Source: Thermanaerovibrio velox DSM 12556
GTDB taxonomy: Bacteria; Synergistota; Synergistia; Synergistales; Synergistaceae
Assembly (NCBI RefSeq): GCF_000237825.1
Contig: NZ_CM001377.1
Span: 1,426,001 to 1,490,000 of the forward strand
Reading direction: 5' to 3'
Length of the DNA stretch: 64,000 nucleotides
This document shows, in pieces, positions 1 to 64,000 of this stretch. The notes beneath the pieces were generated by a model. It did not search any database. It was given only the letters and a program-made list of their open reading frames with translations, and had not been told where the DNA came from. The position numbers and the translations under genes are program-made. The first letter of the stretch is position 1. Each line of letters starts with the position of its first letter.

Positions 1-2442
1 CACGGTCTTGGGGCCCCTCACCAGGTCACCCCCCGCGTACACCCCGGGCACGGAGGTGAGATAGCTGGGCCGAACCTTGACCTTACCATCCGACAGATCC
101 AAGGAACTGCAATCGAAGATCACGTTCCCCTGGGACTGCCCAATGGCGGCTATCACGGAATCGCAGTCCAGCCGGAAGGTCTCGTCGGTGGCCACCGGCC
201 TGGGCCTCCCGTCGGGCCCCGGCTCCCCCAAGCGGTTCCTGCGGCAGAGGAGCCCCTTTACCACTCCACCCTCCACAATGATCTCCTCCGGGGAGGCCAG
301 CTCCAGGATGGCCCCACCCTCCGCCAGGAAGGCCTCGATCTCCTCGGCCTCCGCGGGCATCTGGTCCTTGGTCCTGCGGTAAACCACCTTCACGGAGGCC
401 CCAAGCCTCATGGCGGTCCTCGCGGCATCCATTGCGGTGTTGCCGCCGCCTATCACCAAAACCCTCTCTCCCACAGAAGGCCTCTCGCCCCTTGAGACCC
501 GGTCCAGGAACTTGAGGGCCCCAAATACGCCCTCCGCATCCTCACCGGGGATACCCAACGGGCTGTCCACCGGGAAGCCGGTGGCCACGTAAACCCCCTG
601 GAACTCCCCAAGGAGCGACTCCGGGGATCCCTTTACGGGGTGGTTGAAAAGGAACTCCACCCCCAGGGCCTTGACCCTCTCCAGGTCCTTCATCAGGGCA
701 TCCTTGGGCAGACGGAAGCTGGGGGCCAGCCCCATCATCCCCCCGGGCCTGTCGGAGGCCTCGAAGACCGTCACATTGAAGCCCATCATGGCAAGCTCCG
801 CCGCGGCGGCTATCCCGGAGGGACCGGCGCCTATCACCGCCACCTTGACCCCGTTGGGCTCCGGGGCCTTCAGCAAGGCGTTCCCGTACCGCTCCGCCGC
901 CCTCTTGAGGGCCCTTATGGCCACGGGCTCGTCTATCTGGTTCCTTGTACAGCGGTCCTGGCATCCGTGGGGGCAGACGTGGCCCGTCACCCCCGGCATG
1001 GGGTTCCTTCGAAGCACCGCTTCAAGGGCGCCGTCGAAGTCCCCCTTGGCTATGCGCCTAGCGTACATGGGGACCTCCTGGTTAACCGGGCAGGCGGCAG
1101 AACAGGGGGCCTCCACGCAGTCGAACATGCCAAGCGGCGAAGGGGACTTGGGGGGGACAACTTCAACGTAACGGTACTTGGGGTCCGCCAAGCTCCCCCT
1201 GGCCAGATCCTCCAGGGCCATGGGAGCGTCCTTGGCAAACTCCTCGAGGGAGGAACAACCCCTTTCCCTGAGGGCCCGCTCAAGGCTCCTTACGCAGGAC
1301 GCCAGACGACCGTAACCACCGGGCTTCAGGATCTCAGAGGCTATGGTCACCGTCTTCACCCCGCAGGCGAAAAGCCGGTCCACGTTCTCCTGGTCCACCC
1401 CGGCGGAGAAGGACACCGGAAGGTCCGGGAAGTCCTTCCTTATCTTGTTGAACAGGTTAACCGCCAGTGGGAACAGGGGGCGCCCCGACATGTACATCTC
1501 ACCGCCGGGCATGCGGCCCTTCCAGTTCTCCATGGCCAGGGTATTGGTGAGCTTGACCCCGAAGGTGACCCCCTTGCGGCGGGCAAGGTCCGAGAGGTTC
1601 CTGAGTATCTCCACCGCCTGGGGGTACTTAAGGTCATGCTCAAAGGCGGAGTCCGGTATGTGAAGCCTCTTGAAGCCAAGCGAGTCGTTCAGTATGGACC
1701 TCACCGTCTCGGCCCCGAGAAGCGTGGGGTTGAGCTTTACGAACACGTGGAGCCCCCGGTTTATGAGGTAAGAGGCTATCTTCTCTATCTCGTCGGGAGG
1801 ACAGCCGTGCATGGTGGACAGGGTGCAGCCGGCGGATATCCTGGAGGGGACTTCGAGGTCCCCCATCTCGGGGAGGTACTCCTTGAGGATCTTAAGACAC
1901 TTGGAGATCTCCTCCGAGGCGTCCTCCATGGATGCCATGAACTGCTGCATCCTGGGCTGGAGGATCCCCTCCATGTTGTACCCCACGCTCATGTTGAATA
2001 TGGTCCCATCGGTTATGTCGTCCCATCCCAAAAGCCGGGGGAGCAGGTGGACCAGGACCCAAGCCCTGGCGTACTCCGCCGCGGAGCGCTCAAGCTTGAG
2101 CTCCTGGGACCACTCCACGTTATAGCCCTCGTCCTCCATGTCTATGCAGGGCCGCTCGATCACCAGCTCGTCCATTATCTGCACCGTCTTGAGCTCCATG
2201 TAGCGGGCTCCGCAGAGCCACGCGGACACTATGTTCTGAACCAGCTGGGTGTGGGGGCCCGCGGCGGGACCTATGGGGGTGTGAAGCTTGTCACCGAAGA
2301 GCCGGCTCACCATGGGGGAACCCGCATCGGGCTTGAAGAACATGGCCTTGGGTATCCCGTATATGGATCCCCTGGTTCGGTACTCCTCCAGTATCCAGTT
2401 CAGGTGCTCCTCAAAAGTCAAGGGACGCATGTAGTCTTTCAT
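1..2442 (-). CDS. ygfK: YgfK-like Fe-S/FAD/NAD(P) oxidoreductase (putative selenate reductase subunit), 3' end cut by window edge
   Basis: The frame stays open for 814 codons and leaves the window at base 1, so the C-terminus is missing. It starts at ATG 2442 behind an AGGAGGT site. The N-terminal half resembles the dihydroorotate/dihydropyrimidine-dehydrogenase-type barrel of YgfK. A cysteine-rich segment follows (C-x4-C-x3-CPVNQEVPMYARR, later GHVCPHGCQDRC), as in glutamate-synthase small-subunit-like proteins. Next are an FAD site (VAVIGAGPSGIAAA, RPGGMM) and an NAD(P) site (VIGGGNTAMDAARTA), and a final GGDLVRGPKTV at the edge. YgfK travels with ssnA, ygeX and xdh genes in the anaerobic purine/urate gene sets of E. 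coli and gut anaerobes. Its exact redox reaction is not established; the name selenate reductase is historical. It is last of the four visible genes in a leftward operon, and more of that operon may lie outside the window. Confidence 0.9.
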   Translation of the reverse strand, partial: MKDYMRPLTFEEHLNWILEEYRTRGSIYGIPKAMFFKPDAGSPMVSRLFGDKLHTPIGPAAGPHTQLVQNIVSAWLCGARYMELKTVQIMDELVIERPCIDMEDEGYNVEWSQELKLERSAAEYARAWVLVHLLPRLLGWDDITDGTIFNMSVGYNMEGILQPRMQQFMASMEDASEEISKCLKILKEYLPEMGDLEVPSRISAGCTLSTMHGCPPDEIEKIASYLINRGLHVFVKLNPTLLGAETVRSILNDSLGFKRLHIPDSAFEHDLKYPQAVEILRNLSDLARRKGVTFGVKLTNTLAMENWKGRMPGGEMYMSGRPLFPLAVNLFNKIRKDFPDLPVSFSAGVDQENVDRLFACGVKTVTIASEILKPGGYGRLASCVRSLERALRERGCSSLEEFAKDAPMALEDLARGSLADPKYRYVEVVPPKSPSPLGMFDCVEAPCSAACPVNQEVPMYARRIAKGDFDGALEAVLRRNPMPGVTGHVCPHGCQDRCTRNQIDEPVAIRALKRAAERYGNALLKAPEPNGVKVAVIGAGPSGIAAAAELAMMGFNVTVFEASDRPGGMMGLAPSFRLPKDALMKDLERVKALGVEFLFNHPVKGSPESLLGEFQGVYVATGFPVDSPLGIPGEDAEGVFGALKFLDRVSRGERPSVGERVLVIGGGNTAMDAARTAMRLGASVKVVYRRTKDQMPAEAEEIEAFLAEGGAILELASPEEIIVEGGVVKGLLCRRNRLGEPGPDGRPRPVATDETFRLDCDSVIAAIGQSQGNVIFDCSSLDLSDGKVKVRPSYLTSVPGVYAGGDLVRGPKTV

Positions 2443-2499
2443 GGCTTACCTCCTAGGATGCCAAGGGCATGAGAAAAGCAAAGGACGAAGACCAAATCC

Positions 2500-3825
2500 C
2501 TAGAAACGCTCCCAAACCTTCACCGCCCGCTCCCTGGCCCTGGCCATGATCTCCTTGGGATCCAGGGTGGTGAAGTTCCTGTCCTTGTAGAGCACCTTCC
2601 CGTCCGCCACGGTGTGGACCACGTGGGACGTCAAGGGCCCGAACAATAGATGCCCGTTCACGTTCTGATGGCTCAGAGGGGTGGGCGGGTCGTAGTCGAA
2701 CACCACCAGGTCCGCAGCCCAGCCCTCCTTTAGAACCCCCCGCTTAACCGAGAAGTAGCGGTTGGCTATCTCGAAGTTGTTCTGGAAGAGTATGGTTGGC
2801 ATCTCACCCCAGCCAACGTTGGGATGCCCCACCGAGTGCTTCACCAGGGCGTTCGCCATGGCGTAGGACCTAAGCATGTCGCACACGTAGCCGTCGGTGC
2901 CAAGCCCCAGGAGGATGCCCCTCTCGGTCATCTTGAGCACCTTGGCGGCCCCCACCGCGTTGCCCATGTTGGACTCCGGGTTGTGCACCACCGCGGTATT
3001 GGTGTCCTTGAGGATCTCCATCTCCTCGTCGTCCACGTGGATGCAGTGGATAGCCATGGACTTGGGCCCCAAAAGGCCGAACCGGCGGAACCGATCCACT
3101 ATGCTGAGGCCGTGGCGGCGCCGGCACTCGGGCTCATCGGTCTGACCCTCCGCCACGTGGACGTGGAAGCCCTGGTAGTCACCGGAGGAGGCGCAGAGAT
3201 CAAGGGTCTTATCCGAAAGGGTGAGGGACGCGTGAAGCCCGAAGGTCCCGGCTATCCTGCGCCGGTCTCCCCGATTGGCATGGTCTATGAACTCCCGGTT
3301 CTCCTTTATGCCCTCCAGCGCCTTGTCCTCCCCGTCCCGGTCGGACACCTCGTAGCACAGGCAGGCGGAGAGCCCCATGCGCTCCACCGCCTCGGCTATG
3401 GCGAAAAGGCTGCCGGTTATGGCGTTGGGGCTGGCGTGATGATCCAACATGCAGGTGCAGCCGCACCTTATGGCCTCGAGCAGGCACACCTCCGCGGAGA
3501 CCTTCACGTCCTCAACGTCAAGGGCCTTGTCAAGGCGCCACCAGAGCCTCTCCAGGACCTGAACGAAGTCCGCGGCGGGCTCTCCTCCCTTACCGCCGAA
3601 GCCCCTTACCAATGCGCTGTAATAGTGCATGTGGGCGTTTATGAGCCCAGGATGCACAAGCCCTCCCCGGGCGTCCAGGAACTCCGCATCACCATGCCTG
3701 GCCTTCAGCTCATCGGTGGGGCCCACCTCAACTATCAACCCCTGGTCACACAGCACCGCCCCGTCTGCCAGGAACGGCCTGTCAGGATCCCTGGTAACAA
3801 GACGCCCGTTTCCCACTAGAAGCAT
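2500..3825 (-). CDS. ssnA: SsnA-type amidohydrolase (putative aminohydrolase)
   Basis: This 441-residue protein has the length of E. coli SsnA (about 442). Metal-dependent amidohydrolase (TIM-barrel) hallmarks are visible: an HxH pair in LVHPGLINAHMHYY near residue 60, HVAEGQ, AIHCIHV and a late GLGTDG that supplies the metal-binding Asp. I chose ATG 3825 because GGGAGGGGA lies just upstream; the frame is open further 5' but that extension (MTFRRCLALG...) does not look like the family. SsnA is related to cytosine and guanine deaminases and chlorohydrolases, and is a constant partner of ygfK. In this context it probably opens or deaminates a heterocyclic purine-degradation intermediate. The substrate is inferred. 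It sits 101 nt downstream of ygeX and 57 nt upstream of ygfK. Confidence 0.92.
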   Translation of the reverse strand: MLLVGNGRLVTRDPDRPFLADGAVLCDQGLIVEVGPTDELKARHGDAEFLDARGGLVHPGLINAHMHYYSALVRGFGGKGGEPAADFVQVLERLWWRLDKALDVEDVKVSAEVCLLEAIRCGCTCMLDHHASPNAITGSLFAIAEAVERMGLSACLCYEVSDRDGEDKALEGIKENREFIDHANRGDRRRIAGTFGLHASLTLSDKTLDLCASSGDYQGFHVHVAEGQTDEPECRRRHGLSIVDRFRRFGLLGPKSMAIHCIHVDDEEMEILKDTNTAVVHNPESNMGNAVGAAKVLKMTERGILLGLGTDGYVCDMLRSYAMANALVKHSVGHPNVGWGEMPTILFQNNFEIANRYFSVKRGVLKEGWAADLVVFDYDPPTPLSHQNVNGHLLFGPLTSHVVHTVADGKVLYKDRNFTTLDPKEIMARARERAVKVWERF

Positions 3826-3926
3826 GTCTTCCCCTCCCAGCTTTATGCCTAACGCTAAGCACCGCCTAAAGGTCACAGGGCGGCGGGCCCGTCAGGGGTC
3901 CGCCGAAACGACACAGCTACAACCCC

Positions 3927-5159
3927 CTAGGGCCTCGGGAGATGTCCAACCGTGGGAAACTCCCCGTCCCACACCACGGACCTGTAGCGATCCGGGTCGG
4001 TGTCCCCCTCGGTGCTGAACAGGAGAACCCGGGAGGAGGAATCCAATCCCAAGGCACCCCGGAGATCCTTAAGCTCCTCCTTGCCCATGAGGTACCCAAG
4101 AAGCCCCGCGGTCACCGCCCCGGACTCGCCGGAGACCACCTTCTGGTCCCCCTCCAGGGGGTTGCCAAGGACCCTCATGCCCCTGGCGGCCACGTAATCG
4201 GGGCATGAAACAAAGGCCGCCGCGTAGTCCCTAAGTATCTCGTAGCCGATTATGTTGACCTCGCCGCAGGCGAGCCCCGCCATCAGGGTGAAGAGGTCCC
4301 CCCCAACCGCCCTGGGCTTACCGTCCCCCGCCAAGGCGGACTCGTAGTAGCAGGCGGCGGCACTGGCCTCCACCACAACCACCTTGGGGGCCGACTCGCC
4401 AAACCGAGCCCTTAGCACCCCCTGCACCGCCCCGGCCAAGGAGCCCACACCCGCCTGGATGAACACGTGGGTGGGCATATCCTCTCCCTTGGCCTTCAGC
4501 TGATCCAGGGCCTCCACCACCATAGTCCCGTAACCCTGCATTATCCACAGGGGGATGTCCGTGTAGCCCTCCCAAGCGGTATCCTGAACCACCACCCAAC
4601 CGTGCTTCCGGGCCTGCTGGTCCGTGTAGCGCACCGCGTCGTCGTAGTTCATGTCCAGTATCTCCGCATGGGCCCCCTCACCCCGTATCTTCTCAAGCCG
4701 GAACTGGGCGGACCCCTTGGGCATGTAGACCACCGCCTTCTGGCGAAGCATCCTGGCGGTCCAGGCCACACCGCGGCCGTGGTTGCCGTCCGTGGTGGTG
4801 GCAAAGGTTATGTCCCCCAGCTTGGACTTCACCTCGTCGCTGGTGAGCACCTCAAAGGGAAGCTCCGATATGTCCTTCCCCAAGAGCTTCGCCAGGTGCA
4901 TGGCGATGGCGTAGCACCCCCCAAGGACCTTGAAGGCCTTAAGGCCGAAGCGATGGGACTCGTCCTTAACGTGAAGGGCCCCAAGCCCAAGCCGCTTCGC
5001 CAAACTGGGCAGGGAAGCCAAGGGGGTCGGCTCGTAACCCGGCATGGTGGAGTGGAAGCCCACCACCTTGCTCATCTCCTCCGGGGAGAAGTGATCCACC
5101 GGAGCGCTCCTCCTCATACCCCTCTCAGGACCGTTTACCACGTAACGAATCTCCTCCAA
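3927..5159 (-). CDS. ygeX: Diaminopropionate ammonia-lyase (PLP enzyme)
   Basis: The product is a fold-type II PLP enzyme that converts 2,3-diaminopropionate to pyruvate and two ammonia. It begins EEIRYVVNGPERG. The Schiff-base lysine is in RFGLKAFKVLGG, and the glycine-rich phosphate loop is in the QAGVGSLAGAVQG segment. The TTG at 5159 is preferred because GGAGGT ends seven bases before it; an in-frame TTG at 5174 has no good site. The result is about 410 residues, close to E. coli YgeX (398). Gene order regulator-ygeX-ssnA-ygfK suggests that diaminopropionate is formed during purine or urate breakdown and is used here for pyruvate and nitrogen. It is in one operon with the PAS-HTH regulator, 19 nt downstream of it. 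Confidence 0.93.
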   Translation of the reverse strand: MEEIRYVVNGPERGMRRSAPVDHFSPEEMSKVVGFHSTMPGYEPTPLASLPSLAKRLGLGALHVKDESHRFGLKAFKVLGGCYAIAMHLAKLLGKDISELPFEVLTSDEVKSKLGDITFATTTDGNHGRGVAWTARMLRQKAVVYMPKGSAQFRLEKIRGEGAHAEILDMNYDDAVRYTDQQARKHGWVVVQDTAWEGYTDIPLWIMQGYGTMVVEALDQLKAKGEDMPTHVFIQAGVGSLAGAVQGVLRARFGESAPKVVVVEASAAACYYESALAGDGKPRAVGGDLFTLMAGLACGEVNIIGYEILRDYAAAFVSCPDYVAARGMRVLGNPLEGDQKVVSGESGAVTAGLLGYLMGKEELKDLRGALGLDSSSRVLLFSTEGDTDPDRYRSVVWDGEFPTVGHLPRP

Positions 5160-5178
5160 AATAAACACCTCCAAGGGG

Positions 5179-5814
5179 TCAGCTGCCCCTGAGATACCTG
5201 TATATGGTCTGTTCCGAAACCTCCAGGCGCCTTGCGGCCTCCGCCACCGCTCCCTTGAGGAGGAATATCCCCTTCTTGTCCAGCTCCTCGACCACGGACT
5301 TCTTCTCCTCCGCGGTCATCCGGGAGGGGGGGATGCCCCTGGAACTCAACACCTGGTCCATCTGCTGGTGCATTAGGTTTTCTATGGAGAAATGGATGGG
5401 ATGAGGCGGGGATGCTTCCTCCCCGTTCTTGGATATGTTGAGGAACGACCCCAATACCTTGTACGCGTCCTGTATGCGGGAGATGTCGAGGTTTATGGAG
5501 AGCATGGCCACCGGCTCCCCGGTGGACGGATCCTTTATGAACAGGGAAGACAGCCTTAAGGGACGTCCATCCTCCAGCACGCCTTTGTAGTTGACCTTGT
5601 AGGGCTGCCCCTTGGATTCCCGGAGCACCTCCAGGGCATAGTCGGTGAGGGAGTCCCCCTCCCGGCGGCCCGATATGTGGCCGTTCCTTATGGCCACCAC
5701 CGAATGCTCCGGATCCCTGAGATCGTGAAGCACCACCTCCGCAAGGTCACCTAAGACCTCCGCCAAGAAGTCCACCATGGGCCTTGCAATCTCAATGATC
5801 TCGTCCGAGGACAT
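5179..5814 (-). CDS. YheO/DauR-type PAS-HTH transcriptional regulator
   Basis: This 211-residue protein has an N-terminal YheO-like PAS domain (residues 5-115, including VLHDLRDPEHSVVAIRNGHISGR and VAMLSINLDIS) and a C-terminal winged or HTH_22 helix-turn-helix that ends in RLEVSEQTIYRYLRGS. DauR, of this family, senses D-arginine metabolites; YheO itself is poorly characterised. As the first gene of the ygeX-ssnA-ygfK operon, behind a strong promoter, it is likely to autoregulate the operon in response to a purine-degradation intermediate. That role is inferred from position only. The start ATG has a modest GGGGTGG site. Confidence 0.88.
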   Translation of the reverse strand: MSSDEIIEIARPMVDFLAEVLGDLAEVVLHDLRDPEHSVVAIRNGHISGRREGDSLTDYALEVLRESKGQPYKVNYKGVLEDGRPLRLSSLFIKDPSTGEPVAMLSINLDISRIQDAYKVLGSFLNISKNGEEASPPHPIHFSIENLMHQQMDQVLSSRGIPPSRMTAEEKKSVVEELDKKGIFLLKGAVAEAARRLEVSEQTIYRYLRGS

Positions 5815-5870
5815 GGGACCACCCCGTAGATGGGAATTTTTTATCGTGATGTTTTTTTCTTTTCGTCAAC

Positions 5871-5899
5871 CTTATACACCATTGCGCTTCTCGTGTCAA
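5871..5899 (-). promoter_or_regulatory. Sigma-70-type promoter of the regulator-ygeX-ssnA-ygfK operon
   Basis: On the minus strand TTGACA (5894-5899) is followed by a 17-base spacer and TATAAG (5871-5876). This is nearly consensus and lies about 57 bases upstream of the regulator ATG. The rest of the 5815-6106 intergenic region shows no gene that I recognise. Confidence 0.75.
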
Positions 5900-6106
5900 T
5901 GTCCCCAGGGGGTATCGTTTTCAGCAAATTCTGCTACATTGTCCAGCCCAAGCCCCAAGCACCAATGGGTCTTGCGGATCAGCACCAGGATTAGGATTTG
6001 AAGCGCTGGAAGGGATTTTCAACGTAGCTACCCGATCCCAAGCATCACCGCAGAAAAGCCGGGCAGGACCCAGGCTGGCCCCGAGCATCTCACAGCGGAC
6101 CGTGTT

Positions 6107-6147
6107 AAAAAAGCAAAAACGCGGGGCGGGGTATCACCCCGCCCCGC
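6107..6147 (-). terminator. Rho-independent terminator downstream of the NCS2 permease
   Basis: An 11-base-pair perfect GC stem (6121-6131 with 6137-6147, 5-base loop) is followed on the minus strand by a U-rich run (6107-6119). It ends the long xdh/permease transcript and separates it from the regulator promoter. Confidence 0.85.
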
Positions 6148-6190
6148 TTGAGATGCCTTAGATCTGGATCAAAGCCCAAGAAAGGCCAAA

Positions 6191-7585
6191 CTACTTCATC
6201 GAAACCCCTATACCCCTCTCCTCCGGGGTGCCGGGGATGAGGCTGTCGCAGATGGCGGCGCATATGCCCGCCACCGCCATGGGGGTCTTCAAGATGGCCC
6301 ACACCATGCCACCAAGGGTGGAAAGGAGCTGTCCATAGGCGGGGTCCATGAAGAGCATCTGGTTCTTCTCCACCCAACCGGGAAGCCCCAGGGCCATGAG
6401 GAACGCAAAGCCCACTATGACCACGTTCCTCTGGCTCCCCATGTCCGCCCTCATGAGGGTCTGGATGCCCAAGGCACCTATCACACCGAACAGGGAGATG
6501 TAAGCACCGCCTATCACGGGGGAGGGCATGGTGGCTATGAGCCCCCCAAGCTTGCCTATGAAGCTCAGGAGGATCAGGATTACCGCCCCGGTGCGGACCA
6601 CGTAGCGGCTCGCAACCCCCGTGAGCCCTATGAGCCCTATGTTCTCCGTGTAGGACGTGGTACCCACGGAACCGAACACGCCGGAAAGGGCACAGTTAAG
6701 CCCCTCGGCCCCTATGCCCCGGCTTATCATGTCAGGGGTGGGATCGTCCAAACCGGACACGTAGGAACAGGAGTGATAGTCCCCGATGGACTCGATCATC
6801 ACCGCGAAGAACCCGGCCAAAAGGGCACCAAAGGTTAGAAGGCTGAACTTGGGCATACCCCAGGGGAACAGCACGTTGAAACGGAACCACGGGGCAGACG
6901 CCACCTTGCTGAGATCGATGTACGCCGGATGCCCCGGGGCGAAGATGCCCATGAGGGACGCCACAAGGCAGATGAGGTAGGCGATCACGACGGACCCAAG
7001 GACCGCAAATATGTTGGCGTACCGGTTCTTGCTCACCAGGCTGAAAATCATGATGAGGGCCACCACAAGCAGCGATATGGGCCAGTAGTTGGCGGCGTTG
7101 AACTGGATGGCCACCGGCGCCAGGGAGAACCCTATGGCCATGATGACCGGCCCTATGACCACCGGGGTTATGACCTTCCTGATCACTCCGACTATGCGGC
7201 TGTAGCCTATGAAGGACAACAGCAGACCACCGGCTATGAGACCCCCTCCCACGTACTGCATGACCACGTTGGGACCCATGGCCTTGTAGGCCCCTATTAT
7301 GGTCATTATCGAAGGGATGAAGCTGAAGCTGGAGCCCTGTACTATGGGAAGCCCGGTGCCAAGCTTGGGGTTGGTCTGAATCAGCGTGGCAACCCCCATG
7401 CCGAAGTAGACGCAGGATATGAACGCCCCTATCTGAAGGGTGTCCATCCCCATGGCGGGACCGAATATCAAGGGCACCAACGTAGTGGCGCCAAAAAGGG
7501 TCAGCACGTGCTGAGCCCCCGCAAGGATCATTATGGGTAGCGGCGGCTTGTCGGTAAGACCGTAAACTATCTGCTTCCTCGCCAT
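6191..7585 (-). CDS. NCS2-family uracil/xanthine (purine) permease
   Basis: A 464-residue polytopic inner-membrane transporter of the nucleobase:cation symporter-2 family (about 14 membrane segments). Family landmarks are AGAQHVLTLFGATTLVP in the first membrane segment (the conserved QH), the central ESIGDYHS segment with its substrate-contact Glu, and the signature TENIGLIGLTGVASR. It is the last gene of the leftward run xdhB-xdhC-xdhA-permease, 178 nt after xdhA. Its neighbours make xanthine or urate the most likely substrate rather than uracil, but specificity cannot be read reliably from the motifs. The start ATG follows GGAGAGGGGG at a somewhat long distance. Confidence 0.92.
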   Translation of the reverse strand: MARKQIVYGLTDKPPLPIMILAGAQHVLTLFGATTLVPLIFGPAMGMDTLQIGAFISCVYFGMGVATLIQTNPKLGTGLPIVQGSSFSFIPSIMTIIGAYKAMGPNVVMQYVGGGLIAGGLLLSFIGYSRIVGVIRKVITPVVIGPVIMAIGFSLAPVAIQFNAANYWPISLLVVALIMIFSLVSKNRYANIFAVLGSVVIAYLICLVASLMGIFAPGHPAYIDLSKVASAPWFRFNVLFPWGMPKFSLLTFGALLAGFFAVMIESIGDYHSCSYVSGLDDPTPDMISRGIGAEGLNCALSGVFGSVGTTSYTENIGLIGLTGVASRYVVRTGAVILILLSFIGKLGGLIATMPSPVIGGAYISLFGVIGALGIQTLMRADMGSQRNVVIVGFAFLMALGLPGWVEKNQMLFMDPAYGQLLSTLGGMVWAILKTPMAVAGICAAICDSLIPGTPEERGIGVSMK

Positions 7586-7713
7586 CTCATAAAACCCCCT
7601 CTCCAGTTCTCTCTCAAGCTAAACCCAGGTTCCACGTCCAACCGTAACCCTTCTCCCTCTAAACCACCACCTTCTAAACTTCTAAAATTTCAGAACAGCG
7701 ATCTTGCCATAAA

Positions 7714-7735
7714 GGGGGCGAGACGACCCGCCCCC
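7714..7735 (-). terminator. Weak hairpin between xdhA and the permease gene
   Basis: A 7-base-pair GC stem (7714-7720 with 7729-7735) lies 29 bases after the xdhA stop and is followed on the minus strand only by a short U3 run. It may be a partial terminator or an mRNA-stability element that tunes permease expression. The rest of the 178-base gap is pyrimidine-rich on the plus strand and shows nothing else. Confidence 0.35.
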
Positions 7736-7763
7736 CAAGGCCCGCAACCAAGCCCATAAGGCC

Positions 7764-10181
7764 CTAGAGCCACTCCTTTATGGCCTTCCGATAGTTCTGC
7801 TCCTGCACGTACGGGTACTCCCAAAGGTCAGTCTCCCCGTTCTTCGCCATCTGGATCGCCTTGTACACCCTCTCCTTGGAGAACGGATAGGAGTGTATGC
7901 GAATGCCCAAAGCATCGTAAAGGGCGTTGTCTATGGCCGGCGCGGGGGATATCATCGAGTGTTCCCCTATACCACGGTTGCCGTAGGGAGACAGCTCCTC
8001 CGGGGTCTCCTCCCAGAAGATGTCCATTTTGTCCGGCAGGTCCATGGTGGTGCTCATCTTGTAGTCCGTGAAGTCCGGGGTGAGGAGCTTACCCTTCTCA
8101 TCGTAGTACATTCCCTCCAGTAGCCCCGCGGATATGCCCTGGATGGTGCCTCCCTCTATCTGTCCCCGCACGTTTATGGGGCTTATGGCCTTGCCCACGT
8201 CGTAGCCCGCCGCCACGTTGTTCACCACCACCTCACCGGTGGCAGGGTCAACCTCGATGTCGATGCCCACGGCCCCCACGGTGAAGTGAACCACGCTCTT
8301 GGGCGACTGGCCGGTCTCCGGATCCGGGTACACCACGTCCGGCGGGACGAAGGTCCCGGTACCTATCACCGGCCCTCCCACATGCTCCCCATCGGGCATG
8401 TGGAAACCGTTCTGGATACGCTCGTCCAGCCTCTCCGCCTTCCCAAGCTTGCGGCACTTCACCACTCCGTGCTCTATGGTTATAGCCTCGGGCTCCACCT
8501 GCCAATAACGGGAGAAGAGGGAGAGTATCTTCTCCCGGGCGTCCACCGCCGCCCGCTTCACCGCCATGCCCATGGACCAGCAGGATCGGCTCGCCACGGT
8601 CTGCCAGTCATAGGGATGGCTCTGGGTATCCGGGTAGTAGCACTTCACGCTCTCAATGGGAACCCCGAGCTCCTCGCACACCATCTGGGCGTAGGCGGTG
8701 TAGGCCCCCTGCCCCATGTCCATGGTGGCCGCCAAAACCTCAACGGTTCCGTCCCCCAATACCTTGACTATGGCGCTGCTCGCCGCGTCCGCCGGCATGG
8801 CGGGGGCCTTTATGGCCAACGCAAATCCCTTACCCCTCTTCCAGCCGGGACGCTTCGGCGGCTCCTTCTCCCCAAGCTTTATCTTCTCAACCACCTTGGC
8901 AACTATCTTGTCCAGCGCGTGGTTGTGCATGGGCATGCCGGTACAGGTGGGAAGCCCGGGCCTAAGCATGTTCTTCAGCCTGAACTCGATGGGGTCCATG
9001 CCTATCTTATTGGCCGCTATGTCTATTATGACCTCCATGGCCCCCATGAGCTCCGGAAGCCCAAAGCCCCGGTAAGCCCCACCAAAGGGCTTGTTGGTGT
9101 ACACCGCATAGCTGTCGGTCCACACGTTAGGCACGTAGTAGCAGCCGGTGGAGGTGTAACCGGCGCTGCGCACCGGGTTGGCCCCGTACTCCGCGGAAAC
9201 TCCGGTGTCGAAGAAGAAGGTGTTCTTTATCGCCTGGATCTTCCCTTCCTTGTCTATCCCCAGCTTTATCTTCGCCACGTAGCCCTGACGCACCCAGGAG
9301 GAGATCAAAACCTCCTCCCGGGGGATGTGAAGCTTCACCGGACGACCCTTTATGTCCGGATCCATGGCGGCGGAAAGACACATGGACTCTATTGTCATCC
9401 CCGCCTTGCCGCCAAAACCACCCCCTATCGGAGGGGCTATGACCCTTATCTTGTGAAGCGGATACCCAAGCCCCTTTGCTATTATCTCCCTCACCGCAAA
9501 GGCGGACTGGGCGGAGCTCCATATGGTCAGGTCCCCCGTGGCGGGATCCTCCTGGCAGATGCAGCAGTGGGGCTCCAAGAACCCGTGGGCTATCTGAGGA
9601 CAGGTCACCGCCTCCTCAATGATGTACTCACACTCCGCGAAGGCCTTCTCCACATCGCCCCGGCGAATCCTGAACCAGTTGGCTATGTTGGTCCCCGGCT
9701 GGGGCGTAAGGTACGGCACGTGCTCGTAACTTCCAAGCTCGGGGTGCACCAACACGGAGTTGTCCGTGGCGGCCTTCACGGGATCGAACACCGCGGGCAG
9801 CTCCCGGTACGTGGCCTTGACCTTCAGCATGCCCTCCTCCGCCGCCTCCTCGGTCTCCGCCACCACCAGCGCTATGGGCTCCCCAACGTAACGAACCTTG
9901 CCGACCGCCAGAGGGGTGCGGTCCTGAAGGTAGAGCCCGAAATGGTGGACGAACATGTCACCGGTTATAACCTTCACCACCCCAGGGACCTTCATGGCCT
10001 CGGAGGTGTCTATGGAGACTATCTCACCGTGGGCTATGGTGGACCTGGCAGCCCGGGCGTGCAAAAGCTCCGGACCAAACCGGAGGTCATCCGCAAACCT
10101 CAAGGTCCCCGCCGCCTTCTCCTCGTCGAACTTCCTGGTCACCCAGGTTCCAACCCCATGGTTGGTAACGGTCTGCTTCAT
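7764..10181 (-). CDS. xdhA: Xanthine dehydrogenase-type molybdenum-binding subunit
   Basis: This 805-residue large subunit of a molybdenum hydroxylase of the xanthine oxidase family carries an N-terminal hammerhead domain (aldehyde oxidase/xanthine dehydrogenase a/b, about 25-130) and the molybdopterin-binding domains. Visible cofactor motifs are PPIGGGFGGKAG (about 255), GAYRGFGLPE (about 368), MDMGQGAYT (about 488) and the C-terminal RGIGEHSMISPA, whose Glu corresponds to the catalytic base. It works with the adjacent 2Fe-2S and FAD subunits to hydroxylate a purine. Separate subunits and association with ygfK and ssnA are typical of anaerobic, sometimes selenium-dependent, purine hydroxylases. 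Whether the cofactor carries a labile selenium cannot be seen in the sequence. It begins 13 nt after xdhC. Confidence 0.93.
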   Translation of the reverse strand: MKQTVTNHGVGTWVTRKFDEEKAAGTLRFADDLRFGPELLHARAARSTIAHGEIVSIDTSEAMKVPGVVKVITGDMFVHHFGLYLQDRTPLAVGKVRYVGEPIALVVAETEEAAEEGMLKVKATYRELPAVFDPVKAATDNSVLVHPELGSYEHVPYLTPQPGTNIANWFRIRRGDVEKAFAECEYIIEEAVTCPQIAHGFLEPHCCICQEDPATGDLTIWSSAQSAFAVREIIAKGLGYPLHKIRVIAPPIGGGFGGKAGMTIESMCLSAAMDPDIKGRPVKLHIPREEVLISSWVRQGYVAKIKLGIDKEGKIQAIKNTFFFDTGVSAEYGANPVRSAGYTSTGCYYVPNVWTDSYAVYTNKPFGGAYRGFGLPELMGAMEVIIDIAANKIGMDPIEFRLKNMLRPGLPTCTGMPMHNHALDKIVAKVVEKIKLGEKEPPKRPGWKRGKGFALAIKAPAMPADAASSAIVKVLGDGTVEVLAATMDMGQGAYTAYAQMVCEELGVPIESVKCYYPDTQSHPYDWQTVASRSCWSMGMAVKRAAVDAREKILSLFSRYWQVEPEAITIEHGVVKCRKLGKAERLDERIQNGFHMPDGEHVGGPVIGTGTFVPPDVVYPDPETGQSPKSVVHFTVGAVGIDIEVDPATGEVVVNNVAAGYDVGKAISPINVRGQIEGGTIQGISAGLLEGMYYDEKGKLLTPDFTDYKMSTTMDLPDKMDIFWEETPEELSPYGNRGIGEHSMISPAPAIDNALYDALGIRIHSYPFSKERVYKAIQMAKNGETDLWEYPYVQEQNYRKAIKEWL

Positions 10182-10194
10182 GGCGATCCTCCCC

Positions 10195-10677
10195 TCATGC
10201 TCCGCAGCAGGACATCATCTTCGCCGCCTTGCGCACCGCCCGGAATATGCCCTCGTAGCCGGTGCAGCGGCAAAGGTTACCGGAAAGGGCCACCTTCATC
10301 TCCTGGTCCGTGGGGTTGGGGTTCCTCTTGAGAAGGTCGTACACCGCAAGGACCATCCCGGGGGTGCAGAAACCGCACTGGATGGCCCCCTCCTCTATGA
10401 AGGCCTGCTGAACCGGGTGCAGCTTGCCGTCCTTGGACACCAGCCCCTCAGCGGTCATCACCTCCCGGCCTTCCGCCTCCTGGGCCAAGACCATGCAGGA
10501 CTTCTGAAGCTTCCCGTCCATTATCACCGTACAGGTGCCGCACTCCCCCTCCTCGCAACCCCTCTTAACGCTGGTTACCCCGTAATCCCTAAGGGCCCGA
10601 AGAAGGGTCGTCCTGGGCTCCACTTCCATGGTCACCGGCTTTCCGTTCAAGGTGAAGCTTATGGTCTTCTTAGACAT
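10195..10677 (-). CDS. xdhC: Xanthine dehydrogenase 2[2Fe-2S] iron-sulfur subunit
   Basis: This 160-residue electron-transfer subunit starts SKKTISFTLNGKPVTMEVEP, a plant-type ferredoxin fold. The first cluster ligands are in CEEGECGTCTVIMDG with a distal Cys in KSCMVLAQ. The second, all-helical cluster domain has CGFCTPGM and LCRCTGYEGI. This is the standard arrangement of the small subunit of the xanthine oxidase family. It lies between the FAD subunit (14 nt upstream) and the molybdenum subunit, and passes electrons from molybdopterin to FAD. Confidence 0.95.
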   Translation of the reverse strand: MSKKTISFTLNGKPVTMEVEPRTTLLRALRDYGVTSVKRGCEEGECGTCTVIMDGKLQKSCMVLAQEAEGREVMTAEGLVSKDGKLHPVQQAFIEEGAIQCGFCTPGMVLAVYDLLKRNPNPTDQEMKVALSGNLCRCTGYEGIFRAVRKAAKMMSCCGA

Positions 10678-10691
10678 CTGGAACAGCCCCC

Positions 10692-11546
10692 CTAAAGACT
10701 CTCAAGGCACTTCCTTATCGCCCTGGCGGTGAGCTCACCCACCATGGAAAGGCGATACTCCCGGCTGGCCCGCACGTCGGTTATGGGGTTCACCGCCCCC
10801 TTGGCCTCCTCGCATACCCTGGCCATAAGCTTGTCGTCCACGTCTAAAACCCCGTCCAGCAAGGCCTCCGCCCTTACCGCCCTCACCGGCACCGGGGAGA
10901 CCGCCCCGTAGGACAGCCGATACTTCCTGCCGGAAGGACCATCAGTCACAAGACAGGCCACCCCCACCTGCGCCAGGTCCAAGGCGTTGCGCCGCCCAAG
11001 CTTGATGTAGCAGCCCGCGGAAGGCCCCTCCGGAACCGGAAGGGTTATCCTGGTGACCACCTCCCCGGGCTTAAGGACGTTGCGCCTGGGACCGGTTATG
11101 AACTCCATGATCGGGACCCGCCTCTCCCCGTGGTGGGACGCCACGTGGACAACCCCCTCGTATACACAGGTGGGGGGGATCATGTCCCCGGAAGGAACGG
11201 AAGAACATATGTTCCCCACGTAGGTGGCCTTGTTCCTTATGATGTGGTCCGAGTGGGACATGGCGGCATCCACCAGGGCGGGGTAAAGCTCCCTGGCCTT
11301 GGGGAAGGACGCCAGCTCGTTGAGGGTCACACAGGCCCCCACCGATAGGCCCTCCTCAGGGGTAAACTCGATCCCCTGAAGCTCGTCTATGAGGCTCAGA
11401 TCCACCACCAGCTTGGGCTGGATCACATGCTTCTTCATCCAGACGAGAAGGTCCGTGCCGCCGTTCTTGGCCCAAGCCCCATCCTTCTCCAGAAGCTTCA
11501 TGGCCTCCGCCAAGGTGGCGGGACGCTCTAGCTCAAAGGACAGCAT
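10692..11546 (-). CDS. xdhB: Xanthine dehydrogenase FAD-binding subunit
   Basis: This 284-residue FAD-binding medium subunit has the PCMH-type flavin motif AKNGGTDLLVWMK near residue 31 and the second flavin loop YVGNICSSVPSGDMIPP near 108. The C-terminal CO dehydrogenase flavoprotein domain follows. It is the first of the xdhBCA genes. Its GGGGGTG ribosome site is unusually placed: a complete hairpin-plus-U-tract terminator ends only about 20 bases before the ATG. Expression may therefore depend on read-through or antitermination from the upstream cyclase gene, or on an internal promoter. Confidence 0.93.
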   Translation of the reverse strand: MLSFELERPATLAEAMKLLEKDGAWAKNGGTDLLVWMKKHVIQPKLVVDLSLIDELQGIEFTPEEGLSVGACVTLNELASFPKARELYPALVDAAMSHSDHIIRNKATYVGNICSSVPSGDMIPPTCVYEGVVHVASHHGERRVPIMEFITGPRRNVLKPGEVVTRITLPVPEGPSAGCYIKLGRRNALDLAQVGVACLVTDGPSGRKYRLSYGAVSPVPVRAVRAEALLDGVLDVDDKLMARVCEEAKGAVNPITDVRASREYRLSMVGELTARAIRKCLESL

Positions 11547-11566
11547 AAAGTCACACCCCCATCTTC

Positions 11567-11599
11567 AAAAAAAGGGGCGCCCTAAAATAGGAACGCCCC
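11567..11599 (-). terminator. Terminator (possible attenuator) between cyclase gene and xdhB
   Basis: The stem is GGGGCG (11574-11579) with CGCCCC (11594-11599), extended inside by CCTA/TAGG around an AAA loop. A run of seven U (11567-11573) follows on the minus strand. It stands 12 bases after the cyclase stop and about 20 bases before the xdhB start. Confidence 0.8.
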
Positions 11600-11610
11600 G
11601 TGAAATACAT

Positions 11611-12420
11611 CTACTCCTCGACGAAAGCCACGATGCGGCTTATGCAGGACTCGCCGCCCTCAAAACGCCAGGGGAAGCAGCCGATGGTAACCCGCTTGCC
11701 GGAGAGCAGGTCGATGTCCCCGCCGAGACACTCGGCATGAATTATGTTGTGGGGGAACAGATCGATGTGCATGAGCTGGTAGTCCTCCGGCGGGAAGAAA
11801 TCGTCCAGCCCCTTGCCGTACTTCTCCTTGAGATGCTTGTCCGCCATCTTGGCGTGATAGGGCATCCACTCCCGGATCTTGGTGTTCATGGGGTGATCCG
11901 CGGATCCGCAGTCAACCCCTATCCACTTTATCTTCCTCTTCTTGCACCACTGGGCGAACTCAGAGGTGGGACCGGGGTGCATGACCATGTACCTCACCTC
12001 GTCCGCCTCAGGCTGGTCCCAGCCGTAGCGGTGGTAACCGGTGTTGATGATCAGTATGTCCCCGTCGTGAACCTCCGCCCGCTCCTCTATGTCCTTGCTG
12101 GTGTATATGCCGTAGTCCTCCGCGATGTCCCTTATGTCCACCACCACGCCAGGGCCGATGAGGAAATCCTTCAGCTCCAGGCTAGCTATGTCGCAGCCGT
12201 GGGTGCAGAAGTGCAGGGGACCATCCAGGTGGGTTCCCACGTGGTTGGAGTGGGTCAGCAACTGACCGTTGGCCCCGTTGGGGGCTAAACGCTTGAAGAA
12301 CTTTATCTGCAGCGGCTCGTAGGTGGGCCACGCAGGAGTGAGATGGCTTATGGGGATGGTGAGATCGTAAACCTTTATGTTGCCCCAGTTCTTAAGTTCC
12401 CAGTTAGCGCTCATGTTCAT
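11611..12420 (-). CDS. Cyclase-family (kynurenine formamidase-like) metal-dependent hydrolase
   Basis: This 269-residue protein belongs to the putative cyclase family (Pfam PF04199, arylformamidase fold). The defining metal-binding motif HxGTHxDxPxH is present as SNHVGTHLDGPLHF near residue 80, with DCGSADHP later. Family members hydrolyse amide bonds in formylkynurenine, isatin or related ring-derived compounds. Placed directly after allG in a purine island, it may open a ring or hydrolyse a ureido intermediate such as oxalurate or a hydantoin-like compound; that substrate is a guess. The ATG follows a GAGGAGGAATG-type site. The 84-base gap upstream holds a small AAGCCC/GGGCTT hairpin without a U tract. 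Confidence 0.82.
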   Translation of the reverse strand: MNMSANWELKNWGNIKVYDLTIPISHLTPAWPTYEPLQIKFFKRLAPNGANGQLLTHSNHVGTHLDGPLHFCTHGCDIASLELKDFLIGPGVVVDIRDIAEDYGIYTSKDIEERAEVHDGDILIINTGYHRYGWDQPEADEVRYMVMHPGPTSEFAQWCKKRKIKWIGVDCGSADHPMNTKIREWMPYHAKMADKHLKEKYGKGLDDFFPPEDYQLMHIDLFPHNIIHAECLGGDIDLLSGKRVTIGCFPWRFEGGESCISRIVAFVEE

Positions 12421-12504
12421 TCCTCCTCTTCATTTTTATGGCCTAGAGAAAGCCCAAAGGGCTTGGACTCCGAAGACTCAAAACCTTGAATCTAAGTGGC
12501 CTGT

Positions 12505-13763
12505 CTACTCCCCGTACTTCTCCACGAAGGCCTCCGCCGCCTTTATGAAGGCCTCGGCGGGCATGCGAACTATGCCGGCACCCACCTGCCCCCGTCCAGG
12601 CTCCTTGTGGGCCGCCCCGGTGTCCAGAACCGGGGTGATCCCGGTCTCCGCCACCTTGAGGATGTCTATCCCCGTGGGGGTGCCCCGGAAGTTAAGGGAG
12701 GGGATGGAGTAGACGTTGTTCTCCCCAAGGGTTATCTCGTACATCTCCAGGGTGTACTTAGCCGCGTCCTCCGGGGTACCGCCTATGAACTGCACTATGG
12801 CGGGGGCCGCCGCCAAGGCGAAACCGCCTACCCCAAGGGTCTCCATGATGGCACTGTCCCCGATGTCCCGGTTGACATCGTCCTTGGTGTACCCGGGGAA
12901 GAGAAGCACATCGGGCAGGGCGGCCTCGCAGGTAAACCACTGCTTCCCAAGCCCTGAGACCTGTATGCCCATCTCGGTGCCGTTCCGGGCCATCACGGTC
13001 ACCAGGGAAGACCCCTCCACCTCGTGGGCCGCCTCGGTGCTGGCCTTGGCGGCCGCCATGGCTATGTTGAGGAAGAAGTGGTCGTTCTTGTCGATGAACC
13101 GCACCACCTCCGCCAGATCCCGGCAGTTTGGGACCGCCTCTATCATGAACGGCACCACCGCCCGAAGGAACAGGCTGGTGCCCGCCTTGTTGCGGTTGTG
13201 CATCTCGTCCCCCATGTGCAGCGCCTGGGCTATTATGTTCTTTACGTCTATCGCCCCCCTGGACCTCATAGGCCCTCCTTATCCCCGCGTGGAGGTTCGG
13301 GTAAAGGGTGTAACGCATCCACTTGAGGCGCTCTATTACCTCCTGGTCATACGGCCCCCATCCTCATGACCTTGCCCAAGCCCTCGTTCATGCTGCAGTA
13401 GGACCGGTTCCCCCGATCCTTGTTCTCTATGACGAACACCGGCATGTGAGGACTCGTGACCCCCGCCATGGGACCCACCGCGTTGTGATGATGACAGGGA
13501 TCGAAGGCTATCTCACCGCTGGCCGCCAGCTCCTGGGCCTCCTCCGGGGTGGAAGCCCATCCCTCGTACAGGCAAGCGGCGATCACCGCCCCCCTCATGG
13601 GACCCGACATGCGCTCCCACGTGATGGGAGGGCCCGCGTGCATCAGCATCTTCTCTCCCATCCCAGGGACCACGTCCACCGCAAGACCCATGTCCACCAG
13701 CACCGGCTGGGCCGACAGGAGCCTGGAAAGGGCCTCCTGATTCGCCTTGTCGATATCCACCAT
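12505..13763 (-). pseudogene. allG: Oxamate carbamoyltransferase subunit AllG (YlbE, DUF1116), interrupted by two +1 frameshifts
   Basis: The family protein is about 419 residues. Here it is split over three frames. Residues 1-138 (start ATG 13763 behind AGGAGGGAT) run through LLHAGPP-like, CHHHNAVGPM and GLGKVMRMGA, then hit TGA at 13347-13349. Dropping one base at the C5 tract 13355-13359 (G5 on the coding strand) continues as YDQEVIERLKWMRYTLYPNL... Dropping one base at the C6 tract 13254-13259 restores the frame that gives AIDVKNIIAQALHMGDE through to the end at 12505. Rejoined, the order matches DUF1116 along its whole length. AllG with FdrA/AllF and AllH forms oxamate carbamoyltransferase (oxalurate plus phosphate to oxamate plus carbamoyl phosphate). 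Both lesions are in G homopolymers, so sequencing error, phase variation or true decay are all possible. Confidence 0.88.
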
Positions 13764-13833
13764 CCCTTATCCCTCCTTTTATGAGAAGCTCTCTCCAACC
13801 CCCCGCCCCCTCAAAACCCGGGGGCCAAGGGCG

Positions 13834-14016
13834 CTACTGCCTCTTAAGCTTCCTAAGCTTTGACAGCAGGTCCGAACCGGCGGTGGGGGGACGCCAATCC
13901 ATCTGCACCACCAGGACGCCCTGGGCGGACAAGTCCTGGGCGAACTGCTCCACCCCGATGTTCACCACCTTGGGACCCTCCTTCAAGAGTTTCTTCAATC
14001 TCTCGTTCAACCCCAT
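13834..14016 (-). CDS. FdrA C-terminal-domain-like small protein
   Basis: A 60-residue protein (MGLNERLKKLLKEGPKVVNI..., ending LLSKLRKLKRQ) whose core KVVNIGVEQFAQDL...VVQMDWRPP resembles the C-terminal tail of longer FdrA proteins (E. coli FdrA, about 555 residues), as I remember that family. The neighbouring FdrA is only 512 residues and lacks this tail, so the domain seems to be encoded separately here. The ATG at 14016 overlaps the fdrA TGA (TGATG), which implies translational coupling. An in-frame GTG sits one codon upstream at 14019. It probably associates with FdrA in the oxamate carbamoyltransferase complex. Confidence 0.75.
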   Translation of the reverse strand: MGLNERLKKLLKEGPKVVNIGVEQFAQDLSAQGVLVVQMDWRPPTAGSDLLSKLRKLKRQ

Positions 14017-15554
14017 CACCCCTTAAGAAGGTACGCAGCAAGCCTCGAGGCCTTGGCGTTGCTGTCCATCACCACCACTCCCGCGTCCTCCAGCGTCTTC
14101 CTCTGACGGTCCGAGTCCTGGGGATCGTCGGGGGTGCCGCATACGGACGCCACGAAGACCACCCGGTCCCCCGCCAGCTTCCGCGCCTTCTGTATGCCCT
14201 CCACCAGCCCCGAGGCGGGATCCGGGTTGCAGCCGTAACCTATCACCACGTCGAAGAGGATGACCCCCACCTCCGGGTCCTTCGCCTCCTCCTCGAACCT
14301 GGAGGCCCTTAGGGACACGTCTATCATGGGGTGCAGACGCCCCTGAGTGAACTCGTCCTCCCCGAAGTCCACTATGCTGTGCTCCACGGACCTCAGGCTG
14401 TCCTCAAGCTTGAGCTCCTTCCTCAAGGGGGTGTTGCTGTGAATGGGACCCAAGACGTCCTGAGCTATGAGCTGGGCCTCGTAGCAGAGGGTCCCACCGG
14501 AGTAGAGCCCTCGGAGGTATCCCTTGCGGAGCCCTATCTGCTCCGCCAGGGCCCTTATCTTCCGGTCCTCCTCCTCCATGGCGGACCTCACGGCACCCAC
14601 GTCCTCCCCCTTCGCAAGCGCCGCCGCCACCGCAGCGGTCTCCTCCAGCTCCCGACAGATGTACACCGGATGCCTGTCCCCACTGGCCTTGCCGCCTATG
14701 AAGCCCAGCACCACCGGCTTTTGCGAACCGGAAGCGAGCTTCAGGATCTTCTCCTCCACCTCCGGTGCCGGGGGCTTGCCAAGGATCACCAACACCTTAA
14801 CCTCCGGGTCCTCCAGCAGGAGCCGGGAAGCCATCTCAACCATTATGCCCCCCACCTCGGACTTAACGTCCCTGCCGCCGGTGCCTATGCCGTGGAGGGT
14901 CCCCACTCCCCGGCGGGCCAGCTGCACGTGAACCTCCTGAAGACCCGTCCCCGCCGCCGCCACCATGGAAACCGGCCCCACGGGACACACGTTGGCCATC
15001 CCTATGGCCACCCCGCGGATTATCACGGTGCCGCAGTCAGGCCCCATCACCAGGAGCCCCTTCTCCGCCGCAGCCCTCTTGACCTCTATCTCCTTCTCCA
15101 GGGGCACGTTGTCCGAGTAGAGCATCACGTTGAGCCCCTTGGATATGCAGTCCGTCGCCACGTCACCGGCGTAACGGCCCGCCACGGACACCACCGCCAG
15201 GTTGGCATCCCCCAAAACCGAAAGGGCCCCGTCAATACTCTTGGGCCTGTAAACCCCGCCCCCATCCTGCCCCTGCTGCTTCCAGGGGGGGTTGCTCAGG
15301 TACTCCCTGGCCTTCGCCACAGCCCCGTCGAGGAGGTCCGGCTCCCCCATGACCGCTATGATAAGGTCGTTAGGGGTCGCGCAAAGCCCGGACAGGTCGT
15401 ATCCCGCCGCGGCAAGGATCCTCAAGTTCGCCTCGGTGCCCATGGACAAGGACGCGGAGCTTATCCCCTCCATGGAGTTGATCTCCTTGGCAACCCTCAT
15501 CAGGGTGACGCTGTCGTAATAGGTGCGCTCTACCACCTCTATGCGCTGTACCAC
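14016..15554 (-). CDS. fdrA: Oxamate carbamoyltransferase subunit FdrA (AllF), succinyl-CoA-synthetase-alpha-like
   Basis: A 512-residue protein of the FdrA family, built like succinyl-CoA synthetase alpha/NDP-forming acyl-CoA ligases. An ACT-like N-terminal region (RIEVVERTYYDSVTLMRVAKEI) is followed by a Rossmann-type CoA-binding domain (LLVMGPDCGTVIIRGVAIGMAN about 178, GTGLQEVHVQLARRGVG) and a ligase domain ending RLAAYLLKG. I chose GTG 15554, six bases after GGAGGT; the open frame extends to 15806 but that part is low-complexity shadow of the overlapping gene. FdrA, AllG and AllH together were shown in E. coli to be the oxamate carbamoyltransferase of allantoin/purine fermentation. The complete tail domain is on the next gene. 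Confidence 0.9.
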   Translation of the reverse strand: MVQRIEVVERTYYDSVTLMRVAKEINSMEGISSASLSMGTEANLRILAAAGYDLSGLCATPNDLIIAVMGEPDLLDGAVAKAREYLSNPPWKQQGQDGGGVYRPKSIDGALSVLGDANLAVVSVAGRYAGDVATDCISKGLNVMLYSDNVPLEKEIEVKRAAAEKGLLVMGPDCGTVIIRGVAIGMANVCPVGPVSMVAAAGTGLQEVHVQLARRGVGTLHGIGTGGRDVKSEVGGIMVEMASRLLLEDPEVKVLVILGKPPAPEVEEKILKLASGSQKPVVLGFIGGKASGDRHPVYICRELEETAAVAAALAKGEDVGAVRSAMEEEDRKIRALAEQIGLRKGYLRGLYSGGTLCYEAQLIAQDVLGPIHSNTPLRKELKLEDSLRSVEHSIVDFGEDEFTQGRLHPMIDVSLRASRFEEEAKDPEVGVILFDVVIGYGCNPDPASGLVEGIQKARKLAGDRVVFVASVCGTPDDPQDSDRQRKTLEDAGVVVMDSNAKASRLAAYLLKG

Positions 15555-15601
15555 AAGATCACCTCCGCAACCTCTGAGTCTGCAGCCTAAAAACCAAGCC
15601 C

Positions 15602-16321
15602 TCAAAGGGCCATTAAACCTTCTATGCCTAGGGCCATCCCTATAAGACAGCATCTGCCGGAGGTGTGCCCCACCGCCTGGGCCCTTCCAACCGCCTCCAG
15701 AAGGTCTCCGCGGCCCATTACCCCCCCAAGCCCCGCCAGAACATCCCTGGCGGCCTTCCACGCAAGGCCAAGGGCCGCACAGGAAAGCTGGTCCGACGAG
15801 AACCAAGAGGTCCCACGGGGGTCAAACACCTCAAGAAACCGCATCCCCGCCGATACATCCCCCACGGCCCTCCGGGCCAACAGCCAACCGGTCAGCACAT
15901 CGTCCCCCGCCGGGGTGTGTCCGGGACCCATCCCCACAAGCCCCATGGGGTCCCCCCCCTCCACCGGCCCCCTCAAGAAGGACAGCTCCGGATCCTCAAG
16001 GAAGCCTAGCCACTCAAGCCAAAGGGGCCTAAAATCCCCAAGGGGCTCAAGACCGTCCACCCAAGGCCAGTACAAACCGCATGGCCCAGGGGGGAGCCAA
16101 ACCGTGACATCCCCTGCAAGACCCTCCAACGACCTCACCAGGACGCTCCTGGGCCCCATGAGACACAGATCCTGCACCAAGCTCACCCTTACACCCCCGG
16201 GACCCTCCAGGTTCACCGCCCGCCGGTGAACCTCCCGGACCCTTAAGGGGGCTCCAGAGAGGACAAGGTCCCCCAGGACGTCATCGCTCACCCCAAGAGG
16301 GAAGACCTCACAGCCCCCCAT
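15602..16321 (-). CDS. allH: Oxamate carbamoyltransferase subunit AllH (YlbF, DUF2877)
   Basis: This 239-residue protein contains the DUF2877 signature as GMGPGHTPAGDDVLTGWLLARR near residue 140, a nucleotide- or phosphate-binding-looking Gly/Asp motif. It continues with SWFSSDQLSCAALGLAW and a C-terminal GHTSGRCCLIGMALGI. ATG 16321 lies eight bases after the CoA-transferase stop, with a weak GAGG site, suggesting coupling. Together with fdrA (47 nt downstream) and allG it completes the three-subunit oxamate carbamoyltransferase gene set. E. coli AllH is about 270 residues, so this version is slightly short at the N-terminus. Confidence 0.87.
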   Translation of the reverse strand: MGGCEVFPLGVSDDVLGDLVLSGAPLRVREVHRRAVNLEGPGGVRVSLVQDLCLMGPRSVLVRSLEGLAGDVTVWLPPGPCGLYWPWVDGLEPLGDFRPLWLEWLGFLEDPELSFLRGPVEGGDPMGLVGMGPGHTPAGDDVLTGWLLARRAVGDVSAGMRFLEVFDPRGTSWFSSDQLSCAALGLAWKAARDVLAGLGGVMGRGDLLEAVGRAQAVGHTSGRCCLIGMALGIEGLMAL

Positions 16322-16328
16322 GGGAGCC

Positions 16329-17519
16329 TCAGCCCAGCACCCCCTGGCGCTTAAGCTCCTGGATCTCCTCCTCGCCCATGGAAAGGAACTCCCCCAGGAC
16401 CTTGCCGGTGTGCTCCCCAAGCAGCGGTGCGGGACCTTTTATCTCCCCCGGGGTCTTGGAGAACTTTATGGGCACGCCCGGGACCTTGAGCTCCCCAGCC
16501 ACCGGGTGGACCAGGGACACGATCATGTCCCGGGCTAACACGTGGGGGTCCGATACCACCTTGTCCACGGTGTTTATGGGGCCACAAGGCACGTTCGCCT
16601 CCCGCAGGACCTCCACCCAATGGGCGGTGCTCCTGGTCCTGGTGCGCTCGTTTATAGCCGCCTTGAGCTCCGGCCAGTTCCTTATGCGGTCCGAGTTGGT
16701 GAGGAACCTCGGGTCCTGGACGAACTCCTCCATGCCAAGCACGCTGCAGAGCTTAGCCCAAAGGGCATCGTTCCCCGCCGCTATGTTCACAAAACCGTCG
16801 GAGCTCTCGAAGGTGGCAAAGGGGGCTATGGATGGATGATCGTTCCCCGCGGGCTTAGGCACGTTCCCAGTGACCACGTACCGGGCTATGGCGTTCTCCA
16901 GCGTGGCCACCAGACAGTCCAACATGGCCACGTCCACCATCTGTCCCTGACCCGTTATGTCCCTGGCCCTGAGGGCTCCAAGTATGCCTATCACGGTGAA
17001 TATGCCGGCCAGTATGTCCGCCATGGAGGAACCCACCTTGGTGGGGTGCTCCTCATCCGGACCGGTTATGCTCTGCAACCCTCCCATGCCCTGGATTATC
17101 AGGTCATAGGCGGGGAGGTGGCTGTACGGGCCATACTGACCGAACCCGGAACTGGCGGCGTAGATCAACCTGGGGTTCACACCGGACAGCACCGGGTAGC
17201 CCAACCCCAGCTTCTCCATGGTGCCGGGCTTGAAGTTCTCCACCAGCACGTCCACCTTCTTCACGAGCTCCAACAGCAGCTTCTTCCCCTCCGGGTGCTT
17301 CAGGTTTATGGCCACGCTCTCCTTGCCCCGGTTTATGCTCATGAAGTAGGCGCTCTCTCCGTTCACCATGGGGGCGAAGGCCCTGGAGTCGTCACCCCCC
17401 GAGGGGTTCTCGACCTTTATCACCCGGGCCCCCAGGTCGGACAACATCATGGTGGCGAAGGGACCCGCCAAAACCCTGGTAAGATCCAGCACCGTAACTC
17501 CTTCCAACGGCCTGTTCAC
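16329..17519 (-). CDS. Class III CoA-transferase (CaiB/BaiF, formyl-CoA:oxalate CoA-transferase-like)
   Basis: A 396-residue enzyme of the family III CoA-transferases, which form interlocked dimers. It has the family's opening LEGVTVLDLTRVLAGPFATMMLSDLGA, the RGKESVAINLKHPEGK segment, and the catalytic aspartate in GSSMADILAG (about residue 168). GTG 17519 is preferred: GGAGGT lies eight bases upstream, while the TTG two codons earlier is too close to that site. The preceding amidase stop is immediately adjacent. In an oxamate/oxalurate operon, a transferase handling oxalate or oxamate-derived acyl-CoA would fit, since the best known family member acts on formyl-CoA and oxalate. The family also acts on carnitine and aromatic acids, so the substrate is inferred. 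Confidence 0.88.
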   Translation of the reverse strand: MNRPLEGVTVLDLTRVLAGPFATMMLSDLGARVIKVENPSGGDDSRAFAPMVNGESAYFMSINRGKESVAINLKHPEGKKLLLELVKKVDVLVENFKPGTMEKLGLGYPVLSGVNPRLIYAASSGFGQYGPYSHLPAYDLIIQGMGGLQSITGPDEEHPTKVGSSMADILAGIFTVIGILGALRARDITGQGQMVDVAMLDCLVATLENAIARYVVTGNVPKPAGNDHPSIAPFATFESSDGFVNIAAGNDALWAKLCSVLGMEEFVQDPRFLTNSDRIRNWPELKAAINERTRTRSTAHWVEVLREANVPCGPINTVDKVVSDPHVLARDMIVSLVHPVAGELKVPGVPIKFSKTPGEIKGPAPLLGEHTGKVLGEFLSMGEEEIQELKRQGVLG

Positions 17520-17525
17520 GGCCAA

Positions 17526-18413
17526 TCACCTCCCGTAGGGTATCCGCCTGGCGGGCTCAAAGGGGCAGCGCCCCTCCTCCAAAATCCCCCGGTAGCTCCT
17601 GAGGTTCCGGTCCTCCACGTGATCAAACCACTGCTCCGCGGAGCTGTTGGGCAACACCCTCCTTATGGGATCCGGATCCAGCCGGGCCCATACGCACTCG
17701 TCGCTGGCCCTGGCCTGGGCCAGCTTCATGGCGGAGGGATGCACTATCATGGAACCTCCGAAGAAATACGCCCCCGACGCATCCCGTCCCACCGAGTTGG
17801 TGGCCACCCAGTAAACGTGATTGTCGTAGGCCCTGGCGCGGTTCGTTATCTCCCAGTGATCAAAGGTCCTCATGAACGCGGAGGGCCGACATATGACCTC
17901 CGCCCCCATGAGGGTGGTGACCCTGGCGAGCTCCGGGAAATCCCCGTCGTAACAGATCACTATGCCTATGTTCCCAAGCTCGGTCTTAACGCAGAAGGGC
18001 TCATGACCCGGGGTGGTCCACCCACCCCCCTCAAGCCTCTCGGTGGGAAACGGATGGGTCTTCCTGTAAACCCCCAATATCCCAGAGGGGCCTATGAGGA
18101 CCGCGGAGTTGTAAACCACCCCCCGCTCCGGCCCCCTCTCGTAGGTGGGGAAGACCAGGTGTATCCCCATCTTCTTGGCCCACTGGACCCCCCGGTCGGT
18201 CAAAGGGCCAGGGATCTCGGACACCGCGTCCCAAAGGTCCTTCGCATCCCCCAAGGGGGTGAACCCGGTAGTGAAGCTCTCCGGCAGGACCACCAGCTCC
18301 GCCTGGGACTCCTTCACACAACGATCCACCCACATCTCGGCCCTGCTCAGATTCTCCTCGACATCCATCGGCTCCACGGCAAACTGCACCGCCGCCGCCA
18401 CGAAAGATCTCAT
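17526..18413 (-). CDS. Nitrilase-superfamily carbon-nitrogen hydrolase (amidase)
   Basis: This 295-residue amidase has the complete catalytic triad of the superfamily: Glu45 in VVLPESF, Lys118 in VYRKTHPF and Cys154 in IVICYDGDFPE. ATG 18413 is preceded by GGGGGGATT; the upstream in-frame ATG at 18437 has no site. It is the first gene of the long leftward catabolic run and lies opposite the PucR-type regulator. Members of this superfamily include omega-amidase, N-carbamoyl-amino-acid hydrolase and beta-ureidopropionase. Those activities would suit hydrolysis of oxamate or of a ureido acid released from purines. Which one cannot be decided from the sequence. Confidence 0.9.
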   Translation of the reverse strand: MRSFVAAAVQFAVEPMDVEENLSRAEMWVDRCVKESQAELVVLPESFTTGFTPLGDAKDLWDAVSEIPGPLTDRGVQWAKKMGIHLVFPTYERGPERGVVYNSAVLIGPSGILGVYRKTHPFPTERLEGGGWTTPGHEPFCVKTELGNIGIVICYDGDFPELARVTTLMGAEVICRPSAFMRTFDHWEITNRARAYDNHVYWVATNSVGRDASGAYFFGGSMIVHPSAMKLAQARASDECVWARLDPDPIRRVLPNSSAEQWFDHVEDRNLRSYRGILEEGRCPFEPARRIPYGR

Positions 18414-18493
18414 CCCAATCCCCCCGTATGGCCCCACAAGGGGCCCTAAAAACTACAACCAATCAATTTGTAATCCCCGCACAACAAGACCTT

Positions 18494-18539
18494 CTTGAAA
18501 GCAGCAGCCCCGTAGGATCGTAGGTTTGGCGCTTTCAAG
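18494..18539. promoter_or_regulatory. Interrupted dyad CTTGAAAGC / GCTTTCAAG upstream of the amidase operon
   Basis: Two perfect 9-base inverted arms (18494-18502 and 18531-18539) are 28 bases apart in the divergent region between the amidase gene and the PucR-type regulator. This looks like a two-site operator for a looping or tandem-binding regulator. Confidence 0.45.
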
Positions 18540-18590
18540 CCACTAAGCCTATTGCCTTTATAGACCGCTACATTACAATACCTTCTTAAG

Positions 18591-18611
18591 GGTTGCCATC
18601 CCATGGCAACC
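18591..18611. promoter_or_regulatory. Perfect dyad GGTTGCCAT-CCC-ATGGCAACC, candidate PucR operator
   Basis: The 9-base arms are perfectly complementary around a 3-base spacer, and TTGACA follows at 18613-18618, facing the regulator gene. A shorter dyad, CAATAT-CC-ATATTG, is at 18642-18655. Size and position fit the operator of the divergent regulator, but binding is unproven. Confidence 0.55.
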
Positions 18612-18694
18612 GTTGACAATCTGACGACGCCTGTTGAGCAACAATATCCATATTGCCATGGGCTTCACAATGGGCGCTCCAAGGGGGATTGGGC

Positions 18695-20260
18695 TTGATA
18701 GCGGCGGACCTTCTAAGACACCATTTGTTCCCTGACTTTGACCTCCTGGGGGGCAGCAGCGGCCTCAACAGGGAGCTCTCCTCGGTGTCCGTAATAGACG
18801 CCCCCGACGTGGATCGCTGGATGAGGGGCGGGGAGTTCCTTGTGGGCAGCGGCTACATATTCCGGGAGGACCCGGAGGCCTTCACGGACTTCCTAAGGCG
18901 GGTCAACGAACGGGGCATAGCGGCGGTGGGGGTGAAGCTGGACCGGTATCATCACGAGCTCCCATCCTCCATGGTGAGCGAGGCGGACAGGATGGGGCTG
19001 CCGCTGCTGTCCATCCCGCTCCACTATCGTTGGACCGACATAATAGAGGGGGTACAAACGTTCCTGTTCCAGGAGCGCAACCGCTCTGCATGCTCCATCG
19101 ACGAAGTGGGCAGCTTCCTTGAAGAGGGTTTGGACATAAGGCAGATACTCTCGACCTTCGCCTCAAGGCTTCAGCGGACCCTGACGGTCCAGTGCTCCCA
19201 GATGGGGATATGCCACAACTTCATGCCCGATGGCTCGGTGGAGGGACCCGAGGCGGCCCAGGAGTTCCTTAAGACCCCGGTGGTCCAGGAGCGGGGACTG
19301 CCAAAGAGGGGACAGGTGGTGGCCAACCTGGAGCTTAGGAACAGCGGGGTGCTCCAGTGGAGCGCCTCCTACCGGTTCCTTTCGGACACCCCGCTCACGG
19401 TGCACCTATGGCTGAGCCAGGGGGAGAACATGCCTTCCGCAAGGCAGGAGCGGATGATACTGCGGGCCATGACGCTGGTGAGGGCCTCAGCCCTGGAGCT
19501 CTCCGCCATATCCAACCGGTCCGCCATGAAGAAGGAGAAGCTCTTCGAGACCCTGTGTTTGGACATATACAACGACACCTCCATCGTGGAGGCCAACCTG
19601 AGAGAGCTTGGGATAACCCTGCCCCATAAGTCCTGCGTGGTCATAGTGTCCAGCATGGACGGCACGTCCCCACCGAGGTGGACCCCTCCGAACGCGGTTA
19701 TGAGCTACAGGCTTGGGGACATGTGGACAGGCTTGGTCCCCCTGCCCGATCTCGATCAGGCCAAGGGAGAGTGGAGCCAGCGGGGAAGGGACCTCAAGGT
19801 TTACGTGGCGATAGGAGGGGGCATAAAATCCATAGGGGAGATAAGCAGGTCCTATCAGGAGGCCAAGAGGACCTTCAACTGGCTGAGGGAGTTCTCCCTG
19901 GACCCCGGGGCATACGCCCACGAGGACCTGTCGCTGTACGCCCTGCTGGACAACCTCTTCCGGCTTCCGGAGGCCAAGGGGGTTTACAAGAGGTTCTTCG
20001 AGCCCCTGCTTGAGGAGGCTTCGTCCAACTCAAGGCGAAGCCTTCCCCTGAAGGAGCTGGTGAGGAGCCTGGTGAGCTGCGACTTCAACGCCCGGCAGTG
20101 CGCCCAGATGCTTCACCTGCACTACAACACCGTCCGGAACCACCTGGACGAGCTGGAGAAACTCTTGGGCGTGGATCTGAACAACCCGCACCACAGGCTG
20201 GGGCTTGCCCTGGCTTACCACATAGGGAACGGCATTAAAAAACGGGGGATCAAGCTCTGA
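18695..20260 (+). CDS. PucR-family transcriptional regulator of purine catabolism
   Basis: A protein of about 521 residues with the PucR domain order: an N-terminal purine-catabolism-regulator-like domain (to about residue 120; SVIDAPDVDRWMRGGEFLVGSGY), a central GGDEF-like/CdaR region with SIGEISRSYQEAKRTF, and a C-terminal HTH_30 helix-turn-helix (CDFNARQCAQMLHLHYNTVRNHL). TTG 18695 is chosen because AAGGGGGA lies seven bases upstream; an earlier TTG at 18653 has no site and falls in a palindrome. PucR activates purine-degradation genes in Bacillus, and its placement opposite the amidase-all-xdh run makes it the likely local regulator. Its last 11 bases overlap the convergent MFS gene. Confidence 0.9.
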   Translation: MIAADLLRHHLFPDFDLLGGSSGLNRELSSVSVIDAPDVDRWMRGGEFLVGSGYIFREDPEAFTDFLRRVNERGIAAVGVKLDRYHHELPSSMVSEADRMGLPLLSIPLHYRWTDIIEGVQTFLFQERNRSACSIDEVGSFLEEGLDIRQILSTFASRLQRTLTVQCSQMGICHNFMPDGSVEGPEAAQEFLKTPVVQERGLPKRGQVVANLELRNSGVLQWSASYRFLSDTPLTVHLWLSQGENMPSARQERMILRAMTLVRASALELSAISNRSAMKKEKLFETLCLDIYNDTSIVEANLRELGITLPHKSCVVIVSSMDGTSPPRWTPPNAVMSYRLGDMWTGLVPLPDLDQAKGEWSQRGRDLKVYVAIGGGIKSIGEISRSYQEAKRTFNWLREFSLDPGAYAHEDLSLYALLDNLFRLPEAKGVYKRFFEPLLEEASSNSRRSLPLKELVRSLVSCDFNARQCAQMLHLHYNTVRNHLDELEKLLGVDLNNPHHRLGLALAYHIGNGIKKRGIKL

Positions 20261-21464
20261 CCTTAAGCAGCATCGCCATGCCGAAGAGGAAGAACCCAGC
20301 CAGGAGTGGTCCTCCCAGGGCGAATGACCCGGTCATCTGGGATATGACCCCGAACGCCAGGGGACCAAGGACCCCAGCAAACTTGCTGGACAGGTCGTAG
20401 AAGCCGAAGAGCTCCGCACTTCGATCCTTCGGCACTATCCTTGAGAAGAGGGACCGGGAAAGCGCCTGGGCACCCCCCTGGACCGAACCTATGGCAAGCG
20501 CCATGGCCCAGAAGTGATAGGGGGTCCTTATGAACGGGACGAACAGACATATCAGAAGGTACACCGCCAGTGTCCCCATAAGGGCCCGCTTATCCCCCAC
20601 GAAGTCCGACGCCTTGGCCCACAGCATGGTCAAGGGTATGCCTATGAACTGGGTGGCCACCAGAGACATCAGGAGGGTCCGCTGGTCTATCCCAATGCTG
20701 GAGCCGTAGATAACCCCCATCCTCATTATGGTCCCTATGCCGTCGTTATAAAGCCAAAAGGCGAACAGGAACCACATCACATCCGGGTCCCCTGGGAGCT
20801 CCCTAAGGGTCTTAAGGGGCCTTGCGAAGAGACCGTAGGAGTCTCCAAGGGCCCTCGGAGGCTCCTGGATGAACATCCAGAAAGGCACGGTGGCAGCGGC
20901 CCACCAGAGGGCCACGGACACGAAGGACATCCTAAAGCCCGCCTCCCCGTAACGGGCAGCCATCAGGACGTTCAGCATGAGGAGCACGCCGCCCCCCAGA
21001 TATCCCAAGGCATAACCCGCGGAGGACAGGAGGGAGCGATCTTCATCGGAGGCTATGTGGGGCAGGAAGGAGTCGTAGAAGACGTTGTTGAAGGAGAACC
21101 CAAGGGAGCCCGCCACGAACACCGCAAGCCCCAAGATCCAGCCACCTCGGGGGAGAAGCCCCATGGCGAACGATGAAATCACCCCCAGGGCGGTGAAGGC
21201 CATGAAAAGCGACTTTCTGAGCCCCCGCTGATCCGCCGCGGCCCCCAAGGCAGGTGCCAGTAGGGCGGTCATTAGCATCCCCATTGCGGTGCCGTAGCCC
21301 CACATGGCCAGCACCAGCTGTTTGGGAGCTCCGGCACCCAAAACCTCCCGGTAGAAAAGGGGGAACATCACCGCCATTATGGTGGTGGCAAAGGCGGAGT
21401 TGCCCACGTCCTGCAGGACCCAGGCCAGCCACTTAGGGTCCTTAAAGACCCCCGTGATTTTCAA
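20250..21464 (-). CDS. MFS transporter, UMF1/Atg22-like
   Basis: A 404-residue major facilitator protein with about 12 membrane segments. The start KITGVFKDPKWLAWVLQDVGNSAF and the segments AADQRGLRKSLFM (loop 2-3 basic motif) and SLGFSFNNVFYDSFLPHIA match the UMF1 family, annotated as vacuole-effluxer Atg22-like permeases. These may export amino acids, but substrates in bacteria are unknown. The start TTG at 21464 lacks a close ribosome site, so the true start is uncertain by a few codons. It converges on the PucR gene and is divergent from the ABC-F gene. Confidence 0.85.
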   Translation of the reverse strand: MKITGVFKDPKWLAWVLQDVGNSAFATTIMAVMFPLFYREVLGAGAPKQLVLAMWGYGTAMGMLMTALLAPALGAAADQRGLRKSLFMAFTALGVISSFAMGLLPRGGWILGLAVFVAGSLGFSFNNVFYDSFLPHIASDEDRSLLSSAGYALGYLGGGVLLMLNVLMAARYGEAGFRMSFVSVALWWAAATVPFWMFIQEPPRALGDSYGLFARPLKTLRELPGDPDVMWFLFAFWLYNDGIGTIMRMGVIYGSSIGIDQRTLLMSLVATQFIGIPLTMLWAKASDFVGDKRALMGTLAVYLLICLFVPFIRTPYHFWAMALAIGSVQGGAQALSRSLFSRIVPKDRSAELFGFYDLSSKFAGVLGPLAFGVISQMTGSFALGGPLLAGFFLFGMAMLLKVRA

Positions 21465-21590
21465 AACGCTAATTACGAAAGCCCCCCTTCATCTAAAAAG
21501 GTGGTCTTAGTTTACCACCCCCGAGCCAAAGCACCTAATGGGTTGTAAAATCCTCTTTGGTCCAGAAGAAGGGAACTGGAGGGATAGGAG

Positions 21591-23552
21591 CTGATAATCT
21601 TAGAAGGGGTATCCCTTAGGTACGGGGAAAGGGTCATACTGGACAACGCGGGCTGGGTGGTCCCAACGGGGCATAAGGTGGCCCTGGTGGGTCCCAACGG
21701 CTGCGGCAAGACGTCTCTAATGAGGCTGCTCGCCGGGGAAGACCATCCGGAGTCCGGCTCGGTCACCGTGAAGGGGCTTCAGGTGGGTTATCTCCCCCAG
21801 GACATAGCCCAGGTGGGGCCTGGGAGCTTGATGGAGCACCTGAGGGCAAGAAGCGGGTTGACTCAGGCGGAGTCGGCGATGCGGGAGCTTGAGGCTCGGA
21901 TGGGTGCATCGGGCATAGGGGAGGACGAGGCGCTCAAGCTAGCCAAGGAACATGACGCCCTGCAGTCAAGGATAGCCAGTCTAGGGGGCTACTCCTTCGA
22001 GGCCCGGGCAAGGCGAGTTCTTAGCGGCCTTGGGTTCGAGGAGCGGGATCACGAGAGGGACTGTGCGGACTTCTCTGGGGGCTGGAAGATGAGGATACTC
22101 CTGGCCTCCATACTGCTTTCGGAGCCAGACGTGCTGCTTCTCGACGAGCCCACCAACCATCTGGACACGGAGAGCATGGAGTGGCTTGAGGGGTACCTCA
22201 AGTCCTTCGATGGCACCATGGTGGCGGTGTCCCACGACAGGCGGTTCATAAACAGGACCACCGCTTCGGTGGCGGAGATCCGGGGCGGGAAGATAAGGAC
22301 CTATCAGGGGAGCTACGAGTCCTACCTGAGGGCCAGGGAGGCGGAGGAGGAGGAGCTGCGCCGAAGGGCCAAGGAGGTCCGGGAGCTACGGGCCAGGACC
22401 ATGGCCTTCGTGGAGCGCTTCCGGTACAAGGCCTCAAAGGCCTCGCAGGTACAAAGCCGCCTCAAGGCGCTGGAGAGGATAGAGGATGCGGTGGAGCTGG
22501 AGTCCGCAAGGGAGCTGACCATAAAGATCCCCACCCCTCCCAGGGGTCCCGAGCTGGTGATAACCGCCCAGGGACTTGGGATGAGCTACGAGGGCCGGTG
22601 GGTCTTCAGGGGGATCCGCTTCGAGGTGCACCGGGGGGACCGGGTGGCCCTGGTGGGCTACAACGGTTCCGGCAAGTCCACCCTCATGCGGCTGATGGGG
22701 CTTAGGGAGGCCCCATCGGAGGGCATCGTGCGCTTGGGCAGCGGTGTGCGGTATGCGTTCTTCTCCCAGGAGAGCGCCGAGAACCTGGACTATCGGAAGA
22801 CCGTGCTGGAGGAGGCGAGATCCGCCGGGACGTACGTCACCGACCAGGATGTGAAGTCCACCCTGGGGGCGTTTCTGTTGGGGCCTGACTACTGGGATCT
22901 GCCGGTGGAGGTCCTGTCCGGGGGGGAAAAGTCCCGGCTGACCCTGGCCAAGATGCTCATGGAACCCGCGAACCTCCTGCTCTTGGACGAGCCCACAAAC
23001 CACCTGGACGAGAGGACCAAGGATATCTTCGCCAGGGCCCTTAAGGCCTACCAGGGTACCTTGGTGATGGTGTCCCACGACCGGGACTTCCTTGACCAGG
23101 TGGTGAACCGGGTGTTCGAGATACGCCGGGGCGCCCTCAGGGAGTACCTGGGCAACTACAGCCGGTTCGCAGAGATTAGGGGGGAGATCGATGGGGTCGA
23201 CGGGGGCCCTAGTTCGTCCCTGGAGGCGGGTGGACGGGACTCCCGGGGGACGGGGCCTCAAAAGGACTCCGGGTCCGTAAAGGAGGAACGAAGGCGCCAG
23301 GCGGAGGAGAGGAACAGGATATACCGTCTTAAGAAGGCGGTGCTGGACAGGATGACCCCCATAGAGAAGGCCATCGGGGCCGCGGAGGATCGGAAGAGGG
23401 AGCTGGAGGAGATGCTGTGCAGCCCCCAGGTTCTAGGCGACTCATCCAAGGTACAGGAGCTGATGCTCGAGCTGTCCGAGACAAACCGGCGTCTTGAGTC
23501 CCTGTACCCCCAGTGGGAGGCCCTGGCGGAGGAGCTAGACTCCATAGAATGA
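21591..23552 (+). CDS. ABC-F family ATPase (duplicated ABC domains), apparent CTG start
   Basis: A soluble, ribosome-associated-type ABC-F protein without membrane domains. The first ATPase domain has GPNGCGKTS, FSGGWKMR and LLLDEPTNHLD; the second has GYNGSGKST, LSGGEKSR and LLLDEPTNHLD. They are joined by a basic linker rich in Glu and Arg, and followed by a C-terminal coiled coil (from about residue 555, EERRRQAEERNRIYR). The conserved first beta strands (IILEGVSLRYGERVILDNAG) are encoded upstream of the first GTG at 21657. A TAG lies two codons before, so only CTG 21591 or the next non-standard codon can start them. GGAGGG sits seven bases before CTG. The role is probably translation-factor-like or in antibiotic tolerance. 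Confidence 0.9.
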   Translation: MIILEGVSLRYGERVILDNAGWVVPTGHKVALVGPNGCGKTSLMRLLAGEDHPESGSVTVKGLQVGYLPQDIAQVGPGSLMEHLRARSGLTQAESAMRELEARMGASGIGEDEALKLAKEHDALQSRIASLGGYSFEARARRVLSGLGFEERDHERDCADFSGGWKMRILLASILLSEPDVLLLDEPTNHLDTESMEWLEGYLKSFDGTMVAVSHDRRFINRTTASVAEIRGGKIRTYQGSYESYLRAREAEEEELRRRAKEVRELRARTMAFVERFRYKASKASQVQSRLKALERIEDAVELESARELTIKIPTPPRGPELVITAQGLGMSYEGRWVFRGIRFEVHRGDRVALVGYNGSGKSTLMRLMGLREAPSEGIVRLGSGVRYAFFSQESAENLDYRKTVLEEARSAGTYVTDQDVKSTLGAFLLGPDYWDLPVEVLSGGEKSRLTLAKMLMEPANLLLLDEPTNHLDERTKDIFARALKAYQGTLVMVSHDRDFLDQVVNRVFEIRRGALREYLGNYSRFAEIRGEIDGVDGGPSSSLEAGGRDSRGTGPQKDSGSVKEERRRQAEERNRIYRLKKAVLDRMTPIEKAIGAAEDRKRELEEMLCSPQVLGDSSKVQELMLELSETNRRLESLYPQWEALAEELDSIE

Positions 23553-23607
23553 TCCCGAGGGTGCGGAGCACCGGCAAGCCGCAGGGCCGGGACGGATTTT
23601 AACCATG

Positions 23608-23952
23608 TCAATCCCTGCGGCGCAGCCTTATGAACGTTCCCTCCCCGGGGGAGGACTCCACGCACAGCACCTCCGTGGCGTTGCCCACCACCTCAAGCTC
23701 CGTGCCCTTGTGCTCCCCCCCGGCGAGGCCCCAGTAGTACTCCCCTATCTCCCTCTGCTGAGGGTGTATCAGGCGGCGTCTCAGCCTCTCCAGGTCCTCT
23801 TGGGATAGGACAAGGTCCGGAGACCGTATCTCCACGTGGAGGACCCCGTTGACGAAGAGGAAGCGATTCTCTATCTCCCTGGAGCCACGCCGTATGAGAT
23901 AGGCCACGAGCTCGCCGGAGGCGTGTATGGCCTTGGCCCACTGACCCTTCAT
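23608..23952 (-). CDS. Unknown small protein cotranscribed with DUF1576 gene
   Basis: I do not recognise this 114-residue, charged, cytosolic-looking protein. It has a beta-rich N-terminal part (ENRFLFVNGVLHVEIRSPDLVLS), a predicted helix with Arg repeats (DLERLRRRLIHPQQREIGEYYWG) and ends FIRLRRRD. There is no signal peptide or membrane segment. Its ATG is four bases after the DUF1576 stop, so the two are almost certainly translated together and may act together. Purine-rich spacing and codon use match the neighbours. An inverted repeat (GCCGCAGGG with CCCTGCGGC) spans its stop and the gap to the ABC-F gene and may end both converging transcripts. Confidence 0.75.
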   Translation of the reverse strand: MKGQWAKAIHASGELVAYLIRRGSREIENRFLFVNGVLHVEIRSPDLVLSQEDLERLRRRLIHPQQREIGEYYWGLAGGEHKGTELEVVGNATEVLCVESSPGEGTFIRLRRRD

Positions 23953-23956
23953 GACA

Positions 23957-25219
23957 TCAGTCCTCCTCCCTCAAGGCCTCAAGCACCGGCAGCAGCATTG
24001 CAGCCACTATGCCGCCGGATAGGCCGTTGTTGTAAAGGCTAAGCCCCCCGTGGATGCTCCCCACGGTCATCACCACGATCAGGTGCAGGAACCCCGCAGC
24101 GATTCCCGCCGCCACCCCAAAGGCTCCGCTCATGGGGGCAAGACATCCGCTGAACAGCACCGCCAGGGTGGCCCCTGGGCTGGTCACCGGCCAGACGGAC
24201 ACCACCGCCGCCAGCCAAGTACCCACCATCACTGGCACCACGTTCCTAAGGTGCTTTCCGAAACCTCCGAAGCCCGCAAGGGTTATCATGCCCCCTACGG
24301 TTGGGCCGTTTAAGTCTCCGCCGGTGAGTTTAAGGTACAGAATCCCCAGGAGCCCCAGGGACCCCATGTTTATAAGGGACGGGCCGAACCCGGAGTACTG
24401 GACGAAGTCCGACACGAGACGACCGGACGATGAGTACAGGTCCTTAAGGCCCGGCATGAAGTCAGGGGTAATTATAAGACCCCCTATTATCATGGAGGAG
24501 AACAGCAGGACCATTGGAACGAGGAATATATCCTGCCCCCCGTTGAACCAGTAGAAACCCCCGTCCAGCGGGACCCCTATGGCCCTGAGCAATCCAAGGG
24601 CCACCAGCCCCAAAAATCCGCAGGTGAAACCAACGTTGTATAGGTTGTAACCCTGATGCACCACCAGAAAGTGTTTCGCCAAGGGGGGCAGGAAGAAACC
24701 CGCCGCAATGCCTCCCACCAACCCCATCAAGACGGATCCAAGCCAAGGCCCCACCGGGGACAGGGAGGCCCCGAAGGCCAGCTCGCTTACCAACGGTGCC
24801 AGGGAGGTTCCAAAAAGGGATATGAGCAGGTGATCCTTGAAGGGCACCCCGCGAAATCGGCTGTGGAGCATTACCCCGATTATTATGGGCCAGATGTTAA
24901 GCATGTTCTTACCGAAAAACCCGAATCCGCACACCGTGAAGACCGCCGCTATGGCAGGACCCGTCAACCTCACCTGGGCAGCGGCACAGACTCCAAGGGC
25001 GGAAAGACCCACCATCCCCGCGTTAACCAGCGCGGCAGAGGGGCCTCCAAGCAGCACATAGTCTGTTATCAGGGTGCAAGTGGAAAAGAGTATCCTCTTA
25101 AGCCCCGCAAAAAGCTCGTCCACGTTGCCGTCGCACAGGAAGATGCCATACAGTATGAGGGCCCACAGGAACGCGGAGATGACCCCGTAACGACGGAACT
25201 CCCGCCTCGTCTCCTCCAT
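23957..25219 (-). CDS. DUF1576 polytopic membrane protein with internal duplication
   Basis: A 420-residue inner-membrane protein of family DUF1576 (Pfam PF07613), with about ten or more hydrophobic segments. Two halves resemble each other. Near residues 40-120, ITDYVLLGGPSAALVNAGMVGL is followed by GFGFFGKNMLNIWPIIIGVML. Near 255-335, VSDFVQYSGFGPSLINMGSLGL is followed by GFGGFGKHLRNVVPVMVGTWL. Each half then has an LAP element and a HxGxxLYN element (HQGYNLYNVGF and HGGLSLYNNGL). Such pseudo-symmetry is usual in secondary transporters and channels, so a transport role is likely though no substrate is known. ATG 25219 follows GGAGGT by eight bases and overlaps the stop of a 20-codon ORF. Confidence 0.85.
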   Translation of the reverse strand: MEETRREFRRYGVISAFLWALILYGIFLCDGNVDELFAGLKRILFSTCTLITDYVLLGGPSAALVNAGMVGLSALGVCAAAQVRLTGPAIAAVFTVCGFGFFGKNMLNIWPIIIGVMLHSRFRGVPFKDHLLISLFGTSLAPLVSELAFGASLSPVGPWLGSVLMGLVGGIAAGFFLPPLAKHFLVVHQGYNLYNVGFTCGFLGLVALGLLRAIGVPLDGGFYWFNGGQDIFLVPMVLLFSSMIIGGLIITPDFMPGLKDLYSSSGRLVSDFVQYSGFGPSLINMGSLGLLGILYLKLTGGDLNGPTVGGMITLAGFGGFGKHLRNVVPVMVGTWLAAVVSVWPVTSPGATLAVLFSGCLAPMSGAFGVAAGIAAGFLHLIVVMTVGSIHGGLSLYNNGLSGGIVAAMLLPVLEALREED

Positions 25220-25281
25220 CAGAGGGCACCTCCAACGGCTTTCGCAAGGGGAGGCGAGTGGTTGAGGGTATTCTTTTTCAT
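25219..25281 (-). CDS. 20-residue leader/small ORF coupled to DUF1576 gene
   Basis: ATG 25281 has an excellent AGGAGG site and encodes MKKNTLNHSPPLAKAVGGAL. The TGA overlaps the DUF1576 ATG (TGATG), so translation of the small ORF should feed the next start. It may be a coupling leader or a tiny protein; no homologue is known to me. Confidence 0.5.
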   Translation of the reverse strand: MKKNTLNHSPPLAKAVGGAL

Positions 25282-25324
25282 GGGTCCGACCTCCTCAGCT
25301 TTTAATAAAGGTCTATTATTTTCA

Positions 25325-25333
25325 ATTATAACA
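25325..25333 (-). promoter_or_regulatory. Extended -10 promoter element for DUF1576 operon
   Basis: On the minus strand TG-T-TATAAT (TATAAT at 25325-25330) lies about 44 bases upstream of the leader-ORF ATG. No good -35 hexamer is visible, which is common for extended -10 promoters. Confidence 0.5.
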
Positions 25334-25335
25334 CC

Positions 25336-25770
25336 CTACCGATAAAAACCGGAGAGGATCCACTGATACATCAAGAGCCATCGGGGGTTGAGCACGAAGG
25401 CCGGGAAGAGCCCCATGGGTATTACGGACCTTGCCACGTGGTAGAGGGAGCCCGGGGTCTCCGACCTTGCCACCATGGCAAGGGGTACCTGGCAACAGAG
25501 GAATCCCAAGCCGTAGGCCATGGGCTTGCCCAGATCCTGGACAAAGTTCATGGCCCGGTCGGAGCAGTAGGCCACCCAAAGCCCTTGTATGATCACCTCC
25601 AGCAGGAGGAAGCACAGGATGAACATCCTTCCCATGGCTAGAGGGGCAGACTGGGACCTAAGAGACCGGATCAAGGGGACCACTCCCCTTCCATAGGACA
25701 CCCAAAATATCAAACCCCAGGTGAGGAAACCCAAAAGATAACCGGCGATGCGCAAGGAAGAAGCCCCCAT
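25336..25770 (-). CDS. Unknown four-segment membrane protein
   Basis: This 144-residue hydrophobic protein shows about four membrane segments: YLLGFLTWGLIFWVSY near 12, MFILCFLLLEVIIQGLWVAY near 49, AYGLGFLCCQVPLAMVA near 84, and a C-terminal stretch around MGLFPAFVLNPRWLLMYQWILSGFYR. I do not recognise a family. It ends just before the DUF1576 promoter, so it is the gene upstream of that operon, and starts 90 bases from the divergent EamA gene. The ATG has only a weak AAGAGA site; TTG 25752 is an alternative start. Confidence 0.65.
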   Translation of the reverse strand: MGASSLRIAGYLLGFLTWGLIFWVSYGRGVVPLIRSLRSQSAPLAMGRMFILCFLLLEVIIQGLWVAYCSDRAMNFVQDLGKPMAYGLGFLCCQVPLAMVARSETPGSLYHVARSVIPMGLFPAFVLNPRWLLMYQWILSGFYR

Positions 25771-25860
25771 TCTCTTAATTTTGATTACAAGTTAGACTAT
25801 TATCATTGCATGTGATATATTACATCTTCGGGGCGTTTGCCCGGAAGGGAGGCGTTTGTG

Positions 25861-26784
25861 GTGACGGAGTCCCGCTTAAATATTAGCAGGAGAACGGTGC
25901 TCCTGGCGGACAGCTCGATACTGCTGGCCGCGTCTTTTTGGGGCGTGGGTTTCGCGGTGCTGAAGGACGCTTTAACGTACCTTCCTACATTCACGGTGCT
26001 GGTGTGCCGATTTCTGGCCGGAGGGGTCATACTAGGCCTCATATTCAACAAGCGCCTGAAGGGTCTATCCAAGAGGGGCATCCTTGACGGGTTATGCACC
26101 GGGTTTCTGCTGTTCCTGGCCTTTGCACTTCAGACCATGGGGCTCATATGGACCAGCGCGGGGAAGCAGGCGTTCCTCACCGCCACGTACGTGGTGCTGG
26201 CACCCCTCATATCCTGGGGGATAACCAGGCGTTTCCCAGGGCTTAAGTCCATGACCGCCTCTTTCATCTGCCTTGGGGGCATATGGACCTTGAGCGCCGC
26301 CGAGGCGGGGGGGCTAAACAAGGGGGACATCATGACCCTGGTGTCCGCGGTGTTCTTTGCCGCCCACCTCCTGGCGGTGGACCGGTTCTCCAAGAGGACC
26401 GATCCGGTGGGGCTGGCTTCGCTGCAGATGATAACCCTAGGGCTGCTCAGCCTGCCGTTTGCCGTCCTATTCGAGAACCCATCGTTCAGCGCCATGCCCC
26501 CGAGGGCATGGTGGTCCATGGCGTACATGATAGCCTTCTCCACCGTTGGGGCTTTCACTATCCAGAACGTGGCACAGCGCTACACGTCCCCGACCCATGC
26601 GGCACTGCTGCTCTCCACCGAGGCGGTCTTCGGCGCCTTAGCGGGGGTGCTGATGCTGGGAGAGGTGTTCACCCCCCAGATGCTCATGGGGGCTTTCATG
26701 GTGATGGCGGCGATCATCCTGGTGGAGGTGCAGCTGCCAGCCGCTTGGACGGAACGGCTCCTGAGCAGGGCGGAGGAACGATAG
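25861..26784 (+). CDS. EamA/DMT-family transporter
   Basis: A 307-residue drug/metabolite-transporter superfamily permease with ten membrane segments in two EamA repeats: residues about 15-145 (SSILLAASFWGVGFAVLKDAL) and about 155-295 (DIMTLVSAVFFAAHLLAVDRFS; THAALLLSTEAVFGALAGVLMLGE). The family exports amino acids and other metabolites, and the substrate here is unknown. GTG 25861 is eight bases from GGGAGG; the preceding GTG 25858 is also possible. A long perfect hairpin lies 70 bases after the stop. Confidence 0.88.
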   Translation: MTESRLNISRRTVLLADSSILLAASFWGVGFAVLKDALTYLPTFTVLVCRFLAGGVILGLIFNKRLKGLSKRGILDGLCTGFLLFLAFALQTMGLIWTSAGKQAFLTATYVVLAPLISWGITRRFPGLKSMTASFICLGGIWTLSAAEAGGLNKGDIMTLVSAVFFAAHLLAVDRFSKRTDPVGLASLQMITLGLLSLPFAVLFENPSFSAMPPRAWWSMAYMIAFSTVGAFTIQNVAQRYTSPTHAALLLSTEAVFGALAGVLMLGEVFTPQMLMGAFMVMAAIILVEVQLPAAWTERLLSRAEER

Positions 26785-26853
26785 CTGGGCACGAGAGAAC
26801 GAGAACCCAAGGGAATTTCGTCCTCCCCAATGCAGCAGGTCCTCTTGAACTTT

Positions 26854-26888
26854 GATAACGGGACGGAGCTCATATCCGTCCCGTTATC
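26854..26888 (+). terminator. Long hairpin downstream of the EamA gene
   Basis: A perfect 14-base-pair stem (26854-26867 with 26875-26888, 7-base loop) is followed by CTTGTTCTCC, which is moderately U-rich. It probably ends the EamA transcript. Confidence 0.6.
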
Positions 26889-26959
26889 CTTGTTCTCCTC
26901 GTCATGGATGTCATGGATCCCCTTGAGACAACGGGACAGTGGAAGGATGGACAAGCCCT

Positions 26960-27035
26960 GGGAAAAGGCTATAGCGGGGATACCGGTTACCCCCTCAGAA
27001 GAACCCCTGAGGGAGTGGGGCTTTTCCCATTTTTT
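26960..27035 (+). ncRNA. Candidate structured intergenic RNA with terminal U tract
   Basis: GGGAAAAG (26960-26967) can pair with CTTTTCCC (27021-27028), closing an element that contains a CCCTCAG/CTGAGGG hairpin (26992-26998 with 27007-27013) and a GC-rich GGGG/CCCC arm. A U6 run (27030-27035) follows directly. No promoter is evident and I cannot match it to a known RNA. It could be a small RNA or an elaborate terminator. Nothing else is seen in the 359-base gap 26785-27143 besides the two flanking terminators. Confidence 0.35.
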
Positions 27036-27086
27036 CTCCGTCCTCATAGGAAGGTCCAGGGCTCTATGCGCCCGCCGCAAAAGGGG

Positions 27087-27120
27087 AAAAAAGAGAAAGG
27101 GGCGATCTCACGATCGCCCC
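27087..27120 (-). terminator. Rho-independent terminator of the cold-shock gene
   Basis: GGGGCGATC (27099-27107) pairs with GATCGCCCC (27112-27120) around TCAC. The minus strand continues into a U-rich stretch (27087-27098). Confidence 0.9.
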
Positions 27121-27143
27121 TTGCGGCAAGTTCTAAATTTTAT

Positions 27144-27347
27144 TTAGAGCTTCACCACGTTGGCAGCCTGCTCGCCCTTAGGACCCATCTCCACATCAAG
27201 GGAGACCCGCTGCCCCTCCTCGAGGGACTTGTAGCCATCCATCTTGATGGCGCTGAAATGGCAGAAAACATCCCTACCCTCGTCGGTGGTGATGAAGCCA
27301 TAACCCTTCGTCGCGTTGAACCACTTAACAGTACCCTGAGTAGCCAC
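27144..27347 (-). CDS. csp: Cold-shock domain protein (CspA family)
   Basis: A 67-residue single cold-shock domain, the full family length. RNA-binding motifs RNP1 (KGYGFIT, residues 14-20) and RNP2 (VFCHFSAI, residues 27-34; the family usually has VFVHFSAI) are present in the [14 protein letters not shown] context. It binds single-stranded RNA and acts as an RNA chaperone. It starts at GTG 27347 with AGGAGG upstream. The gene is monocistronic, with its own consensus-like promoter, a short 5' UTR carrying a GC hairpin (AGGACGG 27381-27387 with CCGTCCT 27397-27403) and a strong terminator. Conventional cold-shock genes also use structured 5' UTRs for control. Confidence 0.97.
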
Positions 27348-27416
27348 TTGTTGCCTCCTGAATTTAGTCCTTTCTAGAGAAGGACGGTTGCGCCGCCCGT
27401 CCTGGGCGACAGTGAC

Positions 27417-27444
27417 ATTATAGATCTTCTAAAAATTTTGTCAA
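27417..27444 (-). promoter_or_regulatory. Consensus promoter of the cold-shock gene
   Basis: On the minus strand TTGACA (27439-27444) is separated by 16 bases from TATAAT (27417-27422). Both hexamers are perfect, consistent with a highly expressed gene. The implied 5' UTR is about 60 bases. Confidence 0.85.
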
Positions 27445-27474
27445 CCCAGGATTTTCAATTAATCTTTTTAACCC

Positions 27475-28497
27475 CTAGGGCTTATCGATCCACAGGCCTC
27501 CCCACTCCACCAGGGTGAACCCCCTCCTGACGGGCACCTTGATGTCCGGTGTCTCAAGGGGTTTCCCGTCCCAGGGGCTGAAGGCCACCAGGGCCCTTAT
27601 CTCCGTATCGGGCAATGGGTCCACCTCAAGGGGCATGTGCACCCGGACGAAGGACGGGTCAAAGGGTTTCACCGCCACGTCCACCCCATATCGTTTCAGT
27701 ATGGGCCGCCAGTAGTTCGCGAACTCCTCCACCTCCGGGCCCTCAAGCCCCAAGGCGTTCCCAACCGCCCTTAGTCCCCGGTCCAGGTCATCGGCACGAA
27801 CCACCCATCCCCCGAGCTCCACTCGGACGTCCCCGTCCAGGGAGCACTCATAGTAAAGGCTGTGGCCGCCGGTGGAAAGGGAACCGTCCGGGGAGGCGTA
27901 TACCCTCCAGGGCCCCAGTGGAGGATCGGCCTCCACCACCTTCCCCAAGGGCTTGGGCTCCAGGACCACGAAGGTCCTGACGGGGGGATACAGGTATATG
28001 ACCGGTTTCTTGACGATCGGCATCTCCCAATCATCCGACAGGGGGACCAGCCGATCGTCCTGGGGCCTGAAGCGAAGGTCCCTGCCCTGCTCATCTATGA
28101 CGCGGACCACCTTGGGCAGGAAGCTCGGGAGGTTCGCCGACACGGAGAGCCTGACCCAGCTGCGGTCCTCTAGGGGGACGGTCTTGAAGGGGGACTCCCC
28201 AGCGGAGGCGATGAACCACTCGGTCTCACCCCTGCAAACCGTCTTGAGCAGAGCCGCCCAGGTAAGCCCCAAGGGGTCCAGGGGTCTTGCGTCAACCAGC
28301 TGGACCACCAGATCCCCCGCCACACCCTCGCCATCCGAAAGGGAAACCCACAGGTCCCCCGGAAGCAGGTACCGGCTGTTCCTGGGGTCCGGCTCCCCTA
28401 GGGCGGATCCATGAAAGGCCCAAAGGACCAGGAACAGCGCCCCGGACCATACGGCAAGCGCTGCGGACCGCCTCTTAAAAAGGCTAAAGACCCTCAT
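27475..28497 (-). CDS. Exported protein of unknown function with KPVIYLYP motif
   Basis: A 340-residue protein with an N-terminal signal peptide (basic start MRVFSLFKRR, hydrophobic core LAVWSGALFLVLWAF, likely cleavage after GSALG). The mature part contains KKPVIYLYPPVRTFVVLEPK near residue 165, a phrase found in a number of secreted or surface proteins whose function I do not know, and ends in a Trp-rich VEWGGLWIDKP. It is predicted to be periplasmic or surface-attached. ATG 28497 overlaps the preceding small membrane-protein gene by 14 bases, so it is the last gene of the YqjD/YqjE-like operon. A function linked to envelope or membrane stress is conceivable but not shown. Confidence 0.78.
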   Translation of the reverse strand: MRVFSLFKRRSAALAVWSGALFLVLWAFHGSALGEPDPRNSRYLLPGDLWVSLSDGEGVAGDLVVQLVDARPLDPLGLTWAALLKTVCRGETEWFIASAGESPFKTVPLEDRSWVRLSVSANLPSFLPKVVRVIDEQGRDLRFRPQDDRLVPLSDDWEMPIVKKPVIYLYPPVRTFVVLEPKPLGKVVEADPPLGPWRVYASPDGSLSTGGHSLYYECSLDGDVRVELGGWVVRADDLDRGLRAVGNALGLEGPEVEEFANYWRPILKRYGVDVAVKPFDPSFVRVHMPLEVDPLPDTEIRALVAFSPWDGKPLETPDIKVPVRRGFTLVEWGGLWIDKP

Positions 28498-28744
28498 CGG
28501 CTCCACCCCCCTGTTCCAACAGCAAGGCTCCCGCCAAGGGGATCACCCTCAAGAGGGCCTTCATGAGGGCCCTCTTGGATCCCCCGGCAAGCCCAACCAC
28601 GAACCCCGCCCCGAAAGCCCCGGCCGTCAAGGCCGGGACGTTGTCCGAAAGCCACCGGTCCGCATCCCTGGAGAGGGCCATGAGCCTCTCCCGGGCGGCG
28701 GTCAGCTCCCTTTCCTCCGAGGTCCCGAAGCCCAACGGAAACAC
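28484..28744 (-). CDS. Small membrane protein in YqjD/YqjE-like operon (YqjK position)
   Basis: A protein of about 86 residues. Start GTG 28744 (after GGGAG) or TTG 28735 overlaps the end of the YqjE-like gene. It has a charged N-terminal helix (TSEERELTAARERLMALSRDADRW), one glycine-rich hydrophobic segment (TAGAFGAGFVVGLAGG) and a second one (LLRVIPLAGALLLEQ). Its place after yqjD- and yqjE-like genes parallels yqjK in enterobacteria, but I see no convincing sequence likeness to YqjK. Confidence 0.6.
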   Translation of the reverse strand: MFPLGFGTSEERELTAARERLMALSRDADRWLSDNVPALTAGAFGAGFVVGLAGGSKRALMKALLRVIPLAGALLLEQGGGADEGL

Positions 28745-28977
28745 CCCGCTCCCAACGCACAAAGGGCCGCCCCTGCAAGGGCAAAAGCACCGGGACGGCC
28801 TAGGTACGGGGAAGCCCAAAGGGCCCCCCCGTAGGCCGCGAAGCCCGCCCCCAACCCAATGAACAATATACCGATGGCGACCCCCGCTACCCACCGGGCC
28901 CAAAGGGCCCGGATGAGCCGCATCTCCGCCTCGAGGGTTTCAAGGGCGCTTAAGAACAGCTTCGCCAGCGTCTCCAT
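28702..28977 (-). CDS. YqjE-like small membrane protein (holin-superfamily III_6-like)
   Basis: A 91-residue protein with a short amphipathic N-terminus (METLAKLFLSALETLEAEMRL) and two hydrophobic segments (WVAGVAIGILFIGLGAGFAAYGG and GAFALAGAALCALGAGCF), then a basic tail (RWASGPRRKGS). This is the architecture of YqjE and of the Holin-X type Phage_holin_3_6 family. It lies 28 nt after the DUF883-like gene. ATG 28977 has GGAAGG ten bases upstream; the open frame further 5' is unlikely to be translated. Confidence 0.7.
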   Translation of the reverse strand: METLAKLFLSALETLEAEMRLIRALWARWVAGVAIGILFIGLGAGFAAYGGALWASPYLGRPGAFALAGAALCALGAGCFRWASGPRRKGS

Positions 28978-29005
28978 CCCAAGGGCACCTTCCCGCCTTA
29001 TCCGC

Positions 29006-29299
29006 CTAGTCCTGCCTGTGCCGCACCAGGGCCCCCAGCAGGAGCCCCGCCCCAAAGGCCAGGGCCGCCACCGCCAGCGGCGACTCTCCCACCATCACTT
29101 TGGCACGGCTTAACGCCTCCGAGGCCGGCTCTGCCACGGCTCCAGCTCCCTTTGATATCCCCTCCAGGATCCTGTCCTTAAGCCCCTCAAGATACCTCCG
29201 GATGCGCTCTTCCCCCTCGCGCTCATCCATTGCTTCCCCCGACACCCTCTGCTCCAGGGCCTCCAGACGACGCAGTATCTCCTTAAGATCCTCCTCCAT
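29006..29299 (-). CDS. DUF883/YqjD-like membrane-anchored protein
   Basis: A 97-residue tail-anchored protein with an N-terminal coiled coil (EDLKEILRRLEALEQRV and EERIRRYLEGLKDRI), an Ala-rich linker and a C-terminal hydrophobic segment (LAVAALAFGAGLLLGALV) ending RHRQD. This matches the layout of ElaB/YqjD (DUF883) proteins, which in E. coli are inner-membrane proteins that bind ribosomes in stationary phase. ATG 29299 follows GGAGGT. It is the first gene of a four-gene operon; a TATAAT (29337-29342) lies about 38 bases upstream. Confidence 0.72.
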   Translation of the reverse strand: MEEDLKEILRRLEALEQRVSGEAMDEREGEERIRRYLEGLKDRILEGISKGAGAVAEPASEALSRAKVMVGESPLAVAALAFGAGLLLGALVRHRQD

Positions 29300-29336
29300 C
29301 CCAGTCACCTCCAAAGGGCTATGGATTACATGTTCA

Positions 29337-29342
29337 ATTATA
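29337..29342 (-). promoter_or_regulatory. -10 element of the YqjD-like operon
   Basis: A perfect TATAAT on the minus strand about 38 bases before the ATG. A clear -35 is not seen. Confidence 0.4.
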
Positions 29343-29388
29343 TAGCTAAACAACCAAACCGCGACATCACATCAATAAACTCAAAAAC

Positions 29389-29397
29389 TGATATAAT
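29389..29397 (+). promoter_or_regulatory. Extended -10 promoter element of the nitroreductase gene
   Basis: TG-A-TATAAT, with TATAAT at 29392-29397, lies 35 bases before the ATG. No strong -35 is visible. Confidence 0.5.
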
Positions 29398-29431
29398 CGC
29401 ATAAATATCGAAACGAAGGGAGTGGCACGTC

Positions 29432-30061
29432 ATGGAGGTATCGGAGGCCCTAAGGCAGAGACGATCCATAAACTTCTTCGACCCTAACAGGGAGATACCG
29501 GAAGGGGTTCTTGAGGCGGTACTGGAGGAGGCCAACCTAGCACCTTCGTCGTTCAACCTCCAGCCCTGGGAGGTCATATTGGTAAAGGACAAGGATAACA
29601 AGCGCAGGCTTAGGGAGTGCGCCTTCAACCAGCCCAAGGTGGAGGAGGCCTCGGCGGTCCTCATAGTGGCGGGGGACCCCATGGCGGTGGAGAACCACAT
29701 CGACCCGGTGCTGGAGAGCATGATCCGGCTGGGCTACATGAAGGCGGAGGACGCGGCTAGGACCAGGCCCATGCCGTTCAAGCTTTACGGCGAACCGGAC
29801 TCGGAAAGGCGCAGGCTCTTCGCCGCCAAGAACGCATCCCTATTCGCCATGAGCGTCATGGTGGCCGCCATGGGACATGGGCTATCCACCCATCCGATGG
29901 ACGGGTTCGACGAGGCCAAGGTCAAGGAGACCTTTGGGATACCAGATAGGCTTGTGATCCCCATGCTCATAGCGGTGGGCTACCTCAAGGAAGGGGTCAC
30001 CCTGCTTCCCAGGGGCATGAGAAGGCCCCTGGAGGGGTTCCTGCATCGGGAGAGGTTTTAG
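29432..30061 (+). CDS. Nitroreductase-family FMN oxidoreductase
   Basis: A 209-residue FMN-dependent oxidoreductase of the NfsA/FRP-Nfs superfamily. FMN-contact motifs are visible: LRQRRSINFFDPNREIP near residue 6 (Arg-Arg-Ser phosphate contact), EANLAPSSFNLQPWEVILV near 36, and a C-terminal VIPMLIAVGYLKEG near 172. These enzymes reduce nitroaromatics, quinones or enones with NAD(P)H; the physiological substrate is unknown. It is monocistronic, with an extended -10 promoter and a strong terminator 39 bases after the stop. Confidence 0.92.
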   Translation: MEVSEALRQRRSINFFDPNREIPEGVLEAVLEEANLAPSSFNLQPWEVILVKDKDNKRRLRECAFNQPKVEEASAVLIVAGDPMAVENHIDPVLESMIRLGYMKAEDAARTRPMPFKLYGEPDSERRRLFAAKNASLFAMSVMVAAMGHGLSTHPMDGFDEAKVKETFGIPDRLVIPMLIAVGYLKEGVTLLPRGMRRPLEGFLHRERF

Positions 30062-30099
30062 GCCAACCGCAAGGCTTTGAATATCGGTTCAGCTTCAGG

Positions 30100-30138
30100 G
30101 GCGGCATGACTACAAAAGTCATGCCGCCGTTCCTTTTT
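30100..30138 (+). terminator. Rho-independent terminator of the nitroreductase gene
   Basis: A perfect 12-base-pair stem (30100-30111 with 30117-30128, ACAAA loop) is followed by GTTCC and a T6 run. Confidence 0.9.
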
Positions 30139-30167
30139 TCTTAAGATTCAAAAACGATTTCCCTCTA

Positions 30168-30195
30168 TTGACTCAACTCTCGAAGGAACTAAATA
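30168..30195 (+). promoter_or_regulatory. Candidate promoter of the NSS symporter gene
   Basis: TTGACT (30168-30173), a 16-base spacer and TAAATA (30190-30195), about 50 bases before the start codon. Confidence 0.5.
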
Positions 30196-30243
30196 TATAC
30201 GAATCCCCTGCGGGGGAACCAAACCAGAAGGGAGTTGGTGCTT

Positions 30244-31644
30244 TTGTCCAGCGCTGATAGCAAGAGGGAGGGCTTCTCCTCGGGTCTTGCGGTGTTCTTC
30301 GCCACCCTGGGATCCGCGGTGGGGCTTGGGAACATCTGGAAGTTCCCGTACCTAACCGGGGCGAACGGAGGCGGGGCTTTCTTGGTGATCTACTTCATAT
30401 GCATAGCCCTGGTGGGGATACCGGTGATGACCGGTGAGTTCATAATAGGCAGACGGGGCAGGAGCAACGCGGTGGGATCCTTCAGGAACGTGACGGGGAA
30501 TCCCAACACCCCCTGGAGGTTCGTGGGCATCATGGGGGTGTTGTCCGCATACCTCATAATGTTCTTCTACACCGACGTGGCGGGATGGGTCTACTTCTAC
30601 TTCTTCAAGGCCGCCACGGGACAGCTGGCGGGGATCACCAAGGACCAGGTGGAGCCGCTTTTCCGGAGCGTGGTGGGTGCCGGGGCCAAGGACCTCAAGG
30701 GTGCCATGTCTCCGCTGCTCTGGCAGTGGATAGTGTTGGGGCTGGTGGGAACCGCAATCTCAATGGGGGTAAGAAGCGGCATCGAGCGGATAACCAAGAC
30801 CCTCATGCCCCTGCTGTTCGTCCTCATAATAATGTGCGACGTAAGGGCCCTCACCCTCCCGGGAGCCAAGGAGGGGGTGGCCTTCCTATTCAAGGTGGAC
30901 TTCTCCAAGGTAACCGCCTCGGTGATCCTCTCCGCCCTGGGGCTTGCGTTCTTCAAGCTGTCCCTGGGAATGAGCACCATGATAACCTACGGGTCCTACT
31001 TCACCCAGGACAACCGGATGCTCAACACCGCCGTGCGCGTTGCGGCCTCGGACACCCTGGTATCGATGCTGGCGGGGCTCGCCATATTCCCCACGGTGTT
31101 CAGCTTCCACATGGAGCCCTCCGCGGGGCCGGGACTTCTGTTCATGACGATACCCCTGGTGTTCAGCCAAATACCCATGGGCAGCGTGCTTCTGGCGTGC
31201 TTCTTCCTGCTCACCTGTTTCGCCGCCACCACCGCCATGTTGTCCATCATCGAGGTCCCCATAGCCTTCATGGTGGAGGAGCTCGGCATAAAAAGGCCCA
31301 AGGCGGCGCTGGTGAACTGCCTCATAATCGCCCTGGTGGGAGCCACCGCCACCCTCTCGGCGGACAGCACCGGCTACCTGGGGCACGTAAAGGTCTTGGG
31401 CAAGAGCTTCTTCGACCTGTATGACCACCTCTCCAGCAACATCCTAATGCCCATCGGAGGACTCCTCACCGCCCTGTTCGTGGGCTACTTCATCAAGCCC
31501 GCCACGGTGGAGGAAGAGCTCTCCAACAACGGGACGCTGAACAACCAAGGGCTGATAAGGTGCTACATCTTCATCGTGCGCTACATAACCCCCGCCCTCC
31601 TGCTCCTGGTCTTCCTCAACACCACAGGCATAATAAAAATTTAA
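30244..31644 (+). CDS. Sodium:neurotransmitter symporter (NSS/SNF family)
   Basis: A 466-residue LeuT-fold sodium symporter with 11-12 membrane segments. The family signature GSAVGLGNIWKFPYLTGANGGGAF (unwound TM1 with sodium-binding residues) lies near residue 25, with PVMTGEFIIGRRG after TM2. Bacterial homologues import amino acids such as leucine, tyrosine or tryptophan using sodium. TTG 30244 is chosen because GGGAG is nine bases upstream; GTG 30238 is too close to it. In a peptide- and amino-acid-fermenting anaerobe this is probably an amino-acid importer. It has its own promoter. Confidence 0.93.
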   Translation: MSSADSKREGFSSGLAVFFATLGSAVGLGNIWKFPYLTGANGGGAFLVIYFICIALVGIPVMTGEFIIGRRGRSNAVGSFRNVTGNPNTPWRFVGIMGVLSAYLIMFFYTDVAGWVYFYFFKAATGQLAGITKDQVEPLFRSVVGAGAKDLKGAMSPLLWQWIVLGLVGTAISMGVRSGIERITKTLMPLLFVLIIMCDVRALTLPGAKEGVAFLFKVDFSKVTASVILSALGLAFFKLSLGMSTMITYGSYFTQDNRMLNTAVRVAASDTLVSMLAGLAIFPTVFSFHMEPSAGPGLLFMTIPLVFSQIPMGSVLLACFFLLTCFAATTAMLSIIEVPIAFMVEELGIKRPKAALVNCLIIALVGATATLSADSTGYLGHVKVLGKSFFDLYDHLSSNILMPIGGLLTALFVGYFIKPATVEEELSNNGTLNNQGLIRCYIFIVRYITPALLLLVFLNTTGIIKI

Positions 31645-31675
31645 CTATAAAATGATTCCAAGGTCCCGGTAAGAC

Positions 31676-31718
31676 CACCTCCGAAGGTCCGATAATCATA
31701 TAGGACCCTTCGGAGGTG
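31676..31718 (+). promoter_or_regulatory. Hairpin sequestering the ribosome binding site of the 31726 gene
   Basis: CACCTCCGAAGG plus TCC (31676-31690) pairs with GGACCCTTCGGAGGTG (31703-31718), with one bulged base and a 12-base AT-rich loop. The right arm contains the GGAGGTG ribosome site of the next gene, so the fold would block translation. No U tract follows on either strand, which argues against a plain terminator. Confidence 0.6.
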
Positions 31719-31725
31719 ATCGTAG

Positions 31726-32067
31726 ATGGATCGCAAGGTGGACCCCGTGACGGGAGTTAACTCCGTGGAGCCCATCCGTCCAAAGAGAAATCCCAAGGGG
31801 GCGCCCGGCAGGTTGAAGCGCCGCTGGGAGGACCTGTTGGAAGAGGAGGAGCGCAAGGGGAGCTACGATCACCGGCCATGGGACCACAAGGGGGAAGAGG
31901 ACCCAAAACCCCGCCCCGGGGAGGGGGACGTCCATGCCGCAGCCCAGGCGAACATCGGCCAGGATCCCCAGGAGGTGCTCAAGCGGGTCAAGGAAAGGCC
32001 CCTCCCGTTCCTGGAGGCCCATAGGCCCAAGGACCCAAAGGGCAAGGTGTTGAATTCCATAGGGTAA
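31726..32067 (+). CDS. Unknown small hydrophilic protein
   Basis: This 113-residue protein is very polar, rich in Lys, Arg, Pro, Asp and Glu. Segments such as RPKRNPKGAPGRLKRRWEDLLEEEERKG and NIGQDPQEVLKRVKERPLPFLEAHRP are visible, and the middle is low-complexity (EEDPKPRPGEGD). It has no signal peptide, membrane segment or cysteine. It is probably largely disordered and soluble. The ATG has a good GGAGGTG site that lies in a hairpin. I do not recognise a family. Confidence 0.65.
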   Translation: MDRKVDPVTGVNSVEPIRPKRNPKGAPGRLKRRWEDLLEEEERKGSYDHRPWDHKGEEDPKPRPGEGDVHAAAQANIGQDPQEVLKRVKERPLPFLEAHRPKDPKGKVLNSIG

Positions 32068-32131
32068 CCTGCTTGACTTTTGTTTTACTGTGAGTTATCA
32101 TGAACCCAACATCCAAGGGGAGGTGTTGGGT

Positions 32132-32302
32132 TTGGCGCTCATAAAAAGGATACTGGGGATCGTCTACACCATGAGCCTCAACGGGGAAAGGCTGGAGCTG
32201 CTCTTCGACGGGGATCGGGCCTCCTCCTTGAGGCGGAGCATGGTGACGGTGCAGGACCTGATGAATCGCGCGGGGGCAAACCCCGGCGTTTGGGACGGCT
32301 AG
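32132..32302 (+). CDS. Unknown 56-residue protein
   Basis: It starts at TTG 32132, eight bases after GGGGAGG, and reads MALIKRILGIVYTMSLNGER... to the end GANPGVWDG. It is short and moderately charged. The phrase VYTMSLNGERLELLFDGDRASSLRR looks like a folded beta-rich unit. It follows the 31726 gene by 64 bases and ends before a bidirectional terminator. No family recognised. Confidence 0.5.
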   Translation: MALIKRILGIVYTMSLNGERLELLFDGDRASSLRRSMVTVQDLMNRAGANPGVWDG

Positions 32303-32359
32303 ATACCGCTTCCCTGCCGCGGGCAATGCGGGGTTGAACAAGCGGGTTCGGAAAAGAAC

Positions 32360-32396
32360 AAGTTTAAGGGCGGGGATGATCCCCGCCCTTAAACTT
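32360..32396. terminator. Bidirectional terminator between converging genes
   Basis: A perfect 17-base-pair inverted repeat with a 3-base loop (32360-32376 with 32380-32396). Its AT-rich outer ends give U-rich tails on both strands. It separates the 32132 gene from iorB. Confidence 0.85.
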
Positions 32397-32451
32397 TCTC
32401 TAGCCCCGGCGCGGCGGTCCCTTGGGGGAGCCCCGCATCCCCAGGGGCTGC

Positions 32452-33033
32452 CTAAAGCTCCATCCCCGCCTTGAGGGCCTTCACGTTGAGCTCCAGGAAC
32501 CTGGCAGGCACCACCTCCGCCAGGACCTCCTCCCAGTTTATGGCGTCAAGCCCCATGGCCTTGATCAAAGCTCCAAGTAGCACCACGTTCTGGGCCTTCA
32601 CGTTCCCAAGGTCCTGGGCCACCTTCCCGGCGTCGAATATCTTGACATCCTTAACCTTCCGGCGGAACATGCCGTTCAAGTCCTCCGGGTACTTGGCCCG
32701 TCCCAGGAGGACCGGGACTGGGTATATCTCGTAATCGTTAACCACCAGGACCCCCCGGTCCTTAAGGTAGGTGAGCCACCTTGCGGCCTCCAGCTTCTCA
32801 AAGGCCACCAGTATGTCCGCCTCCCCCTCCGATATGACCGGGGAATAGACCTTGGAGCCGTAGCGCACGTGGGTGGTGACGCTGCCACCCCGCTGGGACA
32901 TGCCGTGGATCTCCGACATCTTAACGTCGTATCCCATCCGCATCAGGCCCTCGGAGAGGACCTTGGAGGCCAGTATGGTCCCCTGTCCGCCCACGCCGAC
33001 CAGGAGAATGCTCTTGGTTGAGTTACTATTCAT
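32452..33033 (-). CDS. iorB: Indolepyruvate:ferredoxin oxidoreductase beta subunit
   Basis: This 193-residue gamma-domain type subunit has the glycine-rich start ILLVGVGGQGTILASKVLSEGL, EIHGMSQRGGSV and a C-terminal KAQNVVLLGALIKAMGL. With IorA it oxidatively decarboxylates aryl-2-oxo acids from aromatic amino acids to acyl-CoA, reducing ferredoxin. Its ATG overlaps the iorA stop by eight bases. It is the last gene of the ptb-iorA-iorB operon. Confidence 0.94.
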   Translation of the reverse strand: MNSNSTKSILLVGVGGQGTILASKVLSEGLMRMGYDVKMSEIHGMSQRGGSVTTHVRYGSKVYSPVISEGEADILVAFEKLEAARWLTYLKDRGVLVVNDYEIYPVPVLLGRAKYPEDLNGMFRRKVKDVKIFDAGKVAQDLGNVKAQNVVLLGALIKAMGLDAINWEEVLAEVVPARFLELNVKALKAGMEL

Positions 33034-34804
33034 TGACCTCGCCCTCCCTCGAGATGGCCCCCTTGGGGCAGAGCTGCATGCAAAGGCCGCACCCGTTGCA
33101 CTGGGCCACGTCTATGGTTATCACCCCGTCCTTCATCGCTATGGCCGGGCACCCGGGCCTGAGACAGGACTTGCACTTGACGCACTTGGACTGGTCCACC
33201 ACGCAGTGCACCCCCGCCCGGGAGCGCTGAACGTCCTTTATCAGGGCACATGGGCGGCGGGTTATTATGACGAACGGCTCCTCCGAGGCCTCCGCGGCCT
33301 TCACCGCCCCCTCGCAGGCCTTGTAGTCGTAGGGATCCACCACCATCAGGTTCTCCCGCTTCACCCCGCAGGCCACGCACAGGGCCTCTATGTCCAAAGA
33401 CACGGTCTCCTCCCCCATCAACGTGCGGCCTGTCCCGGGGTTCTCCTGGTGCCCCGTCATGGCGGTTATACGGTTGTCCACTATGACCAGCGCCAAGGGC
33501 ACCTTGTTGTACACCGAGTCTATGAGGCCCGTGATACCGGAGTGGAAGAAGGTGGAGTCCCCGATGACGCCAAAAACCTTGCCCTTCCGCCCCGCCAGCT
33601 GCTGAACCTTCTGGAACCCAACGCCGGCGGAGACCGACGCGCCCATGCAGATGACCGTGTCACCCACGTTCAAGGGCTCCATGGCCCCCAGGGTGTAGCA
33701 GCCTATGTCGCTGGTGACCACCTTGTCCTTAACCCGGCTCATGGCGTAGAAGATCCCCCGGTGAGGGCATCCGGCACAGAGCACCGGAGGACGTCCGGGG
33801 ATCTCGCAGTCCGGTACGGTAACCGCCGGGGTCTCCGATGATACGAAGGCCCTCCGCACCACCGCAGGAGACAGCTCGTCCACGGGGGGCAAAAGCTCCC
33901 TGCCCACGCACTGGATCCCCAGCTGCTTGACGAAGTTCTCTATATACGGCTCGTTCTCCTCCACCACGTACACCCGGTCCACGCACTTGGCGAAGGCCCT
34001 TATCATCTCGTCCGGCAGGGGGTACGAAAACCCTATCTTGAGGTAGCTGGCCTGGTCTCCGAAGACCTCCCGGGCATGCTGATAGCCTATGCCGCTGGCT
34101 ATTACCCCCACTTCGCGGCGGCTGCCCCACTCTATGCGGTTGTAAGGGCAGTGGTTGGAGAAGTCCCTCAAGGCCTTGAGCCTCTCCTCCACCACGTAGT
34201 GGCGGGCCTTGGCGGAGGACGGGGCCATGAGGGTCTTCCTTATGTCCCGCTGATACTCCATTACGGGCCGCTCCTCCCGCTCCCCCAGCTCCACGATGCC
34301 CTTGCTGTGGCACACCCTAGTGGTGACCCTGAAGAGCACCGGGGTGTCAAAACGCTCGGATATCTCAAAGGCGGCCTTTATGAAGTCCTTGCACTCCTGG
34401 CTGTCCGAGGGCTCCAGCATGGGCACCTTGGCGTGGAGGGCGTACCAGCGGTTGTCCTGCTCGTTCTGGGAGCTGAAAAGACCGGGGTCGTCGGCGGAAA
34501 CCAGGACCAAGCCGCCGTTGACCCCTATGTACGCCATGGTGAAGAGCGGGTCCGCCGCCACGTTCACCCCCACGTGCTTCATGGCCGCCAGCGCCCTGGC
34601 ACCCCCGAGGGACGCTCCGCTGGCCACCTCCAAAGCCACCTTCTCGTTGACGGACCACTCGGAGTAGACCTCCTTGTACTGGGACAGGTTCTCCAGTATC
34701 TCCGTGCTAGGGGTCCCGGGATACGCGGCCGCCACGTGGAGCCCCGCCTCCCAGGCCCCTCGGGCTATCGCCTCGTTCCCCGTCAGTATCGCCTTATTGG
34801 CCAA
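33026..34804 (-). CDS. iorA: Indolepyruvate:ferredoxin oxidoreductase alpha subunit
   Basis: A 592-residue TPP-dependent subunit. The N-terminal pyrimidine-binding domain begins KAILTGNEAIARGAWEAGLHVAAAYPGTPSTE. The TPP/Mg domain includes VICMGASVSAGVGF and a GDS-x-N-like VIGDSTFFHSGITGLIDSVYNK near residue 405. The C-terminal ferredoxin-like domain has two cysteine clusters (CVKCKSCLRPGCP and CNGCGLCMQLCPKG). The first cluster has the altered spacing usual for IorA. It lies 66 nt after phosphotransbutyrylase, which could convert the acyl-CoA product to acyl phosphate for ATP formation by a kinase that is not in this window. Confidence 0.95.
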   Translation of the reverse strand: MANKAILTGNEAIARGAWEAGLHVAAAYPGTPSTEILENLSQYKEVYSEWSVNEKVALEVASGASLGGARALAAMKHVGVNVAADPLFTMAYIGVNGGLVLVSADDPGLFSSQNEQDNRWYALHAKVPMLEPSDSQECKDFIKAAFEISERFDTPVLFRVTTRVCHSKGIVELGEREERPVMEYQRDIRKTLMAPSSAKARHYVVEERLKALRDFSNHCPYNRIEWGSRREVGVIASGIGYQHAREVFGDQASYLKIGFSYPLPDEMIRAFAKCVDRVYVVEENEPYIENFVKQLGIQCVGRELLPPVDELSPAVVRRAFVSSETPAVTVPDCEIPGRPPVLCAGCPHRGIFYAMSRVKDKVVTSDIGCYTLGAMEPLNVGDTVICMGASVSAGVGFQKVQQLAGRKGKVFGVIGDSTFFHSGITGLIDSVYNKVPLALVIVDNRITAMTGHQENPGTGRTLMGEETVSLDIEALCVACGVKRENLMVVDPYDYKACEGAVKAAEASEEPFVIITRRPCALIKDVQRSRAGVHCVVDQSKCVKCKSCLRPGCPAIAMKDGVITIDVAQCNGCGLCMQLCPKGAISREGEVNE

Positions 34805-34870
34805 GACCTTCCCCTCCTTCTGTGCGTTTAGTCACCTTCGCAGCCCTCTCGAAAAAGAGGGGCTTAAAAC

Positions 34871-35779
34871 CTAGAGATTTGCGCTCCCCTGGGAGACCAG
34901 ACAGGCCATGGCTATGGAGTACAGCTTACCCTTGGCGGTCTCAGACCGAGAGGTGAGGACTATTGGGGCGGCGGCCCCTAGGACCAGACCCGCCATCTGG
35001 GCCTTCGCATAGTAGATGAGGCTCTTCCCCGCCACGTTGCCGGCCTCTATGTTGGGCATGAGGAACAGGTCCACCTCGCCGGAGATCTTGCTGTCTATCC
35101 CCTTGTGCTTCGCAGCCTCCGGGGACACCGCCACGTCAAGCGCTATGGGCCCCTCCACCACGCAGTCCCCGAAGGCCCCGGACTTCCACTCCTCCACCAG
35201 CGCAGCGGCGTCCACCGTGGACTGCATCTTGGGGTTAACCTGCTCGTTGGCGCTCAGGATCGCCACGTTGGGACACTCATACCCCAAAGCCCGAAGAGCC
35301 ACCAGGGCGTTGGCCAGTATCCCCCTCTTGGCATCCAGGTCCGGAGCTATGTTTATTCCCCCGTCAGAGTGGAATACCAGCCGCTCCTCCCCGGGTATCT
35401 GAAACACCGACAGGTGGCTTATGAGATTGCCGGTCCTAAGACCCTTGTCCGGGTTAAGCACACCCCTCATGAAGTCGCTGGTGTTCACAAGCCCCTTCAT
35501 GAGCACCTGGGCCCTACGGTTCCTGACCGCCTCGGAGGCGGTAAGAGCCGCTGATACCGGATCGGGATCCGGGATCACCTGGAAGTCCTTAAGCCCCACC
35601 TCCTCCGCCAAGGGGGCAATGCGCTCCGGATCACCCACCAAAAGGGCATCGCAAAGACCCATACCCTTGGCCATGGCCACGCACTCCAAGACCTCCCGAT
35701 CCTCCGCCGCCGCCACCGCCAAGGTCACCGGACTCCCCTCCAGCACCCTCTTAAGCACCTCGTCGTAGCTTCGAAGCAT
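34871..35779 (-). CDS. ptb: Phosphate butyryltransferase (phosphate acyltransferase)
   Basis: This 302-residue enzyme of the phosphate acetyl/butyryltransferase family converts acyl-CoA and phosphate to acyl phosphate. Landmarks are VLMKGLVNTSDFMRGVLN near residue 92, HLSVFQIPGEERLVFHSDGGINIAPDL, VEGPIALDVAVSPEAAKHKGI and a final PIVLTSRSETAKGKLYSIA. It heads the operon with iorA and iorB, which suggests a route from branched or aromatic 2-oxo acids to acyl-CoA and acyl phosphate. Specificity for butyryl-CoA is an annotation convention; arylacetyl or branched substrates are possible. The ATG follows GGGGGG. Confidence 0.92.
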   Translation of the reverse strand: MLRSYDEVLKRVLEGSPVTLAVAAAEDREVLECVAMAKGMGLCDALLVGDPERIAPLAEEVGLKDFQVIPDPDPVSAALTASEAVRNRRAQVLMKGLVNTSDFMRGVLNPDKGLRTGNLISHLSVFQIPGEERLVFHSDGGINIAPDLDAKRGILANALVALRALGYECPNVAILSANEQVNPKMQSTVDAAALVEEWKSGAFGDCVVEGPIALDVAVSPEAAKHKGIDSKISGEVDLFLMPNIEAGNVAGKSLIYYAKAQMAGLVLGAAAPIVLTSRSETAKGKLYSIAMACLVSQGSANL

Positions 35780-36101
35780 CCGTCTACCCCCCAGTTATGT
35801 GAGATGCCACAAATAAGCCAATAACCCAAATAACACAAAAGTTCTGCACCGCACCACAAACCCAAGATTAATACCCAAGGGGGACCTTGTCCAGATCTCA
35901 TCAGCCCCATTTGGATAAAAAAACAGCCTTTTCCCGTCATCCTTTATCGCTTTTATGTTTTTATTATTTTTGAAGCTATATATTAGAAGAGCATTCCCGG
36001 AGCCCCTTTTCTCCGCTCCAACGGTTGTGACATGACGGCCCAGCGTTTAAAATTGGTAACGGCTTCATGGAAGCCCATCTCAGCGAAGAGGAGGAGCGAA
36101 A
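35780..36101. other. Divergent intergenic region, no gene seen
   Basis: The region between ptb and the ferredoxin gene is AT-rich in its centre (about 35930-35995). A TATATATTA-type -10 candidate near 35978-35988 could serve the ferredoxin gene. No coding potential or hairpin terminator was recognised. Confidence 0.4.
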
Positions 36102-36275
36102 ATGGCCAAGGCTGTAGTAGACAAGGATACCTGCGTGGGTTGCGAGGCTTGCGTGGGCGTGTGCCCCACCTCCGCCATCTCCATGGCGGACGGAAAGGCG
36201 GAGGTCAATCCCGACAGCTGCGTGGAGTGCGGCGCCTGCGTCGCCACCTGCCCGGTGAGCGCCATCTCCCAGTAA
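36102..36275 (+). CDS. 2[4Fe-4S] ferredoxin
   Basis: A 57-residue clostridial-type ferredoxin with two complete CxxCxxCxxxCP motifs: CVGCEACVGVCP (residues 11-22) and CVECGACVATCP (about 40-51). It therefore carries two [4Fe-4S] clusters. The ATG follows GAGGAG. It is the obvious electron acceptor for the indolepyruvate oxidoreductase encoded 0.3-3.6 kb away in the opposite direction, and possibly for other ferredoxin-linked steps. It is monocistronic, with a GC hairpin 24 bases downstream. Confidence 0.95.
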   Translation: MAKAVVDKDTCVGCEACVGVCPTSAISMADGKAEVNPDSCVECGACVATCPVSAISQ

Positions 36276-36298
36276 GCCGGTAAGCACCAATCCGCTTC

Positions 36299-36323
36299 GG
36301 GAGGCCCTGACTAAGGGCCTCCC
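36299..36323 (+). terminator. GC hairpin downstream of ferredoxin
   Basis: GGGAGGCCCT (36299-36308) pairs with AGGGCCTCCC (36314-36323). The tail CCTCTCGTAT is only weakly U-rich. The stretch 36330-36560 beyond it is C/A-rich and shows no gene. Confidence 0.6.
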
Positions 36324-36587
36324 CCTCTCGTATCCCCCAGGGCCTGTCGAAGCCCACCCTCCATCCAGCTATACCGCCACCAGCCCCATCCCCTCCAAGC
36401 AAAACCCCCGAAACACCACAAAAACCCCTCAATCCAGCCGCCGAGGCCAGAGGAACACCCCAATCACCGGAGACGAAAAAGGACCGCTGTTGGGAGGATG
36501 CTGCAAGGCACGAGACCACAACCGGCCCATACCACGAAGAGGGCCGGCAAAAAATTCCGAATAGGCTGCACATATTCATTAGTAAAA

Positions 36588-36596
36588 TGCTATAAT
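36588..36596 (+). promoter_or_regulatory. Extended -10 promoter of the CsgG-like gene
   Basis: TG-C-TATAAT, with TATAAT at 36591-36596, lies 29 bases before the ATG. The surrounding AT-rich block contrasts with the C-rich upstream region. Confidence 0.65.
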
Positions 36597-36625
36597 TTAA
36601 AATCAAAAAATGGGAGGTGATACCC

Positions 36626-37552
36626 ATGGGAAATCGTGTGGGCAAGCTCGGCAGAACCCTGCTGGTGTTGGGCTTAGTGCTGCTCCTAGCTTCCATGGCC
36701 CAGGGGAAGACCCGGGTGGCGGTGTTGAGCTTCCAGGACAACTCCGGCGCGGGAGCCCCCGCGGAGGCCATAGCGGACATGATGACCAACGAACTCTTCA
36801 ACACCGGCATGTTCTCCGTGGTGGAGAGGTCTAGGCTGGAGCAGATAGCGTTGGAGCAGCGGATGTCCGCCCAGGGCCTCATGGACCCCACCGCGGCGGT
36901 GCAGATGGGGAAGATGCTGGGGGCCGACTACCTCATAACGGGCTCCGTGACCCAGTACAAGTACGAGGCATCCGGCGGGGTGATACCGCTCCCCTTCGGG
37001 GGGCTCAGCGGGGTGGCGGTGGGATCCGAGACCGCGTACGTGACCTTGGACGTGAGGCTCATCAACTCCACCACCGGGGAGATAGTGCTCACCGCCAAGG
37101 CGGAGGGGGCGGCTAATCAGACCCAGGGGGGCTTTGCTTACGACTCCGCGGTGTTCGGCACCGGCAAGGCCGGAGGGCTCCTCGGACAGGCCACGTACAA
37201 GGCGGTCACCAAGGCGGTGGACCAGATAAAGAGCAAGGCGGGCTCCGCCATAGCGGTAAAGCCCTACAACGTGCTCTCAGAGATGGCCAAGGTGGTCACC
37301 ATAGACGGAGGGGTGAACAGCGGGGTCCAGGCGGGACAGATCTTCATGATCTACGCGGAGGGCAACCCGGTGTTGGGGATCAAGGGGGAGATACTGGACG
37401 TGGAGAAGATACCCCTTGGGCTCATCAAGATAACCGAGGTGAACCCCAACTATTCCAAGGGTACACTCATCAAGGGAGTGGACGTCCGCCGGGGGGACAA
37501 GGCGGTACCGTACTGGGGGGACGTTGATAGCTTCAAGATGGGCATAAGGTAG
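36626..37552 (+). CDS. Exported CsgG-domain protein
   Basis: A 308-residue protein with a signal peptide (MGNRVGKLGRTLLVLGLVLLLASMAQG) and no lipobox cysteine. It has a CsgG-type domain (TRVAVLSFQDNSG, FSVVERSRLEQIALEQRM, GKMLGADYLITGSV; residues about 30-205). A C-terminal SH3-like/FlgT-like segment follows (GGVNSGVQAGQIFMIYAEGNPV...). True CsgG is an outer-membrane lipoprotein pore. Without the lipid-attachment Cys, this is more likely a periplasmic CsgG-fold protein, for instance flagellar or LPS-associated FlgT-like. ATG 36626 follows GGAGGT by seven bases. A second exported protein follows 38 bases later. Confidence 0.82.
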   Translation: MGNRVGKLGRTLLVLGLVLLLASMAQGKTRVAVLSFQDNSGAGAPAEAIADMMTNELFNTGMFSVVERSRLEQIALEQRMSAQGLMDPTAAVQMGKMLGADYLITGSVTQYKYEASGGVIPLPFGGLSGVAVGSETAYVTLDVRLINSTTGEIVLTAKAEGAANQTQGGFAYDSAVFGTGKAGGLLGQATYKAVTKAVDQIKSKAGSAIAVKPYNVLSEMAKVVTIDGGVNSGVQAGQIFMIYAEGNPVLGIKGEILDVEKIPLGLIKITEVNPNYSKGTLIKGVDVRRGDKAVPYWGDVDSFKMGIR

Positions 37553-37590
37553 GGCACGCAGCCATTTGCCCTGCGAAGGAGGTGTTCTTT

Positions 37591-38412
37591 TTGAGGGTCT
37601 TTAAATCCCTTGGGGCGGCGGCACTGATGTGTCTCTTGGGCGCTTCCTTGGCCTTCGGGGCCATGCTGCCCCAGCACAAGCGCATAGCGGTGGTCATATT
37701 CGAGGAGGCCAGCGGGTTTTTCCGGGAGAACCTGGCGGTGGACACCTCCTCCACGGTGATAACCAAGACGCTCATCGAGAACGGCTACCCGGTGGTCAAC
37801 GCCGCCCAGGTGGAGAGGATAAAGCAGGACAAGCGGTCAGAGCTTCTCATGAACGGCAACCCCAAGGCCATACGGGAGCTGGGAAAGATCTACGACGTCA
37901 GGATATTCCTGGTGGGGAAGGCCACCATGGCCCAAGCGGTGAAGAACGACTTCGGCACCTACACCGCCACCGCCACGGTGACCATCCAGGGCTACTCAAC
38001 CCAGGACGGCAAGTACCTGCTAAGCGAGATGAGCAGTTCAAAGCAGCTTGGGGGCACTCCGGACGAGGCCTCCCAGAGGGCCGTTGAGGCGGCGGCCCAG
38101 GAGCTGGCAAGGAAGCTGATCTCCGGCCCGAGCCAGTCCATCCACAGCTCCAAGGCTCCCTCATCTTACCGGAAGGTGGTTGTGCAGCTCATGAACGCCA
38201 ACGACTTCCAGGGGGTGAACGACGTACTAGGAGCCATTAAGAACCATTCCGCCACCTCGGAGGCGGCGGTGACCTCCTACGGAGGCGGAAGGGGCTCCAT
38301 ATCCGTCAGCTTCGGCGGCACCTTAGAGGAGCTAGCCTACGCGGTAAGGGCCGTTAGGGGAGTGAAATCCGCGGTGGTTCAAGGGGGCGTGGTGGTTGCC
38401 ACATTCGAGTGA
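37591..38412 (+). CDS. Exported FlgT/CsgG-like paralogue, unknown function
   Basis: A 273-residue protein with a signal peptide (LRVFKSLGAAALMCLLGASLAFG). Its N-terminal fold (KRIAVVIFEEASGFF, VVNAAQVERIKQDKRSELL, GKIYDVRIFLVGKATM) resembles a diverged CsgG/TolB-amino-terminal type beta-alpha domain. The C-terminal part contains YRKVVVQLMNANDFQGVNDVLGAIK and a Gly/Ser repeat-like TSYGGGRGSISVSFGGTLEEL, which looks like a heavy-metal-associated/ferredoxin-fold module of the FlgT type. TTG 37591 is eight bases after AAGGAGG. It is probably cotranscribed with the CsgG-domain gene and acts in the periplasm. Confidence 0.75.
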   Translation: MRVFKSLGAAALMCLLGASLAFGAMLPQHKRIAVVIFEEASGFFRENLAVDTSSTVITKTLIENGYPVVNAAQVERIKQDKRSELLMNGNPKAIRELGKIYDVRIFLVGKATMAQAVKNDFGTYTATATVTIQGYSTQDGKYLLSEMSSSKQLGGTPDEASQRAVEAAAQELARKLISGPSQSIHSSKAPSSYRKVVVQLMNANDFQGVNDVLGAIKNHSATSEAAVTSYGGGRGSISVSFGGTLEELAYAVRAVRGVKSAVVQGGVVVATFE

Positions 38413-38445
38413 CAAAACGCCTCCGATCTCCAGGTGCGAGAGCCA

Positions 38446-38472
38446 AGAAGGGGGCCCCAAAGGCCCCCTTCT
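38446..38472. terminator. Hairpin terminator between converging genes
   Basis: AGAAGGGGGCC (38446-38456) pairs with GGCCCCCTTCT (38462-38472) around CCAAA. The plus strand continues CCTATCTTA. It separates the exported-protein operon from the TRAP genes. Confidence 0.7.
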
Positions 38473-38505
38473 CCTATCTTAAAATAAAGATCCGAGCTTA
38501 AGGCA

Positions 38506-40515
38506 TCAGGAGGCCTGAAGGGGCCTCCTCCTTATCGTGAGCAGCCAGTGCAGGGAGGCGGTGATCGCAACCGTTATGAGGGCCATCTTAAAACCCGCCC
38601 CCTTAGGGTAGACCAGGACTATGCCGGAGGCGAAGAACAATAGCCTCTCCCACCAGGTCATATCGGAAAGCCCGGTTCCAATGAAGGCGCAGGACAGGAA
38701 CAGTATTCCCACGGCGGCAACGGCGAACACCTCCAGGAACTTGAGCCACGAGAAGTCCACCAACAGGAGCACCGGGTTGTAGACGAAGAAGAACGGGAGT
38801 ATCAGCCCCGAGGACGCCAGGAACAAGCCCATGAGGGCCACCTTGGAGGGACGACCTCCCGATAGGCCCGCGGCGGTGAAGCTCGTAAGCGCCACCGGCG
38901 GAACGACCCCCGAGAGGGTGCCGTAGTAGAATGCGAAGAAGTGGGCTGCCAGGGGGGTCACCCCCATGCCCTGAAGGGCCGGGGCGGCGATGGTGGCCAC
39001 CACTATGTAGCAAGCGGTGGAGGGGAGCCCCATGCCAAGGACTATCGAGGCCACCATGCACAGCAGAAGCGACGCCCACAGCATCCCCCCGGAGAGGTGC
39101 ATTATGTTCATGGCTATCACCTGCCCAAGGCCCGTCATGCCCACCGATCCAACTATGAAGCCCACTATGGCACAAGATACCGCCACGGAGGCGGAGCTCT
39201 TGGCTCCCTCCTCCAGGGCCACCATGGCGTCCCTAAGGCTCATCCTGGTGCTTTTCCTCAGGGAGGAGACCACGATGATGGCCACCAACCCCGCCATTGC
39301 GGAGAACAGGGGGGTATAGCCCGCCACCAACATGTACATTATGAAGGCCAAGGGTATCATCATGTGTCCCCTTTCCCTCATGGTCTTGGAAAGGGGGGGC
39401 ACTTCATCCTCGGGAAGGCCCTTCATCCCCTGGCGTTTTGCCTTGAGATCCACCATGAACATGATGCCCAGGAAGTACAGTATGGCGGGGGCGAACCCGG
39501 CCAGCATTATCTTCACGTAGGGGATGCCCAGGAAGGAGCTCATTATGAAAGCCGAGGCCCCCATTATGGGGGGCATGAGTATGCCTCCGGTGCTGGCGGA
39601 GGCCTCGACGGCGCCGGCGAAGTAGTCGGGATAGCCTATCTTCTTCATAAGCGGTATGGTGAAGGCCCCGGTGGTGGCCACGTTAGCCTGGGCGCTGCCG
39701 GAGATTGTACCCATGAGCGCAGAGGCTATCACCGACACCTTGGCGGGACCTCCCCGGTACCTGCCGGCCAACGCCATGGCGAGGTCGTTGAAGAACTCGC
39801 TGGTCTTCGTGGCCGCAAGGAACGATCCGAAGAGGATGAACATGAAGACGTAGGTGGCGGAGACCGTAAGGGTGGTGCCGTATATCCCCTCGTCGGTGAA
39901 CACCATCCTCACCAGTATCCTCTCCCAGTTAAACCCCCGGTGGGCAAAAAGCCCGGGGAAATAGGGACCGAAACGGGTATAGCCAAGGAAAAACAGGCTC
40001 AGCAACGTCAAGGGTATCCCCACCGACCGCCTGCTTGCCTCGGTGAGGACCACTATCATAGCCGCCGCCACCCAAAGGTCCATCCCGGAGGGCTCCATGT
40101 TGACCGCCAGAAGGTGATCGTATCTTAGGAGCATGTAGAGGGCGGAGAACAGGGAGAAGGCCGCCATGGCCACATCCGGGACAGAGGGACGCTTCATGGG
40201 TGACGAAGGCAGGGCGGGACAGAGGATGAACGTGAGCGCCATGAGGGTCCCAAGGTGTATGGCGTTCATCTTTATGGTCATCATGACCCCCACGGTGTTC
40301 ATCCAACAGTGGATCAGGGATATGGCAACCGCGAAAAGGGCGGTCCATCTTCCAACGGCCCCTTCAAAGTGCCTTAACGGGACGCTCTCAAAGGGAGACA
40401 GCAGTTTTAGCAGATTACCAACCAAAGCGGTTACCTCCGTTTCCGCGGCTAAAACCCCGTACCCGGGCCAGGGCGCGAAAGCCCCAAGACCCGGGCACAG
40501 GACCGACTGTTGCAA
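38506..40515 (-). CDS. TRAP transporter permease, fused small and large membrane subunits (TAXI type)
   Basis: A 669-residue polytopic protein with about 18 hydrophobic segments. The N-terminal 200 residues correspond to the DctQ-like four-helix subunit, and the rest to DctM (GSFLAATKTSEFFNDLAMALAGRYRGGPAKVSVIASALMG, ASASTGGILMPPIMGASAF, GMGLPSTACYIVVATIAAPAL). Such fused permeases pair with TAXI-type binding proteins, and the gene for one lies 19 bases upstream. They import organic acids or amino acids using a sodium gradient. TTG 40515 follows AGGAGG by five bases. Confidence 0.93.
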   Translation of the reverse strand: MQQSVLCPGLGAFAPWPGYGVLAAETEVTALVGNLLKLLSPFESVPLRHFEGAVGRWTALFAVAISLIHCWMNTVGVMMTIKMNAIHLGTLMALTFILCPALPSSPMKRPSVPDVAMAAFSLFSALYMLLRYDHLLAVNMEPSGMDLWVAAAMIVVLTEASRRSVGIPLTLLSLFFLGYTRFGPYFPGLFAHRGFNWERILVRMVFTDEGIYGTTLTVSATYVFMFILFGSFLAATKTSEFFNDLAMALAGRYRGGPAKVSVIASALMGTISGSAQANVATTGAFTIPLMKKIGYPDYFAGAVEASASTGGILMPPIMGASAFIMSSFLGIPYVKIMLAGFAPAILYFLGIMFMVDLKAKRQGMKGLPEDEVPPLSKTMRERGHMMIPLAFIMYMLVAGYTPLFSAMAGLVAIIVVSSLRKSTRMSLRDAMVALEEGAKSSASVAVSCAIVGFIVGSVGMTGLGQVIAMNIMHLSGGMLWASLLLCMVASIVLGMGLPSTACYIVVATIAAPALQGMGVTPLAAHFFAFYYGTLSGVVPPVALTSFTAAGLSGGRPSKVALMGLFLASSGLILPFFFVYNPVLLLVDFSWLKFLEVFAVAAVGILFLSCAFIGTGLSDMTWWERLLFFASGIVLVYPKGAGFKMALITVAITASLHWLLTIRRRPLQAS

Positions 40516-40534
40516 TAAAACCTCCTAAAGTTTA

Positions 40535-41524
40535 TTAAGGGAGAAGCTTGGGAGGTATCTTTACACCCCTATCCATGAAGAACTTTATGGCTCCGGGGTG
40601 CAGGGGAGCTCCGAACAGCCCGTCCAGGGGCTTTTCGTAGTCTATCTTGGTGAAGGCGGCGTGCTCCTTCTGCATCTTGTCCTTGTTGTCGTAGATGACC
40701 TTGAGCATGTCGTAGACCACCTGGTCGGGAACGCTCTTGTCCACGATGAGGGCAGACTTAACCCCCGCCAGCATGAGCGGCTTGTCCTGCTTGGGATAGG
40801 TGTTGGCCGGCACCACCACTCGGTAGTAGAACGGCGCATCCTTCCGGAGCTTCTGCATGTCCTCGTCGGAGAACTCGAGGAACTTCACCTTGGTCCTGCT
40901 GGCCAAAAGCTCCGCCACCGCTCCGGTGGGTATGCCCGCCTCCGCGTTGAACCCGTCGAGCTGGCCGTTCTGGAGCGCCTGGGAGGCCTCGGTATAGCCC
41001 ACCCTTTCGGGTATTATGTCGCTGAACTCAAGCCCCCCCAAGGCCTTGAGCAAAACACGGCTTGAGAACTCCGTGCCCGAGGCGGCGGGGCCCACCGCTA
41101 TCTTCTTGCCCTTGAGGTCCTTCCAGGTGGATATCTTGGAGTCCGCCCTCACCACAAACTGGGTCACGTCGGGCCAAAGCCCCATCACGTACCTCACGTT
41201 CTCAATTCGCTTGCCCTCGTAGCGCACCGTACCGGTGTAGGCAAAGCCGGTGAGGTTGGACATGGCTATGGCCATCTCCGCCTCCTTCTTCCTCAACATC
41301 TCCAGGTTCTCCGCGGTGCCTCCGCTGCTCTGGGCGGACCACTTATACCCCTTGGAGCCCAGGACCATGTTGAAGTGGTTGGCCAATATGGTGCCCACTG
41401 GGTAGTAGGTCCCACCGGTGCTGCCCGTAACTATGGTTATGAACTTCCCCGCCCCAAAGGACTGGGTGGGAACCGCCAACCCCAACATCAAACAAACCGC
41501 GAAGACCAAAGACCTGTACCTCAT
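40535..41524 (-). CDS. TAXI-family TRAP transporter solute-binding protein
   Basis: A 329-residue periplasmic binding protein with a signal peptide (MRYRSLVFAVCLMLGLAVPTQSFGAG) and the TAXI start KFITIVTGSTGGTYYPVGTILANHF. Later come KGKKIAVGPAASGTEFSSRVLLKALG and a C-terminal PLHPGAIKFFMDRG. TAXI proteins bind glutamate-like or other organic anions; here the ligand is unknown. ATG 41524 follows AAAGGAGGG; upstream ATGs in the same frame would delete the normal signal peptide context. It is the first gene of the operon with the fused permease, behind a TTGACT-17-CATTAT promoter at 41575-41603. Confidence 0.94.
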   Translation of the reverse strand: MRYRSLVFAVCLMLGLAVPTQSFGAGKFITIVTGSTGGTYYPVGTILANHFNMVLGSKGYKWSAQSSGGTAENLEMLRKKEAEMAIAMSNLTGFAYTGTVRYEGKRIENVRYVMGLWPDVTQFVVRADSKISTWKDLKGKKIAVGPAASGTEFSSRVLLKALGGLEFSDIIPERVGYTEASQALQNGQLDGFNAEAGIPTGAVAELLASRTKVKFLEFSDEDMQKLRKDAPFYYRVVVPANTYPKQDKPLMLAGVKSALIVDKSVPDQVVYDMLKVIYDNKDKMQKEHAAFTKIDYEKPLDGLFGAPLHPGAIKFFMDRGVKIPPKLLP

Positions 41525-41574
41525 GAAAACCCTCCTTTCAAGCATCGTGATCTTCACCCAAAGCTCGTTATAAT

Positions 41575-41603
41575 ATAATGCATTGCCCAATGGATATAGT
41601 CAA
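41575..41603 (-). promoter_or_regulatory. Candidate promoter of the TAXI-TRAP operon
   Basis: On the minus strand TTGACT (41598-41603) is 17 bases from CATTAT (41575-41580), about 50 bases upstream of the ATG. A TATATTATAA run just downstream may provide an alternative -10. Confidence 0.5.
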
Positions 41604-41635
41604 ACCCCCTGCTCTTAGTAAAACTGTCAAAAACG

Positions 41636-41663
41636 AAAAAACGGAGGGCGAAGCGCCCTCCGT
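41636..41663 (-). terminator. Rho-independent terminator of the GT2 gene
   Basis: A 10-base-pair stem ACGGAGGGCG/CGCCCTCCGT (41641-41650 with 41654-41663, AAG loop) is followed on the minus strand by U6 and then a further U5 run. Confidence 0.9.
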
Positions 41664-41733
41664 AAGCGAGCCGTGACTCACAGCCCTAGAACCGAGTAAG
41701 ATCACATGCGCACGCAGCCAACCCCCAAGGGTG

Positions 41734-43053
41734 TTAGTTCCTCCGGGCCAGCTGCTCTATGGATATGCTCCTGGTGTGTTCGGTCTTCACCCAAACGCCC
41801 TGGTGCTTCGCCAGGAACGCGGCCTTGAAGAGGATGGGAATCCAGGTAAGGCCGAACAGGAAGTAGCCGAAAACCTCCTTGACGTAGCTGACGCAGAGCC
41901 TTCGCCGGTGCATCGAGGGCCCCACCAGGGCCACGAAGAAACAGTGCCCCAGTATCATGGCCACCGGGAGCCCCACGAAGGCCAGCCACTCCAAAGGCGA
42001 CGTGGGGGCCTTGCTCTCCAGGGTGGGGAACAGTATGGCGTTGTTCACCACCGTGTAGACCATTCCGGCGAACATGGCGATAAGGGATATGCAGGCCTTA
42101 GCGGGGGCCAAAAGGTAGAGGAACAGGTCCAGGTACTGGATCCGGCGGGTCCTAATGAACATCCTCAAGGCCTCCATGCCGTACCGCCAGCAAACCCAGT
42201 AGTGACCCTGCATCCACCGGGTCCTCTGTCGGACCGAAATGCGGTAGTCCAGGGGCTTCTCGTCATACACCACCGCGTACTCGTTCCAGTGGACCCGGCT
42301 GCCGGAGAGGATGAGACGGGTTGACATCTCCAAGTCCTCGGTGAGGCTCTCCAGGTTCCAGCCTATGCGCCTCAAGGTGGAGGACCTTATCACAAGACCG
42401 GTGCCTCCCAGGGTACAGGACAGCCCCCAGTTGGACCGGGCGAGCTGCCAGAACCGGTTTGTGTACCAGTAAGCCAGCGCGTAGGCCTTGGTGAGCCAGT
42501 TATCGTCCGGGTTCTTGACGTCAAGGACCCCCTGGACCGCCTCGGCCTCCGGATGGGCCTCCATGTAGTCGTTCATCCGGCTTAAAAAGTCCTTGGCCGC
42601 CAGGTTGTCCGCGTCGAACATCACCAGGGCATCCACCTCGTCCATGGGGATCTGGGTCAACGCCCAGCGGACGTTCCAGGTCTTGCCGCTCTTGGTGGTA
42701 TCGCGCCTTATTAGGGCGGTGGCCCCGTAGGACTCCGCCACCTGGGCGGTGTCGTCGCTGCAGTTGTCGCAGGACACGAAGACCTGGTAGCAGCTCTTGG
42801 GGTAGTCCTGGGCTCGAAGGCTCTCCAAAAGGGGCCCTATCACCCTCGCCTCGTTGTGGGCGGGGATCAAAACCGCAAACCGTCTGTACCTGGAGGCCTT
42901 TGGGGGCTCCTTCGGGGTCCACCACCCCCGGAAACTGATCACAAACTGGTACACCCCATCCGCTATCAAAAGACCAAACAGCAAGTAAAGGCAACACTGG
43001 ACCAGCCACCAGCCCCACCATATGGCAAAGTACATCATTTCCTCACCGCTCAT
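41734..43053 (-). CDS. Family 2 glycosyltransferase, membrane-anchored (cellulose-synthase-like)
   Basis: A 439-residue membrane enzyme with one or two N-terminal hydrophobic segments (residues about 8-40), a GT2 domain (RFAVLIPAHNEARVIGPLLESL, VSCDNCSDDTA, MFDADN, the acceptor motif LTEDLEMSTRL and QRTRWMQGHYW) and three to four C-terminal membrane segments. The D, DxD, TED and QxxRW residues of processive synthases are all present. It should polymerise or transfer a sugar across the inner membrane for an exopolysaccharide or glycolipid. Polymer identity is unknown. It lies 119 nt downstream of the LtaS-like gene on the same strand. ATG 43053 has GGAGGG ten bases upstream. Confidence 0.9.
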   Translation of the reverse strand: MSGEEMMYFAIWWGWWLVQCCLYLLFGLLIADGVYQFVISFRGWWTPKEPPKASRYRRFAVLIPAHNEARVIGPLLESLRAQDYPKSCYQVFVSCDNCSDDTAQVAESYGATALIRRDTTKSGKTWNVRWALTQIPMDEVDALVMFDADNLAAKDFLSRMNDYMEAHPEAEAVQGVLDVKNPDDNWLTKAYALAYWYTNRFWQLARSNWGLSCTLGGTGLVIRSSTLRRIGWNLESLTEDLEMSTRLILSGSRVHWNEYAVVYDEKPLDYRISVRQRTRWMQGHYWVCWRYGMEALRMFIRTRRIQYLDLFLYLLAPAKACISLIAMFAGMVYTVVNNAILFPTLESKAPTSPLEWLAFVGLPVAMILGHCFFVALVGPSMHRRRLCVSYVKEVFGYFLFGLTWIPILFKAAFLAKHQGVWVKTEHTRSISIEQLARRN

Positions 43054-43172
43054 GGGTCACAAGCCCTCCGTTCCACGATCTTATCTAACTACACTGTCCC
43101 TAAACGCCTTGAGGATAATACTCTAAGACCGGTTATACACGCCCGACCCTAAGGGGACGAGGTATTCTACAC

Positions 43173-45089
43173 CTAAGGCAGCTGTTGGCAAACCCTCTCC
43201 ACCATATCTTTTTCGAGGAGCAGGTCCGAGAACCTGAGGAGCTCCGCCGCCTCCTCCGCCACATCACGGTAGGCGTTGAAGTCCACGGCCTCTCCGGTCC
43301 TCAAGCTCGCCGCCCTTCCAGCCGCCGGATCCACCAGGACGCTGCCTCTGATGAACGTGCCGTTCCGGAAGACCACGTTACCCACCCTTGCGGAGAGGAG
43401 GTCCTGTCCGAAGGGCAACGGCATCTCCACCCCCATTATTGACGCCACCGTGGGAGCTATGTCCATGTGCCCCGTGGAGATCTCCATCACTCCAGCCCCC
43501 TTGCCGTGGGGCATGCGTATCATGAAGGGCACCGTCTGAGCGGCCCTCCAGCGGAACGCCTCCCCCATGTCCTCCCCAAGGAAGGCCCCTAGCTCATCCT
43601 TGTTGGCGCTGGGAATGGCCACGTGATCACCGTACAGCACCACCACAGAACGATCGAGAAGGCCCCTGGATTTGAGCCCCCTTAGGAACATGCCTATCTG
43701 GGCGTCCGCATAGTGGATGGCCTGCAGGTAGTCCCCCAACAGGGTTCCCTCCAAGGCGGCATCCAGCTTAAGGGCCCTCGGTATGCCCTCAAAGGAGTAG
43801 GGATAGTGGCTGGTAAGGGTAACCAGGAACGCGTAGAAGGGCCCCTTCTCCCGTGACAATATCTCAGAGGCCTGGGCGAAGAAGCTCCTGTCCGAGAGGC
43901 CCAGGCCTATGGCCTCATCGAACCGCATCTTCTCCCGGCTGACGTACCTATCAAAACCAAGGGACGGGTACATCCGGTGTCTGTTCCAGAAGGATGCCTT
44001 ATCGCCGTGCAGGGCCAGGGTGGCATACCCACTGCGCTTCAACGCCTTGGGCAGGGACTCGAAGGCGTTGGAGAAGAAACGGGTGTAGGCAACGCCCTTT
44101 GACGCGGGGAACATGGAGGTCTGGGCCATGAACTCCGCGTCCGCGCTGTTTCCCAGGCTGGTCTGGTTGTAGGTGTTGGGGAAGTAAATGCTCTCCCGAA
44201 CGAGGCGGTTGAGGTTAGGGGTTATCTCCTGCCCCCCCACGGACCGGTTGATCACGAAACCCTGAAGGGCCTCCACCTGTATCATTATTAAGTTGAGCCC
44301 CCTGCCGGCGCCAGCCAGACCGCCCCGACCCTCCAACTTGTCAGGAGCGCTGCGCTTCACCGCCCAATCCACCAGGGCCTCTTCCTCCTCCGCCGCCACC
44401 GCCTTGGAGGAAAACAGGTCCGCCGAGGCGTTGATGAGGTCCGCCAGGTGATACCCCACGGGACCTAAGCTCATCATAACCGCCGGCCTATCCCACATGG
44501 CCTTTATGTAGCCCGGCACCCTGAGCTTCGCGATCCCGCTCTGCACTAGGAACGGCGTAAGCCCCAAAAGGCATAGGGCGGGGAAGAGGATCCTCCGCTT
44601 GAGGGGGACTTCCCTAAGGTCCCTCCTGGCCCTATAGAGCCTCACCACCGCGGCGGCGAAAAGCAGCGGCAGGTCCAACACGCAGAGGCCGTCCTCGGGG
44701 GTCAAAAGGGCCCACACGGAGTCCGATACATCCCCAAGCTGCCCGGCAAACACGAGGCTCCTCACGGTGAAAAGGTCCGAGTAGTAGCGGAACGACAAGA
44801 GATCCGCAAGACAGAGGGCGGAAAAGCCGGCACTCAAGGCGAACATGCCCAAGAGACGAAACCGCCTGGGCAAGAGGAGGGGAAGACCCGCGAAGGGCAG
44901 AACCCCCAAAATGGTGGACCAAAGGACCTGGGGATACCGGTAGGAGCCGGCGAAAACCCCGTCACACACCGCAAGCAGCTTAAGCGCCGACGCGGCCCAA
45001 ACCGCAAGGAACCAAACGAGATCCCCCTTCATCGCCTCAAGGGATCTCATAAATCCAAGCCGATTAAACAACCCACGGATGAAACTCAT
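43173..45089 (-). CDS. LtaS-like phosphoglycerol transferase/sulfatase-fold membrane protein
   Basis: A 638-residue protein with about five N-terminal membrane segments (to about residue 210) and an extracytoplasmic sulfatase-fold domain. Catalytic features match LtaS-type alkaline phosphatase-superfamily enzymes: Glu in LIMIQVEALQGF, the nucleophilic Thr in NQTSLGNSADAEF, the region LALHGDKASFWNRHRMY and the metal ligands VVLYGDHVAIP. In Gram-positives these make lipoteichoic acid. In a diderm they could instead decorate membrane-derived or lipid-linked glycans with phosphoglycerol. ATG 45089 is chosen (eight bases from GGAGGA); ATG 45098 overlaps the ribosome site. A TATAAT promoter lies upstream. 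Confidence 0.88.
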   Translation of the reverse strand: MSFIRGLFNRLGFMRSLEAMKGDLVWFLAVWAASALKLLAVCDGVFAGSYRYPQVLWSTILGVLPFAGLPLLLPRRFRLLGMFALSAGFSALCLADLLSFRYYSDLFTVRSLVFAGQLGDVSDSVWALLTPEDGLCVLDLPLLFAAAVVRLYRARRDLREVPLKRRILFPALCLLGLTPFLVQSGIAKLRVPGYIKAMWDRPAVMMSLGPVGYHLADLINASADLFSSKAVAAEEEEALVDWAVKRSAPDKLEGRGGLAGAGRGLNLIMIQVEALQGFVINRSVGGQEITPNLNRLVRESIYFPNTYNQTSLGNSADAEFMAQTSMFPASKGVAYTRFFSNAFESLPKALKRSGYATLALHGDKASFWNRHRMYPSLGFDRYVSREKMRFDEAIGLGLSDRSFFAQASEILSREKGPFYAFLVTLTSHYPYSFEGIPRALKLDAALEGTLLGDYLQAIHYADAQIGMFLRGLKSRGLLDRSVVVLYGDHVAIPSANKDELGAFLGEDMGEAFRWRAAQTVPFMIRMPHGKGAGVMEISTGHMDIAPTVASIMGVEMPLPFGQDLLSARVGNVVFRNGTFIRGSVLVDPAAGRAASLRTGEAVDFNAYRDVAEEAAELLRFSDLLLEKDMVERVCQQLP

Positions 45090-45136
45090 CACACCCATTC
45101 CTCCAAAGAAGCTTACCTCAAGTCAGAATCCGATAG

Positions 45137-45164
45137 ATTATACACCTCTAAACCGTCAAGGCAA
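45137..45164 (-). promoter_or_regulatory. Promoter of the LtaS-like gene
   Basis: On the minus strand TTGCCT (45159-45164), a 16-base spacer and a perfect TATAAT (45137-45142), about 48 bases before the start. Confidence 0.6.
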
Positions 45165-45375
45165 GCCGCCTGCACCCCACGCACAGCAAGGTGCACCACA
45201 GCCCGCGGGGGACACGCCGGGGAGGGCCCAACGATGTCGATCCCAGGGGCATGCTAGGTGGATCGGCATGGAAACGCTATTGTTGCAAAATTACAACTAA
45301 TATATGATCGGAATTTTTATTTTGTATTTGATGGTTTATCTCGGTAAATAGTTTTTATATTCTAATCATATAGAC

Positions 45376-45547
45376 GGGAGAACACGGGATATTTAAAATA
45401 CCCCCCAACAAGGGGGTGGTCTCCTTGATACGCAAAATCCACTGGAGCAACGGCTTGGGTTGACCTCAGGACCCCGGATGGGCCCCGGCGGGACCCTGGG
45501 GGCACTCCTTTCCTCCCTGGCGGCGCATCCCGGTGAGGATGTCACCG
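45376..45547 (+). ncRNA. Structured 5' leader of the alanine symporter gene
   Basis: GGAGA (45377-45381) can pair with TCTCC (45420-45424), enclosing two hairpins: GGG.TATTT with AAATA.CCC, and CCCCC-AACAA-GGGGG (45402-45416). This is a three-way junction. A second element pairs CCTCAGG (45464-45470) with CCTGGGG (45495-45501), and a third pairs CGGTGA with TCACCG (45531-45547). The upstream AT-rich block 45285-45370 is a likely promoter zone. No known riboswitch consensus was matched. Confidence 0.4.
45425..45463 (+). CDS. Possible 12-residue leader peptide before the alanine symporter
   Basis: TTG 45425 after GGGGGTGG encodes MIRKIHWSNGLG and stops at TGA 45461-45463, right at the base of the second leader hairpin. 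It might couple translation to leader folding. There is no run of a single amino acid that would point to classical attenuation. Confidence 0.25.
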   Translation: MIRKIHWSNGLG

Positions 45548-45613
45548 CTTATGTCCTCTGTCTGATATCCACTTATCCGCTAATCCACAAAGACATGAAG
45601 GGAGGAGACGGCA

Positions 45614-46960
45614 TTGGATCTTCTTGAGCTCGTAAAAACGGTAAACGGGGTGCTATGGGGGTACCTCCTGATATTCCTCCTGTGCGGGACCGGGATCTTC
45701 TACACCCTAAGGCTTGGGTTCGTTCAGGTAAGGCTATTCAGAAAGGCCTTCCGAAAGGCCTTCGGGGAGCTGAACCTGTTCGGCAAAAGGGCTGACAGGG
45801 AGGGAATGTCCTCATTCCAGGCGCTGGCCACCGCAGTGGCCGCCCAGGTAGGCACCGGGAACCTGGCGGGAGCCGCCACCGCCATCGCCATGGGAGGACC
45901 TGGAGCCATATTCTGGATGTACCTGGCGGCCTTCTTCGGCATGGCCACCAACCTCGCTGAAGCGGTGCTGGGACAGATATACAAGGCCAAGGACGACCGG
46001 GGACAGGTCACCGGAGGCCCCGCCTACTACATAAGCCAGGGGCTTAACATGCGGTCTCTTGCGGCCTTCTTCTCCATATCCATCATAGTGGCCCTGGGCT
46101 TCATAGGGAACATGGTGCAGTCAAACTCCATAGCCGACGCGTTCCACACCGCCTTCCACGTGCCGCCCATATGGATTGGGATAGCGGTTGGCGCCGTCGG
46201 GGCCTTCGTCTTCATAGGGGGCATCGGCCGTATCGCCTCGGTGACGGAAAAGATGGTGCCCCTCATGGCGGGCATATACATACTGGGAAGCCTGTACATC
46301 TTAGCCACCCACATAGGGGCAATCCCCGGGGCCATAAGGGCAATACTGGTGGGGGCCTTCAACCCCGCCGCCGCCACCGGAGGGCTCATCGGAGCCACCA
46401 TAAGGGAGGCGGCCCGCTACGGGATCGCCAGGGGGCTCTTCTCCAACGAGGCGGGCATGGGATCCACCCCCCACGCCCACGCGGTAGCAAAGGTTGACCA
46501 CCCGGTTGAACAAGGGCTCATGGGCATAGTGGGGGTCTTCATAGACACCTTCGTGGTCCTCAACATGACCGCTTTCGTCATCCTATGCACCGGCGTCCTG
46601 GACGGCAAGACCACGGGGATAGCGCTGACCCAAAAGGCCTTCACCTCCGCGCTCGGGAGCATCGGGAACCCCTTCGTGGCGGTTTGCCTGCTGTTCTTCG
46701 CCTTCTCCACCATAGTGGGCTGGTACTTCTTCGGGGAGGCCAACGTAAGATACCTGTTCGGCTCAAGGGGACTGCCCCTGTACAAGGCAGCGGTGGTGGG
46801 ATTCATAGTCCTGGGCTCAACCCTGAAGGTGGACCTGGTGTGGGAGCTGGCGGACACGTTCAACGGCCTCATGGTGTTCCCAAACCTCCTGGCCCTCATC
46901 ATGCTGTGTCCCGTGGTGGCAAAGGCGGTGAAGGAGTTCGAATCACAGGGCAGAGAGTGA
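45614..46960 (+). CDS. Alanine/glycine:cation symporter (AGCS family)
   Basis: A 448-residue sodium (or proton)-coupled amino-acid importer with about 11 membrane segments. Family features are the start DLLELVKTVNGVLWGYLLIFLLCGTGIFYTLRLGFVQ, the GTGNLAGAATAIAMGGPGAIFWMYLAAFFGMATNLAEAVLGQIYK signature near residues 80-120 (in parts: TGNLAG and GAIFWM), and SNEAGMGSTPHAHAVAKV near 285. TTG 45614 follows GGAGGAGACGG. The transported amino acid is probably alanine or glycine, by family. The long structured leader suggests that expression is controlled post-transcriptionally. A hairpin follows the gene at 47005-47041. Confidence 0.94.
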   Translation: MDLLELVKTVNGVLWGYLLIFLLCGTGIFYTLRLGFVQVRLFRKAFRKAFGELNLFGKRADREGMSSFQALATAVAAQVGTGNLAGAATAIAMGGPGAIFWMYLAAFFGMATNLAEAVLGQIYKAKDDRGQVTGGPAYYISQGLNMRSLAAFFSISIIVALGFIGNMVQSNSIADAFHTAFHVPPIWIGIAVGAVGAFVFIGGIGRIASVTEKMVPLMAGIYILGSLYILATHIGAIPGAIRAILVGAFNPAAATGGLIGATIREAARYGIARGLFSNEAGMGSTPHAHAVAKVDHPVEQGLMGIVGVFIDTFVVLNMTAFVILCTGVLDGKTTGIALTQKAFTSALGSIGNPFVAVCLLFFAFSTIVGWYFFGEANVRYLFGSRGLPLYKAAVVGFIVLGSTLKVDLVWELADTFNGLMVFPNLLALIMLCPVVAKAVKEFESQGRE

Positions 46961-47004
46961 CGGGCAGAACAACCTAACCAATTCAAACAGGGGACTAAAA
47001 AACC

Positions 47005-47041
47005 GGTGCCGCAAAAGGGCTCCACCCCCTCCTGCGGCACC
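47005..47041 (+). terminator. Hairpin downstream of the alanine symporter gene
   Basis: GGTGCCGCA (47005-47013) pairs with TGCGGCACC (47033-47041) around a 19-base loop. The tail TTCTCGTCC is weakly U-rich. Confidence 0.5.
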
Positions 47042-47116
47042 TTCTCGTCCCCTAAGACCCCTTAAGACGGGGCCTCAGGGGATAAACCGGGCACTGCTAA
47101 GATGTGGCCCCCGGGA

Positions 47117-47528
47117 TCACTTCTCCACCGGATCCTTCTTGCCTGAGAAATCCCAGAAAAAGGCCTCCCACTGGGTGAGGCGAAACACCTCAAACAGTGG
47201 ATTGTCCGGGGTCTTGTACATGTCCTTCAGCGTCTCATTCCCCTCCAGTATCCTTGACTTCTGCTCAAGCCCGGGGAAGAACTCGGCGACCCCCCTAATC
47301 CGCAGCGTCACCGACCAGTCGGGGGAGGCAGAAGGCCACCTCACAGCGGGGATCCTCCTTAAGCTGCCTGAAGACCTCCTTGTCGTTGGAGAGGCAGAAC
47401 AAGGGACAACCCTGGTCCTCAAACTGGAACATGAAGGGCCTCACCCTGGGTCCCTCGGGGGAGACGGTGGCCAGGAAACCAAAGGGGTTCTTGCTCAGGA
47501 AGTCGTACATTTGTCGTTTGGAAGCCAA
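47117..47528 (-). pseudogene. Pyridoxamine-5'-phosphate-oxidase-family flavin protein, one +1 frameshift
   Basis: The first part, from TTG 47528 (GGAGGT eight bases upstream), encodes ASKRQMYDFLSKNPFGFLATV, RVRPFMFQFEDQG and CEVAFCLP, a split-barrel FMN-binding fold. It then goes out of frame and stops near 47295. Removing one base of the G5 tract at 47321-47325 (C5 on the coding strand) joins CLP to DWSVTLRIRGVAEFF... and runs to QWEAFFWDFSGKKDPVEK at 47117. That restores a normal product of about 136 residues. The lesion type equals those in allG, so either sequencing error or homopolymer slippage is likely. Function: FMN-linked reductase or flavin/haem-binding protein of unknown substrate. 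Confidence 0.82.
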
Positions 47529-47605
47529 CTCTATCTACCTCCTACAGCTTAATTTCCTGCTCCTTATATCTATATCCCAGCGGGACGGACAGCGCAAGAT
47601 GGGGG

Positions 47606-47611
47606 TATAAT
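47606..47611 (+). promoter_or_regulatory. -10 element close to the secreted sulfatase start
   Basis: A perfect TATAAT lies only 19 bases before the ATG at 47631, giving a predicted 5' UTR of roughly 10-14 bases. No clear -35 is visible. Confidence 0.4.
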
Positions 47612-47630
47612 CCCCTACCGGGGTGATGAC

Positions 47631-48863
47631 ATGATAAGAAGGCTTAAGGCCCTGGTTTACGGGGCGGGCATCGCGGCCTTGACGCTATTGGCGCTGCCAA
47701 TCTCAGGCAGGGCAGACGTCCCCCCCGTGCCGTTCGGGGCGTTCAGAGGCTTCAACGTGATATACATACAGATGGAGTCCATCCAGCAGTTCCTCATAGG
47801 TTCCAAGCTGCAGGGGCAGGAGGTAACTCCCAACCTTAACCGGCTGGTCCAAAGGGGCCTCAGCTTCACCCGCTGCTACCCCCAGACCGGCATGGGCAAC
47901 ACCTCCGACGCGGAGCTGCTGGCCATGTGCTCCTTGCTGCCATTAAAGGACCATGGGGTCTTCAACCTCCTGCGCTCCCCCATCCCATCTCTCCCCCAGC
48001 AGCTCAAAGCCATGGGATACCACACCTACGCATTCCACGGCAACTCCCCATCCGTCTGGAACCGCAGGAGGGTGTACCCCCTCATCGGGATAGACAAGTA
48101 CTACCATCGGGGGAAGCTGGTGAACGATGACGTGGTGGGCCTTGGCATATCGGACATGAGCCTCCTGCGGCAGACCGGGCACGTGATGTTCAAGCGGAAG
48201 CTACTGAAGGAACCCTTCTTCGCCCTGGTGATGACCCTCTCAAGCCATCACCCCTACAAGGTCAAGGGATGGAACTTCCCCAAAGGCCCCTTCGAGGGCA
48301 CCGTCCTGGGGGACTACCTCGCAAGCGCCAACTACGCGGACCACGCCCTAGGGGAGTTCATAGACGCCCTGGAGGGCTCGGACCTGGCCAGAAGGACCCT
48401 GGTGGTGATCTACGGAGACCACAGGGCCCCGGGGCTGGAGATGGAAAGGGTGAACCAGTTCCTGCAGGAGAACCAGATGAAACCCATATCCAGCGAGGGC
48501 TGGAAGCAAAGGGACTTCTCTAGGGTACCCTTCATAGTCCTCATCCCCAGAGAGGACGGGACGTACGAGGCCGGATCGTCGGACATACCCTGCGGCCAGT
48601 GGGACATATCCCCCACGGTGGCCCACCTTTTGGGATTTAAGATGCCCAATGCACTCGGGGAAGACCTCCTGGAGGAACCAAGGGGCCTAGTGGTGTTCCC
48701 CCAGGAGGAGATCATATACCGGGACTACTGGAGCGCCTTCGGCGGCAAAACCCTGGTGGACATGACCATGGAGAGGCCGGTGGTGCCCATGGTGCTGAAC
48801 CCCCAATGGGACGCCGCTCGAAGGGCAAAGGAGATGAGCCTCAGGACCCTCGGGTTGAAATAG
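47631..48863 (+). CDS. Secreted LtaS-like sulfatase-fold protein lacking the membrane domain
   Basis: A 410-residue protein with a signal peptide (MIRRLKALVYGAGIAALTLLALPISGRA) and then directly the alkaline-phosphatase-superfamily domain. Visible features are the Glu in VIYIQMESIQQF, the Thr nucleophile in PQTGMGNTSDAELL, AFHGNSPSVWNRRRVYP and VVIYGDHRAPG. It parallels the extracellular half of the 43173 protein step by step, so the two are paralogues; this one has no N-terminal membrane segments and would be periplasmic. It may act on a soluble glycan or lipid head group in the same pathway. ATG 47631 follows GGGGTGATG. Confidence 0.87.
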   Translation: MIRRLKALVYGAGIAALTLLALPISGRADVPPVPFGAFRGFNVIYIQMESIQQFLIGSKLQGQEVTPNLNRLVQRGLSFTRCYPQTGMGNTSDAELLAMCSLLPLKDHGVFNLLRSPIPSLPQQLKAMGYHTYAFHGNSPSVWNRRRVYPLIGIDKYYHRGKLVNDDVVGLGISDMSLLRQTGHVMFKRKLLKEPFFALVMTLSSHHPYKVKGWNFPKGPFEGTVLGDYLASANYADHALGEFIDALEGSDLARRTLVVIYGDHRAPGLEMERVNQFLQENQMKPISSEGWKQRDFSRVPFIVLIPREDGTYEAGSSDIPCGQWDISPTVAHLLGFKMPNALGEDLLEEPRGLVVFPQEEIIYRDYWSAFGGKTLVDMTMERPVVPMVLNPQWDAARRAKEMSLRTLGLK

Positions 48864-48909
48864 CGGGGATAGAGGGTATAAAGCCGAGGGGTCCCGGAAG
48901 AGACCCCCG

Positions 48910-49896
48910 CTAAAGGGACACCTCCACTCCCAGCCCCTCCGATAGGGCCCTGTTAAAAGCCCTCTGGGCGCACAACACGTCAAGGGCACCGAAGCCCACG
49001 CTCTTCATGACCGTTATCTGGAACTTGCTGGTCCTGCCCTCCTTGCCCCCCAGGATCAGCTCCCCCAGCTCACCGGTTATCCGCTCCGGGCCGAACCTAC
49101 CCTCCTCGATCGGTATCAGCAGGTCTCCCGCCTCCTCCATGGCCCCCTTTAGGTAGTCCACGTAGACCAAGTCCGCCCTCTCCAGGGTCTGGGAATCCAG
49201 CTCCCTTGACGTGGGGGTGTAGGCCCCTATGGCGTTGACGTGAGCCCCCATTGGAAGCATTGCCCCCGGGAAGACCGGCTTGCTGGAGGTGGTGGCAGTG
49301 GTCACCACCATAGCGTCCGCCACCGCATCCTCCGGGGACTCCGCCGCCACCAACCAACAGCCCCTTGCCTCCGCCATGGGGGCTGCGAGCTCCACAAACC
49401 TGCGGCTCCTATCGGGATCGCAATCGTAAACGTTAACCCTTTTTAGGGGCCTCGCGAGCAGCATCCCCTCCAGCTGGGTCATCCCCTGCCCCCCGGTGCC
49501 GAAAAGGGCCCCCACGGAGGCATCCTTCCGAGCCAAGAGATCCGTGGCGCAACAGGTGACCGCACCGGTCCTAATCCTAGTGAGCTCGGTGCCGTCGATC
49601 AGGGCCTCCACCTCGCCGGTCTCGGAGGACAAAAGAAACATCAGCGCCGTGACGGAGGGCTTATCCAAGGACACGTTGCCGGGAAAGACGGACACCACCT
49701 TGACCCCCGCGGCCTCGCTCACCTCTTTCACCGAGGCGGGCATCACCAACACGTCCCCCAGCTCCAATGACAACCTCTCCCTCACCGGCACCTGAGCCCT
49801 CCCGCTAGACCAGGCCCCAAGGGCGGACCTCACCGCCTTAACCGCCTCCGACATGGGAAGAACCTTTCTGACCGCCTCCGCACCAATCAGCTTCAT
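48910..49896 (-). CDS. Ornithine cyclodeaminase/mu-crystallin family protein
   Basis: A 328-residue NAD(P)-dependent enzyme. The N-terminal part (KLIGAEAVRKVLPMSEAVKAVRSAL) and substrate-site TELTRIRTGAVTCCATDLLARK are followed by a Rossmann domain (VGALFGTGGQGMTQLEGMLLAR) and VTTATTSSKPVF. The family contains ornithine cyclodeaminase, alanine dehydrogenase and ketimine reductase, so the exact reaction is open. ATG 49896 follows GGAGGTGG and overlaps the HPt gene stop (ATGA). It is the last gene of the glgB-malQ-HPt run; the link to glycogen metabolism is unclear. Confidence 0.88.
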   Translation of the reverse strand: MKLIGAEAVRKVLPMSEAVKAVRSALGAWSSGRAQVPVRERLSLELGDVLVMPASVKEVSEAAGVKVVSVFPGNVSLDKPSVTALMFLLSSETGEVEALIDGTELTRIRTGAVTCCATDLLARKDASVGALFGTGGQGMTQLEGMLLARPLKRVNVYDCDPDRSRRFVELAAPMAEARGCWLVAAESPEDAVADAMVVTTATTSSKPVFPGAMLPMGAHVNAIGAYTPTSRELDSQTLERADLVYVDYLKGAMEEAGDLLIPIEEGRFGPERITGELGELILGGKEGRTSKFQITVMKSVGFGALDVLCAQRAFNRALSEGLGVEVSL

Positions 49897-50258
49897 CCGA
49901 TCCACCTCCTCCTCAGGTCCTCCGAGATCTTCACAAAACGTAAGAAACATAGGCTGACGGCCCTGAAAAAATCCCCGCTTGCACTCAAAGGGTCCTTCTC
50001 CGCCCCTGCCATAAGCCTGCGCAGCTTCTCAGCCCCCATGCTGGCACAAAGCCCCTTCAGAGAGTGGGCGCACTTGGAGGCCCCCTCAAGATCTCCCCGG
50101 TCCAGGCTATCCTTGAGCTCCATCACCCGGATTGGGAACTCCTCCTGAAACATCTCCAGAAGCCTTACGAGGGCCTCCACATCCCCATCCAAGCGGTCCC
50201 AAAGACCCTGGACGTCAAAATCGGGCAGGGAATCGTCATCCAGATCTAAATGCTCCAT
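49893..50258 (-). CDS. Stand-alone HPt phosphotransfer protein
   Basis: A 121-residue single-domain histidine phosphotransfer protein. The phospho-accepting histidine is His65 in CAHSLKGLCASMGAEKLRRL, in the four-helix bundle order of HPt domains (LVRLLEMFQEEFPIRVMELKDSL before it). An acidic N-terminus (MEHLDLDDDS) precedes. It overlaps malQ by 13 bases and the ornithine-cyclodeaminase-like gene by four, so it is translated with metabolic enzymes. The nearest partner with a receiver domain is the hybrid CheA or the REC-GGDEF protein 9-12 kb away on the other strand. A phosphorelay between them is possible but unproven. Confidence 0.88.
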   Translation of the reverse strand: MEHLDLDDDSLPDFDVQGLWDRLDGDVEALVRLLEMFQEEFPIRVMELKDSLDRGDLEGASKCAHSLKGLCASMGAEKLRRLMAGAEKDPLSASGDFFRAVSLCFLRFVKISEDLRRRWIG

Positions 50259-51751
50259 GCCAACAGCCTCCTTGGCTCAACTCGATGGGCCCTGAAAACC
50301 CAGTTGCCCTTCACCGACGACGGGGTGTTCATCCGGTGCCCGCTGCCAAGGCAGAGCAGGTCCTGAAGCGGTATGACCCGCCACCTGGAGGGGGAACAAA
50401 GAATAAGCCTCACCATGGCCTCCACCGCCCCCTCCGGATCCAAAGACCGCCCCACCATGCGCCTTAAAGCCCCCCTCTCCTCCGGAGAGGCCTTGAGCCA
50501 CCATCCAAGGGACGTGTCGTTGTCGTGGGTACCCGTATAGGCGACCCCTAAGGCCTCGTGATTCCAGGGAAGGTGCGGATTGTCCTCCCCCCCAGAGAAT
50601 GCGAACTGCAGGACCCTCATCCCGGGCATACCATATTTCAAGCGGAGGGACGTGACATCGTCGGTTATCACCCCCAAGTCCTCCGCCACCAAGGGAAGCG
50701 GACAGGGCTTGCCCTCCTCGGGGGATGCGAAGCCGAACCTCTCAAGGATCAAGTCGAAGAAACCGCTCCCAGGCCCCTCCCTCCAGCGGCCCCTCACCGC
50801 AGTCTCCTCCTCGAACGGTATGGCCCAGTAACCGGCGAAACCCCGGAAGTGGTCTATCCTCACCACATCGAAGACCTGAAGGGAGGCCTTAAGCCTCATG
50901 AACCACCAATGGTACCGGTCCTCCTTCATAACCTCCCAGCGGTAAAGGGGGTTTCCCCACCGCTGACCGGTGTCGCTGAAGTAGTCCGGCGGAACCCCCG
51001 CCACCTCCACGGGGTTGCCCTCCCCATCAAGCTCAAAGAGCTCCGGGAAGGCCCAGGGATCCATCCCGTCGTGGGCCACGTATATGGGCAGATCCCCCAC
51101 AAGGACTATACCCCTGGAGGCGCAGAAATCCCGGAAGGACCTGAACTGCCTAAACGCCAAGAACTGCTCGAACTTGAAGAACTCGCTCCTGTCCAAAAGC
51201 TCCCCGCCCGCTTGAGCCAAGGCGGTCTCGAACCTTCCGGCCCAGCTGGGCCAGCGGGTCCATATCTCTCCCCGGAAGGACTCCTTGAGGGCCATGAAAA
51301 GCCCCCACCGGTGGATCCAGAAGGAGTTATCCTCCAAGAACCCCTGGTAATCCTCCTCAAGATCCTGTCTGGCCCCGCCCCTGAAGGCCCTAAAGGCCTC
51401 CTCCACCGCCCTGCGCCTCGACGCGAAAGCCCCTGCAAGATCCGCCCGCCACGGGTCATCCAGGGGAACCCTCAGGGACTTGGCCAGATCCGCCCCTATC
51501 AAGCCCTGGGACACCAGATCATCTATCGATATTATCGTGGGGTTCAAGGGGAACGCCCCGTAGGCGGCATAGGGGCTGTACCCCATGGCGGGGTTCGGAT
51601 AGTTAAGGGGCAGCATCTGCCACAGGGTCCATCCACCCTGGACCAGGAGCTCCCCCATCTGCCTGGCAGCTGGCCCCAGGTCCCCTGCCCCGTACGGGCC
51701 GTTAAGGGACGTAAAGTGCAGGAGCACTCCCCTTTTCCTCGAAAGGAACAT
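50246..51751 (-). CDS. malQ: 4-alpha-glucanotransferase (amylomaltase, GH77)
   Basis: This 501-residue GH77 disproportionating enzyme transfers alpha-1,4-glucan chains. Markers are RGVLLHFTSLNGPYGAGDLG, QMLPLNYPNPAMGYSPYAAY near residue 47, the nucleophile Asp in VVRIDHFRGFAGYW, the acid/base Glu in LVAEDLGVITDDV and the third acidic residue in TGTHDNDTSLGWW. ATG 51751 has GGGGGTGG upstream. The C-terminus looks complete. It lies 30 nt after glgB. Together they remodel glycogen or maltodextrins. Confidence 0.95.
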   Translation of the reverse strand: MFLSRKRGVLLHFTSLNGPYGAGDLGPAARQMGELLVQGGWTLWQMLPLNYPNPAMGYSPYAAYGAFPLNPTIISIDDLVSQGLIGADLAKSLRVPLDDPWRADLAGAFASRRRAVEEAFRAFRGGARQDLEEDYQGFLEDNSFWIHRWGLFMALKESFRGEIWTRWPSWAGRFETALAQAGGELLDRSEFFKFEQFLAFRQFRSFRDFCASRGIVLVGDLPIYVAHDGMDPWAFPELFELDGEGNPVEVAGVPPDYFSDTGQRWGNPLYRWEVMKEDRYHWWFMRLKASLQVFDVVRIDHFRGFAGYWAIPFEEETAVRGRWREGPGSGFFDLILERFGFASPEEGKPCPLPLVAEDLGVITDDVTSLRLKYGMPGMRVLQFAFSGGEDNPHLPWNHEALGVAYTGTHDNDTSLGWWLKASPEERGALRRMVGRSLDPEGAVEAMVRLILCSPSRWRVIPLQDLLCLGSGHRMNTPSSVKGNWVFRAHRVEPRRLLAWSI

Positions 51752-51781
51752 GGACACTCTGCCACCCCCTATTTTTTGAGG

Positions 51782-53668
51782 TCAACCTTGAGGCTCGAAG
51801 AACAAGAACGAGTTCCCCGGTATGGTAAGCGTCAGCGAATAGGGCCTCCCATGGGAGCCCAGATCCGAGGCCCAAACACCTCCCAGGTTACCCTCCCCAG
51901 ATCCCCCGTACAGGGAAGCGTCGGAGTTGAGCACCTCCCTCCAGAAACCCCCGCAAGGGACTCCCAGCCTATAATCCCTGCGAGGAACAGGGGTGAAGTT
52001 CCCAACCCCCAACACCACTGGGCCATCCTCCGAGAACCTGAGGCACGCCAATATGCCGTTGTCCCGGTCATCACAGTCCACCCACTGGAATCCCCTGGGG
52101 TCGAAGTCCAACTGGTACATGGCAGGACGGGACCGAACGAACCGGTTCAGGTCCTTAACCCACTGGAAGATCCCCCGGTGCAGCTCCGACTCCCCCATCA
52201 GATGCCAGTCAAGGCTGGACTCGTGGTTCCACTCCCTCTCCTGGCCGAACTCCCCCCCCATGAACAGGAGCTTCTTGCCGGGATGACAGTACATCCAACC
52301 GTAAAGCAGCCGCAGCGAAGCCGCCTTGTTCCATTCGTCCCCCCACATCTTGCCCCATAGGGAGCCCTTCCCGTGAACCACCTCGTCATGGGATAGGGGA
52401 AGCACGAAGTTCTCCGAGTAGTTGTACCAAAGCCCAAAGGTGAGCTCGTCGAAGTGCCACTTGCGATGAACGGGATCCCTGGACATGTGGGACAGCACGT
52501 CGTGCATCCATCCCATGTTCCACTTCATCCCAAATCCCAACCCCCCAAGGAAGGTCGGGCGGCTCACCATGGGCCAAGCGGTGGACTCCTCCGCTATGGT
52601 CTGGATCCCCGGGAAGCTCCGGTAGAGCTCGCAGTTCATGGCCCGGAGGAACTCTATGGCCCCCAGGTTCTCCCTTCCCCCGTATTGGTTAGGAATCCAT
52701 TCCCCGTGCTTCCTCGAGTAGTCCAGGTACAGCATCGAGGCCACCGCATCCACCCTGAGGCCATCGGCGTGGTAGACGTCGCACCAAAAGGCAGCGGAGC
52801 TTATGAGGAAGCTCCTAACCTCGTTGCGATCGTAGTTGAAGATGCCGCTCTTCCAGTCCGGATGGTACCCCTTTCTGGGGTCCTGGTGTTCGAAAAGGCA
52901 GGTCCCGTCGAAGAGCCCAAGGCCGTGCCCGTCCTTGGGGAAGTGGGAGGGAACCCAATCGAGGATCACCCCTATGCCGAGGTGATGCATGTGATCCACA
53001 AAGGCCATGAAGTCCTGGGGGGTTCCATAGCGGGCGGAGGGGGCAAAGTACCCAATGGTCTGATAGCCCCAGGAACCGTAGAACGGGTGCTCCATAACAG
53101 GCAACAGCTCCAGGTGGGTGAAACCGGTCTCCAGAAGGTAGTTCCCAAGCCTCTCCGCAAGCTCCCGGTACGAAAGGGGCCTGTTGCCATCCTCCGGCAC
53201 CCTCTGCCATGAGCCCGGGTGAACCTCGTATACGGTCCAAGGGGAGTCCAGCGAGTTCCTATCCGGCCTGGCTGACATCCAGGAATCATCCCCCCACCGA
53301 TAGGAAAGATCCCAGACCACCGATGCGCTTCGGGGAGGGCACTCGAAGAAGAATCCGAACGGGTCCGCCTTCTCATATGTCTCCCCGGTCACCCTGGACC
53401 TTATCACGTACTTGTACCTGTCCCCAGGCTTGACGAAGGGCACGAATCCCTCGAACACCCCGGAACCGTCCCATCGAGGGTACAGCCGGTGGGACCCCCG
53501 GTCCCAGCCGTTGAAGTCCCCCGCAACGGACACCCATTCCGCGTTGGGAGCCCATACCGCGAAAAGAGCCCCCCCTTGACCGTCCACCTCCATCAGGTGG
53601 CAACCAAGACAGCGGTACAACCTGAAGTGACGACCCTCCCGAAATAGATACACGTCGTAATCGCTCAT
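51782..53668 (-). CDS. glgB: 1,4-alpha-glucan branching enzyme (GH13)
   Basis: A 628-residue branching enzyme with an N-terminal CBM48 domain (ALFAVWAPNAEWVSVAGDFNGWD near 35) and a GH13 barrel. Conserved regions are GVILDWVPSHFPKD, the nucleophile Asp in ADGLRVDAVASMLYLDY, the acid/base Glu in IQTIAEESTAWP and LPLSHDEVVHGKGSL. A C-terminal all-beta domain closes it. The open frame extends much further 5', but ATG 53668 gives the normal family start MSDYDVYLF; the longer version would run over the divergent sirtuin gene. It is the first gene of the leftward glycogen operon. Confidence 0.95.
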   Translation of the reverse strand: MSDYDVYLFREGRHFRLYRCLGCHLMEVDGQGGALFAVWAPNAEWVSVAGDFNGWDRGSHRLYPRWDGSGVFEGFVPFVKPGDRYKYVIRSRVTGETYEKADPFGFFFECPPRSASVVWDLSYRWGDDSWMSARPDRNSLDSPWTVYEVHPGSWQRVPEDGNRPLSYRELAERLGNYLLETGFTHLELLPVMEHPFYGSWGYQTIGYFAPSARYGTPQDFMAFVDHMHHLGIGVILDWVPSHFPKDGHGLGLFDGTCLFEHQDPRKGYHPDWKSGIFNYDRNEVRSFLISSAAFWCDVYHADGLRVDAVASMLYLDYSRKHGEWIPNQYGGRENLGAIEFLRAMNCELYRSFPGIQTIAEESTAWPMVSRPTFLGGLGFGMKWNMGWMHDVLSHMSRDPVHRKWHFDELTFGLWYNYSENFVLPLSHDEVVHGKGSLWGKMWGDEWNKAASLRLLYGWMYCHPGKKLLFMGGEFGQEREWNHESSLDWHLMGESELHRGIFQWVKDLNRFVRSRPAMYQLDFDPRGFQWVDCDDRDNGILACLRFSEDGPVVLGVGNFTPVPRRDYRLGVPCGGFWREVLNSDASLYGGSGEGNLGGVWASDLGSHGRPYSLTLTIPGNSFLFFEPQG

Positions 53669-53833
53669 GAGGCTTATCCCAGGCACAGCACCGCTCAATA
53701 TCATCACCACCAGATAAGCGGATATAATTCGCTCGTAAGCTTGCCATATATTGTATCCCATAGGCACGGTTTGTCGTCCCTGCAAACCGGCGTTACAATG
53801 AAAAAATAGAATTTCGCAGCGGAGGTGACCCCC

Positions 53834-54589
53834 TTGGGCTTGAAAGAAAAGGCGGAGGAGCTGGCAAGGGCCATAGAGGGAGCGAGGAGGATAGGGGTCC
53901 TCACAGGGGCGGGGATATCCACCGGGGCGGGGATACCGGACTTCCGGGGGCCCAAGGGCATATACAGGACCCTCAAGGTTGAGAACCCGGAGGCCATCTT
54001 CGACATCCGCCGGTTCAATGAGGATCCGTCGGAGTTCTACCGGTTCCACCGGGGCCTTATGGAAATGATGCTCAAAGCGGAGCCCACCTTCACCCACCGT
54101 TTCCTCGCGGGTTTGGAGGGCTCTAAAAAGGTTACCGTCATCACCCAGAACGTGGACGGCCTGCACCAGCGGGCGGGGTCTAAAGACGTCATCGAGATCC
54201 ACGGGGGCATAACCCATAACTTCTGCTCCTCCTGCGGCAAGAGCTACTCCATTGAGGAGTTAAGACAGCTCATGGATCTCAGCGACGTTCCAAGGTGCTC
54301 CTGTTCCGGGACGATAAGGCCGGACATCGTGTTCTTCGGGGAGCCGGTTAAACAGCTGGAGCGCTGTTTCAGCGCCGCCTCCGAGAGCGACCTAATGATG
54401 GTCATAGGTTCATCCCTGAACGTGACCCCCGCGGCGCTGATACCCTCATCATCCAAGGGGGTTCTGGCGGTGGTGAACCTGGGGGAGGTCAACACCTTTA
54501 ACCTTCACCGCCGTGTGGACATAATGGCAGAGGATGACATAGACCGGTTCTTCAAGCGGGTGAGCGAAAACCTAAAGAACCTTGCTTAA
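53834..54589 (+). CDS. NAD-dependent protein deacylase (sirtuin, CobB-type)
   Basis: A 251-residue sirtuin with the complete catalytic core: GAGISTGAGIPDFRGPKGIY (NAD site, residues 25-44), TQNVDGLHQRAG (104-115), the base His123 in EIHGG, and zinc ligands Cys131, Cys134, Cys155 and Cys157. It removes acyl groups from protein lysines, consuming NAD. TTG 53834 lies seven bases after GGAGGT. Its stop is 22 bases before the first cheW start, so it seems to be the leading gene of the chemosensory operon; no terminator lies between them. In E. coli, CobB acts on acetylated CheY, so a functional link is plausible. Confidence 0.93.
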   Translation: MGLKEKAEELARAIEGARRIGVLTGAGISTGAGIPDFRGPKGIYRTLKVENPEAIFDIRRFNEDPSEFYRFHRGLMEMMLKAEPTFTHRFLAGLEGSKKVTVITQNVDGLHQRAGSKDVIEIHGGITHNFCSSCGKSYSIEELRQLMDLSDVPRCSCSGTIRPDIVFFGEPVKQLERCFSAASESDLMMVIGSSLNVTPAALIPSSSKGVLAVVNLGEVNTFNLHRRVDIMAEDDIDRFFKRVSENLKNLA

Positions 54590-54611
54590 GGGCTTAGGAG
54601 GGCGGCTTAAA

Positions 54612-55010
54612 GTGGATTCTTTCCTGGTCATGCGGATCGCAAGCAGGTACCTCGCGCTGCCCATCCAGCAGGTGGTCCGGGCCGTTCCTGCGGCCCTGCT
54701 CAGCCCTCCCGCGGGGAAGGGGCCGGTGGCGGGTATACTCAACTTGGAGGGGGAGATGATCCCGGTGATCGACCCAAGGGAGATCTTCGGGGTCCCCAAA
54801 AAGGAAATGGACACCTCAGACGCCATCGTCCTGGCCCAATGGGGGGACCAGGTGATCGGAATATGGGTGGACCAGGTGCTCGGGGTCTTTGAGCCTCAAT
54901 CCAGAAGGAGCTGCACCGTGATGGGGCAGCCGGTGGACGCGGTGGCCATAGGGCAGGACCAGCCGGTGGCAGCGGTTCTGGATATCGGGGGGATGTTCTC
55001 TGAACGATAG
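54612..55010 (+). CDS. cheW: CheW-domain coupling protein (first, WspB/WspD-like)
   Basis: This 132-residue CheW SH3-like fold includes FLVMRIASRYLALPIQQVVRAV, the conserved glycine element GILNLEGEMIPVIDPREIFG and a C-terminal VDAVAIGQDQPVAAVLDIGGMF. It links the chemoreceptor to the CheA kinase. GTG 54612 follows TTAGGAGGG by nine bases; the earlier open frame overlaps the sirtuin end. It is first of the seven chemosensory genes. Confidence 0.9.
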   Translation: MDSFLVMRIASRYLALPIQQVVRAVPAALLSPPAGKGPVAGILNLEGEMIPVIDPREIFGVPKKEMDTSDAIVLAQWGDQVIGIWVDQVLGVFEPQSRRSCTVMGQPVDAVAIGQDQPVAAVLDIGGMFSER

Positions 55011-55053
55011 GGAGGGACCACGCAAGGCGGAGGCACAAAAACAGCTCCTAAGC

Positions 55054-56364
55054 ATGGCGGAGAACTTGATCCCCATGATCGAGTCCAGTTACGGCCTTGA
55101 CCTTCGAGGGAAGGAAGAACAGCTGGCAAGGGTCCTGGGTAAGCTCTGCGAAGACTCGGGGATGGATCTGGACCGCTGTACATCCACGGGGCTCCACAAG
55201 CTCTGCGATGCCGCGGTGGAGCACATGGTGGTTGGCGAGAGCTACTTCCTGAGGCATCGGGAGGCCCTGGAGGAGTTCGTAAGGCACACGGCGTCCATGG
55301 GAAGGCCCAACGTGTGGTGCGCCGCCTGCAGCACCGGCGAAGAGGCCTACTCGCTGGCGTTCCTTTTCGTCCAAAGGGGCATAGAGGACTTCTCTATACT
55401 GGGCTCCGACGTAAATCCCTCGGCCATTAGAAGGGCCAGGGAGGGTGTATACGGTCGCTGGTCCCTCCGAGGCCTGGGCGATGAAGCGCGCCTTTTGTTT
55501 GACCACATCCATGGGAATCTATTTAGGGTAAAGGATAGGTACCGGAGGAACGTGCGTTTTTCGATCGGCAACGTGATGACCCCGCCGGAAGGGGTCTTCA
55601 TCGGCATATCCTGCAGGAACCTCTTCATATACTTCTCCGACTCCGGGATATCCAAGGCCTTGGATATCTTCTACCAAAGGCTCCACCCCAAAGGGGTCCT
55701 CCTGGTCGGGGCGGCGGAAGCTCCCGCGGTGAACAGGCTCATGGGCAACCGGTTCGTGCCATCCGGGGTCTTCGTCTTCAGGAAAGCATCCCCCATCAAG
55801 AACGTTGAAGCTTATCCCATGCCCCACCGGGAGGACGCAGAGGGCATAATCCCCCGCACACCCAAGATGGCGGAGATGACCCGCCATACGGCAGAAGAGG
55901 CCCCGAGAATCGAGACACCGGCTAAACCCGCAGGGGAAGCTCCAAAGGAAGCAAAGGAGGCAGTCCCCCTCAAGGACCAGGAGGACTTGGTCTTCGAGAG
56001 GGCGAAATCCATGGCAGACCGGGGAGACCTGCAAGGGGCGCTGGAGATCCTGACCTCCGCTGAGAAGGTTGACCCCACCGGGGCTAAGGTTAAGTTTCTA
56101 AAGGGGGTGATACTAATGGACATGGGCATGCACAAAGAGGCGGCGGAGTCATTCAAGGAGGCGGCGTACCTGGACCCCTCGATGCCGGAACCCCGGCACT
56201 CCCTCATGATACTATCCCTCCAGGAGGGGGACATGGCGTCCGCCCAAAGGCATGGAAGGCTTCTTCTCAACATCCTCAAGGACTTGGACGACCGGGAACC
56301 CACGCTTTACGGACCCCACGTAACCAAGGGTCACCTAAGGAAAACCGCAAGCGAGCCGTTTTGA
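55054..56364 (+). CDS. cheR: CheR methyltransferase with C-terminal TPR extension (WspC-like)
   Basis: A 436-residue protein. The CheR N-terminal helical domain and SAM-dependent methyltransferase domain (NVWCAACSTGEEAYSLAFLF near 88, ILGSDVNPSAIRRAREGVYG, GISCRNLFIYF) fill residues 1-245. A Pro/Ala/Glu-rich linker (about 250-310) leads to tetratricopeptide repeats (ARGDLQGALEI-like units to about 405). CheR-TPR fusions are typical of alternative-function systems such as Wsp. It methylates receptor glutamates. The ATG has no close ribosome site; the frame is open back to CTG 55000, which has GGGGGG seven bases before it, so the true start may overlap cheW. Confidence 0.9.
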   Translation: MAENLIPMIESSYGLDLRGKEEQLARVLGKLCEDSGMDLDRCTSTGLHKLCDAAVEHMVVGESYFLRHREALEEFVRHTASMGRPNVWCAACSTGEEAYSLAFLFVQRGIEDFSILGSDVNPSAIRRAREGVYGRWSLRGLGDEARLLFDHIHGNLFRVKDRYRRNVRFSIGNVMTPPEGVFIGISCRNLFIYFSDSGISKALDIFYQRLHPKGVLLVGAAEAPAVNRLMGNRFVPSGVFVFRKASPIKNVEAYPMPHREDAEGIIPRTPKMAEMTRHTAEEAPRIETPAKPAGEAPKEAKEAVPLKDQEDLVFERAKSMADRGDLQGALEILTSAEKVDPTGAKVKFLKGVILMDMGMHKEAAESFKEAAYLDPSMPEPRHSLMILSLQEGDMASAQRHGRLLLNILKDLDDREPTLYGPHVTKGHLRKTASEPF

Positions 56365-56388
56365 ACGCCGTGAACAGGGGGGATTAAG

Positions 56389-56853
56389 GTGAGCTCACGG
56401 GCGGATCTCACGACGGAAATATTAAAGGCCCGGGCGGTTAAACTATCCCGTAGACCGCAGACAGAAGAACGGCTGATCTCCATGCTCATGTTCATCAGGA
56501 TGGGCAAGAGACTGGGCATACCGGCCTCCAAGGGGGGGGAGATAGTCCGCCTCAAGATCGGGTATACTCCTCTGCCCCTAACCAGTCCCCATTTGGCCGG
56601 GGTGTTCAACCTGAGGGGCAGCATCGTGCCCCTAATAGACCCGTCCCCCCTGGCGGGCATATCCGGCTCCGGAGAGATCCAGGTGGCCATGATCATCCAT
56701 AACCGCAAGGGGCCCTTCGGCATAGGATTTGACAGACTGGAGGGGCTGGTAAGCCTAAGCTCATCGGCGGTCCGAGAGGTGCGAGGCTCGGGCCCGGTCA
56801 GGTGGATGCTCGATGACGTCCCCATACTCGATCCGGATCTCATATCCCCCTGA
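56389..56853 (+). CDS. cheW: CheW-domain coupling protein (second)
   Basis: A 154-residue CheW protein with a 30-residue basic N-terminal extension (ARAVKLSRRPQTEERLIS). The SH3-like core includes LMFIRMGKRLGIPASKGGEIV, HLAGVFNLRGSIVPLIDPSPLAG and MIIHNRKGPFGIGFDRLEGLV. GTG 56389 follows GGGGGGATTAAG. Two separate CheW proteins flanking cheR is the gene arrangement B-C-D of Wsp systems. After its stop, 132 bases with a CATAAT -10 candidate precede the receptor gene. Confidence 0.88.
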   Translation: MSSRADLTTEILKARAVKLSRRPQTEERLISMLMFIRMGKRLGIPASKGGEIVRLKIGYTPLPLTSPHLAGVFNLRGSIVPLIDPSPLAGISGSGEIQVAMIIHNRKGPFGIGFDRLEGLVSLSSSAVREVRGSGPVRWMLDDVPILDPDLISP

Positions 56854-56985
56854 ACAGCCCCTGCCCCCTTAACAGGGCAAAAGGAGCCGGTCACCTAGGG
56901 TTTTTACATCCTATAGAGCAAATTCATCTGCTTAGGCAAAAGCATAAATAAAATCTAACATAATAGAATCTTAGGAGTGATGACC

Positions 56986-58659
56986 ATGAAGATTACCATA
57001 AGGATCAAGCTCCTGGGCCTCATCACATTAGCATCCCTCTCCCTTATGTGGCTTGGATTCACCATGTGGGGGAACATGGTCCAGGCAAAAAGGATGTACG
57101 AGGAACAGCAAATGGTCCAAAGGGCCCTCATGCTGGCGGAAAGGATAAATTATAAAAGGATGGAGGTAAGGAGCATCTTCATATCCGCCCTTAGCGACCA
57201 AACAAACAAACTGTACGGAGAGGACTTGCCTCAAAACCTCCGTAGGAAGAGAGAGGCAATAGACCAGATGGGGCGGGACGTGGACGATCTGTTAAGTAAC
57301 CCGTACATAAGATCTAACCCCAAGGAACTGTCCATGGCGGAGCATCTGAGGGACCACTACCTAAAGTGGCGGCGGGAGCACGAAGAGGTGGACAAAATCC
57401 TATGGGACTTGAGCCAGAGCGGGAGCAGGTCCTCCAGGGAAAAGGTCTACTCCGGGGGGATGAACAAGATAAAAGATCTGTTCGAGTTATCCAATCAGTT
57501 CGGGGAAGAGGCGGACGCCTTCGTCAACTTCATGACATCCGAGGCCTCGGCAAAGGCGTTAGAATCCGCAGAAAGGGCAAAGAGATCCGCCGTGATGTCG
57601 ATCATAGGCCTTGGGATCATAATCACCGCCATCATGTCCTCGGGATACCTCCTGGCCTTCAGGGTATCATCCGTAATCCGATGGGCCTCCCACGCCATGG
57701 AGAAGATAGCTTCCCGTAGTATAGATTTAACGGTTCCCCAGGATTTCCTCAGACGATCCGACGAGGTAGGGGACATTGCTAGGTCCTTGGAGCAGCTCCT
57801 TACCGCCCTAAGGGAACAGATATCAGAGATGGGCACGGCGTCAAAGACGTTAACCGACACGTCGATCAAGATCAGCAGCACGGTGTCCCAGGTGGCGGCA
57901 TCCACGGAGGAGAACTACTCCGCCATAACAGAGAGCTCCACTTCCATGGAGGAGATCAAGGCCACCGCAAGGAGCACCGCCAAGAGGATGGAGGAGGCCA
58001 CGCAGCTTTCCCGGGACGGGCTTGATCTGGTGATAAGGGCAAACGAGGCCGTAACGGGGCTTCTAAACTCCCTCAAGGCGATAATGGAGCGGATGGACTT
58101 CATCTCCGGCACGATAGTCAAACTTAACGACCGCAGCAGGGAGATAATGGAGATAGCGGACACCGTTGAGGACCTGGCGGATCAGTCAAACCTGCTGGCG
58201 GTGAACGCGGCGGTGGAGGCCGCCCGCTACTCCGACGGGGGCAAGGGTTTTGCGGTGGTGGCCCAGGAGATCAAGGAGCTTGCGGAGCAGTCCAAGCAGT
58301 CCGCTAAGGAGGTGAAGCACAAGCTCGAGGAGGTCCTGCGGGCCACGTCATCGGCGGTCATGGCCACAGAACAGGGCATGAAGGCGGTAGCCGAGGCGGA
58401 GAAGCACACCGAGCCCGTAAAGAACTCCATGGACCAGATGGCCCGTCAGCTGGGGGAGATAGCCCAGATGGCGGGGCAGATCCTCAAGGCCAACCAGGAC
58501 CTGTTCATAGGGGTTGATCAGGTGAACCTGGCGCTGGAGCAGATCCGCACCGCCAGCAAGGAAAACTTGGATGCCATGAAGGCCCTTGAGTCCTCTGCGA
58601 TTGAGCTAAAGGCCCAGGGGCAGAAGCTGATTCAAATCGTGAACGAGTACAAGCTCTAG
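56986..58659 (+). CDS. Methyl-accepting chemoreceptor (WspA-like)
   Basis: A 557-residue transmembrane receptor with TM1 near residues 10-27 (LLGLITLASLSLMWLGFTMW), a periplasmic four-helix-bundle-type sensor domain (about 35-195), TM2 (VMSIIGLGIIITAIMSSGYLLAF), a HAMP domain (EKIASRSIDLTVPQDF...) and the methyl-accepting signalling hairpin with its tip NLLAVNAAVEAARYSDGGKGFAVVAQEIK (in parts). No recognised small-molecule-binding PAS or Cache domain is evident; the helical sensor is like that of WspA. ATG 56986 has AGGAG eight bases upstream. It is the only receptor gene in the cluster, hence a single-input array. Confidence 0.93.
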   Translation: MKITIRIKLLGLITLASLSLMWLGFTMWGNMVQAKRMYEEQQMVQRALMLAERINYKRMEVRSIFISALSDQTNKLYGEDLPQNLRRKREAIDQMGRDVDDLLSNPYIRSNPKELSMAEHLRDHYLKWRREHEEVDKILWDLSQSGSRSSREKVYSGGMNKIKDLFELSNQFGEEADAFVNFMTSEASAKALESAERAKRSAVMSIIGLGIIITAIMSSGYLLAFRVSSVIRWASHAMEKIASRSIDLTVPQDFLRRSDEVGDIARSLEQLLTALREQISEMGTASKTLTDTSIKISSTVSQVAASTEENYSAITESSTSMEEIKATARSTAKRMEEATQLSRDGLDLVIRANEAVTGLLNSLKAIMERMDFISGTIVKLNDRSREIMEIADTVEDLADQSNLLAVNAAVEAARYSDGGKGFAVVAQEIKELAEQSKQSAKEVKHKLEEVLRATSSAVMATEQGMKAVAEAEKHTEPVKNSMDQMARQLGEIAQMAGQILKANQDLFIGVDQVNLALEQIRTASKENLDAMKALESSAIELKAQGQKLIQIVNEYKL

Positions 58660-58670
58660 GAGACCGGCCC

Positions 58671-60887
58671 ATGGAGGACAGCTTCCTTGAAGAGCTTCGC
58701 AGGGACTTCGCTGTGGAGGCAACGGAGTACCTCTCGACCATAAGGGATATACTCCAGGATCCTAAGTCATTCGAGGATCCCAAAATGATCGAAGAGGCCT
58801 GCAGGATTTTTCACAACTTGAAGGGGGCCTCCCAAACCGTCGGCTACCCCAGGGTATCCCTTTTGTGCCAATCCATGGAGTCCCTCCTATCCGCCGCGAG
58901 GAAGGGGAGCCGAAGCATCACCCCCTCTGACCTTCCCGTGATAGCCTCCGGCCTGGAAACCCTTGAATCCCTCATAAACGGGACAGACGTACCCATTGAA
59001 GCGGTGGCAAGGGGGGTTGAGGACCTTCTCAGCGGGAAGGTCCCATCACCCACCAACAAGACCCCGCAAGAAGCCTCGGACGCCGCCGGCCAAGCCGCGG
59101 CGGCTGCACAGGAGGAGCACCACGCATCCGGCGCTGAAAACTCGGCAAGCGCCGAGGTCCCCGAGGTCGAGAAGGCATCGGCCGAACCGGAGCCCCAAGG
59201 GGTTCCGCCGGCCGCGGAAGAGGCACCCCCCATTCAGCCGGCAGAAAGGGTGGATCCCCAGGGGCACCAAGACCTTCAGCGGGAACATGACGACACCGTA
59301 AGGGTAAGGTTCAAGGACGTGGAAGAGTTCATCACCCTCTTGGAGGACCTCATGTCCCTGCGCCTCTACGCGGCCCAGAAGGCGGAACAGCTCTTCAGCG
59401 TCGCATCGGAGGATAAGAGCTGCGCTGAAGCAAGGCCCGTCATCCGGGGGCTCCGGGAGGACCTATCCGCCATGGACAGGGCCATAAAGACCCTCATGCA
59501 AAAGGCCCGGGACATGGGAATGATAAGGGGTGACTGGCTGCTAAGGTTCCTTAAAAACTCCGCCGTGGGGCTGGCAATTAAGCTCTCCAAGTCGGTAGAC
59601 GTACATGTGTCGGGCGGAGACGTAAGGTTGGACCGAAGGGTCATGGAGACTCTAAAGGATCCCCTCATGCACCTCATACGTAACGCCATGGACCATGGGA
59701 TCGAGTCCCCGGAGGAAAGGGAAAAACAGGGTAAGCCAAGGTCCGGGACCATCTGGATATCCATATCGGCCGACGGAAGCGACTGCATGGTGACCGTGAG
59801 GGATGACGGAAGGGGCATGGATCCCGAAGCGATAAAGGCAAAGGCCTTAAAGGATGGACTCATATCCCTAGAGCAATCCTCTTCAATGGGCACGGAAGAG
59901 GCACTGCACCTGATTTTTCAGTCCGGGTTCTCCACCGCCCAGGGCGTATCGGATGTCTCCGGCCGGGGGATAGGGATGTCCATAGTGAGGGAGGCACTGG
60001 ATAAGATCGGGGGTACCATCAAGATAGCGACATCAAAGGGCCTTGGAACCGAGTTCTCTATTCGGTTCCCATCCACGGTGAGGACCTACCGGGGGGTCAT
60101 GGTTAGGGTGGGGAGTCAGGTCTTCAGCATACCCTCATCACAGGTGTCAATGGTGTACGCCATTAAAAACAAGGACCACCAGGCCATGGGGATCGCCATG
60201 GGGAAGGAGAGATACCTTCCCGCCATAGACCTCAAGGACCTGTTTGGTCTTAAGGGCAACTCATCCTCCCCATCCAAGCCTCAGGGGGTGGTGATACTCT
60301 CCTCCGATGGGGAGGAGGCCGGGGTGATCAAGGTGGATCAGATCCTCGGGGAGCATGAGGGGATCGTAAAGGGCCTTGGGACCTTCCTGGGCAAGGTTAG
60401 GTTCTTCGTAGGTGGTACCATCCTGGGATCGGGGATTGTATTGCCGGTCCTGGACGTGAAAGACCTGCTGGACTCCATTGACAGGGACTCCGCCCCCTTC
60501 GTGGAGGAGAAGACTTCGGGGCCCAAGAAGGTTCTGGTGGCGGAGGACTCGGTCACGTCCAGAGCCCTCCTTAAGAACATCATAGGTTCCCTGGGCTACC
60601 AGGTTGTGACCGCCTCGGACGGGCAGGACGCTTGGGAGAGGCTGTCCAAGGAGGACTTCGACCTGGTGGTGACCGACGTGGAGATGCCTCGAATGGACGG
60701 GATAGGGCTGCTCAAGCGCATAAGATCCAATCCGCCCACCAGCAGGCTGCCGGTCATCGTGGTCACCTCCCTGGACTCCCAAGAGCAGGTTAAAATGGGG
60801 ATGGAGGCCGGGGCGGACGTGTACATCTCGAAGAAGGACTTCGACCAGGACAAGCTTAAATCCCTGATATGGGGGTTCCTCGGGTGA
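58671..60887 (+). CDS. cheA: Hybrid CheA histidine kinase with C-terminal receiver (WspE-like)
   Basis: A 738-residue hybrid kinase. An HPt domain carries phosphorylatable His48 (IFHNLKGASQTVG). A long Ala/Pro/Glu linker (about 120-210) has no recognisable CheY-binding P2 domain. The dimerisation and ATPase region shows HLIRNAMDHGIESPEEREKQG (N box), VRDDGRGMD and SGRGIGMSIV. A CheW-like regulatory domain follows (about 465-600), and a receiver domain at 612-738 has the phospho-Asp in LVVTDVEMPRMDG. A CheA with an attached receiver is a hallmark of Wsp/Frz/Pil-type pathways. The gene starts 11 bases after the receptor stop. The receiver probably tunes phosphate flow to the cognate regulators. 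Confidence 0.94.
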   Translation: MEDSFLEELRRDFAVEATEYLSTIRDILQDPKSFEDPKMIEEACRIFHNLKGASQTVGYPRVSLLCQSMESLLSAARKGSRSITPSDLPVIASGLETLESLINGTDVPIEAVARGVEDLLSGKVPSPTNKTPQEASDAAGQAAAAAQEEHHASGAENSASAEVPEVEKASAEPEPQGVPPAAEEAPPIQPAERVDPQGHQDLQREHDDTVRVRFKDVEEFITLLEDLMSLRLYAAQKAEQLFSVASEDKSCAEARPVIRGLREDLSAMDRAIKTLMQKARDMGMIRGDWLLRFLKNSAVGLAIKLSKSVDVHVSGGDVRLDRRVMETLKDPLMHLIRNAMDHGIESPEEREKQGKPRSGTIWISISADGSDCMVTVRDDGRGMDPEAIKAKALKDGLISLEQSSSMGTEEALHLIFQSGFSTAQGVSDVSGRGIGMSIVREALDKIGGTIKIATSKGLGTEFSIRFPSTVRTYRGVMVRVGSQVFSIPSSQVSMVYAIKNKDHQAMGIAMGKERYLPAIDLKDLFGLKGNSSSPSKPQGVVILSSDGEEAGVIKVDQILGEHEGIVKGLGTFLGKVRFFVGGTILGSGIVLPVLDVKDLLDSIDRDSAPFVEEKTSGPKKVLVAEDSVTSRALLKNIIGSLGYQVVTASDGQDAWERLSKEDFDLVVTDVEMPRMDGIGLLKRIRSNPPTSRLPVIVVTSLDSQEQVKMGMEAGADVYISKKDFDQDKLKSLIWGFLG

Positions 60888-60924
60888 CCGGGACGGGCAG
60901 ATCCGTAAGGAGGTAAGGCGGTTA

Positions 60925-61950
60925 ATGGGGATAAAGGTGCTGGTGGTGGACGACTCCCTCTCCTTCAGGCGATACATGCGCATGGGGTTATCCTCCCTTC
61001 CGGAGGTGGAAACGGTCACCCTCACGGAGTCCGGGGAGGAGGCACTGGAGGTGCTGACCCTTTCAGGGGGACGCTTCGACCTGGTTACAATGGACGTAGA
61101 GATGCCGGGCATGGGAGGCATGGAGGCCATAAGGCGGATAAGGTCCCGTTGGGAAATTCCGGTGCTGGTCATATCCTCCCTGTGGTCCCCCGGTGAGGTG
61201 GCACTGACGTTCAAGGCCTTCGAGGCCGGCGCCTTCGATGTCCTAGCGAAGCCCGCCCCAAGGACCGATCCCAATACCTTCGCGCGAAGGATCATCTCCA
61301 CCGCAATGCCGGTGATCAACCGCACCCAACCGATGGGGGGGATAAAACCCAGGGAACTCAAGGTCCCCTCACCGCCGGCTAAGAAGCCCTACCAGATAAA
61401 GGTGATAGCCGTAGGGGCCTCCACCGGAGGCCCCAAGGCCACGCTGGAGCTCCTGTCCGCCCTTCCGGCCCCCCTTCCGGTGCCGCTTCTGTTGGTTCAG
61501 CACATGAGCACCGGCTTTGATGAGGGCTACGTAGAGTGGATAAAAACCGCTTCGGGCCGCAAAATTCAACTGGCTCGGGACGGGGAGGTCCCCTCCAGCG
61601 ACACCGTGATCGTGGCCCCCGCGGGACGCCACATGGAGCTCAACAAGGGCAGTATAAGGCTCACCGATGGCCCCCAAAGCCACGGGGTAAAACCGTCGGT
61701 CTCGGTGCTCTTCAAATCCCTCCTTAACGAGCTGGGGGGCAGCTGGTGCGGCATACTCCTCTCAGGCATGGGATCCGACGGGGCCCAGGAGCTAAAGGCC
61801 GCAAGGGAGACGGGGGCACTCACGCTGGTGCAGGACCCTGAGTCCTCGGTGGTCTGGGGGATGCCCGGGGAGGCCTGGCGGATCGGGGGCGCTGATATGA
61901 TGCTAGCTCCCTTAAGGATGGGAGAGTTCATAAGAAACGTGATACATTAA
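60925..61950 (+). CDS. cheB: CheB methylesterase with receiver domain (WspF-like)
   Basis: A 341-residue protein with a receiver domain at 1-120 (phospho-Asp57 in LVTMDVEMPGMGG) and a C-terminal methylesterase domain. The esterase triad is Ser167 (VGASTGGP), His194 (LVQHMSTGF) and Asp286 (SGMGSDGAQ). It removes receptor methyl groups and gives adaptation feedback. In Pseudomonas, loss of WspF locks the pathway on and raises cyclic di-GMP, so this gene is expected to be the negative regulator here. ATG 60925 follows AAGGAGGT. Confidence 0.95.
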   Translation: MGIKVLVVDDSLSFRRYMRMGLSSLPEVETVTLTESGEEALEVLTLSGGRFDLVTMDVEMPGMGGMEAIRRIRSRWEIPVLVISSLWSPGEVALTFKAFEAGAFDVLAKPAPRTDPNTFARRIISTAMPVINRTQPMGGIKPRELKVPSPPAKKPYQIKVIAVGASTGGPKATLELLSALPAPLPVPLLLVQHMSTGFDEGYVEWIKTASGRKIQLARDGEVPSSDTVIVAPAGRHMELNKGSIRLTDGPQSHGVKPSVSVLFKSLLNELGGSWCGILLSGMGSDGAQELKAARETGALTLVQDPESSVVWGMPGEAWRIGGADMMLAPLRMGEFIRNVIH

Positions 61951-61995
61951 TCCCAATCAAGGGGTTAAGCACCTAGAAGAAGGGACCGGTGAGGG

Positions 61996-63378
61996 ATGAT
62001 ATTGGACAAGTTCCTAAACCCCAACAGCCACACGATAGCCCTTGCGGAGGACAGCCCCACCCAGGGCAGGGGGCTTAAGAGCATCCTCGAAAAGGAGGGC
62101 TTCAACGTCCTATGGTTTCGGGACGGACAAGAGGCCCTTGAGCACATAAAATCCATGGACCAACCTCCGTCCATCATCATATCCGACGTGGTGATGCCCA
62201 GGATGGACGGGTTCGAGCTGGTGAGGAACCTAAAGTCCCATGAGGCCACCAAGAACATCCCGACGATACTGCTGACCGCCCTATCGGACCCCATAGAGGT
62301 TATAAACGGCCTTAAGGCCGGGGCGGATAACTTCCTGGTGAAACCATCTTCCCCGGAGCAGATCTTGAAGCAGGTCTTCTACCTGATAAACCAGAGCAAC
62401 CTGGGGGATTACGATGATTATCAGGCAAGGGTGGTCTTGGAGGTCAACTTCAGCGGCCAAGTGCATCAGATAACCGCTCATAAGATGCAGATAGTGAACC
62501 TCATCTTCTCCCTCATAGACTCCTCATCCGCGTCCGCCCAGAAGCTGAGCGACCTGTTGTTCCGCCAGCAACAGCTGGAGGAGGACAGACGGACCCTGTT
62601 CAACAACCTGCAGCATGTTCTAGGTTCCATGGATGACGGGATAATCGTGGTGGATCCATCGGGCCAAGCGGTCTACTCCAACTCATCCGCCCAGGCCATA
62701 ATGGGTGAGGTGGGGGCGGAGGGCCTGCTGGCCTCCCTGCCCGAAGGTGAAGGGGAGATACGGTTTACCCTCCAGGACGGAAGCCCCCTGGTGCTGGACG
62801 TAAAGCACTCCACGGTCTTGTGGGACGGAGTTCAGTGCCGGATGTCGGTTCTAAGGGACGTAACCGAGCTGGTGATCCTGAGGGATCAGCTCAAAACCCA
62901 AGCGGTGACGGATGCCCTAACGGGCCTTTACAACCGCCGGGGGTTCACCGAGGCGGCCAGCATCGTTTTAAAGCAGGCCAAAGAGGCCTGCAAGCCCGTC
63001 TCCATGATATACATGGACCTGGACGGCTTCAAGAACGTGAACGACACGTTAGGACATCACGCGGGGGATCAGCTCCTGGAGGAGATGGCCCAGGCCATGC
63101 GCGAGTCCTTCAGATCCCAGGACCTCTTGGGGCGCATCGGGGGGGACGAGTTCGCCTGCTTCCTGCTCCACCAGGAGGGGTTAAACCCCGAGGAACTGAT
63201 ACACCGGCTGGAAGCTAGACTTACGGCCCGGCACAATGCCATATCCGTAAGCTACGGCATATCCCATGACCAGCCCGGCGGATCCAAGACGCTGGAGGAG
63301 ATGATGATAGAGGCGGACAGGGCCATGTACCAGCATAAGGAGGGCAAGAAGGCGAGCAGAATGGGAGCTTACGCTTGA
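61996..63378 (+). CDS. Response regulator diguanylate cyclase, REC-PAS-GGDEF (WspR-like)
   Basis: A 460-residue output protein. The receiver domain (1-125) has phospho-Asp64 in IISDVVMPRMDG; a coiled linker and PAS-like domain lie at about 195-295 (MDDGIIVVDPSGQAVYSNSSA); the GGDEF domain (300-455) has an intact active site GGDEF at 382-386. The inhibitory I-site RSQD (373-376) stands five residues before it, so product inhibition is likely. It should make cyclic di-GMP when phosphorylated by the hybrid CheA. Unlike Pseudomonas WspR it has an inserted PAS module. It is the last gene of the chemosensory operon. Confidence 0.93.
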   Translation: MILDKFLNPNSHTIALAEDSPTQGRGLKSILEKEGFNVLWFRDGQEALEHIKSMDQPPSIIISDVVMPRMDGFELVRNLKSHEATKNIPTILLTALSDPIEVINGLKAGADNFLVKPSSPEQILKQVFYLINQSNLGDYDDYQARVVLEVNFSGQVHQITAHKMQIVNLIFSLIDSSSASAQKLSDLLFRQQQLEEDRRTLFNNLQHVLGSMDDGIIVVDPSGQAVYSNSSAQAIMGEVGAEGLLASLPEGEGEIRFTLQDGSPLVLDVKHSTVLWDGVQCRMSVLRDVTELVILRDQLKTQAVTDALTGLYNRRGFTEAASIVLKQAKEACKPVSMIYMDLDGFKNVNDTLGHHAGDQLLEEMAQAMRESFRSQDLLGRIGGDEFACFLLHQEGLNPEELIHRLEARLTARHNAISVSYGISHDQPGGSKTLEEMMIEADRAMYQHKEGKKASRMGAYA

Positions 63379-63452
63379 GCCGAGGAGCTCCCCAGGTACC
63401 GCAGCGGCCAAGCCGAAGCAGCGTCTCGTCAGCGAACCAGCCGTAGGGAGCT

Positions 63453-64000
63453 TCAGCGTCGGCGACTCCGCCGCCTCCTCGTCAACAGCGTGGACTGCCG
63501 TCTTTCCCTCTTCTTGAAAAGCCGGAGCCCCGGCAAGGAGGGTTTGAAGAACACGACAAGCCCCAGGGCCACCGACGTCCCAGCCCCTCCAAGGAGGATC
63601 CAAAGGGTCCCTCCCCCCATGCCGCCAAAAGCATGATCAGAACTCTCAGGACCCTGATCGGGCTTCTGGTCGGGGCTTGGTCGGGGGGCCTCTTGAACCG
63701 GCTTCTTATCAGGCCCCTGTTGGGGGGCCTTCTGATCTGGCTTTTGATCGGGGCCCTGTTGGGAGACCTCATGACCTGACTTCTTAGATGATACATCAGG
63801 CACCTCCGGTAGGCCCAAGAGCCCCGTTGGGAGGTGAATGCTCTTAACGGCATCCACCACCGAGCCCCAAAGGGACCTCAGGCCCCCCCCTATCCCCCAG
63901 CGGAAGGGTTTGCTTAGCCCTAGGTCAACCACCTTGAGGCCGTCGGGGCCGAAGAAGAACACCTGACCGTCCTGGTTTACGTTGTTTACCTCGTAGTTGG
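63453..64000 (-). CDS. Partial exported/membrane protein with Pro-Gln-Asp repeat, 5' end outside the window
   Basis: The frame is open to the right edge (at least 182 residues). The visible part starts NYEVNNVNQDGQVFFFGPDG and reads into a region with imperfect repeats of QQGPDQKPDQKAP type (about 63650-63780). It ends with one hydrophobic segment (TLWILLGGAGTSVALGLVVFF) and a very basic tail (RRRRSRRR). This looks like the C-terminal half of an extracytoplasmic protein with a Pro-rich spacer and a C-terminal membrane anchor. No family recognised. It converges on the diguanylate cyclase gene, leaving 74 bases between stops. Confidence 0.75.
   Translation of the reverse strand, partial: NYEVNNVNQDGQVFFFGPDGLKVVDLGLSKPFRWGIGGGLRSLWGSVVDAVKSIHLPTGLLGLPEVPDVSSKKSGHEVSQQGPDQKPDQKAPQQGPDKKPVQEAPRPSPDQKPDQGPESSDHAFGGMGGGTLWILLGGAGTSVALGLVVFFKPSLPGLRLFKKRERRQSTLLTRRRRSRRR

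Follow-up and report, generated by a model that had tools for sequence, protein, structure and literature searches.

In the deposited genome sequence of Thermanaerovibrio velox DSM 12556, the DUF1116/AllG gene (allG, window 13763-12505, minus strand) is split by a double frameshift, which raises the question of whether the gene is broken in the organism or in its sequence. The window is the whole stretch of DNA that was analysed, 64 kb in length, which corresponds to positions 1,426,001-1,490,000 of the single contig that makes up the genome. The original prediction had placed the two extra bases within a G5 and a G6 tract, had considered the decay of this one subunit odd, and had put forward sequencing error, phase-variable expression and transcriptional slippage as options. 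Our analysis indicates that the double frameshift very probably consists of two spurious G's generated by dephasing during 454 pyrosequencing, and is not the outcome of decay, phase variation or slippage. This reading rests on the position of the extra bases, on the conservation of the gene and its lack of decay, on the intact orthologues, on the recurrence of the same pattern in the assembly and on the known sequencing platform.

The features of the locus are collected in Table 1. The frames of the pieces confirmed that two shifts split allG, with a total of two extra bases. Both large pieces exceed the Pfam cut-off of PF06545, which is 27 bits. The middle piece matches profile positions 48-82 with a score under the cut-off. 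Once the three pieces are combined, the AllG profile is covered over its full length. Sequence comparison therefore predicts, as part of the sequencing-error reading and with the same high probability, that allG in the cell would be a single intact gene of about 418 codons, encoding a putative subunit of an oxamate carbamoyltransferase-like FdrA/AllG/AllH complex.

Table 1. Coordinates of the split allG gene, of its two extra bases and of neighbouring genes in the window.
Feature	Position	Strand	Remarks
allG (DUF1116/PF06545), 5' piece	13347..13763	-	138 aa open frame; PF06545 E 1.3e-23, profile 1-53; 84.2 bits
allG, middle piece	13260..13352	-	third frame, conserved; about 30-33 codons
allG, 3' piece	12505..13269	-	254 aa open frame; PF06545 E 4e-58, profile 78-215; 196.9 bits
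Site 1, one extra base (alignment gap column)	13352		two bases off C5 run 13355-13359 (coding-strand G5)
Site 2, one extra base (alignment gap column)	13252		one base off C6 run 13254-13259 (coding-strand G6)
fdrA-like partner subunit gene (Ligase_CoA, CoA_binding)	14016..15806	-	intact; start putative
allH-like partner subunit gene (PF11392)	15602..16420	-	intact
Putative cyclase (PF04199), neighbour	11611..12420	-	intact; dN/dS 0.037

The C6 and C5 runs are located exactly where the original prediction had put them. However, the window contains 400 G/C runs of at least 5 bases, 87 of which are of at least 6, so that a run beside a break means little alone. What counts is where the extra base sits with respect to the run, and whether the pattern recurs elsewhere. 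At both sites the extra base is a G on the coding strand, identical to the run, with one or two C's in between. The sole best gap placement is this spaced position, past the run plus two C's at site 1 and plus one C at site 2. A gap inside the runs would yield Pro at site 1, where none of the 67 aligned relatives has Pro and 55 have Ala, and would yield Ala at site 2, where Ala is again found in 0 of 67. The extra bases are therefore not within the G-runs, contrary to what had been supposed. The comparison of tract lengths with relatives, which had been proposed as a check, gave equal lengths and no added base in the runs: the G6 run at site 2 has the same length in T. velox, in T. acidaminovorans, in a third Thermanaerovibrio genome and in the next relative, and the third Thermanaerovibrio genome also has a run of five G's at site 1. 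DNA hairpins were also looked for at the two sites, and no unusual structure was found (z 1.49 and -0.22).

With respect to T. acidaminovorans, dN/dS was 0.070 in the 5' piece (133 codons), 0.097 in the middle piece (30 codons) and 0.054 in the 3' piece (248 codons), and the middle piece showed zero second-position changes; intact neighbouring genes gave values from 0.037 to 0.394 in the same comparison. The conserved frames of the three pieces contain no internal stop. All three pieces are thus under strong purifying selection, with neither the relaxed selection nor the further lesions that mark a pseudogene, and the idea that allG is decaying does not hold.

The gene is in one frame almost everywhere else. 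AllG relatives were found at 62 loci in genome contigs, 59 of which are full length with a single stop-free frame; the remaining three were not counted as intact because two are cut by contig ends (L121 and L124) and a stop interrupts the alignment of the third (L113). A cruder motif test likewise gave 59 of 62, with L073 failing in place of L113. The gene is intact in T. acidaminovorans, with a frame of about 420 aa. Within the family, AllG is present in 7 of 52 genomes: five carry an intact gene, and the other two are T. velox and the third Thermanaerovibrio genome, where the gene is cut by contig ends. In the latter assembly (140 contigs), site 1 and site 2 lie on separate contigs, each of which keeps the frame to its end. 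An exact pattern search of genome contigs for near-identical loci found none, and plasmid records gave no match. A comparable case is that of ylbE, the AllG orthologue of Escherichia coli K-12, which was likewise reported as frameshifted: a 2012 paper describes a frameshift that is absent from other strains and is possibly a sequencing error (PMC3364942). That sequence is older than the T. velox one. In the current record of E. coli MG1655, ylbE is one open CDS of 419 aa (locus L127, 4858-6117).

The recurrence of the pattern was assessed by comparing 464 kb of T. velox (the window and 400 kb on its flanks) with 480 kb of T. acidaminovorans. Comparison of T. velox DNA with 176 genes that are open in T. 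acidaminovorans (203 kb coding) yielded 40 frame changes, 12 of which, chosen by eye, were judged to be interior single-base frameshifts, in 10 genes (allG included); the other 28 were dropped, most of them being weakly conserved or close to an ORF start. All 12 interior events are at most 12 nt from a run of at least 5 bases (null 0.113), and 11 of 12 have the spaced motif (null 0.073), with a binomial probability of about 4e-12 in either case. After automatic filtering on the flanks, 17 events remained. Eleven of them are 200 nt or more inside the ORF, and every one of these has a run nearby, 10 also showing the spaced motif; the other six, which fall within the initial 200 nt, were discarded as differences in the start, three of them being near a run of at least 5. 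The event in ORF 109519, accepted by eye, fails the automatic filter and is poorly aligned (53/90 matches).

Besides allG, nine T. velox genes are affected (genome about 1,271,000-1,704,800), with runs of at least 5 nearby. They include ychF, rnfB, a methylmalonyl-CoA mutase large-subunit-like gene and a selenium-dependent xanthine dehydrogenase gene with two events. Each of 14 control genomes gave a match to ychF, with a score over the cut-off in 10 of them; in the T. velox assembly this gene is split, and we could find no full copy there. The strain had been cultured to be sequenced, so breaks in this many conserved genes point to error. In the reverse comparison 9 events passed, 5 of which mirror T. 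velox breaks and were set aside; none of the 4 breaks private to T. acidaminovorans is near a run, only one of the four being at least 200 nt into its ORF.

Since the spaced motif is present in about 64% of windows with a run of at least 5, its count does not separate this pattern from slippage, and only the placement of the inserted base does so. We call a placement spaced when the inserted base is the same as that of the run, with one or two other bases between. Of 11 insertions, six could be placed only as spaced, two were tied between a spaced and another placement, one fell inside the run and two elsewhere. Any spaced placement was obtained in 1.2% of simulated random insertions (20,000 simulations); when a run was extended by one base (451 simulations), it was obtained in 7.8%, and an exclusively spaced placement in 1.6%. 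Therefore, 8 spaced insertions out of 11 have a probability of 6e-14 under random insertion and of 2e-7 under run slippage. Without the two allG sites, six of nine insertions can be placed as spaced and four only so; six of nine still has a probability of 2e-10 (random) and 2e-5 (slippage). The spaced pattern is not universal across the T. velox events. In fact, the first event of the selenium-dependent xanthine dehydrogenase gene is a plain run extension, the two insertions placed elsewhere are exceptions by nucleotide matching, and the rnfB event is a loss of one base, unlike the 11 insertions.

These features resemble a known fault of the platform. According to its genome report, the T. velox DSM 12556 genome (1,880,838 bases) was obtained from 454 GS FLX Titanium reads at 7.9x and Illumina GAii reads at 120x, with an error rate given as less than 1 in 100,000 and 12 annotated pseudogenes (PMC3910556). 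In the carry-forward/incomplete-extension (CAFIE) error described for 454 sequencing, the inserted base is that of a nearby homopolymer, one or two bases away (PMC2323236), and a 2011 assessment of GS-FLX Titanium describes both phasing faults (PMC3116506). The T. velox extra base is likewise identical to a nearby homopolymer and one or two bases off; the difference is that here the error is read from a finished consensus and persists despite Illumina polishing. T. acidaminovorans (1,848,474 bases) was reported as sequenced with Sanger reads at 9.7x and 454 reads at 9.9x (PMC3035242), and this genome, finished with Sanger reads, shows no run-associated frameshift pattern.

A long G-run may leave some of the strands one cycle out of phase. 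Such strands would give a G signal of about one real base in the next flow of that nucleotide (or the previous one, when read from the other strand), and a base identical to the run would then be called one or two bases beyond it. With the thin 454 coverage of 7.9x, and with polishing that missed these places, the errors would be kept in the consensus. Whereas the position of the extra bases, the conservation, the recurrence and the platform are shown directly, we infer that the dephasing error was present in the reads and how Illumina polishing came to fail at the sites. An argument against error is that polishing at 120x, with an error rate stated as below 1 in 100,000, should have removed most errors of this kind.

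The same Illumina polishing is what speaks for a real and recent pseudogene, in which the type strain or its culture-collection line would have lost allG through two frameshifts, with other decay too recent to show; such a loss would also be tolerable, given how sparse allG is in the family. However, two independent indels would have occurred while none of the pieces shows excess amino-acid change, and nine other genes, ychF and rnfB among them, would need similar recent breaks near runs. We consider this explanation very unlikely. Less probable still is that the many +1 insertions one or two bases past G/C runs in conserved genes are real and that T. velox lives with them, which would call for an unknown mutational process and for a tolerant or corrective translation system.

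The two mechanisms that act through the runs themselves can be given hardly any weight, although G-runs lie close to both breaks. Slippage, in replication or in transcription, would alter the run itself; since the run lengths are equal and the gap placement is unlike that of simulated slippage (exclusively spaced in 6 of 11 insertions), homopolymer slippage was rejected. For a phase-variable allG, deposited in its 'off' state after slippage of the G5 and G6 runs, it must be added that the runs are short and keep the length found in intact relatives, that the extra bases are outside them, that two simultaneous off-shifts would be needed, and that runs of this kind are ordinary in this genome. 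A metabolic subunit is also an unusual target for phase variation. Programmed frameshifting or transcriptional slippage, by which a truly shifted gene would yield full AllG, could account for a middle piece that is conserved in its own frame. Yet AllG is in one frame in most relatives, in T. acidaminovorans and in E. coli ylbE, which indicates that there was no ancestral recoding, and two events would need to arise together at a distance of 100 nt. Runs of 5-6 G's are, moreover, short for slippage. Both mechanisms thus appear extremely improbable, and of the options first put forward sequencing error alone finds support, in the spaced position, the recurrence, the lack of decay, the intact orthologues and the platform.

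Reading the double frameshift as 454 dephasing removes a false pseudogene or phase-variation lead at allG. It also shows that false frameshifts in this GEBA type-strain assembly probably number in the tens; if evenly spread, the 12 events of the 464 kb would extrapolate to about 49 per genome, as compared with the 12 annotated pseudogenes and the stated error rate. For assemblies of the same era, the placement of the extra base (in the run or spaced from it) offers a cheap way to discriminate a pyrosequencing artefact from real homopolymer slippage.

Some minor observations concern the relatives and the neighbouring genes. The locus L113 (2501-3745), whose AllG alignment has an internal stop, comes from a metagenome-assembled genome of the Alphaproteobacteria. 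In the third Thermanaerovibrio genome, a contig break falls exactly at the second G-run of allG, which may be a place that is hard for short reads, in this one case. One of the allG contig ends in that assembly has a tail that we take to resemble a Nextera adapter.

The fdrA-like, allG and allH-like genes are adjacent in T. velox, with matches to PF06545 and PF11392, as in the FdrA/AllG/AllH (oxamate carbamoyltransferase) cluster; unlike that system, the T. velox cluster additionally contains CoA-transferase, nitrilase, cyclase and xanthine-dehydrogenase-type genes. All the neighbouring genes are open. A test of 82 ORFs of relatives over the window left allG as the sole one judged to be truly broken, in agreement with the original view that the rest of the operon is intact; the remaining ORFs flagged in the frameshift scan of the window were by appearance shadow frames or start differences, a third-position G+C filter having been added afterwards. 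The allH-like gene overlaps the CoA-transferase and fdrA-like frames, so that starts may be wrong. This gene also diverges much faster than its neighbours, with a dN/dS of 0.39 over 222 codons aligned with T. acidaminovorans.
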